The notes under the pieces are model-generated. The model saw nothing but the letters and a program-made list of their open reading frames with translations. It searched no databases and had not been told where the DNA came from. A program made the position numbers and the translations under genes. Positions 1-64,000 of a DNA stretch of 64,000 nt are shown here, piece after piece (the stretch's first letter is position 1; each line of letters opens with the position of its first letter). Source of the stretch: Rhizodiscina lignyota (lineage: Eukaryota; Ascomycota; Dothideomycetes; Aulographales; Rhizodiscinaceae); NCBI GenBank assembly GCA_010015805.1, contig ML978132.1, positions 496,001 through 560,000 of the forward strand. Direction: 5' to 3'.

Positions 1-2012
1 GCGTGCAACAACTAGCTGCATTAATACACGAGGACATCATCGCGCGAAAGACCAATGTAATGAAAGAAGAAACTTATGAGGTCATCAAATGGCTTGCTCC
101 GGTCAGGTCTGACGAAGCGCACGCGGAGATTTTGCAACATCGCGTGCCTGGCACAGGGAGATGGTTCTTCGACGAGACGTTTGGAGAGTGGTTCATTGAG
201 CCGACAGCAGAAAAGCCAATCTTATGGGTGACCGGAAAATGTAAGAATCCGATATCTTGACTACGGCACACATAGAACTTACACATTCTTTGTTGAAACA
301 GCGGGTTCAGGTAAGACGACGTTGTTGTATGTTACGGTGATGCTTGTATAACACAACATGAGCGCTAACGATCAACCAGCTCAAGCATCGTCCAAGAATT
401 CCAAGTGCAATGCGACGAATTTGAGGATGACCACTGCGCATTCCACTATTGCTCTATGGACAATGCGGCGTCACAAAAACCTGTCAACATCTTCGGCTCG
501 ATACTGGCGCAGGCCGCGGAAGCGAAACCCGAGCTCGTGGACATCATAAAGCCATTTCAGAAGCCAGGCGCTTCCTTGATTGCCCAGAACATGATGACCA
601 TTCAAGAATTGACTGGATTGCTAGAGAAAGCACTTGGGCTGTTCAAGCGTTTCTCCGTGCTGATAGATGCACTTAATGAAACACCACATCAGAGGGTCAT
701 ATTGACGACTCTTCTGAAACTCTGCACCGCGTATCCGGGTCTCAAGGTCATTGTGACATGTACATCGGATCCGGTTGCAGACAAGGAGTCGAGGTCAAGA
801 ATATCTCTGAGGCAAATGAGGATGGCGGATGTAAACGCTGACATTCAAGCATACGTTCGCTACCGGCTGGATACCGAAACGAACTACCAAGCTCTAAGTG
901 ACACTATTCGACATGAGGTAGAAAATATCATGTCATTAGGCGCAAATGGAATGTGAGAATTGACCAATTACTGGAATCTGTTCTCCTCGACAACTAACAT
1001 TAACAGGTTTCGATGGGCGCAGCTATGCATGGACCACCTGGCGATACTTCGAACAGGGAGAGACATTCGCAAGGCTCTTCGTGAGATGCCAACGACCTTG
1101 AATGAAACGTACGTTCGCCTTCTGCAGGGCATACCACTTTCAGACAGGGCCTTTGCTCGTGAAGCTTTGATGTGGCTGTGCTTCTCGCTCCGGCCACTTA
1201 ATCTACTGGAGCTCGGGGAGGCAGTAGTATTACAGGAAGACGACCAAGATCTTGACGCAGATTGCAGACTGGGAAACGACGAAGCCATCTTGCAGATATG
1301 TCAAGGCCTTGTGGATTACAAGCGCGAACGAAAGGAAGTGACTTTAGCACATGACTCCATCCGCTCCTTCTTGACCTCGGGCTGGATCAAGACTTCTGAG
1401 GCAGCGTACTTTGCGCTTAATCCGATCGAAAGTCACAGAACGATTTTACGAAAATGCATAACGTACCTTTCGTTCAAGCCCTTCGCTGCTGGACGAGCTC
1501 CGAACCTGAAAAGTGTCTGGATCTTTGCGTACCCGTTGCTCCCTTACGTTACGCAGTTGTGGCCGATCCACTCCGAAAACTTCACTCTGAATACACAGGA
1601 TGAAGATCTCATTCTCTCATTTTTTGATACCAAGCGTCATCGTAATGGAGGTTGCTTCGATTCTTGGGTCCAGTTTCTCCTGGGGCAGCCTGAGTCCGGC
1701 AAAGTGGAGCAAACTGAACCTTTGTACTACGCTGCTTCTTACGACATGGTCCCCATCGTCAAGCTTCTGCTGAAGCGTGATCCGAATATCAAGATTGATG
1801 CGCCCGGAGGCCGATACGGATCAACACCATTGTTCATCGCGTGCTACCGCGGCAATATAGACTCAGCAAAGCTCCTTGTGGAAGCCGGTGCCAATTGTGA
1901 TGCAGGAGATGAGTCAGGGTGGAGCTGCAGGGAGATGGCTATGGAGCAAGGATTGCATGAGCTTGTGGAATTGATGCCAAAGGTCAATCACAAACGACAA
2001 GATGGCCTTTAA
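1..2012 (+). CDS. NACHT-ankyrin STAND protein, 5' end outside window
   Basis: This is the 3' part of a fungal NLR-like (STAND) gene of the kind linked to non-self recognition. Proposed exons are <1-240, 302-335, 380-952 and 1007-2012. Splicing exon 1 to exon 2 restores a Walker A motif (GKSGSGKTT), and FSVLIDALNE near 650-680 is the Walker B strand. The fourth exon starts FRWAQL, a usual NACHT-ANK continuation. After a helical stretch, only about two ankyrin repeats follow (1710-1970, TPLFIACYRGNIDSAKLLVE is one) before the stop, far fewer than family members often have. The stretch upstream of the P-loop (VPGTGRWF) also matches the family. The first residue lies outside the window, so the N-terminal effector domain is unknown. 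The second donor (GTGATG at 336) is weak. NACHT identity is seen; a role in incompatibility or immunity is inferred from the family. Confidence 0.85.
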
Positions 2013-3057
2013 GTCAATTCTTCGACCACCGTCCGATCCCGGCCGTACACTGAAGCAATCAATACCTACGTCCAGCCATACTCCAGCTCCGAGTCCTCCG
2101 TACCGTTATTCTTTGCAGCTTGGGTAATGTTTGACGGAGACTCGCCGCGAATCTTGGACTCTTCAGGATGAAATATTCGGTATGTTCGGCACTTTAGACT
2201 GGCAATTTAGTCTTGATCCAAGGTCCCAAGCGTTGTCACAAGGATGAGGAATCAACGACCTTGCATAAACACTGACTCGCCTTTGCAGCGATGCTTTGTT
2301 GAAACAACATAGATAACTGGGGTATCTTCGAGTCTTGGAATTGAGCTACAGACCTATTTACCTACTTCTATTGCACGGCAACGGTAATCGCTTCAATCGG
2401 TCAAGACCCAGCAATATGAATTCTTGCGAGAAACAGTTCGCCGAACATTATCATTAACCCGGTCAGACACGGTATTCACTGGTCTGAGCGACCGGATTTG
2501 AGTTGCCGATCCTATTTCAGCAAGTCGGGTTCGAAAAGTGGTAACAGACCGAATTGGGCGAGAAAATCAGCTGGGTTCGAGTTTCATATGCCAGGGTCGC
2601 CGTTAAACCTTTACATATTTCCGGGCGGAAACATTTATGACAACAACACTATTTTGCCTGCTCGTTAAATACATCTAGGGGAATAAGCTTGCAGCAAAAG
2701 TGATTAGACAGCACCGTCTATCCAATCTCCGTGTGCGGTTACGTATTTCAGTCTTACATAAGAAATATCCGGAGCACTTAACATTCAAAGCCCTAATCTT
2801 TCGGCACATTAAATATTACTATTACAACAGCCTTGTGTGGGGCCTTGCGGAAGATCTACCCTTTGAGTCCGCGTTCAGCTTCTTATTTGGCATGGATGCG
2901 CTCTTCACACCTATGGAAATGCTGCGGCCGCCAGGGCGCACGGCGCAAAGTGAAGCTTTACGGATGTCATGCCAGTCATGATCTTGAATTTTCTTTATAC
3001 CTCGCAAACTGAGGGTCTTTAAAAGGTAAGATCTCTCTTCTCGCGCGGGTCAATCAG
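2013..3057. other. Intergenic, no gene seen
   Basis: About 1 kb between the NACHT gene and the GMC oxidoreductase. Only short frames without domain signal are present. The last 60 bases before the downstream ATG contain TTTAAAAGG (about 3018) and a pyrimidine-rich leader, probably promoter of the oxidoreductase. Confidence 0.5.
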
Positions 3058-4878
3058 ATGGTGCAAACGCTTCTCATCATGCTCTCCGCGGCCATCCTGT
3101 TGCTCTTCCTGACCTATACGACTGCCGACTTCGCCGGTCATGGTCGAGCTCCTCATTCTGAGAGTGCTCCTTCATACATCAATCATGACGAGTCTTCTGT
3201 ATATGACTACGTGATCGTGGGAGGCGGCGTTGCTGGACTGGTGCTCGCTGCACGTCTGTCCGAAGATCCCAAAACGACCGTGGCCCTATTCGAGGCTGGC
3301 CCGGATCCACAGGGCAACGCTGATATTTCGACTCCGTTTCTTGCGGGTGCACTTCAGGGCTCCCAATTTTCATGGAATTTCACGTCCACGCCGCAGCCTA
3401 CCTTGGATGGTGCAGCGCCGGACCTAGCCCAGGGTCACTGCTTCGGCGGTGGAAGCGCCATCAACGTCATGGCATATTGCAGAGGAGCTTCGTCTGTATT
3501 CGACGAGTGGGCCGAGATTTCTGGCATCGAGGGCCTCAGATGGGACAATCTCGTCAACGACTTCCGCATGTCAACTCATCTCGAGATTCCGCCTCAGGAC
3601 CCGCCGTACGAGTTTGTCATAGACAAGGCTGTGTACGATGACGGCAACGTCAGTGTCAGTCAAGAGCGTCAGCTCGTAAAGTTCGAACCATTCTTTTTGG
3701 AGTCGTTCAAAGATGACCCTACCAACCCTGCGAAGATTGTTGATCTCACTAGCGGAAAGACGGGCATTGGCCTCCAGGTCGGGGGTCCACATGCTATTGA
3801 ATCGTCCAATGGTACGCGAAGTTACGCCTTGACTGCGTATGGATTTCAAGTTGCTGGTCGGCCGAATGTTCACCTGAACCATGGTACCTGGGTGCGGAAA
3901 ATCAATTTCAAGGGGAAGACGGCGGAATCAGTTACATACGTCAAGTCTGCTGATGGGTCTGAGCACACCGTACAGGGCAAGGAAATCATCGTCAGCGCTG
4001 GTGCTATTAACACGCCGAAGCTCTTGATGCTCTCTGGCGTCGGCCCAGAAGAGCATTTGAAAGAGCTTAAGATCCCAGTGGTGCAGAATAGTCCGGAAGT
4101 CGGTACTAATTTGGCTGACCATCATAGTGCTGTCGTAATGGTAGAGGTTCCAGATGAGATTGTCAGCAGCGTGCAATTACAGACAAACAAAGTCCTTGCA
4201 GCTTCGGTCCAGGCGGAATATCAAGCCAACGGAACCGGTCCGTTATCTACTCCCGGATCATCCTCGTTCATCGCAGAGCGTGTACCAGATGATGTTCTTG
4301 AGGGCTTCAAGAAAGCTGGCATCAATGTCGATTTCCACCTCAATCTGCCGAAGGATCGCGCACATGTACTTCACCAGTATGCATCAGCACCATTCCAACC
4401 AGACCCGCAGAATCTGAACGTCGTCTCTGCTTTCGTGGCATTGATCCAGCCCGAGGCAACAGGATACATGAGATTGAACTCATCGGATTACAGAGTCAAC
4501 CCTCTGATCTTTTCCAATTACTTCGGCTCGGAGGGCGACATGGCTGTTTTCACATACGCATACAAGAGACTCCTCTCGAAGATGCGGTCCCAACCGATAA
4601 AGCAGGTGGTTCTGAGTGAAGTATACCCCGGAACGAACACCACATCCGACGAAGACATCAAGAAGGCCATCGACAACAGCGCCAGATCCTTCCATCATCC
4701 AGCTGGGTCGGTCTCACTTGGAAAGGCGCTTGACTCGTCGTTCAGATTGAAGGGACTCCAAGGCATCCGCGTTATTGATTCGAGTGCGGTTCCGGTTCTC
4801 CCAACTTGCCACTTGCAAGCTTCGGTATATGCGCTGGCAGAATTTGCTGCCAAGATGCTAAAGAGCGAGAAATATTGA
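3058..4878 (+). CDS. Secreted GMC oxidoreductase (AA3-like)
   Basis: A single-exon 606-residue FAD-dependent glucose-methanol-choline oxidoreductase. The N-terminus has a hydrophobic signal peptide (about residues 1-23), then the ADP-binding fold YVIVGGGVAGLVLAARL with the GxGxxG loop and an acidic strand end (LFEAGPD). The C-terminal catalytic region carries HHPAGSVSLG and CHLQASVYALAE, so both active-site histidines are present. Length and layout match aryl-alcohol oxidase/glucose dehydrogenase type enzymes of family AA3, which oxidise alcohols or sugars outside the cell and pass electrons to O2 or quinones. The substrate cannot be named from sequence. The gene is convergent with the beta-lactamase-like gene, whose stop lies only 61 bp downstream. 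No intron is needed. Confidence 0.92.
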   Translation: MVQTLLIMLSAAILLLFLTYTTADFAGHGRAPHSESAPSYINHDESSVYDYVIVGGGVAGLVLAARLSEDPKTTVALFEAGPDPQGNADISTPFLAGALQGSQFSWNFTSTPQPTLDGAAPDLAQGHCFGGGSAINVMAYCRGASSVFDEWAEISGIEGLRWDNLVNDFRMSTHLEIPPQDPPYEFVIDKAVYDDGNVSVSQERQLVKFEPFFLESFKDDPTNPAKIVDLTSGKTGIGLQVGGPHAIESSNGTRSYALTAYGFQVAGRPNVHLNHGTWVRKINFKGKTAESVTYVKSADGSEHTVQGKEIIVSAGAINTPKLLMLSGVGPEEHLKELKIPVVQNSPEVGTNLADHHSAVVMVEVPDEIVSSVQLQTNKVLAASVQAEYQANGTGPLSTPGSSSFIAERVPDDVLEGFKKAGINVDFHLNLPKDRAHVLHQYASAPFQPDPQNLNVVSAFVALIQPEATGYMRLNSSDYRVNPLIFSNYFGSEGDMAVFTYAYKRLLSKMRSQPIKQVVLSEVYPGTNTTSDEDIKKAIDNSARSFHHPAGSVSLGKALDSSFRLKGLQGIRVIDSSAVPVLPTCHLQASVYALAEFAAKMLKSEKY

Positions 4879-4938
4879 GCATGTAAAATAGGGTTCGGAA
4901 AGAGATGCACGCGGTAATAGACGAAGTATTGAATCAAG

Positions 4939-6319
4939 TCATACTTTCCCGTCATACACAGCATTCATAATCTTGCGCCACACCTCAAGCTCACCTGGCT
5001 CTGTTCCATGTCAGCATCACATTCAAAACAGAATCTTCGAAATATTGGCTTACCCCAGAACGGCAGTACCTGGCCACCAACAACACCAGCAACTCCGTTC
5101 TTTCTATCAACCCACCAATACGTATTCTGAATTCCCGCCCACCAAACAATAGTATCTTCCGCGTCTGGATCACCCGTTTTTCCTGCCGCAGCTCCTTGAG
5201 ACGGCGCCTTCCTCCCTTCCTTCTCCAATACACCCGCATATCCCCAAGCTCGCTCTTTCCCTTCCATTCCGGGCATGACGAAATCATCAATCACGTTTGC
5301 AAGAATCGGCTGCGGCGTTCTCATGCCAGGATGTTTAGTCTTCTTGTACATGGGAACCTCTTGGCTCAACATCGTGCGTATGGTCTCGGGCTTGAGGATT
5401 TGCGCTCCGGTCTTTGGGCCAGTGCCGTTGTTCAAGATCATCGCAAGCAATTTGACATACTCTGCAGGAGAGCCCCAAAGTGAACCACCGCCTAGTGTTT
5501 GCGCTTCTTCTGTTGTGACATGCATCGTATAGTGCTGTGGGACGGTGATGTGAGCACCGGAGGCTTTATCGCGGATGTGCTGCGACACGAACCGATCCTG
5601 CAGTGGGCCTAATGGGTACGCAGTTACGTCTTTTATGTCAAGCGGCTGGAAAATGTTCTTTTGATTGTAGTCGTTGAGTTTCATGCCGGTGATGCATTCG
5701 ATCACGATACCGAGCCAGTCGATGGCGGTCTGTACGGGGTAAGTGTTTAATATGTGCCGCTTGCTGATTTGCTACAAAAACTCACTCCGTACACCCAGTC
5801 CGTCCCAGGCTGGAATAGCAACGGTACGGCAAGGTCCTTGACCAGCCCGGAAGTCTCGAAATGGTCTTCTGGCAGTAGTCTGAAGATGCGGTCGTCAAGT
5901 AATCGATAAGCAAAGCCTGCCGTATGGCTTATCAGAATCTTCGGCGTGATCTTCTTCACCTTCTTCTCAAGAACTGGCTTTCCATCTTTGTCGAATTCCT
6001 TCAACACTGGCAAGTCTGCAATCTCCGGAACCAATCTTTCCACAATATCCTCGTCATCAAGGTCGAGTTTCCCTTGCTCGATGAGCTGGTATGCTGCAAC
6101 GATGGTTGAAATCTTAGTCGCGGAGGCAAACCAATGCAGGTCGTCCGTTTTCAATGGTATATCGGGCTTGTCTGTCCCCACAACTCCTGCTACATCGTTA
6201 AATATGAGGTCGCCTTCTCGATTGATTATCGCGGCGGCATAATTGGGCAGTTTAGGGACACCAGATGAAACGGCGTCGTTCAGTACTGTGGGGATATCAG
6301 CACGGGTAATCAGATCCAT
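4939..6319 (-). CDS. Beta-lactamase-family serine hydrolase
   Basis: A three-exon gene read as 5786-6319, 5054-5729 and 4939-5000 (423 residues). Both introns have GT/AG ends (GTGAGT and GTAAGC donors). Residues SATK near position 67 are the SxxK nucleophile motif of class C beta-lactamase/EstB-type hydrolases, and the DWVYG-TAIDW junction created by splicing supplies the conserved tyrosine motif. The spliced end reads ELEVWRKIMNAVYDGKV, a typical fungal ending for this family, which supports the last small exon. No signal peptide is visible, so it is probably intracellular. Such fungal enzymes hydrolyse esters or transfer acyl groups, sometimes in metabolite pathways. No polyketide or peptide synthetase is nearby, so no pathway is assigned. 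Confidence 0.9.
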
Positions 6320-7584
6320 AAAAATGGGGCTGGATTATGTTTATTTGCTGCTCGTACCGTTTCGAATCGTATCGGCTGTTTCTTGAGAAATCTGGAATGC
6401 CATACTGTCAATATTTGGCGGTGAGTATTTGTGTTTGTCGAAAACGCGGAGCTGGTGCGGCACTAAAGATTTAAGAAGATCATATCGCACGAGAAAATGA
6501 TTGAAGTATGTCCGGACGGAGATCCACGGTATTCATTGCAATTGCCGCCGTGTGAACTTGTGACCTTAGCTCCTGCATAAGCTATCCATTAGCTGAAATG
6601 GATAGTGCATCGGAATTGATATGGAGAATGGACAAGGGTGACATGAGTCGGCTTATCGGAACGGTTCCGACCCCAGATTCCGCTACACGCTTGTCAGCAC
6701 TGTATGCAGGAAGACATTCAATTAGGAATACGGGGCCCTGAGTATGTTTCGTTGCAGTCAAGGTGCGATTGTTCTTTCCAGAGGAGACCAGGAAAGGTGC
6801 AGCGACTATGAATACATACGTCCGCTAGGTCGGCCGCATGTACGTTGTCTCTCTGCAGTATTGCGGGGTCTGTACCGTGTTATCGTTTAGACCACAAAAG
6901 AGAGACCAATCCGGTGCTTGCGTTCATATGCAAACAAATCTAGTGCTGATCTGATCGAGCATCTGCATCCCGCTCCCCGGATCTAAAGGAACGGCTCGTC
7001 CGATAGGCTTTTCCTACCCAAACAAAATGTACGCAGCCCTGTCAGTAGCATTTGGAAAATGGCGTAATCGAGATAGAAAGGCATCAGAGTTAGAAAGTAG
7101 CGAAACCAGGAGTTAGGATTAATTTTTTCTTTGCAGCATCTACGGCGGCGTCTCCTGCGGCATCACACAAGGTAATAATCAATGTCTCCGATGCATGTGT
7201 TCCGGGGAAATAAGGTTTGTCGTGTCCTACAACAGCGACACATGAAGCAATAGTTGCGAAGATGAAATGAGGGGCAGTGAAACACAAGACCTATAGTATG
7301 ACGTGAGCGAAGAGCGCAAGCAGCGAAAAGACTCTGAATTGAAGCAATGGATATGGAACTGCGAAGCTGATTAAACAATCGAAATCGTTTCCTCATCGCA
7401 GCGCCGTCATAGCCCAGAATGGATATCATTTCGCGAACCCGTCATGTCAACCACCTGGAATTATTTTTGCCTTGAATTAGCAATCCAGTGTAGGATGGGC
7501 AGCACTCGCACAGCGTCCCAACCAGTGCTAATCCATCATCACGACCGACGACAACTTCACCTGACGGAGCAGAATCAACAAAGC
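6320..7584. other. Intergenic, no gene seen
   Basis: About 1.26 kb between the start of the hydrolase and the 3' end of the next minus-strand frame. Small frames at 7090-7430 have no recognisable domain and no splice partner. Confidence 0.5.
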
Positions 7585-8682
7585 CTAATCACGATAGCGT
7601 ATTCTTCCCTCCCGTATCCGCTGAGGCTGCTCCTGAGAAGCCGCTACCGCAAATGAATTGTCGGGCAGGAGTTTAAGCCAATATGGGCTAACTGAGCTGC
7701 TCATTGGAGGTACCCCCGCGACGGCAAGTGGTCTGTAATCATTCCAACTTTGCGACATAGACGGTCCTTCATGGTATGTTGAATTTCCGTGATCGCTGGT
7801 CAAATTTGACATTGATATCGGCATCCCGGCAACCGCGGGGTCACTCATTGAGAACACGGAGCTATGTGGACTGCAGAAGGCGGTGTGGAATCCTGGGGGA
7901 CACGAACAGGGAGACTGTATCACCGACGTGATGGGAGAAGCAGCCAGAGCATAGTTTTCGTTATTCCAATGCTGAAAACAAGAGGATGCCGAAAGGTCTG
8001 GCTTGCTGGAGTACCAGCCAGGAGAGGAGAGCTCATGAATGATGGCTGTATGCGGCGTCCAGGGAGCCGTGCTTCCACATTCCCAGCAAGAACATGCTGA
8101 AGTGTGCGATGATGATGAAGAATCCGCGGTCGTGAATAATGGTGTTGAATTTGCAGTCCTTGGAAATGGTATCGAGTCAAAGTCTGAAGCCGAAGTGGAA
8201 GATGACATGATCGACATCCGAGCGTTCAAGCTCAGCTCCGAAAGACGCCGCGAGTTCTGCTCAATCAACGCCGCAACACAATCTTCGCAGGAACAAGACT
8301 GGTGGCAGTTGTTGGATGCGACAGATGATGATGGAGTGCAGGTATACCAACTGTGAGGGCTTCCGAGATGGTTATCGCCGTCAGTAGGAAGCAAAGAATT
8401 CTTCTGCCATTCATTGAATGGCAAAACCAAAGGCTCGACATCTTTGTTTTCCTTCCACTCCTCCCAATTGCAACCCACCCCAAGTGCTGGTACGCTCAGT
8501 CGATGGAAGCTCGCGTCTCCCTTCACGCGGGCAAAGCGACCTTCGGGAACGACGAAAAGTGAGCCGAACATGAACCACGGGAAGAGCGGGTGGAATGCAT
8601 CTGCCGGGTAAATGTCGTAGCATTCTTGTTCCAGCTCGAAGAAAGCGTATACGAACCGCGTTGACCGGAAGTGTGATAGAAC
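7585..8682 (-). CDS. Ser/Cys-rich frame: downstream exon of the C78 gene or separate gene
   Basis: An open frame of 365 codons starting right after a possible acceptor (CATAG, 8683-8687). The first 60 residues look like real protein (hydrophobic and aromatic, FELEQECYDIYPADAF, then FGSLFVVPEGRF). The rest is Ser/Thr/Pro-rich and low complexity, with repeated close cysteines (CSCEDC, CSCWEC, CSCPPG). I recognise no domain. In this frame a stop precedes the acceptor, and the first ATG is at 8571. The only good donor upstream is GTATGA at 8797, inside the last codons of the C78 deubiquitinase. Using it skips that gene's stop and joins in frame to make an 872-residue protein. Alternatively this is a separate gene starting at 8571. 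Confidence 0.5.
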   Translation of the reverse strand, partial: VLSHFRSTRFVYAFFELEQECYDIYPADAFHPLFPWFMFGSLFVVPEGRFARVKGDASFHRLSVPALGVGCNWEEWKENKDVEPLVLPFNEWQKNSLLPTDGDNHLGSPHSWYTCTPSSSVASNNCHQSCSCEDCVAALIEQNSRRLSELSLNARMSIMSSSTSASDFDSIPFPRTANSTPLFTTADSSSSSHTSACSCWECGSTAPWTPHTAIIHELSSPGWYSSKPDLSASSCFQHWNNENYALAASPITSVIQSPCSCPPGFHTAFCSPHSSVFSMSDPAVAGMPISMSNLTSDHGNSTYHEGPSMSQSWNDYRPLAVAGVPPMSSSVSPYWLKLLPDNSFAVAASQEQPQRIREGRIRYRD

Positions 8683-8791
8683 CTATGCCAGCAAAATAGC
8701 GTTTTAGCAAAAATCATCTTAAAGTTTGCCAGCTAGATAACTATGCTGCCGATTATGTCTGTGCATGGGCTGCGAGGTCGAGGTAAGGTTT

Positions 8792-10427
8792 TCATACGTC
8801 CCAAGTAGGAAATCGAGGAGGATAACCAGTAAGTTTGAATATTTCGAAACTGTCGTATCGGGCCAAATTTTTGGGCCACCTCCGGCAGGATTCCATTGCC
8901 ATGGAATGCGGTAGAGAAATGTCCGACCGTCCTAAGAGCTTTACCAGCGCAGGAGTAGTCTTGTACATTGGATCGAATACAACGAGATTTCGTGAGCCAT
9001 TGCGCCTTTTTTCTAGTCCAACTATGGTGAGAGAGTGTTGTGGCCGCTGGAGATAAATCGGTGGGAGGCCAGTCCGGTGAACTTTGGTCTTCTTGTCCTC
9101 CTCCTGGTCTGGCACAGCGCTTGTGAAGTACGATTCGACGTTATCAAGCAAATTCTCGTATGCCTTGTGACCGTCGTTCATGTCGTGGAAGCTCTCGCTA
9201 GTGCAGGGAATATCAAGACTGCGAAACAACGCAAAGACCTTTGGCAGTTAGCATCAATATAGTAGAGGCTGGGTATGAATGCCGAAGTACCTCTGGTGTT
9301 CCAATATATTTTCTCGTGCCTTTAATCCCACCAGTCTGTTGCCGAGCGAAGGCACCAATCCCCTTGTCCCAGGCCTGTTCAATGGCGTCTTGTAGTTTTG
9401 GTATGCCTGGCGTACGTCCCGTGAATTTGTCATAGCCCGGTGCCTTTGCGCCTTGAAGGTAGGAGACCAGCATCTGAATGTTTCGATATCCGCAGAAGCC
9501 ACCCTCATTTGGGGAGGAGAAGATGTGCAATACCGCTGGGTTGCAGTAGAAAGCTTCGTGGACATCCCGGTCGCTGGATGACAGTTGAGCAAGCACTGGT
9601 ACAAGTCCAGCCGTCTCATTCTCAACGGTCTCTTGGGTTATGAGCGTGCCGTTGCGACTTATCTTCGTTGTCTTGGTTATCTTTGGCCCGGCCATAAGCT
9701 GCTTCCATAGCCGATCAGGCATCCGCTCTTCGAAGGCATGTGGACCGAGCTCCCGTTTCTGAAGTATACATGAGTCTGGGTTTTGACAGTCGTTAGTGGG
9801 AAGGTGTAAACTTACGCCAAGTCTCACTGGACGCTCGTCGTGGTCCCTCCTTGCTCTTTTCCTGCGACGGGAGTCTTCTTCCCTGTCCCTTTTGGACTTT
9901 GAAGGTGTATCCATAGATTCTGTCGATTCTCCAGGAGAGTCGTAGACTGCATGACGAAGGTACGGCGAAACGGCTGTAGAAAAGTGCTTCTGAATGAAAG
10001 CCGGCGAAGAAGTGTGCTCCGGGTCAGCGCCCTCCAACATAGAAGACTGCCACTTCATTTTCGCTTTGAGCATATCAGAGGATGAGGATATCGATGAAGA
10101 ATGATGAACAGAAGAAGAGTCGTGCTGCTCTTCAAGAGTGACACGCTCTGCGAGATGCAGATCGAGGTGCTCGTTGAGATCAGAAAGAAGAACTTGTTCG
10201 CCGCAGTCTGACTCTGGGCAGTCAACATACTGCTCAGAGAGGTCATCGCGATCCATTTGTTGATTGGGAGGCTGAAGTAGTTGCGACTCATCCCCATTGG
10301 CAGCAGCTGCACCGCGTGAAACAAACGGAGAGTCGTCGGTGTGCAGCTCTTCAATATGAAGCATCAGAAAGTATTCATCCGCATCATTGAAGTCGCAGAA
10401 AGGACAGCTGAGCGTATTGGGAGCCAT
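8792..10427 (-). CDS. Peptidase C78 (ZUFSP/ZUP1-like) deubiquitinase
   Basis: Exons 9816-10427, 9291-9758 and 8792-9238 give 508 residues. The ATG at 10427 has a good context. The N-terminus has a C2H2-like finger (CPFCDFNDADEYFLMLHIEELH), a second C/H cluster (CPESDCGEQVLLSDLNEHLDLH) and a basic nuclear-type stretch. The C-terminal C78 domain has the catalytic cysteine in GGFCGYRNIQML, the histidine in QHSLTIVGLE and the aspartate in VVFDPMYK. Family members cleave K63-linked ubiquitin chains (ZUP1) or UFM1 (UFSP), and the zinc fingers favour ZUP1. The first intron (9759-9815, 57 bp) has no stop and is a multiple of three, so it can be retained in frame; splicing it gives GKRELGPHAFEERMP, the expected C78 start. 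The second has a TGCTAAC branch site. The gene may extend further through a donor at 8797. Confidence 0.9.
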
Positions 10428-12178
10428 CTTTCTGTGTGACGATGGAAGATATGAGTGTGGATGTTGGGTGATTAATTCGGTGGTGTATGAAGTAGGGGAC
10501 ACAACGTTGAGTCTGGGCGGCAGTTTGATCTCTTGATGCCTGCGTTGCACATGATCGATGCTTTCAACCTTTGTTCTGGCTGTATGACGCAAATGCAACG
10601 CAAAGCAAAATGTTTGGAGATGGAAGGTTGAGGCTGATGCTGGAAATGTAAAGCGTCGTCGTCACGCTTGCCGAAAACGGAAGCGAGCGAAATGTTGGAA
10701 GTCACACCGGTGAGGCTTCGTTGGGCAAGTATATCGCTTTGTTGTTTCAGGGCGCTTTAACCGCTCAGTCACATCTCCACAGGAGCAAGTGATATGCCAG
10801 AGTCCACCGCACCACGCATATTACATTGACTTTGCGAGGACGGACACGTGGTTTGTCTTGGAATTAGGGTTAGCCCACGGAGCATTCTATCGATGGAGTT
10901 TACGATATCTATACCGATCATATTCGGATTAGTGTCAAAATTTCGCGGCGGAAATGCCAAGATCGGTTGGCGCTAATCTCAATAAAGTACGTGTAAACTT
11001 CGCTGCCAGAGTTTCGGAAAGCTCCGTATGGTTGGCCTCGGAAAACTCCGGCACTGAATGACGCCAAGACTTCTTGCTGTATAAATACACCAATCTCTCC
11101 TCTTTTTCTCCAGCTCTACCCCATCACTCATGCCAATTCCCTTTTCCTTCAGTCCAGCCACTGCCCATCCTCTCGTATCTCCTTTCTCACTTCTAGGTTG
11201 CGCTTTGCGGTTTGGCGAGTCCAATTCCACAAGGATGAGCTTGAGGCGTCTATTACGTACTGAGTTTTAGACGAAGCTTGCCACCTTCGATGAGGACAAA
11301 CCTGCTGCCGCGTATCCTTTCTCTTTGTCTCCCCCCCATCTCTCTCTTCCAGGTTGCGCTTTGCGGTTTGGCGAGTCCAATTCCACAAGGATGAGCTTGA
11401 GGCGTCTATTTGGACGAAGCTTGCCACCTTCGATGCGGACAAACCTGCTGCGGCGTATCCTCTCTCTTTGTCTCCTATCCACTGCCCCCTTTGGCTTTGA
11501 GAAGATGGTGGAGATGCTGCCGCTAGGCTTTCGACGTTCGTGTCGCCGGTATTTGCACTACCTCCGGCTTGACGCGAACACACTTCATGCTTTCAATTAT
11601 TTTTTTTCATTAAGTGCTCTCTGCCTTGTGCGGGGGCTTGACGAAGAGGATGGTCCATGTAAGAGCGCCAGCTTGACTGTCGCGCTTTGAGCAGTTGCCC
11701 ACCAAGAGGCTGCTTTTCATCGAGTGAATTCTGGTGTTTCCCTGACTACGCGCTACCTGAGCTCTGCCTCTTCCCGCTGTGAAAGTGAGACCCTTGAAAC
11801 ATTGACGTGAACTGAAATACATCCTCCATCAGTAAATAAACTACGCGAGGAACGGTCTCGTTGTTTACGTGAAGCAAGGCGTGCGCCGCTGATCAGCGGC
11901 AGAACTCTGCAGTCACTTGAGCATACAAAATTTCAACTGCCATCGAATTTTTCAGCTCTGACCCACGCCCATTCTGCATGCCCTCTTCGGCAAAGGGAGT
12001 GTTCACACTACGGATGTGGCTGCCTAGCGCTGTTCCAGTCAACACTCGGTCAAAATCTTGACCAACGCCTCTTCAAAGCTTCCGCACCTCACAAAAACGC
12101 TGGCACCAGACTCATCAACCCAGCTATCTCCATTCTCGTACCTTCCTCCTGTCCTTGAGGACGAGTCTTTCAATTATC
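10428..12178. other. Divergent intergenic region with tandem duplication
   Basis: 1.75 kb between two divergently transcribed genes (C78 peptidase and F-box-like protein). It holds a TATAAATA at 11080-11087 in plus orientation, followed 44 bp later by a 47-codon frame that I do not accept as a gene, and the tandem duplication listed separately. No other gene is seen. Confidence 0.5.
11195..11490. repeat. Tandem duplication, about 156 bp unit, two copies
   Basis: Copy 1 spans 11195-11350 and copy 2 spans 11351 to about 11490. Both begin AGGTTGCGCTTTGCGG, share a run of roughly 60 identical bases, and later share CGAAGCTTGCCACCTTCGAT. Copy 1 has about 13 extra bases near 11254-11270. A degenerate pyrimidine-rich third piece may precede copy 1. 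The unit is flanked by CT-rich tracts. The copies are close enough to suggest a recent duplication. Confidence 0.9.
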
Positions 12179-13377
12179 ATGGGCTCGGTAAGTCACTCCT
12201 TCTGTCTAGCAACCAATTAAATTCGAGCAGCTGCTATGTAAAATGAAGATGTTACTAAAAGCAGAAACGCAAACGCTCGGCAGAGCATCTGCGGAGAGGT
12301 GAAAATGAAGACGAAAACAACACCGTGATCACACACATCGAGGAGACATTCCAGCTCTCATCTTCTTCGGCCAGGATCACTTCCTCAGAACCTCGAAGCG
12401 GTACACATAATGGAGATGAGCAAGGGCAGAACTCTTCGCAGAAAAGCTTCCTCGATTTACCTGCGGAGCTCCGTCTTCAGGTTTACCAGTATGTCTTGGA
12501 CGACATTTTGCATATGATATCCTGCCATCCCTTCTGGATTCATCTTGGAATGACAGCATATGACTACAGGGGGTCGGACGGGTATGCTCTTCCTTCTGTT
12601 TGCAGGCTTTTTCGAGCGGAGATACTGCCACTGGTATTCGGAAAGATCAGATACGAGTTTGTGGGATCCCTCATGATCCGCGACACACATAGTGACCTCC
12701 GATTGTGGGCGGCACTTGAGGGTCATCAAGAATGGATGGACTTTGCTAGCCCTGTATATCGGGCTATGCAATCCTATATCCAAAAGTTGAGAGTTTGTCT
12801 CTGGGTACCTGCGTCATGTGGTTCCACGACTGTACCGACGGTTGACGAAATGGAGAACATCGGCTCATACATTTACCTTGACTTTCGGCTGCTGGATACC
12901 ACCTTACACGTCGCCTTGTGGCACTCTCTTGCACGCTCCAAATTCACCAGTTCCAAAAGATATTATTCGTCTCAGGTTTCCCCAGAAACAATCGAATTAA
13001 TTAAAGCTTGTATCGCGAATGCGCTGCCGCTTGACACGACAAAGCCGCTGGATGGCGTGACCATCGTAACCGCCGCGGACGACATCGTTTCCGAACTCAT
13101 CAGACTTCAGATATGGTACAATCCCCAGTCATCATGTGAGAAGGAGAGACATCATACTGGAAGCTGTGCCAGTCATCCACACGATGCCCGCCATATCAAG
13201 ATCACTGACATTGAGTGCCGTAAAGATGGCGCGGGGGAGCGATTTGAACTGCACACGACACACACATTGGCGCATCGCGGTGACGAAGGAACGCGGGCGT
13301 CGTTGTGGTGGGACTGGGAGCAGGGTACGAGATTTGAGATGGCAGAGGGCGACCAAGAAGGGTCATCCAGCGAATAA
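12179..13377 (+). CDS. F-box/2EXR-like protein
   Basis: Proposed exons are a 9-nt coding exon at 12179-12187 (Met-Gly-Ser) with a perfect GTAAGT donor, and 12265-13377, giving 373 residues. Splicing yields a basic MGS-KRKRSAEHLRRG start, a possible nuclear signal; without it the first in-frame methionine would come 20 codons later. Residues FLDLPAELRLQVYQYVL (about 72-88) match the F-box-like motif expanded in Dothideomycetes, often followed by a poorly conserved body as here (CRLFRAEILPLVFGKI). No leucine-rich or WD repeats are visible. F-box-like proteins usually recruit substrates to SCF ubiquitin ligases, but binding to Skp1 is untested for this subgroup. The C-terminus is acidic and Ser-rich. 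Confidence 0.82.
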
Positions 13378-14148
13378 TTATCATCGTCCGGCGAGGAACA
13401 CGGCCAAGACTGAAGATATACAGCTGGTGGAGCTGTCGCTTTTGGCTTGCACATCAGCGCTTGAGCCTGCTGGTCGTCGCGTTGTCGACCTGGCATCACA
13501 GTTCGTGCGAATTGGCCGCAAGTGGGTGCCTTGGAGCAGCGGCCCTCGTGGTGGAGTTACAAAAGTAGAATCATTGTGCTTTTCATACTTTAGCTTGCTT
13601 TCACGTCGCTTCAGAAACTATATTGATATTGCAAGCCTCGATTTCGAATTAGCATTGTACCATTCTGAGAGCAAATAATGACCTCACATGCCACAAAAGA
13701 ACCGGTGATCCTCATACTTTCGACCTTCATTGACAGGTGCCATTCCGAGATGTTCAACTTCTCTGCACTGGTCATTAGAATCGAACAAAATGATTGAATT
13801 ATTCGAAGCGATACAAGCCTAACTCCGCGCATGCCAAGAAGCAAGTTTCTACATACAGAGCCGTCGTGGTGTATCATTCCGAATATGTGCAAGAGCAAAA
13901 GCCGAAGAGTTTTTCCTCGAAGAGAAAAGAAAGCCCGAAAAAGATCATCACTAGCTCCTAGCTCCCTTTCTCAGAAGACAGAATCCTTAGGGAGGGACCC
14001 GTTACGCGCCATATGCTCCGCCCTCGCCTCGCAATCAGTATCATCAAAAGAAAAGTAACTCCAAAAAGCCCCAGTCTCGCTGATGCAAATCCAAATCACA
14101 CGAACTTCTTCCTCTTAATTCACCTGCAATCTTTTGTGCTCCCTCCAC
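13378..14148. other. Convergent intergenic region, no gene seen
   Basis: 770 bp between two convergent genes. Frames here are short and overlap the 3' end of the F-box-like gene in another frame. Nothing is supported. Confidence 0.5.
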
Positions 14149-17100
14149 TCAGGAAACAAAGAACAACCTCATCGCCCCACCAACCCTCTTCCTACAAACC
14201 GGGCACGTATCCACTCTCTTCGCGCACCCCAAACAGGCAACCACATGTCCGCAGTCCCAAAACGCCGCGTCTGCCAATTGCCCCTCATCCCAGCAGATCC
14301 TGCAAATCCGCTCCGCCTCCTGCGCCTGCGCCCAGTACGTCACGCCCTCGCCAAACTTCTTGTCGCCCTTCCAGTTGCCCTCGTATCGATTCGTCGTCGA
14401 CGCTTCCGTGAACGTGCCGTGACCCGAGCGCTGATTGCTAGCAAAAGAACCAGTATACGTGTCACCATTGCTGTACGTCAGACTGCCCTGGCCATGACGG
14501 TCGTCGAGGACAAATTCGCCAGTGTACTGCGTGCCGTCGAAGGAGATCTTTGTGCCGGCGCCGTGCGCGAGGCCGGCCAGCATGTCGCCGCTGTAGTACT
14601 CAGAGCTGAAGTAGTCGAAGGTGAAGGTGCCTTGGTACAGGTGCGGGAAGTTGCGGCGGTGTGATTCGAACTGGAGGTATTGCTGCGGGGTGGTTGCTTT
14701 ACCTTCCGCGCGGAGCGTCAGCTTATTTTCGGGGGAGATAGGGAAGGCGGCGATGAGGACGCATGTGTCGTGCAAGTCTTCTTGGGCGAACGTCTTTCTG
14801 CGACGACGCGTGAATGCCTTGACGAGGTCCTCTTCTTCGTAGATCTCGGGTAAGGAGTCTGAATCAGTATCTGGCAGAACCTCGAGCAGTCTCGCCACAG
14901 TACGGTCCAGGCGGGCCTTCCTACTCTCGATAAAACTGCCCTTGGGGATCATAGTCTGCTTCTCCGCGTCGAAGACCTTCAGGAAGAAGAATATCTCATC
15001 GTTGGAAGAAGAAGTTGTTCCGCTTAATCCCCGTCCACTTGACAGAACGATGGCGTTCGGGACCGCAATGTCCATGCCTGGAATTCCCATTGGAGCAGCT
15101 TGGACGATCGATGTTCCTGGTGGGGGAGGCGCGCCATTCGAGCCTTGGAGGGCGGGGATCTCGATGATAGTTACTGGCCCGCCCGATCGTCTTGCGAGTT
15201 CTTGCTCCTCTGGGGAGATGTCCGCATCGCTCATGAGAGTATCGTGAATCGCAGGAATCGTAGGGATCGGCATATTTCCACCCAGTAAAGCGTCAATCGG
15301 AACATCTACAATTGCAAGGCCCGTGTTCACTGATACACCCCCAGGTATGCCATCAGGTAGAGCTTGCGAGCTAGAGGGATTCGAATTCGCACTGCCTTCC
15401 TGCTTGTTGGTTTCGGGCGGTGGAGGGGGAGGAGGAGGAAGATCCTTCTTATCGATGACATGCAGCCATAGCCTCCTCTCTTCTGTCCTGGCAGCCAGAT
15501 CACCAACTGTCCACTCCGGCTCCTGGCCCTTGCTTTTACTATCTGACAAATCAAAACTGCTGGCGGACAGTAAATTCGGCCTAAGCTCTGTACCTGCCAA
15601 CGAGTCCATGATCCATAGCCTGCATTGCCGAGGGTCTTCTACGCCGGGCACAACACTCGCAATCTTTTCCTTGATCCCCTTCGGGCCAACATTCGAAGGG
15701 AAGAAGATATCGTAGACAAACTCGGACTGAATCGGAGAACCCTTCTCGAACACATCAAATGTGCCAGGGCCGTAGTGCTGTAGGAAGACGCGAGAATCGA
15801 TGATCTGGAACTCGTGCGTTGTGGGCTCACTCTCTGCCTGCATGTCCTCGACCTTCTCGTCTCCCTCTGCTTCACCATTCTTATCAATGGCCATGTCGTT
15901 CTCAGCCGCAATGTCCCTGTCGAGCTTCGCCTCGTCTTCAAGCCAAGCAGGTACGTCCCATACTTGCTCGTTCTTGCCATCGAATGCATCCTCCGCGACA
16001 TCATCCATGAGATACGTGACAAGGTATGCAACCGACTTCCTCTCGTCGGACTGGCTCGGATTCTCAACACCTTCATTCGCAGCAATGGCCTGTCTCTTCG
16101 TCAAGCATACAACCCTGTTCTCGAGCTTCGTGTCCTCGAAAGCATACCACTTGCCATTTGGACCAAGTGGTCTAACATTTGCCAGATACTGATTCGACTG
16201 GTGGCCCTCTTTATGCACCACGAAGCTGTGCAGCGTATAACGTACGTCATTGACGCTGATATGATCGTCCAAGGCCATCTTATCAACGACCTTCCGCCAT
16301 TTCCTCTCACCCGTGTTGACGAACTCTTGCCTTTCAATCTCGATCTGCAGGGCGTACGGCAAAGCCTTGTTGGATGCGACAATGCCCTCCGTGCCGACAA
16401 CTGCATCCTGCATGCTCTTGAACTTCTTCGGACTGACGCGATACGTCGGCTGGCACGTCCTCCGGTCCTTCATCGGGCCAAACAGTCGGTCTAACGCGCT
16501 GTTTAGATGCGTGTCTTCGAGCTCAGCCTGAAGCTTAGTCCTCAGCGCCTCCTGAACCTGCACGACATCCCAATGATCCATCGCCATATCAACACCATAC
16601 CACGCCAACGCATCTATGACCTCCTCAAGACTAACGTACTTCGCAGACTTCGGGGACAGATCCGGCGTGCGCATGCAATATAACACCTTCAGCAGGCTCT
16701 TTAATAGCGGCTTTGGCCTCTCCCTCGGGTTGATCACTGGGTCTGGCACGATCTGTGTCGCCTCGTAAAGCATTTCCCTGAACGGCATGAGCATCATCCA
16801 CCCGGCGATCGCAGAGATGAAATTTCCATCCTGCGCTGGCGCATTCGGCCTCAACCTGCCCATGCCCAGACCCTGTACGCCGGTCATCGCAAAACTGTCC
16901 CATGGATTTTGCTCGAGCGGATGCTCCCACAGGCAGCCTGTGGTATCTTCTACAATACGGATGTATGCGATGAAAGCAAGTTGATCGTTACGCAGGAGAG
17001 CCTGGCGCTGGCCGTGGTGACGCGTCTGGATCTCGTAGTAGGGACCATGGAAGCGAGTGAAGCCCCAGTCGGTTTGTTTGGGAGTGAAGCGATGAGTGCA

Positions 17101-18381
17101 TGGGCGCCAGAAGTTTACGCGGGGCTCTGCGGGGTTGTATAGGACGACGGAAACTTGGGCGGACACGCCGTGGGAGCGGGGTGAGGTGTGACCGGGGAGG
17201 ACAGGGAGAGGTAGGTCTTCGGAGTCTGTATCTGCTTCTGATGAGGTTTTGTTGAACGAGTTTGAAGACGATGGGTTCGAGCTCGACGCGGAGGTATTGC
17301 TGTCGGCCGAAGTCTCCATACTCGCGCACTCGACATACACACTCAGGAACTCTGTGTCGTTGCCACGCGGGTAGAACTTGATATTCCACTCATGCCCACC
17401 GATATTGACTCTAGGACTCTTCATCACCAGCTCATGATTCGGGTTCTCCTTCGTGCCATTGTAGTGCTCGACCAACCACTCAATCTTGCCTGTCGGGCCA
17501 GGAGAGAACTCCGGATCTTCCAGCTTCGTAAATGTCTTCGCTTCCCAGTGCTCATGGTCATGTGCGCTGTGCTCGGTCTGCTCCTCGATCTCTTTCATTT
17601 CTCGCTCGTCGGGGATAGAGGTATCTTCGTGAATTGGGTGCCATGAAGGAGCAGAGTCGTCATCGTCGGAGGATTCGCGGTTTTGGTTCGAATCGTTATG
17701 CTCAGGCGGAGGACTTGGAGCTCGGGAGGACGTAGGTGATCTTGAGTGGTCTCGCAATGGTGGAGGAGGAATACCTCCATTAGTCTGAGGCGAAGAAGAA
17801 GCATTAGTAGTAGCAGCATTTCCGGTAGTTGCGGTGCTAAGTTCGCGGAGAACATCTGGCGGTGGAGGCGGAATTACATCTGCAGGAGGGCCAGTAGCTT
17901 CAGCAGGCTGAATGACCCCATCAGGCGTAGTATCCATAGCGTCGTCAGAGTCAGAATCAGACGGAGAATGTGAACCAGCAGTGTTTCCAGAAGAGTCTTC
18001 CACCACCTCTGTGATGTTAACCTCGTTCGTGTCGGCATCCATCACTTCCATGCGGCCGTCATCTCTGTCATGGTTCTGACCTTGTGGAGGGAGAGTGAGG
18101 GACATGCTCATATCGACATCTTCCGGGGGTGCCTGAGGCTGCGATGACGCCATGTGCTGGAAATGTTGAGGATCGGTGGGAGGGTGGTAGGTCGGAGCTG
18201 GTGAATGTTGCGGAGAGAAGGATGGCGGGCTTGGTGAGCGGGGAGAGAAGAGCAGCGGCGGAGGTTCGGCAGTTTCCACGCTCATGTTTGTGGAAGTGTT
18301 AGGGAAACGGGAGGTAGGCTGTGAATGGTTTGTGTTGCGTGAATGTGGAGGTGAGCGGAGCTCGTCGTTTGCAAGGCTCAC
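14149..18381 (-). CDS. MATH - inactive USP7-like - UBL - MORN - RING protein
   Basis: An intronless 1410-residue frame. After a disordered Pro/Ser/acidic N-terminus (1-290), residues about 310-485 resemble the USP7 MATH/TRAF domain (WNIKFYPRG, THRFTPKQTDWGFTRF). Residues about 495-790 follow the USP7 catalytic fold: MDHWDVVQVQEALRTKL aligns with the SFMQHDVQELCRVLLD box, and YTLHSFVVHKEG...KWYAFED...AYLVTY aligns with the C-terminal box. The NQGATCYMNS cysteine box is unrecognisable and the catalytic GHY reads NQY, so it should be inactive. FFFLKVFDAEKQT (about 1128) resembles a USP7 ubiquitin-like domain. MORN repeats follow at about 1247-1330 (YTGEF, YTGSF, YEGNW), then a C3HC4 RING (CRICWDEG...CGHVVAC...CPVC) at about 1353-1397. 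It is probably an E3 ligase using an old deubiquitinase scaffold for binding. Domain calls are by motif memory. Confidence 0.85.
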   Translation of the reverse strand: MSLANDELRSPPHSRNTNHSQPTSRFPNTSTNMSVETAEPPPLLFSPRSPSPPSFSPQHSPAPTYHPPTDPQHFQHMASSQPQAPPEDVDMSMSLTLPPQGQNHDRDDGRMEVMDADTNEVNITEVVEDSSGNTAGSHSPSDSDSDDAMDTTPDGVIQPAEATGPPADVIPPPPPDVLRELSTATTGNAATTNASSSPQTNGGIPPPPLRDHSRSPTSSRAPSPPPEHNDSNQNRESSDDDDSAPSWHPIHEDTSIPDEREMKEIEEQTEHSAHDHEHWEAKTFTKLEDPEFSPGPTGKIEWLVEHYNGTKENPNHELVMKSPRVNIGGHEWNIKFYPRGNDTEFLSVYVECASMETSADSNTSASSSNPSSSNSFNKTSSEADTDSEDLPLPVLPGHTSPRSHGVSAQVSVVLYNPAEPRVNFWRPCTHRFTPKQTDWGFTRFHGPYYEIQTRHHGQRQALLRNDQLAFIAYIRIVEDTTGCLWEHPLEQNPWDSFAMTGVQGLGMGRLRPNAPAQDGNFISAIAGWMMLMPFREMLYEATQIVPDPVINPRERPKPLLKSLLKVLYCMRTPDLSPKSAKYVSLEEVIDALAWYGVDMAMDHWDVVQVQEALRTKLQAELEDTHLNSALDRLFGPMKDRRTCQPTYRVSPKKFKSMQDAVVGTEGIVASNKALPYALQIEIERQEFVNTGERKWRKVVDKMALDDHISVNDVRYTLHSFVVHKEGHQSNQYLANVRPLGPNGKWYAFEDTKLENRVVCLTKRQAIAANEGVENPSQSDERKSVAYLVTYLMDDVAEDAFDGKNEQVWDVPAWLEDEAKLDRDIAAENDMAIDKNGEAEGDEKVEDMQAESEPTTHEFQIIDSRVFLQHYGPGTFDVFEKGSPIQSEFVYDIFFPSNVGPKGIKEKIASVVPGVEDPRQCRLWIMDSLAGTELRPNLLSASSFDLSDSKSKGQEPEWTVGDLAARTEERRLWLHVIDKKDLPPPPPPPPETNKQEGSANSNPSSSQALPDGIPGGVSVNTGLAIVDVPIDALLGGNMPIPTIPAIHDTLMSDADISPEEQELARRSGGPVTIIEIPALQGSNGAPPPPGTSIVQAAPMGIPGMDIAVPNAIVLSSGRGLSGTTSSSNDEIFFFLKVFDAEKQTMIPKGSFIESRKARLDRTVARLLEVLPDTDSDSLPEIYEEEDLVKAFTRRRRKTFAQEDLHDTCVLIAAFPISPENKLTLRAEGKATTPQQYLQFESHRRNFPHLYQGTFTFDYFSSEYYSGDMLAGLAHGAGTKISFDGTQYTGEFVLDDRHGQGSLTYSNGDTYTGSFASNQRSGHGTFTEASTTNRYEGNWKGDKKFGEGVTYWAQAQEAERICRICWDEGQLADAAFWDCGHVVACLGCAKRVDTCPVCRKRVGGAMRLFFVS

Positions 18382-19259
18382 GATTCACCGGCGGCGCGGG
18401 GGACGTGCTCTTGAGGCGGTACAGCGGCCGTTGCACCGATATCGTTTCCTCACGGTTTTCAGATATCTCACGACGAAATTGAAGGCTGATACTCGGGCGA
18501 GCAGCTGTGATAAAGGCAGCAGGCTCTTCGCAAGGCACAGTGCTGGCTGGAGCAGCAGGGTATTTAAGCAGGCAGAGAGCTGTAGCGGTCGATCGGAGGC
18601 TTCGCGCATCTGCCTAATGCGCGAGCAAGGTATCGCTGGACCGCGGCGTGTGACGTGCAAGTCGCTGAGCGAGTGCAGGGCGCGAGAAAACGGTAGCGTG
18701 CAGGCCACAATCGACTGAGTGGCTGCTCACCGAACTTTGATGTGTCGTAAAAGTGAGGCGGTTTGACGAAGATACCCTGGATTTGTATGGAGAAAGCTCC
18801 AACCGCCCCACCAAGCAGTTCAGTGGCTGGACGAGGTACGTACCGCCAGCCAGCCCTGTATATATCACGCTCGGGCCCGTTATCAGATGCAGAAAAGAAA
18901 CTTCACATTTGCTTTGTATCAACCCATCAAGCTCAAAGCTATGCATCATGATGCTCGATGCAATGGATTTATAGTTTATTTGTCATATCGTCTTGTACCG
19001 AAGACATACGTTGACTGCCTGATTGTCCAGTCATCCAGAGCCTGGTTACATCCCTAGTGCATGACTCTCTAGCGTAGATCGTATCTTCATCACACTACAG
19101 CCGAAGGGCCTTTTGCAGCAGAGCATTTGCTCAGCTTCCTCAGAAGCGATGTCCGCGCGAGTAAATTCTGGATTTGACCGAAAGCCCTCACGTGTCTCTT
19201 TAGATACCGACATGCTAATCCTCGACGAATCCTCGATTCAGCATTCGAGATCCCGCAGT
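18382..19259. other. Intergenic, no gene seen
   Basis: Promoter side of the MATH-RING gene and 3' side of deoxyhypusine synthase, both on the minus strand. No domain-bearing frame is present. Confidence 0.5.
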
Positions 19260-20487
19260 CTACGTCGTTCCTCTGGATGAATCTGTCGGAGCAGAATCCC
19301 TCGATGGTTTGGCGAAAGTCCCAGCTACAATGAGTGGAAAGGCGACTGTTGCCTCGGCGTAGACCTGTTAAATGTATCAGCATTATATTACCCACGCGCA
19401 CCAGTGACCGTCAGCACCTTTACACTATCGCCATCCTTCCTGATCTTCCCCCAGCTGACCGCCTCATCTGGCCTTGCACCAGCATCGCTCCCATCGAACT
19501 CTTGCGCTGTGTTGATATACACAGCGTGCTCTGCTCCATTCCGCATCAAAAACGCATTCGCAATATGATGCTTCACCACACCCCCTCCTAAGATTATCAT
19601 ACCTCCCCTCTTCGCCCAATTGGCCAAAGAATTGATCTTCCGAATATCTTCAACGATATCGATGCTCAGCATTTTTGGGGAAGTCTTGAAGGTGTGGAAG
19701 TACAGCATGTCGCCCAGAGAACCGTCCGTCAGAGCGGGGCAGAATACAGGGATATTGTTCTTGTATGCCCAATAGTAGACGCTCTCCTCGTTATTGATCT
19801 CTTTGCCCAAGCGATGTATAACTTTCGAAGGAGTCCAGCGTACACGGCTGTCCTCGTCCAACAGTCGCGTGCTCTCTTGCTCCTCGAGCATCTTGTCGAA
19901 GATTGGTAATATCCAGTCCTCGAATTTTGTATAGTTTTCGTTGGGCACGATAAGGTTACCTATTCGGTTCCAGCCTTTATCGCGCAGCGCTACTCCAGAG
20001 TATGTGAAGGAGCCATGATACGTTGGCCCCAGGCATTTGATAAAGTCTTCCTCGACCCCTCCAGCAGTCGTGACTATAGCAGATACATGCTTGTGTTGTA
20101 CCAAGTATCGGAATATATCGCGGAGACCGGACGATATCATATTCGAAGTGTAGCCGAGGAAGATGGTTGTGCCTTCGTGTGTCTCTGGGTCGCGCCATGA
20201 TCTCTACTTTTCGCAACTGAGCCCATTGCCATGTGAGTCTCAAATGCAGAGAACCTTACCATGTCATTGATTATTCTGATTGCTTCTCCTATCGAAGAAC
20301 CCTGGAAACCCATGTTGGATATGCCCGCCAGCAGCTCCTCTACCGGTATGCTGCGGTCCGCATACTTGTTGAAGTCGATCCCGGAGACTGTCCGCGTGCC
20401 TTCTGGTATCGGCTCCGAAGCCATGAGGACGGCATCGGTCGCGAGTGATGGAGCTGCATTCGCAGTCCCGCCATTAGACTGTGACAT
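19260..20487 (-). CDS. DYS1: Deoxyhypusine synthase
   Basis: Exons 20260-20487, 19418-20203 and 19260-19364 give 372 residues, the normal family length. The enzyme transfers the butylamine group of spermidine to a lysine of eIF5A in the cytosol, using NAD. Diagnostic stretches are [40 protein letters not shown] and the catalytic lysine in SWGKIRKDG. Splicing at 20259 joins INDM to [12 protein letters not shown], as in other family members. The second donor is GTGCTG at 19417, non-consensus, but it joins SVK to [17 protein letters not shown], the conserved end. Reading through instead gives an early stop after VLTVTGARG. The start (MSQSNGG at 20487) is the first methionine before the conserved part. 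It is divergent from the Snt1-like gene. Confidence 0.96.
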
Positions 20488-22862
20488 GGCGATGGGATGA
20501 AATGTGCCTGAGTGCAGCTGGCTATGGAAAATATCAGTCCAGCGTGTGCAGCTTGGCACGTGGAAATGTTCCGTCGACGTTCGGCAGCGCTAGCCGCATC
20601 CGGATCACCTGCTAGCCGCATCGACGACCCCTGCCCAGTGCCCACAGCCTTCCAGGCGCTCGTGCCCTTGCCCTTCCAGTTTCTTTTTGGTGCGACGTTT
20701 CGTTCGCCCATAAGCTGCATGAATCGCCGTTTTTGGTGACGCCAGCACGAAGGCACGAGTGAAATGCCCTGATCGCCACCGCGCCCGCATAGCTGATGTT
20801 GGTTACAACTTACTGTACATATGACTCCGTGACGAGATCCTTTGTCAGACTCCTGCCTAGTCACAGATACCATGCTATATCAGGCCGAAAGAGCCGTGCA
20901 GGCATCAGATGGGGGGCTTTGGGCTGAGGAGCTGCAAAGAACATCGGCATCCTTGAATCGCGGGTCATGGGCCTGTCCGTCCCTGGCGTTTCTCTCTGTC
21001 GGTGTCTCGACAGGCGTCACAAAGTGGGATGCTCAATTTAGGATTTGGTTTTTTAGCAGCGAGGATCGCCATCTGCCGACTACGGTTCGTTTACCCGGCA
21101 TCCCCAAATTCGCTCATTCGGCCGCCTGCTCTCATTTGCACTGCGGAACCGCAACGCATGGACATGACCTGACATGTCATGGAGCAGGTGAGGTGGTGTT
21201 AGGATAAGCGCCGTTCAAGGCAAATAAAGTCTCTCGAAAGAAGGCGTTTCACCGTGTAGTTGTTAGGCCGTTGGCACTAGAAGGCGTTCGGCCCCAAAGA
21301 ACAAACATCACAGGCAGATCTTAAGTACTCACTCTCCCATCTGAAAGTCACAAAAGGTACGAGTGCTGCGCCTAAATCGATCGTGTCATACGAGCAGGCC
21401 GGCGTCCGACAGGTCGATGGAACCAACGAACGTTTCAGCGCCGCAGCGGAGGATGGAGCTGCCTTTGCCAGGTGGGCCATGGCCCTGTCGCGAGCCACAA
21501 GAATAAGCGGCAGCAAAAGCGGAAGCATCCCTGCTTGAACATCTTGAAGCGCCAGCCAATGGGAAGCGCAGCTGCATCTTCAATCTTTGCTCTCCCACCC
21601 CTCCCGGGCCCAGATTTAGCGGCAGGCATGCTGCATCCCGGTCAGTCGTCTTGCCTGCAGCGTGTGCGTAGGGGCAGCAAGGCACCGGCGATGCGGGTGC
21701 TTTACCCTCCTGGGTCCAGGAAGACGCAGAAAGACGCAAGATGCCTGATGAGTGTGAGCGCGCGTTGCAGCTCGTCCCAAGCATCATCTGCAGAGCTGGC
21801 GTCTGCGAAATTTGGGTGCTGTCCCATGTCACCGTGTCCTTGCTTGTCGGCAAAGCCCATGTGCCCTACGCTTCGGCTCCCATCTCAACTCCATCCATCA
21901 CGTCCCAATCCCTCACTTTTGCCGTCTTCAACCTTTGTGCATCGGAACTGCAAATCGTCTCTTTCTTCGCCCACGCGCATCGGCAGGCCGTGAAACGACT
22001 TCCATCAGTTCCTGAGCAGCGGGTTGCGACTTCAACACCCTTTTGAGCGCCTCTCCTGCATTTCACAGAGTCCGCTGGGGCGCCACGTCACTTTTCGACT
22101 TCACGATCGAATTCCGGGGATTTTGGTGAGAGCGTTTAGCGGTCACAAGATCGGCTGTGGCACGCCAAATCGGCCCACCCAACGTCCAGATCGGCCGTTG
22201 CATCTCGCACTCTCATTTGCAGCTCGTCGACCGCCAGCGGCGAGTTTTCCAAGGACAGCAGGCTGATCGCAAAGTGCTTGCATCGTCACTCCACCTTTCG
22301 GCAGACGCGTGCTTGGTGGGTGGACAGGCGTTCGGGGGCTTCAGCCTTTTGGTGCTGCGCTTTCTGGGCGTCTGTGGGAGGAAAGGGTTCGGGCGAAACG
22401 AAAGCCAGTTCAGCCATCCGTTGTTCTAGCGAGCCGCACCCCTGCGCCCTGCCTCCTTGGCGCGCTAAGGAAGCCTGTGCACGCGCATGCCGCTAGGCCG
22501 CTTCGGGCGCTCATCGATCTGGCACCTCAAATCTCCAACCGGGCCATTCTTTTGAGCCGCAATCACCAGCAACCTCGTCCGACACCACCTCAATACTCCC
22601 CAAACCCGTCTCCAAAGGCCCCAGAAGCAAGCATTCAGTCGAGGAGGTGATCTTCAGCCGTCTCGTCCCCCCTTTGGGCCCGCCTCTCTCATTTTTCGGC
22701 CAGCGTTGAGTTTACCGCCCGGCTCTGGTCTCACAGCCACACGTCACACCCTCAAAACAAACCACCAATAGCACAACAACCGTTGCACACAACGCAGTCT
22801 GCTTCTCGGTGACGTCAGCAAAGTTGCGTTAGTATTCACGTCTAGCGGAATGTGCAATTGTA
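20488..22862. other. Long divergent intergenic region
   Basis: 2.4 kb between DHS and the Snt1-like corepressor. It is GC-rich with many overlapping short frames on both strands but none with a domain, good start and splice partner. The last 300 bp before 22863 are pyrimidine-rich and look like leader. It may hold a long 5' UTR of the corepressor or an unrecognised noncoding RNA. Confidence 0.5.
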
Positions 22863-25800
22863 ATGTCGAGATACGACCGGGACTCGAGATTTGCACGTGA
22901 CCGCACACCTCCTCGTTTTGACAGACGCTATGGCGGACGACCACCAAGTCCGTCGAACAGAGACGCTCCACGAGGTCCAAGGACGTCAGACCTTGGCCGT
23001 GATGGCGCACCGTCCGGCCCTCGTAGAGGCGGCTTTGGACGCGGAGACTACCGCGAACTCCGCGACGCGCCTCCTTTGAGCGAACCGGGACGGAGACCCT
23101 GGCGCGATGGACGCGATTCTGATATCGACTATGATAGACGGGACCGTCGGACTCCCCCTCGTGAACGTTCACCACCACGTCCACGCCGAGACTCAAGGGA
23201 GCGGCCTTATCCGAATGATCTGGACATTCCCCGGGCAAGGAGAAACTCCCGTGATGGACCACCATCTGCCGGATCCAGTCTTTCTGATGCGCCTCGTCCA
23301 TTTGCTGGCTCTCTCGGGCGTGGCGGCTTCGGTCGTGGACGCGGCAGAGGAAATTGGGACTACCGTGACCGTGGCCGTGCTTCGTACATCGATGACCGGG
23401 ATACGTTTCGTGCAAGGAGCAGATCACGCGGCTCGAGGATAGAGCGTGATATTTCTCGAGACAGTCGGGGATACGACCGACGTGATGATCTGAGGAGCGA
23501 TAGACGGGACGATGATCGAAGATACATTCGCGACGATCGTGATGCTGATCGCTTCAGACGAGATGCTGGACCCAGTCGCACTGAATCTCGTCATCCAAGT
23601 GGTGGTTCGGAGCAGAAAACCTATGGAGATCCATCTGGACCTTCAACTCCACATCCACTGGCGACATCTTTACATCCAGACCGTGCTGTGAATATCGAGC
23701 CCTCCCGAGACAATGATCCACCACGCAGAGCATCTGTTGCGGTGGACTCAGCGCCGCGAGAGCCGCGACGTGAGTTGGAGAAAGGTGAGATTTACACTCC
23801 ACGTTCCGAGCGGCCGCCTGAGAGGCCTGCTCCTCGAGCTACGTCGCCCTCTCCGTCTGGCCCCCAAGTACCTCCATCGGTTCCCGCTTTTGGCGGTGTT
23901 CCGATGTTTACTCGGACCTTGCAAACTTCAAACGTGTGGAGAGCGCCACAGTTGCAAAAACAACATAGTCTTAGTAATCTCTCTACAGCATCAGCCACAA
24001 GTTCTACAGCAGCAAGCAAAGCTCCAGCAGCTGGGCCTAAAGCACAAGCTGGAGCAGTACCGCCAACTGCACCAAAAGCAGAAAGACTCCCAGAACCGAC
24101 ACCAGTGGAACCTGCTACGCCAACGCCGGCCAAGAAAATCGAAGGTGCAACTGACGATAAGGCCCCATCATCAAGGCTCGAGCCCTCTGCACCACCCACT
24201 GGGCCTGCAAAATCACCATCCTTGACTGCTACATCTCCACGAGTGCTGAATGCTGAACCTCCGAAAGGCCCACGAGCGCAAACCCTTCCGTACGGCCCTC
24301 AAACCAATGTATCTTCACCAGTCTTCGCAAAGTCGCCAAGGCCAGCGCCAGCAATCCTCCAACAAGAGCCTGTCATACCTTCTGGCCCTCGTTCTGCACC
24401 AGGCCCAAGCGCATCACCACCAGGTCTGGGAGCAAATGTTCCTACAGGCCCTAAGGCAGAACGCGTTCCACCAGCTGGTCCACGTGGTGCTTTCGGTGCT
24501 ACTCCGAGAAATATATGGCGTCCTAGTGCTCCGATCCATTCGAAATCGAGTACCATCGTCCCTGCGAAGCGAGATGCCGCTGGTGATGAGAAAGCAGCGC
24601 CTGTTGCAAGTATCAGGAGATCTCCAACATTTGAGCGTAGCTCCTCTTACAATGAGCTCGCGACGAAATCGACCGCACCTAAGACTGCGCGGAGTGAACC
24701 GGACGAAGATATGGCACGAAAAAGACGTTGGGACCGGGAGACGACAGCGCCGCAGCCCGCAGCCCAACCTGCAACACCTGACCCTGCCCAAGATGTCGAG
24801 ATGGCCGATGTCGAGCCTGAAAAGCCTGAGCCTGAAAAGCCTGGGCGTGTCAAACCCCAACCCGCCAGGCGCGAGTCTACCAGGTCACCGGCTCCATCAC
24901 CACATGTATCCGAGCGCGCTCAACCGGAAGAAAAGGAACATGACTATAGTGATGATGAAGATCTCCTGGGAGAGGAGTATATTGCCGACCTCAACAGGAA
25001 ATTCGAGCGGGAAAGGGCGGTGATACTTGCAAGAAAGATTGATTTAAGTCAACCCGAATATCGATCTACTAGTCCACTTGCGCGGATCGCTCTCTTGGAC
25101 TCGCTCACTCCTGCAGATCTGCCTTTCAAGGCGCCTGCGGAAGAACCTTCTTCAGTGCCTTCTCCAACCGTAATTCAGCAGCCCATAACGTCGAGCACAA
25201 CCCCATTACCGAGCGTCGAGCGGCCCCAAACCGATCTGTTAACGCCAAAGGAAGAGCAGGAAGATGTGACTATGGAGGATGCCGCCTCTCCCGTCGTACG
25301 TACATTCGAGCCGCCACCTCCAAGAGAAGAAGTCCCTCGGACACCAACTCCGGAGCTCACATCGCTACCATTTCTCGCCAAAGGCCCTCCGTCGCCAGTG
25401 TCGGATCCGGATCAACAGACCGGCACGCAACTCGACGATGACAGCAAAGTCACCATCGTCTCAGTGTTGGCATCCGAACATAAGGCCGAGGCCATTCATC
25501 GTGAAGAGCTGAGAGTGGAATATGCCGAGCGCTACCGGCAGTGGAGGCGAAACGCCCAAGCCCTTCGAAGGAAGGAGCAAGAAGAAGTGGAAGCAAAACA
25601 ACGAGCTCAAAAGTTAGCAGAGAAAACCAAAACACCTGAGCCGGATCCAGCTACTGCTGCTCTCCCTCTTCCCACTCCAACCGAAGGTAGACGTAGTCAC
25701 CGCTTTGCCAGTCAGTTGGATTGGGAGATTGCCATCCAGGCATCTCTTGAGACGGCCAAAGAAGACCAGGCCAAGCAGGAGCGTGAGGCGCAGAAAGTTC

Positions 25801-28800
25801 AGGCCGACCTTGAGAAAGAAGCCGAGATTCCACCAATGGCATCACATCGCGAGATCGTCGTTCGCAGATTCCATGACACGAATCAGGCGCGCAGACCAGA
25901 GCGAGCAATCGAAATTTTCGACTTCGTACCGCCCGAAGATGATTTCACGGAAGAGGAGCACAATATCTTGGTTGCGGGCTACAAGTCTGAGCCCAAGGCA
26001 TGGGGCAAGATTGCGCAGAGTCTTCCAGGACGCACGTATAAGGACTGCATCAATCACTACTATGCTACAAAGTGGTCAACAGACTACAAGAGCCTCAAAG
26101 ATCGTCGCAGGAAGGCCCTGAGAGGTCGCGCTCGGGCACTGCGTGCAGCGCGCTCGAACGCACTCATCTCAGGTCTCGGCGCGAAGGACGATGATGAACT
26201 GGCACCCGCAGTCACTGAAACAGGTAGGCCAAAGCGACTCGCTGCACCGACGTTTGGTGAGAAAGATGCTACGGACGATGCCATGCTTGCAGGTGCCACG
26301 GCAAGGAAACTGGCTGTTTCGGCTGCAGAACACGCAATTGAGAAAGCAGGCAAAAGGGCCAAGGTGGCGAAAGAGAAAGGAACTAGAAAGGCAAAGAATC
26401 AGCCCTTGGCTGCGAGGCCGGCCATCAGCCCGACGAAGCTGGACAAAGACAGGAAGGAGAGAGGCCTGACTGTTGAGCCAGGAGACCCCAGTGCTGCTCG
26501 AGAAGGCGTGGAGAAATGGCCGATTATGCCGACTACTATCGAAGGCCCACCCAGTGCCCTGGGGACGGGCGTTCTGGGACCTGTTAATGATCTCTCAGTT
26601 CTACATGAGCGACCGGCTCCTGCTGCAGCGAATCCAGCTATTGTAGCGACCACAGAACGGCCGAGAGCCCATAGTGGCCATCAACGAGCAGGTGCGTCCA
26701 GTTATTGGTCTGTTCAAGAACAGAACGACTTCAAGCGCTATGTGGTCTACTACGGAACAGATTTCTTGACCATCTCAAGTTTATTGGGAACTAAGACAAA
26801 CATTATGGTAAGCTAAACATTAACGCCTGAAGGAAACAATTAACATCCTGCAGGTCAAGAACTTCTTTGAGCGTAAGAAGGTCGAAGGCAGCATGGCCGA
26901 AGCAATCCAAGCGGCATACGAAGCGGATGAGAAACGCGCTCGAGGCGAGCCTATGGGAGCACCGCCTACCCCGACCGCTGCACGTCGACGCATAGAAAGC
27001 GTGCAACCAACAGCTCCGCGCGCCCTTGCACCTAATCCGGACGCCATGCAAATCGACCACCACTCACCTCCTTCGCTGCCGAAGACGCAGCCACATACGT
27101 CGCCTCCTCAGAGTGCAAGCTCAAAGATTGGCGCTGCTGCGATGTCTCCACCAAGCGTAGCCATGCAGTTACCACCATCTCAGCCAAGGCCAGTCGAACA
27201 GCAGCAACCGTCAAGGGAACCGCCGAGATCTCAAGGCCCACGCATGGGATTTTTTAGCGACAGTGTGGAACGGGGTCGTCGCCCGGGAGGTCTTGTGCAG
27301 GAGCCGTATTCTGCTACACAGCCTGCTCACCAAACTCCATTCTCGTCGCTTATGCAGCCTCGACGGGAGGAGATGCCGAAGAGGGAGGAAATTCCGCGCC
27401 GAGAACCTCCTGTGGTCGAAGAAGAGACTCGACAACACTACCTTCAGGGCCCAGCTCAACCAGAGCGACGCGCGCCAAAGCCAGCTATGGAGAGCGAAAT
27501 GCCTCTGCGCCAGCCCGAATCCCAAAGAACAGCAATGGGAAACCAGTGGCCGTTTGAACAAAACCAGAGACTCTTCTCAAGGCCAACTCAACCCTTGTCG
27601 CAGCAACCAGCACATTCGTCACCCAACATTCGGGCACAACTTGAGGTTACCATGTCTCCACGCGGCATGGCGACTCATCCGGCGCCTGCTCCGCATACGA
27701 ATCCTTGGCCACCAACGAGTGACTCGAAACCACCAAGTGCTGGCCCCCCTTCTCAAGCTCAACAGCCGCCGCCACAGCCACAGCCAGCACCACCGAAGCA
27801 AGAGAACAAGAAATCGAATCTCATGTCGCTGCTCAACCCCGTATCCGCCGACTCGGATGCAGACAAGAGAGCGCGAGAAAGAGAAGAGAAGGAGAGGGAA
27901 GAGCGGCGCAGAGCCCAGGCACAAGCAAATCCACCTCCAAGAGAGTTCCCAGCATATCGCGACTTGTCTGGTCGGATATCCAGTCCAAAGGCCTCGTTTG
28001 CCGATCCGGGCGTGACGCAGCGAACTATGCCTACATATCGCTCTGCACTCCCACCGTCGCAGCCTTCATCAGCGTCTTCAGCGCCCGTGCCAGACGACCA
28101 TCGCTACCGCGAACATCGCGACAGCTGGCCCCCACAGAATCGCCATCTGTCGCAGCAGCAGTACGCGGCTGGTCCCCTGCGCACAGGCTCACCACTCGGC
28201 CTTCAAGGACAACAGAACCAGCCTTCACCCTCCGATTTCCGAGCGTCAGGGTTCGGTTCGAGCCACAGGTCTATGCTGAGCAGCCTCAACGCACAACCGC
28301 GGCACGTTGCCTCTCCACCTCCAGTCTCGCAGCCTGGAAGTTTGGCGCACTCGCGTTCTTCATCGCTCAATCAGTCTGCTGGAGCACCTCATTTGCAAGG
28401 TCAAATACCTCCTCCGAGTAGGATCGAGACGCCGCCGCAAGAGGCTAGTATGAGCGCGAATAGGATGCTGCAGCCAAACCCATACGCGGCTGTCCAGCCA
28501 CCGCCATCGCAGCCTTCAAGCGCGCACAGCGCCACACATCCGAGCCAGCAGCCACCGGCCAGGTATCAAGAGTCGCCGCATTCGCAGCACCATCACCAGC
28601 ATAGCGGCAGCTTGTACTCGACTAGTCACTTCCCCCCTCCACCTGGGCCCGACCCGCACTATCAGCATCAGAGCCAATACCCCAGCCGTCCACCGTCTGG
28701 CGTCGCGGACGTAAATTCAGTGCTGACGCGCGACCAACGAGAAGCGGAACGAGACAGACAGCTCCACCACGAACGGGAGATAAGACTCCAACAACAAGAA

Positions 28801-29244
28801 CGCGAGATGCGCGAACGCGAAGCACTGCATCTGCAGCGCACACAGCAGCAGGCGCAAGCCTCCCAAGGCCCAGGCGTCCCACCACAGCACTCCCAACCGT
28901 ACGGCCTCTCCGACCGCTTTGGCGAACGATTTTCCGGGCCCCCTACGCCGGTATCACTCGCTGCGCAGCAAGACCCGCGGAGCGCAGGTGCACATAGCCT
29001 CACTCCCGGCGGGCGCATCGGCTACCCTCCGCCACCGGCCCCGAGTCTCACGCCTGTAGATGCAAGGCCAGCGAACAGGGGATGGACACTTGCGGGTGCG
29101 ATAGAAAGTCAGCGCGAGGCAAGGCAGCGAGAGGAGGTGGACAGGGATAGGATGGAGCGTGAGAGGATGGAAAGAGAGAGAGAGATGCAGTGGCGCGGAC
29201 GGGAGAGGGGTTTTGAGACGAGAGGGTTTGGTGGGAGGGGATGA
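22863..29244 (+). CDS. SNT1: Snt1/NCoR-like SANT corepressor
   Basis: Exons 22863-26807 and 26854-29244 (donor GTAAGC, acceptor TGCAG) encode 2111 residues. The N-terminus is Arg/Asp/Ser-rich (SRYDRDSRFARDRTPP onward), then comes a long Pro-rich disordered part. The first SANT domain lies at about 1018-1080 (DFTEEEHNILVAGYKSEPKA, ending INHYYATKW). The second lies at about 1275-1340 (YWSVQEQNDFKRYVVYYG) and is split by the intron, which joins TKTNIM to VKNFFERKK. The C-terminal third is Gln/Pro-rich with an Arg/Glu/Gln coiled-coil-like stretch near 28735-28860. Two SANT domains in this order in a very large disordered protein match yeast Snt1, the scaffold of the Set3 histone deacetylase complex, and metazoan NCoR/SMRT. 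It should act in the nucleus. Gene symbol by analogy. Confidence 0.85.
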
Positions 29245-30681
29245 GTGGAGAGGATAGGATGTTTGGGGCTTGTTGGGCGCGGGTGGAGTGATACCACGGC
29301 GGAGGTTTGAGAGCTTGTGTTGCTTCTCGGTTGGTTCTTTTTTCTACCTTTTGCGCGATATCAGGGATAGAACTGCGGGCGAGGTGGCCGCTTGCTGATT
29401 TTGTGTGTATGGCTATATGGATACCTTGAGTGAGTTCGAAATGTATAGATATGCTTGTAAAACCTGTCAGTAGATGCTGTCTATTGTGAAGTGATGCTTC
29501 AGGCTCATGAATGACCTCCGCCTGCAGTCGGTTCAACAGTATGAATATCTCCTCGTGAAGCACGGGAGTCCAGAGGCAAAGGTATGTGACCCTAAAAGCG
29601 CTCGCCAGTGATAACTACACCTTAATCCCTTCCGCGTCTGCCGTTATTTCTTCCTATATCTACGGCGAAAACCTTGACCGACCACCAAATCAGTATCGCT
29701 ATCGCTCACGCAGCCGCAGCCGCCACCGAGGATCCGGAAGTGCACGAACTTCGAAACGCTGGTGTAGCTGAAGGCGGAGAAGGTTGAGCTACGCAGCAGA
29801 GGTGTGGCATTAACAACAGAGATCATCCTCACCACCACCAATAGGCATTGCCGCATTTCATCACTGTTAATGAGAGTGAGGGCGACGGCAGCGATTCGAC
29901 TGTGTCAGGCGTGAAGGTCTTGTTGCTGTACTTCATGCTCACCTCGGCGATCTCCATATCCAACCCCCCAGAGATGGTATAGCTTTAAGAGGAGCAGTGG
30001 TTTTGGGATGATTCGTTTGGGCTGCTCAATATTCGGTGGCGTAGACTGCGAAGAGCGTTGAGCATGACGGGGCGTCGGCAATAACCATTCATAACCTAGA
30101 TTGCGACGCCGAAATCTTACGACAAAGCATCTGATCTTCTCGTTGAAGCCATACGTCTTCATCTACCCTGTGCGCGGGTTTCCCTCGCGGTGAAGAAGAA
30201 TTCGCCGTCACCGCCCACTTCCTCACGGCCTCGTACGACCTAAAAGTAGCCCGGACAGCATTTGAATTTATCTTCCGGCCTGCGTTGCGACTTCCCCAAG
30301 TCGGCTAGCAGAGGTTAGAGCGCGTCGACAACTACGTGTCCACACTGTGCGAGATGAGTTCTGGAAACGCTTCCGCCCAGGGATACAAGAACAGCCCTGA
30401 TGAAGACATGTCCGGTGGAAGAGAAGCCTGGGCCAAGATGCATCTCAGTACAACTATGGATAATTCCAAGGAGAGAGCACTGTTACAATGCACATTGACG
30501 TTAAGGGAGCCGGGAATAGACCCAACCATTGCGTGCATGCTCCAAGACTCATCCATGTCATCTTTGTTCCGCTGCGTAGATATAAGATAGCTGGGGCATG
30601 GATAGACTCCCCTTGAGCCGCTCTTCCCAAATCTCAATGTTTTTGCTTGACCGTGGAACAGAAACAACGTACAGTCCCCGA
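29245..30681. other. Convergent intergenic region, no gene accepted
   Basis: 1.4 kb between the convergent SNT1-like and GNAT genes. A minus-strand 85-codon frame (29905-30162) and small plus-strand frames near 29590-29790 show no recognised domain. It probably holds two 3' UTRs. Confidence 0.45.
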
Positions 30682-31395
30682 CTACATCGGCAGTGCCATC
30701 GTGATCACTCGATCCCAATTCCCCGGGTTAACCCATCGGCGTACTTCGTGGAATCCGCATTTGACCAAGACCTTGTAGCTAGCAGTGTTGGGTTCTTCTA
30801 GCGCCGCTATTAACCCGATGTCGCATCTTTGCAACAGTCGAGCGGTCTCTTCCGGGTCCCTTTCTTCAGCGGAGGAAGAAACATCCCTTTTCCAACCCTC
30901 GATCAGCTCTTTCCAGTGCTGTACGAAGGCGCTGACAGCCTCTGTTATGATCCCCTTACCCCAGAGTTCTGGCAGGAGCATGTACCCAATCTCCGCCACG
31001 ATTTCGCCCTGGTCCTCACCCTTGTCCTCGCCCTTTTCATCTGCATACACAAGCTTCGCGCAGCTAATATCACCAACAAGTGTCTCCTCTTCCACTACGA
31101 ATCCCAAGCTCTCTGCGACCTCGGGTTTCAGCTCGATACCGAACCCATATGCACTTGGTGGCCTGGCTTCGTATGGTCCACTTTCTGGACGGAGCAATGG
31201 CTGCATTTTCAACCAAGTTGCGTCTTCATCTGCATCAGGCTGATGTGCGCGGCTATATTTCATCACCTGAGCATCGCCGCGTAGTTTGTAGTATGCGGGG
31301 AGATCAGATCGTTGTATAGGGCGGAGGATGAGGCGAGCAGTTGAGATCGTGTTGTTCCGCGGGAGTGGGAGAGGAGGAAATTGCGCGCTTGACAT
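30682..31395 (-). CDS. GNAT N-acetyltransferase (RimJ/Acetyltransf_3 type)
   Basis: A single-exon 237-residue protein. It begins with the usual TARLILRPIQRSDLPAYYKL strand-helix of Acetyltransf_3 proteins. The acetyl-CoA binding motif A is EIGYMLLPELWGKGIITEAV (about 130-149), with WGKGIITEA as the pyrophosphate loop. Near the end, EEPNTASYKVLVKCGFHEV is the conserved NxxSxxVLxKxGF segment. An acidic Lys/Glu/Asp insertion (EKGEDKGEDQGE) sits between the central strands. These enzymes transfer acetyl groups from acetyl-CoA to protein N-termini, amino acids or small amines; the substrate cannot be told. No targeting signal is visible, so cytosol is likely. Confidence 0.92.
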   Translation of the reverse strand: MSSAQFPPLPLPRNNTISTARLILRPIQRSDLPAYYKLRGDAQVMKYSRAHQPDADEDATWLKMQPLLRPESGPYEARPPSAYGFGIELKPEVAESLGFVVEEETLVGDISCAKLVYADEKGEDKGEDQGEIVAEIGYMLLPELWGKGIITEAVSAFVQHWKELIEGWKRDVSSSAEERDPEETARLLQRCDIGLIAALEEPNTASYKVLVKCGFHEVRRWVNPGNWDRVITMALPM

Positions 31396-32100
31396 TTTGG
31401 ACTGGAGTGGAAGAAATATACTGGACCATTAGCAGATTCTGAGATGATCTTAACACTCTAATAAGAATCAATCGGTAACAAGGGAATCCACACTTTGCAG
31501 ATACGGAGTCTGGAGAAGGCTTTACGGTGTCTCAAGTAGGAAATATCACTGCGCGAAAGCAAGCAACAATGATAATTGAGGAGTACCAAGAGTGACAGGA
31601 TGCAACTGCTGAAGGAATAGCTAGCCTCAAGTAGTCTAAATAAATGCTCCGGCACCTAGCCCTACCTACAGTCACAGTGCAGGTTTGGGGGAGAGGATAA
31701 GTCATTTCATCCTAATCCTAATATGGACTAGTCCATACCCAGCAAGCCAGCATTCCGAGCCCCAAAAGGTGACTGGAAAACACACTACAACTTTGTTTCT
31801 TTACCTCATTTAAGGAGTATAGTCAAAACGGAAACACTCAAAAGTTCGACGACTCATCTTCTATAGACAACTGTTTCGTTGTAAATGGGAGAACCGAAAG
31901 GTTTGATACTCGAAAGAACCCTACACCCCTGCTAACCAAATCTAAGGAATCCACTCCGTTGAGACATTCACTTTTCAAAATTTCCACACACATGAATCTG
32001 TAAGATCCTTAAACGTCTTTCCAAGAGACATTCTATGAGAACACCAGAGCACGTGCATTAGACATATTCCCATCATCACTCGTATCGTATCTTCAAAACA
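31396..32100. other. Intergenic, no gene seen
   Basis: 700 bp of AT-richer sequence between the start of GNAT and the 3' end of the C2H2-like gene. No supported feature. Confidence 0.5.
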
Positions 32101-33652
32101 TCAAGGCGTATTCTCATCTGAACTCTTCATTTCATGTACGATGCCAGGACCTTCGTACTGCATGGAATAATTCACTTCCATCTCTTCGACACCATGAATG
32201 TCGGCTCCAGGTTGGGCCTCGGCAGGAGCGGAAGAAAACGCTGGAAAGCCTGGTGAGGCGTGGCTGAAGCTCGACGGGGTGCTTTCGCTCAACTGGCCAT
32301 AATAGGGAGCTCTAAGAGGGGAGCTTCCTGGGTCTTCGTATACGTAGGAGTCTGTCGACTGAATGGTGTCTGAAGCCGGAGTCCTCGTACGAAACCGAGT
32401 CTCATCATCCATGTGTGACATGGAAACAGAGGGAGCATCATCCCTAGACTGGCGCGGGAGACCGATCGGCGTTGGTTCTAGAAATGACCCCGAACGACGG
32501 ACCTCGACAAACTGTTCAGAATGCGAGGTACGACCGTCAATGCTCGCTCTGGAATCACCTGGGGGTACTCCTAACAACTGATTCGCTGAAGACGCAGAAC
32601 TGTTGCCTCTAGTCCTTCTCGCAACTCTGCGAGGGTCTTTACGGACTATTCCAGTGCTCTGGGTATCACGACTCCCACGCCTGATGCTACGCGTATTCGG
32701 TGTAGCTGGAGCTTCGGTCATACGATGGTCTGTCACATCTTCTCCAGCAACGGCTAGTTCAGATGGCCTCATCCATGTGTACTCAACATAAAGCACCTCA
32801 AGCGTTTGCTCACGGTTGCCAAACAGATTCAACATCGTGTTGAATTTGCGAGAAGTGAGCTCAGAGTCTCTTGGAACCTTATCACTCCTGTCGATGTGAT
32901 TCTGCTCGTGGACGTAGATCGAATTATCTTCACCGACGTCCCCGAATGCGGCGAAACAGACCAAGCACAGTCCACGTCGCTGCTTTCGAACAGGTTCGAG
33001 CAGGATACCTCTAAGCTTTTTGAGGATATCCTTAGGCCGTTCGAAGCCGTGCTTATCGATCAAATGTTGACTGCACTAATGCATTAGAACGTATGTCAAT
33101 TTACGAAGGAGTGATCCTCACATCAAATCTCTTGGCGAGTCGAACACCTTTTTACACTGGTGCCATTCGTAGTGGATCTCAGTCACATAGAGGTCAGGTC
33201 TTGCAATGTGGAGGACGCACGTCGAAGTGGGTTTCGTCCTCTCGTGCAATATAAATGGCCTGTCCACGGCTTGGATTGCTTTTCGCCATTGAGCTTGCCT
33301 CCCGGTGGATATCGATTGTCCCTCCTCTATTGTACCACCATCGTGGGATCCAATATGCGTAGGTCCATCTCCTTCACGCACACTGTCCGAACCCAGGGTA
33401 CTGGCTAGGTCGTACGTGATAACCAGCCCCCTTTCTGGACCAACAGGTGGCCCTCCTGCGTGGCTTGTTTCGATGGCTCGTTCGAGAGGTGAGACGGCGT
33501 GGCGAGGATTAGCCTTGTCCGTAGCCTTGTTCGAGCTCCCATTGCCCGTAGACACTGTTCGCAGCAGTTAGGGCGTTTGCCTTTCAGAGAGTTTGCATAA
33601 GGCAGGATGAGGTAACGTTACCCTGCACCTGGCGCTTCCGATCCTTCGGCAT
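32101..33652 (-). CDS. C2H2-like zinc finger protein, function unknown
   Basis: Exons 33622-33652 (31 nt), 33122-33554 and 32101-33070 give 477 residues, MPKDRKRQ at the start. The tiny first exon was chosen because its ATG context is good, the donor GTAACG matches in phase, and the basic start suits a nuclear protein. A longer frame upstream is compositionally odd. The second junction reads PRDLIQHLIDKHGFERPKD. Two finger-like segments follow each other: HQCKKVFDSPRDLIQHLIDKH, lacking its first cysteine, and CLVCFAAFGDV followed by HEQNH. The C-terminal half is disordered, with an Arg-rich stretch (RKDPRRVARRTRG) and acidic end. I know no family with this order. A DNA-binding role is possible but unproven. 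Confidence 0.72.
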
Positions 33653-34348
33653 TCTTGCAGTTTTTAGTGCACCTCAGCACTGTTCTAAGTCTTCGAGCAG
33701 GTTTGGTAATCCGAGCAACGGGTTGGCGACGAACGCAAGAGCGTTGAATTCCTGCGAACAGGAAGGTAAAAGGGAGGATTGGAGACGTGATCGTCAAGGT
33801 AGAGAGCATTTCGTCCATGGCGGCGGCACTGCTCAGCAGCGTGCCTGCTGCGTGGCCAGCACGTTGCGTTGCTAGAATTCGCAACGAGGGATTGTGAGCG
33901 CCTCGCAGGTGAGCTTTTGGTGGTGGGAAGGGGAGCGCTACGCTCGTTTTGGCGCTCGGGGTGCAGGCGTTGCGAGTTTCAACAACCACCTCACCGCTCT
34001 CACCACTCGTCCATTTTTGCGAATTCTTTTAAAACGTTAGACTCATGGAATATCTCAGAATGATTTGTCTTTTTGAGCTCTCATAACTGATCGATGATGA
34101 CTAAACTCGAACTCCGCAGCCTGGCAAGTTCTTTTAATCAATTCTCTACGTCGTATGTAAATTCTCATAACATCGCCGTCATCAGCACATACAGTAGACC
34201 AGCTGTCCGTAACCATCTACCCATCAAAACGACGCAGAATTTCGCAACGACATTGTTTTTAGGGTGTTATGCCTACCTGACAATGTTACAATTACATGGC
34301 TAATATTTCACCCCCTCAACAACCGACCCGAAGCACAGCATGTCTTAC
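33653..34348. other. Intergenic, no gene seen
   Basis: 700 bp between the start of the C2H2-like gene and the 3' end of the copper oxidase gene. The minus-strand frame at 33653-33989 continues the zinc-finger gene's first exon upstream but lacks family features; it is treated as leader. Confidence 0.45.
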
Positions 34349-35842
34349 CTACTTTTCCAATGGCGGCAGTGTGCAATCGTTACCCACACCCCCATGTACG
34401 ATATAATTGGCCTCCATCCCCTTGCTAAGGTGCTGATTGAAATGGCAGATGACCTGCCACCAACCCGGATTTGCCGCGTTCATCGTAACCGTTATCATCT
34501 GCCCAGGATTAATTGCCACAGAAGGCGTCACAATTCCATGTTGCAACACATTATCTCCATGCCAGTGCACGGTGTGAGTATCAAATCCCATGTCCCAAAG
34601 ATACCAGATGACCTTGTCGTTGACGCACATTTCGAAGGCCGGCGAGTTTGAGAAGATGTAGCCGTTCATTGGGAAGAAGTTGGCGGCGACACTAGTATTG
34701 ATAGATGGAATATTCGGAGTGTTGATGAGTTGAGGGTACCAAACTGATTCGTTGCCCGATGGGAGTTTTGGGTAAGTGGAGGACTCGTTGGTGAAGGAAG
34801 ACGCAATCTGCGGAAGATACTTTTGCACATTGTGGAGCGCGAGGAAGGAATTGGATTCCTGGTTGTCGCCATAGAAGAGGACAAACTCGCGGTTCTGGGC
34901 CATAGTCGATTCCATAGTTCCCGCGTTGTAGATGATGATGGGTCCGCTGAGACCAGCATCTTGGTCTTGGTACATACTGATAAAGTCAGCCAATCTATTT
35001 ACAGCGAAGGGCACCTTCTTGAATAACATACCTCACATATGAATGGTAAGAAAAGAGCTTGCTATTCATTCCAGGATCAGGCGACGCAGAGCTACCCGGG
35101 ACCAGCCTCGTTCATGTTAGTGCTTGAATTGTAGCGTCGGAATAGAATGCTCACCATTTATACACGAAACATTCCCCAGGAGCAACTGCATCGCCGAGTG
35201 ATGGATGCGTACCCGTACCATTGTAGTATATACTTCCTTCGAACTCTTTCGGATAGAAAAGTCCCATACTGTGCATACTCGCGTAGAATAATTCCATGTT
35301 GTTGACGAAAAGGATCTGCTTTGGTGTGAGACTCTCGAATTTTAGTATCATGAGGCTCAGCCTTACTTCGATCATATCCCCAACTTCTCCTCTGATCGTC
35401 GGGCCCATGTAGCCCTGCCATGGAGGCTGTTCTGTGCGTGTTTTGAAGTCTGCGCCGGTGTATCCACGATACAGAGCTTTGTCGTATTTGGTGCCCATGC
35501 TGGTATTCGATGGGATATATCCCCAAGTCTGCGCTCGGAAAGATTCATTCATGCGAACACCCAGATAGTTGTCATATCCTGTGATCGGCGTTAGATACTT
35601 CTTCGGCGCGTTAGGTTTTAGGTCTAACCTGATGGCGCATAATCCCATGCATCTACTTCAGCAGCAACATAGTATTTGCGTACATTTCCACTGAAGTGGA
35701 ATCCCTCAGGCACGTAGTACGGTAAAGAGCTGTCCATTTGAGCGGCACACCGTGATACTGCCGGCGAGCTTGCGGGAGAAGGCAGAGAAGCCGCTGGCAG
35801 GGCCAAGGCCATGAAGTAAATGAGACTAGATGCCCGGACCAT
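34349..35842 (-). CDS. Two-domain hephaestin-like multicopper oxidase with degenerate trinuclear site
   Basis: Five exons (35629-35842, 35367-35578, 35155-35315, 35032-35106, 34349-34976) give 429 residues. A signal peptide is present (MVRASSLIYFMALALPAAS). YYVAAEVDAWDYAPSG and GPTIRGEVGDMIE are hallmarks of the ceruloplasmin/hephaestin family. The type 1 copper set is complete near the C-terminus: HTVHWHG, then C-x4-H-x4-M in CHFNQHLSKGM. Of the four HxH pairs that bind the trinuclear cluster, three have lost one histidine: HSM (exon 3), HSY (exon 4) and ICH (exon 5). Intact ferroxidases couple iron oxidation to O2 reduction; this protein may only carry electrons or bind copper. Intron 35316-35366 is 51 bp, without stop, and frame-preserving. 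A TATA box lies about 100 bp upstream. It is probably secreted. Confidence 0.88.
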
Positions 35843-37125
35843 CTTCAACACTCCGTTTCAAGGCGAGATGAAGAAATGAAGGGGTTTTCTCCAGATTGTG
35901 GAGAGTGGTTTTGAGCAATTTTCGGTGCTCTGCCTGACCTCTTTTATACATGTTCTCGAGATCCACATCGTAATGCTGGCCACTGAAGCCGACGAGCGCT
36001 TCCGCAAGTATTCTGTTTTCGGTGCTAAAAGAGGTGAAGCATTATCCAATATGAGCATCTTGGGCCTGAACACGAATGATTTTGAGCGTAAAGATCGATG
36101 CTGACAGACGCGTGTGCTCGTAAAGATCCACTTGGACGTATTGGGATCCAGTTGCTGGAGAATATAGAGGATCTAGATAATTGAAGTGGAAACTAGCTAT
36201 ACGAAATGATGTGACTGTATAAGAAAGCTCTACCTTTAGTAATTTCCCGTTGGAGCCACATGTCACTATTCCGGCATGAGAGCCGCATCTTAGTCGTGAT
36301 GTTTCGTCATGCGATCCATATTTTGTTAGCTTGTCATTTCTGCTTACAGGGAAAAGAAAGCTCCAGTACAAGTCTGCAATGAGAGCTGCTTCGGTCTGGG
36401 AGTTTGATAAAGGCTTTTGTCTCTCAAACCGTTGAAGTGAGAGGGAAGTCTCGGGTTGTACGGTCAGATATATCAAAGGTCTAATAACTTTGAGGCTATA
36501 ATTCTAATTCTGTTCCGATCATTCATGATGCGCTACACTGGGCCTTATTAGACTGTAACTCACAAGCTGCATGCGAATAGCGGATCAGAGGCCGTGAGCT
36601 GTGGGTCTTGGAAGTCAGGTGGAACGTCTTCTATGCGACCGAAGCGTCGAAATCGCCACTTCTGCCGACAACCAGCTATGGAGCTGTTGACAAGAACGGT
36701 CTGATGCGGCTTGCTAAGAAAATTAATCTGGACCTTGGGTACATTCGAATTCGAAGGCTATTATACGTAGTATCGCGAGATTGATAGAGTTTAGCGGCTC
36801 GACAGCTGCAGTCCGTCTGCATCTGGGGCGTGACGCGTTGAAAGTTCATTGTAGCTCGCGAGGAATGAGAAAGGTTAGGCTCTGGATTAACTCCAAGGGC
36901 AAGAAGTTTCTGTCTCGCATTAAGTACATATGAAGTACTTCGCACTCCGCAGAGCACTGAGAGTCGTCCGACAGGGGAGAGGCCCCCGCAGACCGCGCTA
37001 AACCCAGTGGCGTAAGTGGCGTTTTGTCTGAATGCGCTCGGTTCTTGACGCGCGAAGCCCGTTCAGTTACTTTGCCTTCTCAAATTCACTTCCCATTATT
37101 CTCTTGAATCCAGTTCTTCATCAGA
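35843..37125. other. Divergent intergenic region
   Basis: 1.28 kb between the copper oxidase (minus) and RAD14 (plus). Apart from the TATA box of the oxidase it shows only short frames. No other supported feature. Confidence 0.5.
35941..35948 (-). promoter_or_regulatory. TATA box of the copper oxidase gene
   Basis: The minus strand reads TATAAAAG here, about 100 bp before the ATG at 35842, a usual distance in fungi. Confidence 0.6.
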
Positions 37126-38355
37126 ATGGCGGAGCGAGCGTCCACTCCACCGGCTCGAGCCACACATCCCGGCACTCTGCCACCAAATCCGCTCACTCCA
37201 GAACAAGTTCGACGCACGGTAGGTTAAGAGTCATGCACAAATTACCAAGATTCTAATGATATCTTCTAGGAAGAAGCTCGTCTAAAAGCCAAAGCGCTCC
37301 GCGAACAAGGCGAGTCCGCCGCCCGCGCTCGTGGCGAACCTCCGGTCAGAGTCACACCAAACGGCTTCATTGCAGGCCAAAAGCGTCCCTTCTCCTCCAT
37401 ATCCTCCAGAGCCTCTGTTCCTTCGAACCAGCGCGATGGCCGTACGAATAATGCGTCCCCTGAGAAGCTCAACAATGGCCTCTCGCGGCCGCCCGTGGAC
37501 GATGCGATTCGGCCGGCGAAGAAGTTCGAAAAGTACATCGAGTATGACTTCAGTACGATGACAGACACAAAGGGCGGTTTCCTTTCACAGACGGATGACC
37601 CTCACAATCGTGCACTGCATGCCACGCGCGAAGAAGAAGAAGGGGAGCAGAAGCCGGCACACATGACCATGGCAGAGTGGGAGAGGCAACAATTACTCAA
37701 GAAGCTGCGCGCACAACGGCAAGGCCCATTCGAGCCAGGCATCAGCGTCATGGACAAGGACACGGCGAGCAAAAAGTGTCGGGAGTGTGGCAGTCTGGAG
37801 ATTGACTGGAATTGGGCGGACATCTTTGGCTGCACTGTGTGCAATGCATGCAAGGACAAATTCCCGGAGAAGTACAGCTTGCTCACAAAGACGGAGGCGC
37901 GTGAGGATTATCTGCTTACAGATCCCGAGCTGAAGGATCCGGAGCTGCTGCCATGGCTGGAGAAGCCCAATCCGCACAAGGCGACGTGGAACAATATGCA
38001 GCTGTATCTGCGCTACCAGGTCGAGGAATATGCGTTTAGTGATAGGAGGTGGGGCAGTGCCGAGGCGCTCGATGCAGAGTTTGAGAGGCGGCAAGAGGAC
38101 AAGAAAAAGAAGAAGGAGAAGAAGTTCAAGAATCGCTTAGAGGATTTGAAGAAGAGGACTAGGGTGGAGGCGTACAAGCGAAGTCGTGGCCTGAGCGGAG
38201 TGGACGAAGGAGGTGGTGGAGGATCTGGAGGAGGTTGGGGCAGGCGCGACAAGCACGAGCACGAGTGGGGGAGGCCAGTGGATGATCCAGAGACGGGTAT
38301 TTCACGGAAGCGATGTGTCGAGTGCGGAATGGAAGTAGAAGAGCTGGAGCTGTGA
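37126..38355 (+). CDS. RAD14: DNA repair protein RAD14/XPA
   Basis: Exons 37126-37218 and 37270-38355 give 392 residues. The start MAERASTPPARATHP follows a short exon; the intron has a GTAGGT donor and TTCTAG acceptor. XPA hallmarks are the zinc finger CRECGS...CTVCNAC (about 217-240), with two C-x2-C pairs about 18 residues apart, then DKFPEKYSLLTKTEAREDYL and YLRYQVEEYAFSDRRWGS, the DNA-binding part of the family. A Lys/Glu-rich helix and Gly-rich linker follow, and the C-terminus ends with another C-x2-C pair (KRCVECGMEVEELEL). RAD14 binds damaged DNA and helps assemble the nucleotide excision repair complex with TFIIH and RPA in the nucleus. The last C-x2-C pair is worth noting. Confidence 0.96.
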
Positions 38356-39116
38356 TGTATCGCGATGAGTTTGTGATCATGGTTTTGTTGCATACCGCTC
38401 TGGCTGATTATGTGGAGCATTATTGGTCCGTCCGTACCATGATATGTTAAACAAAGTTTCGGATGTATGACGTCCAAAGCATCCTTGCTCAATCACTCAC
38501 AGCTAAATGTTGCTGAAAGGAGAGCATCTCGCAAATGAAACGCGAAAGCACGTGACTCGGTGCTCACTCAGCAGCGGCTTGGCGCGGATTCCTTTGGCTC
38601 CGGACGAGACGATCTCTTCTCAAGCCAACTTCATGTTTCCGCTCAGAGTAATTGCAGAATGCCATAAACGACGCCCCTACAGCGCAACCTGAGGGTGTAC
38701 TAGGTAAGCGCGGGATAACTCGCCATTTTCTAATCGACGAATCGAGAGTCTTCTCGGTAACCCGAGTCTCCGCCAAACCGTCCGAATCATTTCGTGATTA
38801 GTGAGCGACGCCTCCGTAGGGAAAGTCGCGAGGAATAGTTTGATATCTTCAATTCTCTCTCGGCTTAATACCCCTCACAATAGTTCATACCGTCCCTCAG
38901 TTTATTCTTGTCCTTTGAGCAGAACTGTACGAACTCCTGCCGACATCCTTCTACTTCTGCACAGAAATTTCACGTCATCAATTTTCAGTCCGACCCGCTG
39001 TTGCTCAGCTTCAGCTTCTCCAAGGAAAGCTGAATCATAGAAGTTCCTGGGATTCCTATTCTGGCACCTGTATTAGTCGACAGAATAAATCAGCATCAAA
39101 CAAAGGGCGTACCGCA
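38356..39116. other. Intergenic, no gene seen
   Basis: 760 bp between RAD14 and the next plus-strand gene. Only short frames; presumed terminator of the former and promoter of the latter. Confidence 0.5.
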
Positions 39117-40346
39117 ATGGCCATATCACCCGCCGTGCATGAAAAGGTAACTCACCCCGCTGTTCACAAATTCTCTTTACCTCCTCTTTTACCAGTTGCG
39201 CATTACTTCCTAGTCGCTTCCTTTTGACGCTTTTACCTAGGGAGCCCATCCAATTGTAGATGCAAGTGGCTACTTTCGTCGCCAGCCGTCTCAATTCCGC
39301 AACTTCGTGAAGGCCGACCCAGACGCAATGTTTCCAGCGGAGAAGAACCGGTATGCGCTTTACATCCACCCGGGATGTCCTTGGGCGCATCGTGCAAACT
39401 TGACGAGATCGCTCAAGGGGCTAGAAGATGTTGTCCAACTCATCCCCTTGGATTCTATGGACCCTGTCAAAGGATGGTTCTTCTCAGGCACAAGAGCCGG
39501 ACCGGAGAGAGACCCGCTGTACGGCGCAAAGTATTTGCGTGAGATATATCTCAGGGCTGATCCGAATTATACCGGTCGAGTCACTGTTCCCATGCTGTGG
39601 GATAAGAAAACAGGTGAGCCTTCTTGATCGCACCTAAAGTTGACATTTTCAGCAGCTAAACCTTCCCGTAGAGACTGTCGTAAGCAACGAAAGCAGCGAG
39701 ATCATTCGCATGTTCTACGAATCTTTCGATGAGTTCGTCCCAGAGGAACTGCGCGAGGCAAAGAAAGGAGAAGGAGCTTTATTCCCACCTCATCTGCAAA
39801 AAGAAATCGAAGAGTTAAATGAATGGGTCTACGATACCATCAACAACGGTGTCTACAAGACAGGTTATGCAACGACACAGGCAGCTTACGAAGAGCACAT
39901 CTATCCGCTCTTCAAAAGCCTCGATAAACTCGAAAAGCACTTGAGTGAACCGGGCCATTCACCGTATTTATTTGGCGAGCACATCACCGACGCCGATATT
40001 CGACTATTTCCGACTCTAGTGAGATTCGACGCCGCGTACCACACCACGTTCAAGTGCAACTTGAAGATGATTCGGCATGATTATCCGCGGCTACATGATT
40101 GGCTGAGGCGCTTATATTGGAATGAGAGAGCGTTTAGGGACACAACCTACTTTGATATAGTGAGTAGTTGATCTCCACAAGGTCTTGTACAGACATCGCT
40201 GACTCGCACAGATCAAGCGTGGCTACGCCCGCACTATGCAGAGGTTAGTATACAACAACCCCTTGTATTGCGTAGAAACTAATGTACGAAATAGTGGTAT
40301 TATCCCCGCTGGCCCTCTGCCTAACATTTTACCTCTCGAGGCATGA
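39117..40346 (+). CDS. ECM4: Glutathionyl-hydroquinone reductase (ECM4/omega-class GST-like)
   Basis: Five exons (39117-39146, 39241-39613, 39672-40159, 40212-40243, 40295-40346) give 324 residues. The 30-nt first exon encodes MAISPAVHEK and joins GAHPIVDASGYFRRQ, the normal start. The catalytic cysteine is in YIHPGCPWAHR (CPWAH). The GST C-terminal domain follows (PYLFGEHITDADIRLFPTLV, DYPRLHDWLRRLYW). Two short last exons give the usual ending IKRGYARTMQSGIIPAGPLP, which strongly supports the splicing. These enzymes use glutathione to reduce glutathionyl-hydroquinones formed from quinones, a stress or aromatic-degradation role in the cytosol. It is convergent with a GFA-domain gene, another glutathione-related family. 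Confidence 0.94.
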
Positions 40347-40577
40347 ACCTAAAATTGTACATGTACCGTTTCATATTTGGTCTGAATACCCACTGCATAT
40401 CGGGCGTTGGTTATTGTGTCAAGCGTATCATTCTCTTAAATTGATGTATTCTTCCAGCCAATATTATACGCGATCATGTCTTGCACTCTGTTTCCTACAG
40501 CTTCGGACTATCCGCTGCACTACGACGACATCATAAGCTCGGCCGAACAGACATACCTCCATCAAACAATCGCTCAC

Positions 40578-41121
40578 TCACGAGAAACCTTTCAATTGCG
40601 CAGCACCATCCATCGCCGGCAACCAATTTGCACGATGGCCAACCCACAACTCTGCATCTGGCTTGGCACTACCAATTCCGTCGTCCAGGCAGCCAGCGCC
40701 AACAATGTACACGGGCTTAAAGTCCTCGGCCTCGTCGTTCGCCTTGCTGATGAGCGTGCCGCACTCGCCGCAGAAGGTGGTCTTGAAATGCAGACCCGTG
40801 TCAGATTGCGTGAAGGTATACGTCTTCATGACACTGGGAGACGACGGCTTGAACGTGAAGTTAGTGCGTGGAATGAGGAGGTTGGTTGTGTAGGCACTCC
40901 CGGTGCGGTGCTGGCACTCGAGGCAGTGGCAGAGGGCCTGAGCTGCGTTAGCAGGGGAATACGTGCCTGGCCTGAAGAGGAAGAGGAAGGGTGGAGGCTC
41001 GCAGAGGAGCATGTGTAATCCCTTGGAGACAATTTACCTTCATCGCTGGTTCGCCGGTGAACTCGAACTTGAGGGCACCGCAGACGCATGCGCCGGTGGT
41101 CTTCTTTTCTTTGCCGTTCAT
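40578..41121 (-). CDS. GFA/CENP-V domain protein
   Basis: Exons 41038-41121 and 40578-40937 give 147 residues, the usual size. The start is MNGKEKKTTGACVCG. Splicing (GTAAAT donor, acceptor after CGCAGCTCAG) joins EPAMK to ALCHCLECQHRTGSAYT. Zinc-binding cysteines are in CVCGALKF, CHCLECQ and CGECGT, matching the glutathione-dependent formaldehyde-activating enzyme fold. The prototype Gfa was reported to bind S-hydroxymethylglutathione formation chemistry, but most fungal members have no known substrate. The acceptor choice is set by frame; a CAG 5 bp earlier would break it. It ends 231 bp from the end of the convergent glutathionyl-hydroquinone reductase. Confidence 0.92.
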
Positions 41122-42597
41122 CTTGTTGTCTTTACTATCGATTCGCAGTCTTGCTCTGGATTTCCTGACTCTCAGTGCTCGTTTGCAGATAAATATACGT
41201 CTTGACTTCTGAACTCGGCACAATGAGAAGGCGTCTGACTTCTCAAATTGTCCCCGGATCTAGCTGACCTCTTGCCTTTTATATTCAACCGAACAAATGG
41301 GAAGCACACCTAGGTCGGCGACGTTAAAGTTACGAGTACGGAGTCAAGTTCAGCTCGCTGACGACATGAACATTAAATGCTCGTTGCCTCCATAGGGATT
41401 TTCCCGTTTCTACTCTTCACTTCCAGCTGCCCAGCTCGTTCAATGCTTAAACCATGAATCTCCGCCAAGCCCTGACCATACTCGTGGCGGGATCCCGGGC
41501 GAATGGTGGTGAGAGGAGCCCGAGCGAGCCATTTACGTTCGTAGATCTAGACTTTGTGGGGCTGGAGCGGCCGCGTGGACTGCTGCTTCTTGGTGAGACG
41601 AGGAGCTGAGATGGCGCTGCTTTTGCGGAGCGGATGTGCGGGATGCCGCTTTAACGTGGTGCGGAGCGGATGTGCGGAATTCCTGGGGAGGTGACGCTGC
41701 TTTGGAATAGGCTGTTCGACTCCCGAAGGCAACTGATTGTGATGAGGTACATGTCTGAGACGGAGGGCGCACAATACAGGGTAGGTCTCACTTCAGATGG
41801 GAGATAGATACAAGCTGATTAGGCTACTGGTCTAGAGGCTGGGATGCCGTCTTGTCGGTTTCTGGATTGAACCTCCCCGGATCTTTGGAGAAGCTTGAAT
41901 ATATCAAACTCGAGAGTAGCATGCGGATGTTTAATTTTCACAAGTATGCTATGCAACCAAGTTTATTGATATGTTAGACGCTCGAACGCAAGAAATTTCA
42001 ATGTGTTAGGCTATGTATTCCTAGTTTTGGTGAGACTCAGTCCGTGGACTCATGAGATAGTTCGCCGGGATGATTGAAAAAAGGATGCCCACTCCATAGA
42101 TAGTGATTGCAAATATGCAACATTGTTTCAGGTTGTATCCACCTAGCGGATCTGTATGATTAATTGTGAATGTGCTTAGAGATCGGCTCTAAGAAGTGCG
42201 TTGAAATTTGCAGCTCGGAGCAGACATGAAGATCGAGAAGGTGGAGATGCACCTTTTAGTAAACTGTTGCCAATGTGTTGTCCGAAGTTTCGTATCGCAC
42301 TTCACTTCCTTCATCCCCTATTACCCATTGCCGATTCCACTAAGTGCATGGTGGTATTAAAAATCGTCCCGTGGACTTAGTGAGGCACCCGGAGTTTAAC
42401 ATCAACATGATTGGGTGTTGATGAGGCGAGTATCGCTCTAGTCCTGTCTAGTATTTCGGTATACGGGCTGCGGATTTGAGATCGGTTACTAGAGAGTGAC
42501 TAATGGTAGTATCCGCACATTTATACATTTCAGAATCGGCGACGATAGGCGAGAATGCTTCCATAGTGAAGGGAGGTTGTGCCTTGGCTCTGGAGAG
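41122..42597. other. Intergenic, no gene accepted
   Basis: 1.48 kb. A short direct repeat (GCGGAGCGGATGTGCGG) occurs near 41626 and again near 41660. Minus-strand frames at 41533-41774 are Ser/Ala/Pro-rich and driven by this repeat. Nothing else is supported. Confidence 0.45.
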
Positions 42598-43835
42598 CTA
42601 AATCCCGCAAAGTGCTCCATGGCATATCGTACAAGGCACGCCAGTGTGAACCGTCGGACATCCGACAGATGACTCAAAGACTTGTTTCAAGATAATTTTC
42701 CTTGTGCGTTCAGCATCCAGTCTTCGAAGTTCTCCTTCCTGTCTCATCATCTTTTTCCTCTGCATATTCCTGATCCAACGAAGGCGCGCGCCTCCAATGG
42801 TATCCACATGAGGCTTGTAATCTGGCTCTTCCCGCTCGGCACTCGTGCCACCCGGTTCCAAAACAAGGTGATTAGCTCCATTAGATGCAGCTGCCGCAAT
42901 GGCCGCACCTTCTTCTCCAAAGGCATAAAGTTGGCTGTTGCTCAGGTCCGCGGCGCATAACGGTAGTACATAGAATGAAAGGTTCGAAACTTGCGATAGG
43001 CTCAGCTTGGAGAGGACTGAAAGTGCTGTGGTGTAGAGTGCGGTGCTCGCAAAAGACGACATTGAATGTCGCCTGATAGCTCTATTGTAGACTCTTGAGG
43101 TTCGAAGGTCCTGTTCAAATGTGAACCCAAGTACTTCCGTACTGGTTTCACTCGAGGGCAGAACTTCCGCAGTTTTCCCTTTCGTACTTAGGGAACCGTC
43201 GTAAGAACACTCATGGCAGGACCTGGTATCCGGGACAGTCAAGCCTTCCCGCTCAAGCTTCTTCATGCGTTCGGCAAGGTCTGCGTTGCTCTGGAGAACA
43301 TGCTCGACTAGGGAGCAAAGTCGTTCTGTGGAGGCCTCTGCCTCTTTCATGGATTCGCTGCATGTCGGTTAGCATTCCCATCTGTCAATCCCATTTAAGG
43401 TCCCTACCATTGCAGAATAGACAGCATTAAAGAGAGGGAGGTCTTGTGGTTTTGCAGACGCTGCACAATGCTCATGACTCTGGACTGGTATCGAACCCAT
43501 TTCACTCTGTCGAATAGGCGCATGTCATCACTAGTTTTCAGCCCATCCAGTAATGACTGCAAGTCCGAATATGTTGTCACGCAGCCCGTCAGAGTCGTTA
43601 ACACTTGCTCGAGCAGAATCAATGATCCGCGTTTAGAGTTGGCTTGGGTTTGCCCATTGACATATGCCTCAAGGTGACTCAGAGCGGCGGTAATGTCTAT
43701 GATTTCCTGGAGTGCGGTACGAGCAAGGCCGGGCGCGTCGTGTACCTTCGAGATGATGGAAAATAACAAAGACGAGAGCTTTGTGCCGGCTCCTAGCAGC
43801 CCAACAACGGACGCTGTCACAGATAGCGGATCCAT
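42598..43835 (-). CDS. Fungal STAND-associated N-terminal domain protein
   Basis: Exons 43408-43835 and 42598-43357 give 395 residues. The N-terminus MDPLSVTASVVGLLGAGTKL is the common fungal N-terminal domain that often precedes NACHT or ankyrin modules. It is an all-helical, weakly hydrophobic bundle (DITAALSHLEAYV, LQSLLDGLKTS). Splicing (GTAGGG donor, ATGCAG acceptor) joins SILQC to ESMKEAEASTERLCSLVEHV. Downstream comes a conserved-looking GLSLSQVSN-type segment (here LSKLSLSQVSNLSFYVLPLC) and a basic C-terminus with several cysteines. No P-loop, ankyrin or WD repeat follows, so this is a stand-alone N-domain protein, as is frequent in these genomes. Function is unknown; a signalling or adaptor role alongside NLR-like proteins is inferred only. 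Confidence 0.82.
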
Positions 43836-44876
43836 GGACCAGAACCCGAAAGTTTGGTACGTTAAAGGTTGTTGCTAGCCTTTCCACTCTGGAGGGTCTT
43901 CAATGCTGAGTTGGCAAGGCTCTGCCCGTACCTCTTCAATTGGCACTGCCACCACCGTGCCGAACGAACCCCTGAGTGGACACCGCATCTTTGTCTCAGC
44001 CTTGCTAAAGGCAACTGATATTGAAGCTCACGCCTGATGCATCAAGTACGAGAGGACTTTCTTCCTCCATGGTACTTACAATAAGAGGAGAGGTAAACTT
44101 AGATCCAGCGAGTTAGGACCCGCCGTAACTTCTTGGAGGACGTCGGTTCCAAGGTTTCGGCAATTGAGCTCAGTAGTCGTAGTTGATTCTAGGCTCGACT
44201 CTGTCCTTTTCTATGGCGTTCGAGGGCCAAAAAAGGAACTTCAGAATGCGCAGCAGCCGACTTGTCCATGTTTTCTTACCGTGCTCTGTGTAGTTTGATT
44301 CTGTGTATTCCGGACGAGAACGATCTCAGGATGGCGAGTTCTCCACAGATGTTTTCTCGGCGCCTTGCCCTTTTTGGACGCTATACTTTCCTATCCAGGC
44401 CTAGTGCCCCCACGACTCGGGAATGTCTTGAGAACTCGGGATTGTAGAGGCTTCATCGCATTACGCGGCAAGACACTTTCCTCATCAGCAGCTGCCGTCA
44501 TTGGTTAATGCAGTGCCGTTGGTACTCAGTGGTCGCGGCGAAGTTTCAGTCCGGCACCGATAGCAAGTGCCCCGGAGATATGGTCGGAGCTATAGCACGA
44601 TGAGAGGATCGAATAGCATTAGATTGCTACAGCGGGACCCTGAAGGCTATGTACCTACCGAAATTGGCGTCCAGAATGCTGTCGTCACTGAGTAGGTGTA
44701 GAAGGGTGCATACCAAGACGCTCGACCGTTCGACCGAAGTTCGACGATGCATAAAAAGGGATGTCTTCCTCTTCTACTCGGTCCAATGAGCCATCAGTTC
44801 CGTTCATCTCTTTATCCACCACCAGAGTATCACAGAGTACAAAAAGTCTTAACTTCTTTCACATTTTGACTCCATC
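43836..44876. other. Divergent intergenic region, no gene seen
   Basis: 1 kb between the N-domain gene (minus) and the SDR gene (plus). It contains the TATA-like site of the SDR gene. Other frames are short. Confidence 0.5.
44750..44758 (+). promoter_or_regulatory. TATA-like element of the SDR gene
   Basis: CATAAAAAG lies about 120 bp before the ATG at 44877, followed by a CT-rich leader. Confidence 0.5.
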
Positions 44877-45860
44877 ATGGCGTCTTTTGCTCATTTCCTC
44901 AGGTCTCAATGGCTCTTTACCCCACCTTATCCCAAGCAGTCATTTGAGGGACAAACCGTCATCATCACCGGGTCAAATACAGGTTTGGGCCGTGAGGCAG
45001 CTCGGCACATCGTTCGCCTTGGCGCAGAGAAGGTCATAATCGCATGTCGAAGTGCTGAAAAGGGCGAAGCTGCTAGAGCCAACATTGAGAAATCAACTGG
45101 ACGCACCAATGTCATCGAAGTTTGGCAATTAGATCTAGGATCTTACGACAGCGTCAAGGAATTCGCAAAGCGGGCCGAAGGCCTTCCACGCATCGACGTC
45201 CTTCTCGAGAATGCTGGCATTGCAAAAAACTACTGGAGCATGATAGCAGACAACGAGTCATGCGTTACCGTCAACGTTATCTCCACGATGCTCCTTGGTA
45301 TCCTTCTTCTCCCAAAGCTTAAGCAGGTTGCAACGAAGTACAAGATCCGCCCAATCCTCAGCATCGTCAATTCGGAAGTGCATGGCTACACGCAACTCCC
45401 GGAGCGCAAGGCGCCGGGCAAACTGTTCGACAACCTGAACGACGAAAAATTGTCCGCGCCGTATGTCAAGGAACGGTACCCCGTCAGCAAGCTCCTGCAG
45501 GTCTTCGCGACACGCGCGCTGGTGGATGAGTACGCCTCGCCGGCCGACCAGTTCCCTGTTACGATTAACCTGGTCAATCCTGGCCTATGCTACTCTGAAC
45601 TCAGTCGCGAGCAGGGCCCGATGTTCAGGTTCATGCAGATAGTCTTGGGTGCGCGGAGTACTGAAGTGGGCAGCAGGACATTGGTTTGGGGCGCTGCTGG
45701 TGGGCCTGAGACGCATGGGAAGTACATGAGTGACTGTAAGGTGGCAGAGTTCGGCCGGTTTGTGACGACTGAGGAGGGAGTGAAGACGCAGCAGCGCACG
45801 TGGGAGGAGCTCAAGGAGAAGCTGAAGAAGATTGAGCCAGGTCTCTTTGATAGGCTGTGA
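44877..45860 (+). CDS. Short-chain dehydrogenase/reductase
   Basis: A single-exon, 327-residue classical/extended SDR. The Rossmann dinucleotide loop is TGSNTGLG at about residues 32-39, followed by AEKVIIACRSAEKG; the Arg-Ser after the second strand suggests NADP use. The NAG motif is in VLLENAGIA, the catalytic serine in SIVNSEVHG, and the Tyr-Lys pair in ERYPVSKLL. NLVNPGLCYSELS is the usual segment after the active site. The layout resembles retinol dehydrogenase/WWOX-like fungal SDRs, which reduce or oxidise ketones and alcohols, sometimes in secondary metabolism. No biosynthetic core enzyme lies nearby, so the substrate is open. The start at 44877 is chosen because an upstream frame at 44761 is out of register. 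Confidence 0.93.
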   Translation: MASFAHFLRSQWLFTPPYPKQSFEGQTVIITGSNTGLGREAARHIVRLGAEKVIIACRSAEKGEAARANIEKSTGRTNVIEVWQLDLGSYDSVKEFAKRAEGLPRIDVLLENAGIAKNYWSMIADNESCVTVNVISTMLLGILLLPKLKQVATKYKIRPILSIVNSEVHGYTQLPERKAPGKLFDNLNDEKLSAPYVKERYPVSKLLQVFATRALVDEYASPADQFPVTINLVNPGLCYSELSREQGPMFRFMQIVLGARSTEVGSRTLVWGAAGGPETHGKYMSDCKVAEFGRFVTTEEGVKTQQRTWEELKEKLKKIEPGLFDRL

Positions 45861-46111
45861 TCCTGTTTTGATTTGATTTTCGATCAGTTTCGGACTGCTG
45901 GTGGGATCTTTTCTCTCTATGACAGGGGCTAGGGACAAATTTCATGTGGCCTTTGAAGCAGACAATATCGAAACGGTTCAACGATTGCCATTCTGTCTAT
46001 TTTCTTCAGCCTCCAAAGGCTGGTGATGACCCAGAGCTCTTAAAAATGCTGACATCTGTGCATTGATATGGCGCAAGAAGTAGATGCTGTCAACCTCACT
46101 AGTTGCCACAT

Positions 46112-46894
46112 CTACTCCTCCTTAGCACCACCCCTTCCAGCTCTCTCGGCCTGCTCAATGCTCTTCTTATCCGTCTTGATCTCTCCACCCTGCATCGCGC
46201 CCATGAGGCCGCCACTTTGCTTCCAAGGCCTCTTCAAGTCACCAGTCGCCGGTTTGCCGAGGAGATGAACTTTGACCAAGTTGCCCTCGAATGCGCTCTT
46301 CACCGGGATGAGGCTCTGGATGAGCAGCGGGTTTGTGTACTTGAAGTACAGGTGCATGACGGCCATCATGCCGACACCCATGAGCTGTGCCTTGAAGAGG
46401 CCTTGCAGCTGCTGCAGGTCGTACGCGTGGATCGTCGTCGTGACGGACTTGGGCTCTTCACTGGAGCCCATGGGAGCGGGCTCAACGTATTTGATGACGG
46501 TCATGTCTGCTCACACGTCAGTCTTCGTGTGGGTGGCAATGGCATAGCCAGCCCAAGCCTGAATGCAATCCAGACAGCGGCATTTGTAACGTACCCCTCT
46601 TCTTCTTAATCTGCGCCCGAACATACAGATATACGCCGACGATGAGGAGGTTGGAGAACACGTAGAGGGCACGCACGCCGTTCAGCACCATTGGGTCATC
46701 GAACGGAATCTTTTTCGACGCTTGCATCATCAGGCTGCGGTTATCGTGAGCGCACACATGGAGAGACTGAGGCAATAGTTTCATACAGAATGATGACAAG
46801 GTTCGTACTGCGACACGCGATCAATCGTTAGCTATTGCGCAAACGTCACACAAGCGATCAGAGAACTTACATCTGTGGACTTAGCCCGGCCATT
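46112..46894 (-). CDS. PHO88: PHO88/SND3 ER membrane protein
   Basis: Four exons (46872-46894, 46787-46807, 46595-46734, 46112-46506) give 192 residues. The first two coding exons are only 23 and 21 nt, yet splicing gives MAGLSPQ-ITNLVIIL-LMMQASKKIPFDDP, the exact family start. The last junction gives KKKRDMTVIKYVEPAPMG. Two membrane segments are visible (VRALYVFSNLLIVGVYLYV and LMGVGMMAVMHLYF). Pho88 was first linked to phosphate uptake; as Snd3 it takes part in the SRP-independent route that sends proteins to the ER membrane. The C-terminus is soluble and charged (GGEIKTDKKSIEQAERAG). All introns are short with GT/AG ends. It is convergent with the SDR gene. Confidence 0.95.
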
Positions 46895-47847
46895 GTGAAG
46901 ACTTTGCTTGTGTTTCCTTGTCGAGGCTGAGAAGAGGGTCGCAGGATGTACTGGATGGCGATGAGTAGGAAGAGGGGGAGGGAAGAAGAGCGATGGAGGA
47001 GTAATTTGAAGGCTGGAGGTGGTGTTTTTCAATGGCGCAAACGGCCAGGTCCCGTCTTGACAGATTTCGGGTGTGCCGCCGACGTGCACGGACACTTTTG
47101 CTCTTCCGCCTCCTTCGACCGTCGTCCATTCCTTCACCTTCCTCTTATGTCGAAATGAGTGTTCTTCAAGAGATCCAAATCACCAAACCAAACCAGAAAA
47201 ACAAACTTTAGTGAGTGGAACTGACTGTAAGATGGCGTAAGGAAGACACATTCCAATGATGCGACTGTAACAAAAGAGACGTATCGCAAAAGTTTCTCTT
47301 CAGCTTCATGCTAGCATTGGCCCTGATGCATAGTTTATGAGATCTCATTATATCCACCGTCCAACCAGCTCAAACCATCCCGTTCATCATTCAGATCAGA
47401 CTCGTTTACTTCCCCTTTCTGTAATAATTTGTCAGGGCAATCTCTTCGTTGCCAAAGCCACAAATGCAAAAGCTCTAAGAGACAGGCATGAACATCTCAA
47501 TAAGCATATCCTGTAGGATTGTCCATGAACCTTAAAGTAGCAATTTATCTATCCATGCCTCGAGATCCGGGCGTCGTATTGCTCTTATACAGGTAGGCTC
47601 ATTCTCGACACACATTTTGCGTAACACGCTGTATCTCCAACACTACGTAAAGAACACCAAAGGTCGTCTACCTCAAACCTTTGCCCACCACCCCTGCACC
47701 CCGCAGGCTGCAAACTATAAATCTGCTTCAACCTTCTCCACTTCACCTCTTCTCTTACACTTCACAACACCAGCTCCCGACTTTCACAACCAGCCAACAC
47801 CAACTTCAAAGCTTCACTTCCACACTCAATCATCACATTACTAAATC
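46895..47847. other. Divergent intergenic region
   Basis: 950 bp between PHO88 (minus) and the small nuclear-type protein (plus). It contains the TATA box listed separately and a long CT/CA-rich leader from about 47730 to 47847. No gene is seen. Confidence 0.55.
47716..47721 (+). promoter_or_regulatory. TATA box of the small acidic protein gene
   Basis: TATAAA lies 127 bp upstream of the ATG at 47848, with a C/T/A-rich unstructured leader in between. Confidence 0.6.
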
Positions 47848-48441
47848 ATGGCTCCCAACCAGAGTATTGAATGGACTGCTGAAGCAGACCGTAAGGTAAT
47901 CACCGCCGCCGCAGAACCTTCACTTCACCCCAGAGCTAACACTCTCCCACAGCTGTTCTACGCCATCCTCGTCCACAAGGGCCTCAAGTTCGGCAAGGAT
48001 GACCACGAAGCCATCGCCAAGATGATGAGTGAAGGTGAGCTGCAAGTCGAGCCATCACCAGACCGCGTCCTCTTGGACGGTCGCCTTTCCCATTCGCGCT
48101 TTCGCCCGCGCGCTTCAGACGCACCTTGTAAGATCTAACACTTCGCGAGATGCATACTAATATTACGTTTCACATCAGGCTGCTCTCCCGGCGCTGTCAG
48201 GAACCGTCTCAGTGCCCTGCAGACCAAGCTCAAGAAGGAGGGCGTCGACAATGTCGCGGGTGCGGTCACCAAGAAGGGTGGCATAGCGCTCAGCGCTAAG
48301 TCCCCGAACAGCAAGCGCAAGGCGGACACTCCAAAGGACGAGGACGACTTCAGCTCGTCGATCAAGGGCAAGAAGCTCAAGTATGACGACTCTGATGATG
48401 ACGACATGGATGGCTCGGACGACAAGGACGTTCTGGTCTAA
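47848..48441 (+). CDS. Small Myb/SANT-like protein with acidic tail
   Basis: Exons 47848-47895, 47953-48034 and 48179-48441 give 130 residues. Spliced, the N-terminal half reads as a compact helical domain: IEWTAEADRKLFYAILVHKG, then GKDDHEAIAKMMSEGCSPG and AVRNRLSALQTKLKKE. The order Trp, then two helices and a basic third helix resembles the Myb/SANT-like domains of small fungal proteins. The tail contains basic KRKADTPKDE and a strongly acidic stretch (YDDSDDDDMDGSDD), typical of nuclear chromatin-associated proteins. Retaining the first intron gives an early stop. The function is unknown; DNA or histone binding is an inference from composition. Strong TATA box and leader suggest good expression. 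Confidence 0.83.
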
Positions 48442-48932
48442 GTCATGGACGCGATAGTCAATCGAGGTGAAAATGGCGGCGAGGACGAAGTAGTCTAGCC
48501 AAAGCTGGCAATTGCATGGAGTTGACTCTGGGGAGTACGGCGGTGGCTTTGTTTTCTTTGGGCTTCGTGGGCAGGATATCAAATGACAGACAAATGCAAG
48601 CCCTCTCTACATAAGCTATTACTGCGCTCGTGCACTTCCCGTGAAGACAAACACACGTATAATGATGTAATACTCCCGCTATCTTGGTGGTGGGCGGCGT
48701 AGCCACCCATCTCGATACATGGGCGACGCTCGTCACATAGCAGCACCAAGGGTACACATACTCAACGCGCTAAGTAAGAGAAGCTCATCCAATGCTCGCG
48801 ACGAAGTCAAAAAGCGTCATATTCAATTCAAACCGCGTTCTAATAACGTGTTCTAACACCACAAAAGCCAGCTCGTTCGTCGCTCTCCGGTTTCAACATC
48901 ATCCTTCCAATTCATCGCGGCCCATCCATCTC
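48442..48932. other. Convergent intergenic region, no gene seen
   Basis: 490 bp between two convergent genes; presumed 3' UTRs. Confidence 0.5.
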
Positions 48933-50569
48933 CTACTCTTCCTTGAAATACAACTCACACTTCAGAGCCCTCGGTACAGCCGCTAGGCTTCCCAGCTGGT
49001 ACATACTATCGTCACTACAACTCTCCCCCAGCTCCGTTGAGCACGCTCGATACATACTCCCGACCAGCAGCCGTAGCTCCATCATCGCAAGGTTCTGCCC
49101 AATACAGATACGCGCCCCGTGCCCGAACGGCACGAAACTGTACTCCATGGCCTTCATCTCTTCGGCCGAAGCGTTGATCCAGCGCTCCGGACACCAGGAG
49201 AATGCATCTGAGAACGCGGAGGGGTTCTGGTGGACCACGAGGTTGGGCCCGATGATAGTGGTTCCGGCTGGGACGAACACGCCAGAGTAAGTCCGGCCTC
49301 CGGAGGAGACAATGCGCTCACCACGTCCGGAAGCGGCGGGGTGGAGGCGTAGAGTTTCGCGGATGACGGCGTTGAGGACAGGGAGGGCTTCGAGGTCTGC
49401 GAGAGAGAGGTCGTTCGTGTCGGAGACTGGCAAGGCACGGAGCTCATGCTGTAGTCGGCGCTGCCATTCTGGATGCCGAGAGAGACGCCAGGTTAGATAG
49501 GTGAGCGTCGAGGCAGTCGTTTGCTGTCCCGCTTTCAAGTGGTCATACATCTCGCTCGCCATGTAGTTACGGCTCATCGGTTTCCCGTCTGCGTCGGGCT
49601 TCGCGTAGCGCATAGTCCGGTACAGACTGTAAAACTCATCGTGGTGTGGGTCACTGTCGTGCTTTCGCATGATAGTCTCGATATGCCGCTTCACGTCCCC
49701 GCCGGCTTCTCCTGTTCGTTCATACTCTGGGCCCAGCATGCGGTTGAGCAGCCAACTCCCATGCAGACGCGGGAAGTTCACCCATATGGGCGTGTAAATC
49801 TGGGAGCGCTTCAAATTCACCACGAGAGGTCTATCGTTGCGGTCCTCGATCGCATTGGTGCCGTGCTTCTCCCCGTAGAGAAACCTCGTCATGACATCGT
49901 GCGAGAAGCAGTCGAATAGGATAAACACGTCCACCAATCCGTTTGGCGCTTCTTTGAACTGCTTCAGCAGTGCGGCAATGCGCTCGCGGACCAGCGCTTC
50001 GGCGTTTAGGACGACTCGGCTCTTCGTATAGTCGTGCGCGATCTTGCGCTTCTTGGCCTGGTGCTCGACGTATTTTTCTGTGCTAAAGAGGTTGTCTTCG
50101 CCGTAGAGAGCGAAGCGCTTAAAGTACTTCGTCTTATCGTATTTTGACTTGGTGTCGTAGACTTCGCGGAAATCTGCAGGATCGGCGACGGTGACTTCGT
50201 TTGGGCGGATGCGGACGACTTGTTGAGACGTGAGCAACGTAACTGATAGTAAGAGAGGAGAGATAACGCTTCACCTGGACCATATTTCCTATGCCATTCG
50301 CCAATCTTTTCGTTCCGCTTAAGCTTGAGATCGAAATAGGTTAGGTAGTACCATGACAGTCCTGCGAGTTTTGGTCCGGGAATCTGTGCTGAACGTCCGA
50401 AGAAGAGCGGTTCTAGCAGCAACGTGTATATCAATAAGACTGCACCAAAGACAAGCGCAGCAGCAAGTGATGGCGGTACGACAAGCAGCCCGGATTCATG
50501 TGACACATAGTTATGAATATGAGGCAGATAAAAGAAGTCAAAGACAGTGGAAGAATTTTCTGAAGCCAT
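48933..50569 (-). CDS. Cytochrome P450 monooxygenase
   Basis: Exons 50275-50569 and 48933-50218 give 526 residues. A membrane anchor is at about 28-58 (LAAALVFGAVLLIYTLL), then the proline hinge IPGPKLAGLSW. Splicing joins RKYGPV to VRIRPNEVTVADP, a standard junction. The I-helix oxygen motif is AGQQTTAST, the K-helix ExxR is ETLR, the PERF-type motif is PERW, and the heme loop is FGHGARICIG with its cysteine. All key residues are present, so it should be active in the ER with a P450 reductase. The family resembles fungal P450s for small hydrophobic substrates, but CYP family and substrate cannot be set here. No synthase lies beside it. Confidence 0.95.
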
Positions 50570-51180
50570 TAGATAGGTATCACCTCAGTACTGTAGACCC
50601 ACTGCGATATGAAAGGAAATGGAACAAACACCTAGCTTCAGCAGAGTTGATGATGCAGAGACTTCCAATACCACGATGACATAACCTACGCTGCCTTATC
50701 TCGAGGATTTCCTCCCCGTCTACCAGGGCTGCAAGATACGGAGGTGTTGGAGTCTCTCTTGCTCTTTTCGGTTGTCGCGGCATAACCAGCATTGTCCAAT
50801 GAACGTAGCTGGTCTCTCGTAGAGGCGAAATGGTGGTGCAACCTTTCTCTTACCTCGAGAACGGCTCACCAATTATTCATACAATTCAGAGGAAGGGGTT
50901 ATAGCAGTTTCATTTTCAATTTATTGAAGTATCGTATCACAGAAAGCCGCCTTTTGCCTAGGCCGCTTGAAGAAGTGCTCTAGTAAGCTATGGCTGGCCT
51001 TCCAACTCATAGCGCCTTGCATGCCTGCCGTCCAATATTCGAGACCCGCGGACGCCTTGCAATGCATTGGATATATCGCTCAAATACCATGTAACCAGCG
51101 CAAAACCCGTACCATTTCATCTTGGCCAATATCGCCGAAACTCCTAAACGAAAAAGTAAGTAGTAACGGAACTGTTTGGT
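50570..51180. other. Intergenic, no gene seen
   Basis: 610 bp between the start of the P450 gene and the 3' end of BUR1, both minus strand. No supported feature. Confidence 0.5.
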
Positions 51181-53062
51181 TTAGCGACGGTATACGTCCC
51201 TATCTCTGTCTCGCATCCTGTCTGCAGGCAGTCGCTCCACACCCGGACTTCTGCTTCTCGCACGGTGTGGAGGTGCATCACGATCTCGGTACGTTGGCCT
51301 CCTTCCACGGTCGCGATCGTCTCTGTCGTAGCGATCGCGTTGTGGCTCGTCGAAGTCTCGATCTCTGGACCTCCTTCCGCCCTCGGAGTAACTAGGGATG
51401 TACGTGTCCACCCGAGAATCGCCACCGCCGCTGCTTCCTCCTCCTCCTCCTCCTCCTCCTCCTCCTCCGCCTCCGCCTCCTCCTCCGCTGCCGCCGCCGC
51501 CGTGTCCGCGATGTGGTGGTCGCGGAAGCGGATGTCTGGATCCCTCAGGTGGAGGTGGAGGCAGACCGTGTCCACCACGTGGCTCACGAGAATCATTATG
51601 TTGCCATCCAGGTCCATCCCGACGATGAGGTGGAGGGCCACGTTGATCGTAGCCACTGTGTGGCGCACGTCCAGGATATCCCTGCCCACCTCTTGGTGGT
51701 CCATTCAGTCCCGGTGGACCTCTATCTTGCGACCAGCCTGACTGTCCATGTCCGCCAGGGCGATAGTGCCTATCGCCTCGATCGCCGTTTGCCCATGGGG
51801 GTCCAGTTGGAGGTCCCGATCCGGTCCAATCGCTATTGGGACCCATACCGACAGTTCCACCGGCAGGTGCTGGAGGTAGTGCTGCATTCTGTCCGCGCGC
51901 ATTGCGTCGATCGAGTTCGTGAGAGTCAGGGAATAGCGGAATATCTTCTGGCCGCGCGGGTTTAGGGTCCATTTGGAAGTAAGGATGCTCGAGAGCGTCG
52001 ATCGCGTTGATGCGTTTGCGCCAGTCCAGTGTGAGCAAAGACCGTAGCAGTGAGATTGCAGATGAGCCTTGCTCACGAAAGACTTGTTCAAGATTTCCGA
52101 CGCTAGGCTTCCAGGCTTTCACTTCCTCATAGCCAGAGAGCTCTCTCCATCCTGGCATGCTCTCGTCGGTAGGCGAACCAACAAGCTCGAAGATGATGAG
52201 GGCCTGATTGAGATCGCTGTTGCCTGTGAGAATTGGCTTTCGTTTGAACATCTCGCCAAAGACGCAACCTGCACCCCACATGTCGATGGCTGTCGTATAG
52301 CGGCGGAGGTGCAATAGAAGTTCAGGAGGCCTATACCAGCGAGTTACGACGAGGGTCGTATACTCACGCATTCCTTCACCTCCACCTTTTCCACGCTGCG
52401 GCACAGGCTCATCGTAATGCCTTGCAAGACCGAAGTCGGCAATTTGAAGAATACCACGATTGCTGATCAGGAGATTCGCGGCTTTCATGTCCCGGTGAAG
52501 AATGTGGCTGTTGTGCAAATACTTTAGCCCTTGGAGGAGCTGAAGCATATAGCACTTTATCTGAGGTTCGGTAAAGGTGACATCTGGATTGTCGAGGAGA
52601 CCAGAGAGATCATGTTCCATGTACGGCGTCACCATGTAGAGAATGGCACGCTTCCTTTCTTTCGTGTGACTCCGTTCGATGGCCATTTCTTCGAGTTGTA
52701 GAATGTTGACATGAGACAACATTTTGAGGAGTTTGATTTCGCGAAGTGCAGTGATTGGAAACTGTTTTAAGGTCAACATTGTTCGCATACGGCGGTTCTC
52801 GAGGAGTTGTACGTACCCCTTCCTTCTCATTGTGCATGAGGATCTTTTTTAACGCGAAAATCTTTGCAGTCTTAAGCGACTTCGCTTTATGGACTTCACT
52901 AGAACCAGAGTTAGTATTTCCCCAAGAACTTCAGAGCTTGCGAACATACCCAAAGGTACCTTCTCCCAGTTTCTCTATTATATGATAGCCGCCGATGCCT
53001 GAGCAGCCTTTGAATTGCCGATTCAATGGCACCGGGGGAGTGGAGGATGCCGCCTGCGCCAT
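51181..53062 (-). CDS. BUR1: BUR1/CDK9 cyclin-dependent kinase
   Basis: Exons 52950-53062, 52817-52898 and 51181-52761 give 591 residues. The N-lobe reads [20 protein letters not shown] with the Gly loop completed by splicing, then the lysine in ALKKIL and the cyclin-binding [16 protein letters not shown] helix typical of Bur1/CDK9. The catalytic loop is [10 protein letters not shown], then DFGLARHYD, and the T-loop [15 protein letters not shown]. The C-terminal third is disordered, with Pro/Arg/Gly/Asp runs, a long poly-Gly tract and an RD/RS-rich end. Bur1 phosphorylates the RNA polymerase II CTD and Spt5 to promote elongation, with cyclin Bur2, in the nucleus. It shares a 453-bp divergent promoter region with NDUFB2. 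Confidence 0.95.
51436..51468. repeat. CTC trinucleotide microsatellite in BUR1
   Basis: About eleven perfect CTC units encode part of a poly-Gly run in the kinase tail; imperfect CTC/CGC units continue to about 51500. It is likely length-polymorphic. Confidence 0.85.
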
Positions 53063-53515
53063 TTTGGGCGCTATCTATTTGGTCTCGCAATGCTTGCCGG
53101 GCAGGAAGAGGCAGGACGATGGAGTGACGCGATGTTTGGTGAGAAAGCTGCGCGCAAACGCTTGATGCGCGACATGAAGGCAGAAATTGAACGTTATAGT
53201 GTCGGTCCGGGATAACTCGACGGGCCAACTCGGTCAGGACGTCATTGCTGTTTATCCAAGTGATGACGACGAGGTTGTTTCTTTTGGCAAGGGAGGCAGA
53301 TGTGAAGCCATTGTTCCGCACAGCATAAATCGAGGGCGGCGCGTCGACTTTGCCGAAGTTTTGCCGAAGACCGATGGCCTCCGTCCTTCGAACCTCAGTC
53401 GTCCGATGTCCTCTTCCTGCGCATCCAAATAGACCGAGAAATCTTCAATTGAGTCGTGAGTTCATATACGATATTGCCCTCCTTCTAGCAAACTGCTCAC
53501 AGATGACAGTTCGCA
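53063..53515. promoter_or_regulatory. Divergent promoter region BUR1 / NDUFB2
   Basis: 453 bp separate the two ATGs on opposite strands. No clear TATA box is seen on either side. The plus-strand leader has splice-like sites, so a 5' UTR intron is possible. Confidence 0.5.
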
Positions 53516-53756
53516 ATGGCAGGCGGCGCAGCGAAGCCAGGCGCTCATCCCGTCACACCAGCTCACATCGCACACGGTGCCAAGTTCTACCATCGATTCT
53601 TCGCTGTCGGACTCGGAGCAAGCATGTGGTTCTTCGTACGATTATTTTGCTCCCAATGCGAGTTTCCTTCCATGCTGATGATCGACGCAGTTGATGTACA
53701 GAGCAAAGAAGGACGGCGCCGCATTCCTTGGCTTAAAGCACCCATGGGACCATTGA
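53516..53756 (+). CDS. Complex I accessory subunit NDUFB2-like
   Basis: Exons 53516-53635 and 53691-53756 give a 61-residue protein, MAGGAAKPGAHPVTPAH at the start. The core GLGASMWFFLMYRAKKDG followed by GLKHPWDH closely resembles the plant and fungal NDUFB2 subunit (MWFWxLYRAKxDGxxxxGWxHPWD), a single-span protein of the complex I membrane arm in the inner mitochondrial membrane. The hydrophobic segment FAVGLGASMWFFLMY is the membrane span. The intron (GTACGA donor, CGCAG acceptor, 55 bp) falls between the two halves of the core motif, so the unspliced frame ends in nonsense after WFF. Such short spliced genes are easily missed by automatic annotation. Confidence 0.9.
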
Positions 53757-54158
53757 GGACGAAACCGAAGAGAAAAGCGAAGCCTGCGTCTGCACTGTAT
53801 ATATATTTGCATAGAGGGCTATGAGTTAGACAAAACGGCAGTTTGGAGGATGGCAACGGGAGCAGGCTACACTGCGGATTGCTCTGGCCTTAAGAAGCGT
53901 GGGATGCGTTTGGACAATGCTGTACATACCCGCAACAGCAATGGGAGGTGCTTAAGGGCCAGTTACTCATGAATATGCATGGAATGGGAGCATTCCCAAC
54001 AACTTCCGTCGATCGCCAGAATGCCAATTGCATCAGTGGAACATCAAAGACAACCATGTGCGCACATAAAGTCAAGTATCGTGCCGAGCAGTGAACTCGG
54101 ATCACATCTATTTATTTACTTCTCTGTTTGTGCTTGCACTCTCTCTTTTAGTCCCGAA
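53757..54158. other. Convergent intergenic region, no gene seen
   Basis: 400 bp between NDUFB2 and the secreted-protein gene, 3' ends facing. No supported feature. Confidence 0.5.
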
Positions 54159-54829
54159 TTAGCTACTGACAACCTGCCCGTTCTTCTCATCACAAGGACC
54201 TTCATGCAGTACCTTATGCGGCGGAATGCTCTTCATTCCACCACTGAACGGAATCTGGATCAAATTCGACTCCTCATCGGACGGATACGTCGTATTATGT
54301 CCTGTTCCAACACTGTCCACCGCAAAGAACAGCCCATTCGTGCCGCCGCCAATCGCCCAGAGCGTCTCAGATCCGTGGGGGAGCGTGACCTGTGCGAGGC
54401 CAGAGAGGATCATGACGATCCTAGTGGTGACATCAGCGCATCGTTGTTCTCGCACAACAAAATCAATCTTAAGATGCTACAGAAAAGAACATACTGTGGA
54501 GCCGGTGAATTGTGGACGCCGCCTGCGAACCTGGGGGGAATATGCGTATACGTTAAGTTCGCTAGGTCGAAGAACGTAAAGGTCTCCGCACCCACTGTAC
54601 CAGCGCCTGCGGATACATTGAGGGGAGCCTTGAACTCCCAGCATTGGAAGGCGGAGTTATTTTCAGAGTTCGTGTAGATGGCAGAGGCAACCAGATAATC
54701 GGTCGCACTATTTGACTGACGCGGTGACAAAGCTCGTAGGGCGGAGAAGCTGGATGGATTGGCACAAGCAATGGCACTCCATATGAGAGTGATGGAAAGA
54801 AGACAGGATATCGAACGAGACCTGATCAT
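54159..54829 (-). CDS. Small secreted protein, conserved fungal type
   Basis: Exons 54495-54829 and 54159-54420 give 198 residues. The start MIRSRSISCLLSITLIW is a signal peptide ending around Ala-Cys-Ala (residue 23), followed by a short possible propeptide with LSPRQ, a Kex2-like LxxR site common in secreted fungal proteins. Splicing (GTATGT donor, ACTAG acceptor) joins GGVHNSPAPQ to IVMILSGLAQVTLPHGS. The C-terminal half (GGTNGLFFAVDSVGTGHNTT, ending VLHEGPC) has the look of a beta-rich, cupin-like fold with two cysteines. I recognise the general type among dothideomycete secreted proteins but no function. Two N-glycosylation-like sites are seen (NNS, NLT). It could be a cell-surface or effector-type protein; this is inference. 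Confidence 0.82.
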
Positions 54830-56050
54830 GATGTCAACAAATGCTGGAACGCAAAGGAGCGCCACATAAATTGTAAGTTGTGATGGAAGAGGACGAGAGT
54901 CACGAATATGCAGAAAATTCGGAAGTGATATGCCTAATCGCGCCCATGGCACGACATGGTCGTAAGCAGGAACCGCTTCCCATATCCATGCACTCTCTTG
55001 GCGGATATAAGGAAGCAAACCATGACGCTAATTTCAAAGGTCCCATGGAATCTTGACTTGTCAGGTACGAGACGAGTTATAATGCCGAATGGCAAGGAAC
55101 GCGATCACTGAATGAACAGTGCATCTTTCCTTTGTGACCATTTGAAATTGCGTCAACGCTACGGAGTAGTTGGACCGTTGATACTGGCATTCCTGAAGGG
55201 CTTCCAACCTCCTCAAATAGGTATCAAAAGACAAATGGAACCATCGTGGAGTCTTCTCCAATCTATGCTCGAAGAAACCCTCCAACGTTCGTACATATGT
55301 CGACATTATCAGTACACCATTCACAACGATCTTTACGAGGATCCTTGCATGACTAACCCCCAAACATCACTCTCTTACCCTATCTACACCCCATCCCACT
55401 CCGGGGCCCACTCGGAGAGTTGACGAGTGTCATTGTCTTGGAAGATGTATAAGCACTAAATTCCAACTCGGAGGTCTTTTAGAAAAAGGACAATGCCGAT
55501 CTGGCGCGTATTCGCGCTCTCGCTCTGCGGATACCCGAAGTCGCGCGAGTGATGTCTCTCCTGACATCGCCGTGGTGAAAATTTCTATCGCCCTCCTGTT
55601 TCAATCAAATACGCTCGATCCGCTCGATCCGCTCACGAACCGCAAACTTAACGGGCATTCTGTCTCAGAGGGAACTATGTATCTAGCCCTCTCGGAACAC
55701 ATTTGCTCTACCCTTACACAGTCGAGCTAAATCCGTTCTGCTTATGAGCACATGACAGGACATGGGTGTGCAATGGCCCAAAGAGAAGTGGCTCGTTTGC
55801 AAATTCCCGGCTTCACAAGGCGCATTGCGATGAGTTTGAGAGAATTAGTGTCTCTGCAACTGCTTGTACACTTGAACAGTTGCCTGAGAGAGAAGCCTCG
55901 CTGAGGAATCTGATGTCTCGGAACTTCCCGGTCTGCAGAGCAACGACCAATATCCTCAGCACTTTATCGCAAGTATCAATGTGTATCATGGTTGCATATA
56001 TTCCCTTTAACTATGAGACGCCATTCTTCCATCGTAACATCAACCGTTTC
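54830..56050. other. Intergenic, no gene seen
   Basis: About 1.2 kb upstream of the secreted-protein gene. Short frames only. Weak 55-bp phase matches to the neighbouring array (for example at 55833) suggest it may once have extended here. Confidence 0.4.
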
Positions 56051-56052
56051 CG

Positions 56053-57595
56053 AGCTTCGCTTTAAGGTCGAAGCGGCTTCTTCTTCAGCCAAATTTAATA
56101 TCTGCGCAGGCTTACTTTCATGTCATGTTTCCTTTCTTCTATTACCAAAGCCATAGCTGTATAGCTATGTCTGGATGTAGTGAATTCCCTTGAATTTCGT
56201 CTTTCCCACGGATATCGAGTTTCTCTTTGACTGGATACACTCGATTAGCTCCTCTTCTACGCGTGGAGGTTGAGCTTTTATTTGATTATATACAGGAGCT
56301 CAACTTGCAATCTGTAGAATAGATCGAGCTTTGCTTGCACCTCGAGGTACCCTTCTTCTATCGGTGACACGATGGCTCGACAGGTTCACCTCGACATGCG
56401 AATGGCCCTCTTATACCGAATTCCAGTATTTGGCCAGCACCGTCTATCTTCCACACTTCGATTCTTCCATCTAAAGTGCAGACAAGCGCGCAGGCTCTCG
56501 TCAACACTAAGTTGACCTTCTTCTGCGACAATGCCGTATTTGAAGAGCTTGAATTAGACGTGGAAAGAAGGCTCTTTCGTCCAAAGCGCAAGCATGCGCG
56601 GAGCCTCTCGCCGACTCCAAGCTTCTCTTCTTCCGTGGCAATTACCACATTCCAGAAGCTTCAATTGCACGTGGAAAGAAGGCTCGTCTACTTGAAATCC
56701 AATGCTGGTTGAGCTTCCATTCAAATTTCCTTGGTCATTCTTATATCCAAAGTGCATGTGCTGCGCCAGCGCTATGCCAATGCCGAGTCTCCCTTCTTCC
56801 AAAGCAATTCCCACATTCATCCAGTTTCGCTTTGATCTAGAAAGAAGCCTCTTCTGCACAAGATGTAGCATTTTGGCAGCTTCATTAGCAGTCCAGACGA
56901 ACATTCTTGTGCCCCGTGTGCACGTGATCCGGGGGCATTACGTCAATGACGAGTTTCGTCTCTTCTCTCCCAATTGCAAACCCCGAATAGCTTCATTTCC
57001 ATTCCAAGTGGTCATTCTTCTTTCCCTTGGACACGTACTCACCCAGCATGCCCTCAACGCCAAGTGTCCCTTCTTCTATTGCTTTTGCAACGTCTGTATA
57101 GCTTCAATTGCATGTGAAGACACTACTCTTCCGTGAAAGATAAGGCCTTTGTACAGCTTGTATCAAGTTTGCGGCGATCTTTCTTCTTTCCCAGGTGCTG
57201 GTATTCCTGCTAACGTCCTCACCCCTAAGTCCCCCTTCTTTCGTCCTATTTGCAACAGCTGTGTAGCTTCAATTGAATGTAGCGATATCTCAGTCCGAAG
57301 AAAGATACAGCATTTGTGCAGCCTGTACCAGGTTTGTGGCAACCGTTCTGTTGTCCTGAGTGCAGGTATATACTCAGCGGAGCCTCACTACCAACTCCCC
57401 CTTCTTCTATCGCATTTGCAGTGCCTGTACAGCTTCAACTGGACGTTGAGAAACCGCTAGTCGACGAAGGATACAGCGATTATACAGCCTGTATCAAGTT
57501 TGTTGCAACCTTCCTTCTATGCAATTTACAATGCCTTTCAAGATTCAATGCAGTTAATGTCACGATCAATCAGTCACAGCATGAACAAGTGTACA
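56053..57595. repeat. Diverged 55-bp tandem array with about 166-bp higher-order unit
   Basis: Units beginning AGC(T/C)T recur with very constant spacing. Clear unit starts are 56492, 56546, 56602, 56657, 56712, 56768, 56823, 56878, 56989, 57045, 57100, 57155, 57265, 57320, 57376, 57431, 57486 and 57541; steps are 54-56, or twice that. Units fall into three types: A (AGCTTCAATTGCACGTGGAA), B (AGCTTCCATTCAAATTTCCT, later AGCTTGTATCAAGTTT) and C (CCCTTCTTCTATTGCATTTG core). The order is mostly A-B-C, giving a 165-166 bp super-unit, with A-C dimers of 111 bp at the left end. Individual copies are strongly diverged, but spacing is not. Minus-strand translation of type C units repeatedly gives an EEGxLGV-like motif, so the array may derive from a protein repeat. 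Confidence 0.8.
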
Positions 57596-57701
57596 AGCAA
57601 CGTTTCGTTTCATTGCTAAGAATATTTTGCCTTACTGCGATGGAGTAAGAAGCCAAGACGCACCTAATCGGTGCAGAAGAAGAAGCACACTGCTCTGCTG
57701 T

Positions 57702-60700
57702 CTAGAAGCCAAGCTGCTTGGCCAACTGCTTCTCCCTCTGCACCAACTGGTGCATCTTGGACTTCTTCTCCATCGCAGTCCGGAACCTCCTCCTCAGCCC
57801 CTCCTCCCCCTCCTTGCTGAGTTGCCCACGTACGCACGCCATTTCAAGCGTGCTGTACGCGGGCAACTCACCCGCCTCCTCCGCCTCCTTCAGCGCCTCC
57901 TCCGCGCGCCTGCTGTATGCCAACAGCCAGGCCACGCAACACTCATCTGGCCCTAGGCCGGGGGGTGCCGCCGCCGTCGGAGCCACCGCCTTCTGCTTCT
58001 TGAACAGAAGCCGCTCCATCCACGTGCGTGTGGACTCCGCGACGGTAACACCACCCCGGGCCCACTCTTCCAAATACTTCTCCGTGTACCACCCGTGGTA
58101 CACGGCACCCAGCTCCGTCGTCATGCTGTGCATCAGCACAGCCTTGTGCAGGATGCCGCCCGCACCGCTCATGACCCACAAGAAGTAGGTGTCTAGCAGG
58201 GACTTCAAGTCCCCATACACCGTCTGGTGCGCAGACTGGTGTTCCATTACCAACTTCTTGGCAGTCATGAGCGGTGGGAGGACGTCCTCCAGCCCCGAGG
58301 CAAGTACGGCCTGCGCTTCCTCACGGAAGGCGCGGTGGATGTCGCCGATCCTTGCGGCCAGGCCGTCAATGCTCCGCACCGTCTTGCCGGTGCTCGGCGT
58401 GGGAGGGTAGACGGCCGACGAGGCCGAAGCGATCGTGTACTTGTCGGGGCTCTGCAGGCTCGAACTGCGGGGAGGGAAGGCGGCATCCTGCTGGCTGGCT
58501 GTGCGGCCCTGATCAGCGGCGCGGCGCTCGGCGAGAAGAGACAGAGCGGACGACGGCAGCCCAGTGAGAGCGAACGTCTCGTACTCGGAAGCCGCTTGAT
58601 GGGATTCGAACCCAAGCTGTCCTGCTGTGTACTTCTTGACATCATCCTCGGGTATCTGGATGTTCAAGTCAGGCATGTCGCGGCGCCGCCGCAAAGGGGA
58701 AGCTGTCGGGGGCTTCTTCTCGACTTCAGTCGGTTCCTGTGAGTAGACACTCGAGGCTGGGCGCGCGGGCCCGACAGTCTTGTTCCACTGACTGGAGCTC
58801 TGGGCGACATCGGCCGGAGATTGTGCCCTTTCTTTGCCTCTGCGCTTCTTGACTGGGCTGGGGCTATCATACAAGCTGTCATCATCATTATAAGCCTTGT
58901 AGAAGCTCGGCGACACGGAGCTAATGCTACCAACATCTTCAAGCTCATCACGAGGTGCAGTGCCGGTGACCGATGGAGTAACTCTCTCCTTTCCTTTGCC
59001 CTTGTAGTTTGCGCTCTCGGAGCCGGCGGGACCTGCGGAGTAGCTTGGGGTAAGAGACTGGATGCTTCCAGTGTCGCTTAGTGCATCGTCGTTCAGGTCG
59101 GGAACGGTTGGGCTGTCGTCGCGCCCTTCGAGGGCTGCCAAGGCGGCATCACGAGTCTCACCTCTGGGAGAGGATGAAACTGTAGCGATGGGACCGTAGA
59201 GGGCGGCGAGTGTATTCTCGGCAGCAAACTTCGTGACTGTTGCCTGTGATGTCTCTTGTCTTCCGCTGCGGCCTTCAAGTTCTGCGAGACTCTTGTCGAA
59301 TGGCGACGGGAGCGGCGGCGTGCTCGATGCGTCCGGAGCAAATGGATCTTCACCTCGTACGTCCAAAGCCCACCTGACGGTCTTTTTCGAAGACGCGGAG
59401 CTCTGAGTGCCTGCGCGGCTACGTGCGAAGGACGATTCGGATTTTGGTGTTGCAGCTCCAGTGGCCTCGCTTTGTGAAGGCTTGTTAGAGCTTGTGAATG
59501 AGCTCTTGCTGATCGCTGGTGGGAAAGATGACTCCGACTTTGGTGTTGCTGCTCCACTGGCCTCGCTTTGTGAAAGTTTGTCATAGCTTGTGAGCGAAGT
59601 CTGGCTGATCTCGGCTGACAGACGTTGAGCCTTCTCTGCTGCGCCCTGGTGAATCTTATCACCCTCTTGCTCTTCGACCTTCCTCTTGGCTCCCAAGTTT
59701 GGTGTGTCCTTCTCACGCTCTAGCTGTTTCTTTGTCGAGATTAAGCTTGTGTCAGGGCCCTCATCATCTGCCTCGATGATCCTGCTGACTCTCTCGTCGA
59801 AATAGCCAGACTTGTCGGATTCGGAACGCTTGACTGGAAGACGCGAGGGTCTCTCTCCCGTGGACTTGGGCAAGCTCGAACTGCGCGGCGAGATTGACAT
59901 CTCCTGGAGACCTTCGATGGTCTTATGCGTGTCGACCTTTGGGCGTGGAGACAGCATGGCAGGTGACTTCTCAAGGACTGGCGACCGCGTCGCGTCTGGG
60001 TCTGGCGTCGAGACCTTCTCGAAGAAGTTGCTGATCTTCTTCATGATGGGGAACTTTGGTGTTGTGGCGGGTGAGTTGGCCTCTTTCACTCGGCGAAGCT
60101 CTTCAGGAGATGGCGGGTTAGGAAGGAATGGACCTGAACTATTCAGAAATTCGGCGAGGTCGAGCTCTTCTCTGCGTGTTCTTTGGTTGGAGAACTCGTC
60201 TGCGTGGCTGGATGAAGCGGAAGCTGGAGGGTTTTGGTCTGCTTGTGCAGAGCTGGGGATGTTCAGTCGGGCAGGACGTGGAACCAAGCGCGGAGTTTTG
60301 GGTGTGTTCAGACGTGAAGAGCTCTGAGAAGAGCCTGGTAGAGGCGTGACCTGTTGACTTCCATCGCGACTAGCAAGATCGACACGGCTTGGGGTGATGA
60401 TCTTTGGAGTGGTTGGAGTGTTCTCCTGTGATGCCAGCTTGTGAGCCTCACTGATGGCAGAGAGGTCGACGTGCCTTGGTGTCGCGGGCTTCGGTGGGTC
60501 CGACATGTTCAACTGCGAGACGCTTGCAGCACCGATGCCGTAGAGAGCGAAAGGGTCGGTGTTTTGCAGCACTGGTTCGCTTGGAGTGTTCAGGGAGAGT
60601 GTGCTTTTGCTCTGGGGCAGCTTCCAGAAGCTTGGACTCTTGGGAAGTTTCGAGGAGCTTGGACTCTTCTGAACCGCTGAGCTTGGTGGCTTCAGACGCG

Positions 60701-61173
60701 ACGAATTTGCAGACGTGTTCTCTGGAGACTTGTGCTCCGCAGATGTGTGCGCTTTAGAGACGGGCACCGGAATCTTGGACGCCTTCTGTGGAAGTGTGCT
60801 GTCTGTAGATGTGTTGACCGGGAAAGTAGACGCGTGCTGTGGAATTGTGTGCGCTGTAGATATGTCGGCCAGAGACGCAGACGGGTGCTGTGGAGCCGTG
60901 TATCCCACACGCTGGGTGGCGCTTGACGAGCGGTGACGGGAGGTAAGTGTTGGTGTAGAGAAGTTTCTCGCACCGTAGATAGAACTCAGTAGTGCTGGTG
61001 CTAAGTTGTTTGAGTTTCCGCGCTCACGCACAGGAGGTGCGTCGGGCTGATGAGGCGGTCCTGATTGATAGCGAGGTAACACCGTGTTTCAATAAGATTC
61101 GCGTAGCTCAAGCACTCTTACCAGCATCCTGGAGGTTCTGCTTGCTCTTTTTGTGCGGGAGTTTGTTGGACAT
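57702..61173 (-). CDS. Large disordered protein with helical C-terminal domain, unknown
   Basis: Exons 61122-61173 and 57702-61060 give 1136 residues. The first exon encodes MSNKLPHKKSKQNLQDAG; the acceptor at 61061 was chosen for phase, joining GGPPHQPDAPPVRERG. About the first 850 residues are Ser/Pro/Thr/Lys-rich and disordered, with many SP and TP sites (ATPKFPIMKK, TPKIITPSR) that look like kinase targets. It has internal repeats: a roughly 20-residue degenerate block near residues 60-110 and a near-duplicate SGAATPKSESSF / TGAATPKSESSF pair. The last 230 residues are predicted helical and less biased (DGLAARIGDIHRAFREEAQA, HGWYTEKYLEEWARGG) and end with a Lys-rich helix. I do not recognise a family. 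A cytoskeletal or polarity scaffold is one guess from composition only. Confidence 0.8.
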
Positions 61174-62971
61174 TGTCCTTGATGCGCAGTAAACAAGTAA
61201 CACGGTGAGACGCGAAACTTAACTTGAGCACGCGGCGGCGAAGTGGTTGGCGCTATGCAACAAGATTCTGTGCGAATAGAGATTGCAATAGGCACGTAAA
61301 CAATACAGCCGAGTGCAGTAGAGAAGAGAGGCGTTGAGGCGAGGTCCAAAATTGAAACTCGCAAAGGTGAAGTGGAGTGAGTGAGGTTGGGAGAGCGAGG
61401 TGGTGGAGGGAAGTTAAATTTGTTCGCACACGCGCTAGGCAGCAGGGGGTCCAATCGTATTGTTTTGCTCGAGTGAAGCGAAGGTGTTACTCAGTGTTGT
61501 GGCGGAGTGAAGAGATAGTGGGTGGTCCTGATGTATCTGCGGAACGCCCCCTTGGCAACCACCCACTCTGCCCCAGAGAGAGCACCGTATTAAGCAGACT
61601 TCTTCAGACACGAGGAGTCGATAGGAAAGCACAGTTTAAAGCGGAGAGATAGGTTGGGTGGGGAAAATGTAGCGTTGCAGGGTCATCATGGGCTCCCGAT
61701 GTTGCAAAAGCGAGGACAACAGTAGTAGAGCAGCAGGCACAAGACGGACGGCGACGAGATTGACTGTGTTTAAGTGAAATTCTTTTGCATGCTCTCTTGG
61801 GTGCTGTCAGAGGCGCCATTTCTGATTATATTGAATTGGCGACCCTTTTCACTCAAGACTCGAATTTTGCAAGAAAAGCGGAAGAGATTAAAAAAAAACC
61901 GGCCTCCACCAGAATCAAACGGATCTGCAAAAGAGAACTCTTGACCCTGACCTACACTGTCGCCGTTAACTTTTAAAGTGTAGAAACCCCCTAGCATTTC
62001 GGGTTGTTTCTGTTACGACCGGTTCGATTCGAGCGAAGATTAGAGGAGGGAGGACGATGGCGTGGCTTCGCCATGTAATTATTCACACCCTCCGTCGGGA
62101 TAAAGCAGCTAGCTTACTGAACTAATCGTTTGCCAAACATGTGGGCTTAGATTGTGGTTAGATATATATCGTTTAGTTTAATTGGGGCCAGGTGGTACTT
62201 ACTAGTGCATATGCTACTATTCTTCCAACCTTCGTCTCCTTTCCAAGCAGCCATATTTCACTCCCGGAGGACAAGAGCAGGAATTTGCTCAGCACTCTTA
62301 CTAGTGGTTGGCAGGCTACGAGTACCATAGGGCCGTCTGGAACTATAGTCGGCCGATTGCCTGCTCAGATTTCGTACGCGCTCCGAGGGACTCATGGCAG
62401 GAAGTTCCCAGCGCGCTATTCGCATACGTCGTCATCACGGCAAGTCCCATCCATCTTGGGCAGTGTAGGCTCCGCGTAGACGTTACCGTCACGACTGGGC
62501 ATACTTTTACACATTCAACGAAGAGGGGCCAGGCATAGCGAGAACGATAGGAGTTGGATTGGGTATTGGGCAACCGGCTCCGGCAAGGCAACATTTCCGG
62601 GAGATACATGCACGACTTCGATGCCAGGAGGCTCATTGAACACTGGTGAAGAAGTTATTATGCATATTTTCCCAAGCTAAGGCAATATCGTTGAACGAAA
62701 CATGTGTAAGAGAAGCAAAATGCTATGTCACGTCCGGTCAGAACTCGGCATGACTAACTGAACAGAAGATGCTTCTAAAGAGGAAGCCATTTAGAATCAA
62801 AAATGAGAATAAACTCAACGTGGTGACTCTCCTTCAACCGCTCTCCACCCTACCCCCACCCATGACTCCAAAGATATGTGGGCTCCGATTAGTGTATCTT
62901 TTAGCATTGCTCTATTTCCAATCATCAAAACTTTTTATATGACAAGTCGCTATGCATCGCTATGCATGTAA
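61174..62971. other. Intergenic, no gene seen
   Basis: 1.8 kb upstream of the large disordered-protein gene and downstream of aspartate kinase. Frames at 61377-61652 and 62192-62540 lack domains. A GGTTCGATTCG near 62021 resembles a tRNA T-loop, but no tRNA can be folded around it. Confidence 0.45.
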
Positions 62972-64000
62972 TCATGAATCGAGGAAGGTAAAGAGATTCG
63001 TATGAACGACGTTCAACGCACGGTCGGCGTCACGCTCTTCGATCACACACGAGATGTTGATCTCGCTAGCACCTACTTCGAGTGTCAATTCTGATTCCTG
63101 GGGCCATTGGGAGCTCCCATGATAGTCGAGCTTACCTTGAGATATCATCTCAATATTGATATCATTCTCTCCCAAAACGGAGAAGAATTTTCCCGATATG
63201 CCGACCATATTCTTCAGCTGCTTGCCCACCAAGCTCACAATGGCCATCTCGCCAACCAGGTCAATGGCGCCAAACTTCTTCAAGTCAGTGATAGCGCCAT
63301 GCAGGTCTTGGTCCTGGATTTGGAGTTCCTCCTCGCCACCACCGCTCAGCATTGCCGATTCCGAGTGCAGTGCCATGGAGACATGCACCTCGCTGGAGGA
63401 AATCAGATCCACAGAAAGATGCCACTTATCCAAGATGGAAAAGATGTTCATGAGGAAGCCATGTGCACGGGTGCGCTTGTTACTGTGAACGTTCAGAACA
63501 ACAATGTTGTGCTTGATCGTGACGGCAGTGGGCCTCTTCGGGCGCTGCCCATTGGCTACCAGATTGCTTGCAGAGCGTGTGCGGAAGAGAGGGTTCTTGA
63601 CCACCAACTGATCTTCGGCATCTGGGTAGATGACGGTGCCTTTGATGCGAGGGTTCATAACATTCTTAATCCGGATTGGAATCTTAGCACGGATAACTTG
63701 TTCCATGGTAAAGGGGTGGATAACCTCCGAGCCATAGAATGTCAATTCAGCGGCCTCTGATGGTGTGACAGAATCGAGAAGATGCGCCGTGGCCACCTTG
63801 CGAGGATCGGCAGTGAAAATTCCGTCAACTTCCTTCCAGATCTGAAGCTCCGAAGCACGCAGGCCCACGGCAACAAGAGCGGCACAAAGATCAGTGTACC
63901 CACGTCCAACAGAGGTCAGTAGGCCTCCTGGCACGTTTCCAAAAAATCCAGTGATGACCGGTACTTTGTCGCCGCAGGAGCGCACCACGTCTACAAAGGT
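62972..64000 (-). CDS. HOM3: Aspartate kinase, C-terminal half
   Basis: The frame runs off the window end, so the N-terminal kinase part is missing. Exons seen are 63136-64000+ and 62972-63072. The kinase end reads VPVITGFFGNVPGGLLTSVG and GRGYTDLCAALVAVGLRASE, followed by WKEVDGIFTADPRKV, as in fungal Hom3. Two ACT-type regulatory domains follow (NIVVLNVHSNKRTRAHGFLM; MAIVSLVGKQLKNMVGISGK), the site of threonine feedback in this family. The intron 63073-63135 is 63 bp, lacks stops and keeps frame; splicing gives EMISQ-GASEINISCVIEE, the conserved form. The enzyme phosphorylates aspartate, first step to threonine, methionine and (in bacteria) lysine; cytosolic. Confidence 0.96.
   Translation of the reverse strand, partial: TFVDVVRSCGDKVPVITGFFGNVPGGLLTSVGRGYTDLCAALVAVGLRASELQIWKEVDGIFTADPRKVATAHLLDSVTPSEAAELTFYGSEVIHPFTMEQVIRAKIPIRIKNVMNPRIKGTVIYPDAEDQLVVKNPLFRTRSASNLVANGQRPKRPTAVTIKHNIVVLNVHSNKRTRAHGFLMNIFSILDKWHLSVDLISSSEVHVSMALHSESAMLSGGGEEELQIQDQDLHGAITDLKKFGAIDLVGEMAIVSLVGKQLKNMVGISGKFFSVLGENDINIEMISQGKLDYHGSSQWPQESELTLEVGASEINISCVIEERDADRALNVVHTNLFTFLDS

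Follow-up and report, generated by a model that had tools for sequence, protein, structure and literature searches.

A USP7-like protein of Rhizodiscina lignyota with a lost catalytic triad, MORN repeats and a RING finger: a candidate ubiquitin ligase derived from a deubiquitinase

Can a deubiquitinase give up its catalysis and be converted into an enzyme that adds ubiquitin? This question is raised by a gene in a 64,000-nucleotide stretch of the ascomycete Rhizodiscina lignyota (the window; contig ML978132.1, positions 496,001 to 560,000), which a first-pass annotation had read as a dead USP7-like deubiquitinase turned into a ligase scaffold. Based on a sequence analysis within this one genome, we consider it probable (roughly 0.6) that, after a duplication of USP7/Ubp15, one copy ceased to work as a deubiquitinase and evolved into a ubiquitin ligase of the RING type.

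The coordinates given for the open frame stand, and the strand, which had been left out, is minus (Table 1). The count of 1410 residues starts from a GTG following a stop; the first in-frame ATG, preceded by AAC, encodes residue 33 (window position 18285). An artefact, in the form of two genes joined in the assembly or a decaying pseudogene, might be entertained for a gene seen in a single genome, where the genome search provides no independent check because it returns the same assembly. Such an origin is nevertheless highly improbable for a 4.2 kb frame that runs without a stop and shows a coding-type bias in GC by codon position (0.58/0.45/0.62). A single genome likewise cannot separate a conserved family from a lineage-specific oddity.

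Table 1. Features of the USP7-RING gene and its predicted protein (positions in the window)
Feature	Residues	Positions	Strand	Basis or remark
Open frame, 1410 codons + stop		14149..18381	minus	likely start ATG at residue 33 (18283-18285)
MATH (TRAF-like) domain	296-490	16912..17496	minus	Pfam MATH_2 in two stretches; z 20.4
DWGF	438-441	17059..17070	minus	alignments to USP7 and to own USP7
Pseudo-USP domain	491-830	15892..16911	minus	Pfam UCH 6e-10; z 11.9
Cysteine-box place (APAQDGN)	514-520	16822..16842	minus	27 MAFFT settings
Gln at catalytic His place	731	16189..16191	minus	27/27 MAFFT settings; phmmer to USP7 chains
Glu at catalytic Asp place	749	16135..16137	minus	27/27 MAFFT settings; phmmer to USP7 chains
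Possible UBL1-like segment	856-980	15442..15816	minus	z 3.3; order fits (weak)
Pro-rich linker between two UBL-like segments	981-1123	15013..15441	minus	sequence
UBL2 / USP7_ICP0_bdg segment	1124-1243	14653..15012	minus	Pfam; z 10.0
MORN repeats	about 1257-1352	14326..14613	minus	three stretches by Pfam, four by eye
C3HC4 RING	1357-1400	14182..14313	minus	Pfam; IAP RINGs best in PDB
Linchpin Arg1397 + IAP-like tail with Arg1405, Phe1407		14152..14193	minus	BIRC2/BIRC3 RING alignment

The annotated architecture of MATH, USP, UBL-like, MORN and RING regions was recovered above chance by Pfam (whole-protein E-values: MORN 4e-13, zf-C3HC4_3 5e-11, MATH_2 1e-10 and UCH 7e-9) and, for the USP7-like regions, by shuffle tests (300 shuffles per piece) using pieces of the genome's own USP7. 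The domains follow the order of USP7: MATH comes first, then a USP domain of the UCH type, a weak UBL1-like stretch and a UBL2/ICP0-binding segment, and the place of USP7's UBL3-5 is taken by MORN repeats and, at the C-terminus, a C3HC4 RING. The genome holds one other gene of this kind, on contig C10, which is an ordinary USP7/Ubp15 with its Cys, His and Asp intact. These two genes account for both MATH_2 places and both USP7_ICP0_bdg places genome-wide, the USP7_ICP0_bdg place at the USP7-RING gene falling below the cut-off, and a protein search of the genome found, besides this gene, a MATH match of 80 residues in the USP7 on C10. Identity between the two proteins is 20-23%. Taken together, domain order, Pfam and shuffles uphold the proposed USP7 ancestry, and by sequence comparison the MATH, USP and UBL2 segments are homologous to those of USP7 and stand in the same order.

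The MATH domain gives the strongest match to its counterpart in the paralogue (z 20.4; none of 300 shuffles as high), and its best USP7 match in the PDB is reached only at E 0.07. It is interrupted by a Ser-rich insert at about residues 356-407. The ligand-pocket stretch around USP7 Trp165, for which the effect of the W165A substitution is described in PMC4624675, is kept as DWGF: Trp439 corresponds to USP7 position 165 (by alignment to USP7, with the offset taken from the full-length chain 9plr_C), and the genome's own USP7 reads GDWGFTRF here. With an identity of about 23% to the paralogue's MATH, and given the long insert, the ligands of this domain may differ from those of the paralogue.

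A putative USP domain is recognizable in the sequence on several counts. On the fragment 477-867, Pfam UCH (6e-10) matches residues 533-755 across profile positions 24-237 of 254; in the PDB, USP7 is matched at E 1e-5 across residues 712-824; and none of 300 shuffles reaches the score against the own USP7 (z 11.9). While phmmer scored this piece low against the own USP7 (6.5 bits, and 4.3 bits for the UBL2 piece), BLAST without composition correction, coupled with the shuffles, gave a clear match. Within this region the entire catalytic triad is gone. The catalytic cysteine of USP7 aligns to Gly519 in 18 of the 27 MAFFT settings, to Asp518 in 6 and to a gap in 3. Direct reading reveals no cysteine anywhere in residues 484-568, so its loss does not depend on the alignment; a misaligned cysteine box is thereby ruled out, as C483 aligns within the last part of MATH and C569 lies beyond the box. 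The box is thus as unrecognizable as had been noted, and the GHY histidine does read NQY (Gln731). Two motifs needed correction: the box given as QHDVQEL is in fact MDHWDVVQVQEALRT, and the claimed KWxxFDD reads KWYAFED, due to which the catalytic Asp is also lost (Glu749). Hence, the dead active site holds for Cys and His, and extends to an Asp that the first-pass annotation had missed. The ubiquitin-holding finger region is about 34 residues shorter than in the own USP7 (44 vs 78). Set against the genome's intact USP7, the sequence thus argues that deubiquitinase catalysis has been lost, and the dead USP domain would presumably no longer hold ubiquitin in the normal way.

A deubiquitinase still active through unusual residues has a precedent of sorts in USP39, classed as a pseudo-DUB, which might act via non-conserved residues (several studies cited in PMC10919355). 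This reading is very unlikely here, as it has to contend with a triad that is fully gone, the want of any cysteine in residues 484-568, short fingers and the absence of UBL4-5. Full USP7 activity needs the latter together with the C-terminal activating tail (PMC6335408, PMC12566277); the protein lacks both, passing from UBL2 to MORN to RING.

Of the ubiquitin-like part, the UBL2 segment bears out the USP7-like segment annotated earlier. Its score against the own USP7 is not reached by any of 300 shuffles (z 10.0), and USP7_ICP0_bdg, which on the whole protein scores 24.6 bits (26.2 in the genome search) against a cut-off of 27, rises to 29.0 bits on the fragment 858-1256 alone; a PDB search with the UBL2 fragment by itself gave no USP7, even with E values as high as 10 allowed. 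The acidic UBL2 pocket is only partly kept, with Glu, Asp, Asp and Cys standing at the places of USP7 D758, E759, D762 and D764. The UBL1-like piece reaches z 3.3, with 3 of 300 shuffles equally good. Residues 1120-1256 showed no match to the UBL3-5 piece of the own USP7, nor did two off-register controls.

Could the body of this protein be an inherited framework now serving different partners, with the RING acting as a ligase on ligands unrelated to those of USP7? The low identity (20-23%), the MATH insert and the shortened fingers are in keeping with such a reuse, which we regard as unlikely in view of the retained DWGF and the retained part of the acidic UBL2 pocket.

The MORN repeats score 48.8 bits (Pfam cut-off 22.5), and their best PDB matches are MORN1-type proteins. 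Three MORN1 structures come from the authors of PMC7725318, and the entries matched here are presumably theirs. According to that work, Trypanosoma brucei MORN1 dimerises and binds single phospholipids without binding membranes or vesicles. The suggested membrane linkage through these repeats is accordingly doubtful, the MORN1 precedent being dimerisation rather than membrane binding, and on those results we rejected the repeats as a membrane anchor (PMC7725318). By analogy, they may instead act as a dimeriser.

The RING has all eight zinc ligands (C1360, C1363, C1377, H1379, C1383, C1386, C1393 and C1396), and IAP RINGs are its best PDB matches (E 3e-10). Alignment to the BIRC2/BIRC3 RINGs is gapless across the stretch from linchpin to tail, placing Arg1405 and Phe1407 at offsets +8 and +10 from the linchpin, as in cIAP1. 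The linchpin Arg and the tail Arg/Phe have described roles in active dimeric RING E3s (PMC6349121). For the proposed ligase scaffold, what can be affirmed from the sequence is a RING with the residues used by active dimeric E3s, which makes the protein a putative ubiquitin ligase. A RING sequence alone does not prove such activity. Alternatively, the protein might be a non-catalytic regulator with a structural RING, which either competes for MATH ligands with the active USP7 or binds to USP7 directly. Roles as allosteric activators or as parts of scaffolds have been ascribed to pseudo-DUBs (PMC10919355), and the retained MATH pocket motif fits this role; a purely structural RING, however, need not keep the linchpin Arg and the Arg/Phe tail, and we hold this alternative to be rather unlikely.

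How does this architecture compare with known systems? USP7/Ubp15, as seen in the C10 copy and PDB chains, shares the MATH, USP and UBL2 order and DWGF, and differs in its intact triad, long fingers, and UBL3-5 with the activating tail, where our protein has MORN and RING. RING ligases of the cIAP1/cIAP2/XIAP type share the C-terminal RING, the linchpin Arg and, at the spacing seen in cIAP1, the Arg/Phe of the tail; here, the body is USP7-like, and BIR is not one of the 8 families that Pfam lists for the full-length protein. PAN2 also has a USP-type domain without a full active site, and a gene that we take to be PAN2-like is found in the same genome. To our knowledge, neither PAN2 nor USP39 has a RING, MORN or MATH domain, and A20 has no MATH, USP or RING. 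The pseudo-USP USP39 likewise carries a USP-type domain without a full active site (PMC10919355). A20 combines a DUB-fold domain with a zinc finger that has been called an E3, with the difference that its DUB domain is an OTU fold with a catalytic cysteine (PMC10919355); this tempers the earlier view that swapping ubiquitin removal for addition would be unusual. TRIM37 and TRAF ligases combine MATH and RING (PMC3503706), but the RING is N-terminal and B-boxes or TRAF zinc fingers lie mid-protein, where ours has the USP domain. MORN1-type proteins share the repeats, of which T. brucei MORN1 is solely made (PMC7725318).

Searches for relatives of residues 406-837 yielded no confirmed homologue, with 2 pattern matches in viral contigs and 10 in bacterial and archaeal contigs. 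Judging by titles and the start of abstracts, none of the listed papers on MORN, RING, MATH or deubiquitinase proteins, including those of Aspergillus, Ascomycota and filamentous fungi, appeared to deal with this protein, and no paper came up for the pairing of MATH with UCH. Some Aspergillus and Penicillium proteins carry the annotation ‘MATH and UCH domain protein’; should they prove to be orthologues, a database name for the family already exists. A fungal DUB review lists yeast UBP15 as the MATH/USP7 type, and its main text uses neither “MORN” nor “inactive” (PMC9599802).

For the conversion of a USP7 duplicate into a RING ligase, we envisage the following course. Duplication of USP7/Ubp15 would have been followed by loss of Cys, His and Asp and shortening of the fingers, with MORN repeats and an IAP-like RING taking the place of UBL3-5. 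The MATH pocket and UBL1-2 might still dock ligands of the kind bound by USP7, with the dead USP domain as a spacer. The MORN repeats and RING tail would form a dimer; as in cIAP1, the tail would work in trans on E2-ubiquitin, and the docked ligand would receive ubiquitin. The ligase is thus probably dimeric and may oppose active USP7: on any ligand that it shares with the cell's active USP7, the two proteins would have opposite effects. More tentatively, it is possible that a single ancestral USP7 platform was the source of a ubiquitin rheostat made of two proteins in one cell, in which the active USP7 removes ubiquitin and its dead, RING-bearing sister adds it. Both would recognize their ligands through a similar MATH pocket, and UBL4-5 would have been exchanged for a MORN-RING dimer. 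The single genome, the weak UBL1, the divergence of the MATH domain with its insert and the partly kept UBL2 pocket count against the ligase explanation.

If true, this would be a clean example from nature of an enzyme family whose chemistry was reversed by module swap: the catalytic residues, much of the fingers and UBL4-5 are gone, while the protein has a substrate-docking domain together with a ligase module. USP7 and its sister would then form a testable pair for ligand sharing by opposing ubiquitin enzymes, and a gene called a deubiquitinase by domain search could be the opposite.

The open frame of the pseudo-USP protein begins with a mechanically called GTG, its earliest ATG falling at residue 33, and its GC by codon position (0.58, 0.45, 0.62) is as in coding sequence. 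Searched whole against Pfam, the protein matches MATH_2, UCH, MORN and a C3HC4 RING above cut-off, with USP7_ICP0_bdg marginally below it; in fragment-only searches the latter clears the cut-off (29.0 vs 27) and UCH rises to 6e-10. Its PDB matches are MORN1-type proteins, IAP RINGs and, over residues 712-824, USP7. A basic run in the UBL2 segment could be a nuclear signal. The gene is adjoined by one for deoxyhypusine synthase and lies ~3.5 kb from a Peptidase_C78 frame, a family that takes in UFM1 proteases and K63-type deubiquitinases.

Features in the window (contig C12, 496001-560000) and elsewhere in the 33.4 Mb, 29-contig genome, which looks fungal from its genes
Feature	Location	Strand	Basis
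Pseudo-USP open frame, 1410 codons	window 14149-18381	-	
MORN match	window 14458-14526	-	Pfam MORN model
TRRRRKTF, residues 1191-1198	window 14788-14811	-	
Peptidase_C78 ORF	window 9213-10598	-	E 9e-22
Deoxyhypusine synthase gene	window 19388-20140	-	
UCH-like protein	contig C2, L028:943-2559	-	UCH match 2126799-2127782
UCH match, then exonuclease-like stretch	contig C25 (L029), 64775-65734		UCH match

The Pfam-model genome search, whose match counts are lower bounds, found MATH_2 and USP7_ICP0_bdg at two places each, namely this gene and one on contig C10, and reported MORN at this gene only (one match among six candidates scored). The contig C10 gene, with the cysteine box GLKNQGATCYLNS, GHY and FDDD, and a catalytic exon for which the PDB search returned USP7 chains (3.6e-87), is by its sequence an ordinary USP7/Ubp15. 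Its pieces align to the pseudo-USP protein in unchanged order: z was 20.4 for MATH, 11.9 for the catalytic domain and 10.0 for UBL2, none of them equalled in 300 shuffles, and 3.3 for UBL1, equalled by 3/300. Two off-register controls and UBL3-5 gave no signal, being equalled by 219, 246 and 227 of the 300 shuffles. BLAST E-values, computed for one subject without composition correction, were 9e-15 for MATH, 2e-7 for the catalytic domain and 4e-4 for UBL2; phmmer scores were low (6.5 bits for the catalytic domain, 4.3 for UBL2). We read the protein as USP7-derived, with the MORN repeats and RING occupying the place of UBL3-5.

The protease looks dead. When the alignment was repeated under 27 MAFFT settings, the USP7 catalytic Cys was placed opposite Gly519 (18), Asp518 (6) or a gap (3), and the catalytic His opposite Gln731 every time; the sequence itself has no cysteine between residues 484 and 568. 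The loss of Cys and His proposed in the first-pass annotation is borne out. New beyond it are the loss of the Asp (Glu749, 27/27), the shortened fingers and the missing activating module. The fingers span 44 residues vs 78 in the genome's own USP7, which makes normal ubiquitin holding doubtful; UBL4-5 and the activating tail, required for full USP7 activity (PMC6335408, PMC12566277), are absent. The contig C2 UCH-like protein, whose cysteine box NAGGASYINSAIQAL has Ser in place of Cys, followed by GHH and a CDD stretch, is perhaps a second pseudo-USP; phmmer gave it no PDB match at E 0.01. The contig C25 protein is PAN2-like.

The ligase end looks alive, to judge by its residues. The RING's zinc ligands are C1360, C1363, C1377, H1379, C1383, C1386, C1393 and C1396, its top PDB matches are BIRC3, BIRC2 (cIAP2, cIAP1) and XIAP, and from the last cysteine pair onward it aligns without gaps to the BIRC2/BIRC3 RINGs. 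The linchpin place is Arg1397, which is not a given, since XIAP has Tyr there (PMC12326332). Arg1405 (+8) and Phe1407 (+10) stand at the same offsets as Arg614 and Phe616 from the linchpin Arg606 of cIAP1, tail residues that work in trans within the dimer (PMC6349121).

Among the docking features, the MATH domain retains DWGF, and Trp439 corresponds to USP7 position 165 (by offset from the full-length PDB chain), where W165A weakens p53 and MDM2 binding (PMC4624675). KxxxK ligands are bound by an acidic pocket in USP7 UBL1-2 (PMC4624675). By two joined alignments, the residues at its D758, E759, D762 and D764 are Glu, Asp, Asp and Cys in this protein, compared with Ser, Glu, Glu and Asp in the contig C10 USP7; part of the pocket is therefore retained. 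The low identity to the own USP7's MATH (23%) and a Ser-rich insert inside the domain would count against kept docking.

Pseudo-USPs are already known, and A20 joins a DUB domain to a ligase-type zinc finger (PMC10919355); TRIM37 and the TRAFs combine MATH with RING (PMC3503706). Searches of a single open library, judged mostly by titles and abstract starts, turned up no publication about a dead USP7 that bears MORN and RING. T. brucei MORN1 is reported to dimerise, with binding to single phospholipids but none to membranes or vesicles (PMC7725318); that paper lends no support to the membrane linkage through MORN that had been suggested. Homology, domain order, triad loss and ligase-type RING residues, from the sequence of one genome, argue for a USP7-derived RING ligase, at a probability of about 0.6. 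Such a protein would act as an E3, dimerised by its MORN repeats (after PMC7725318) and RING tail, and may share ligands with USP7.
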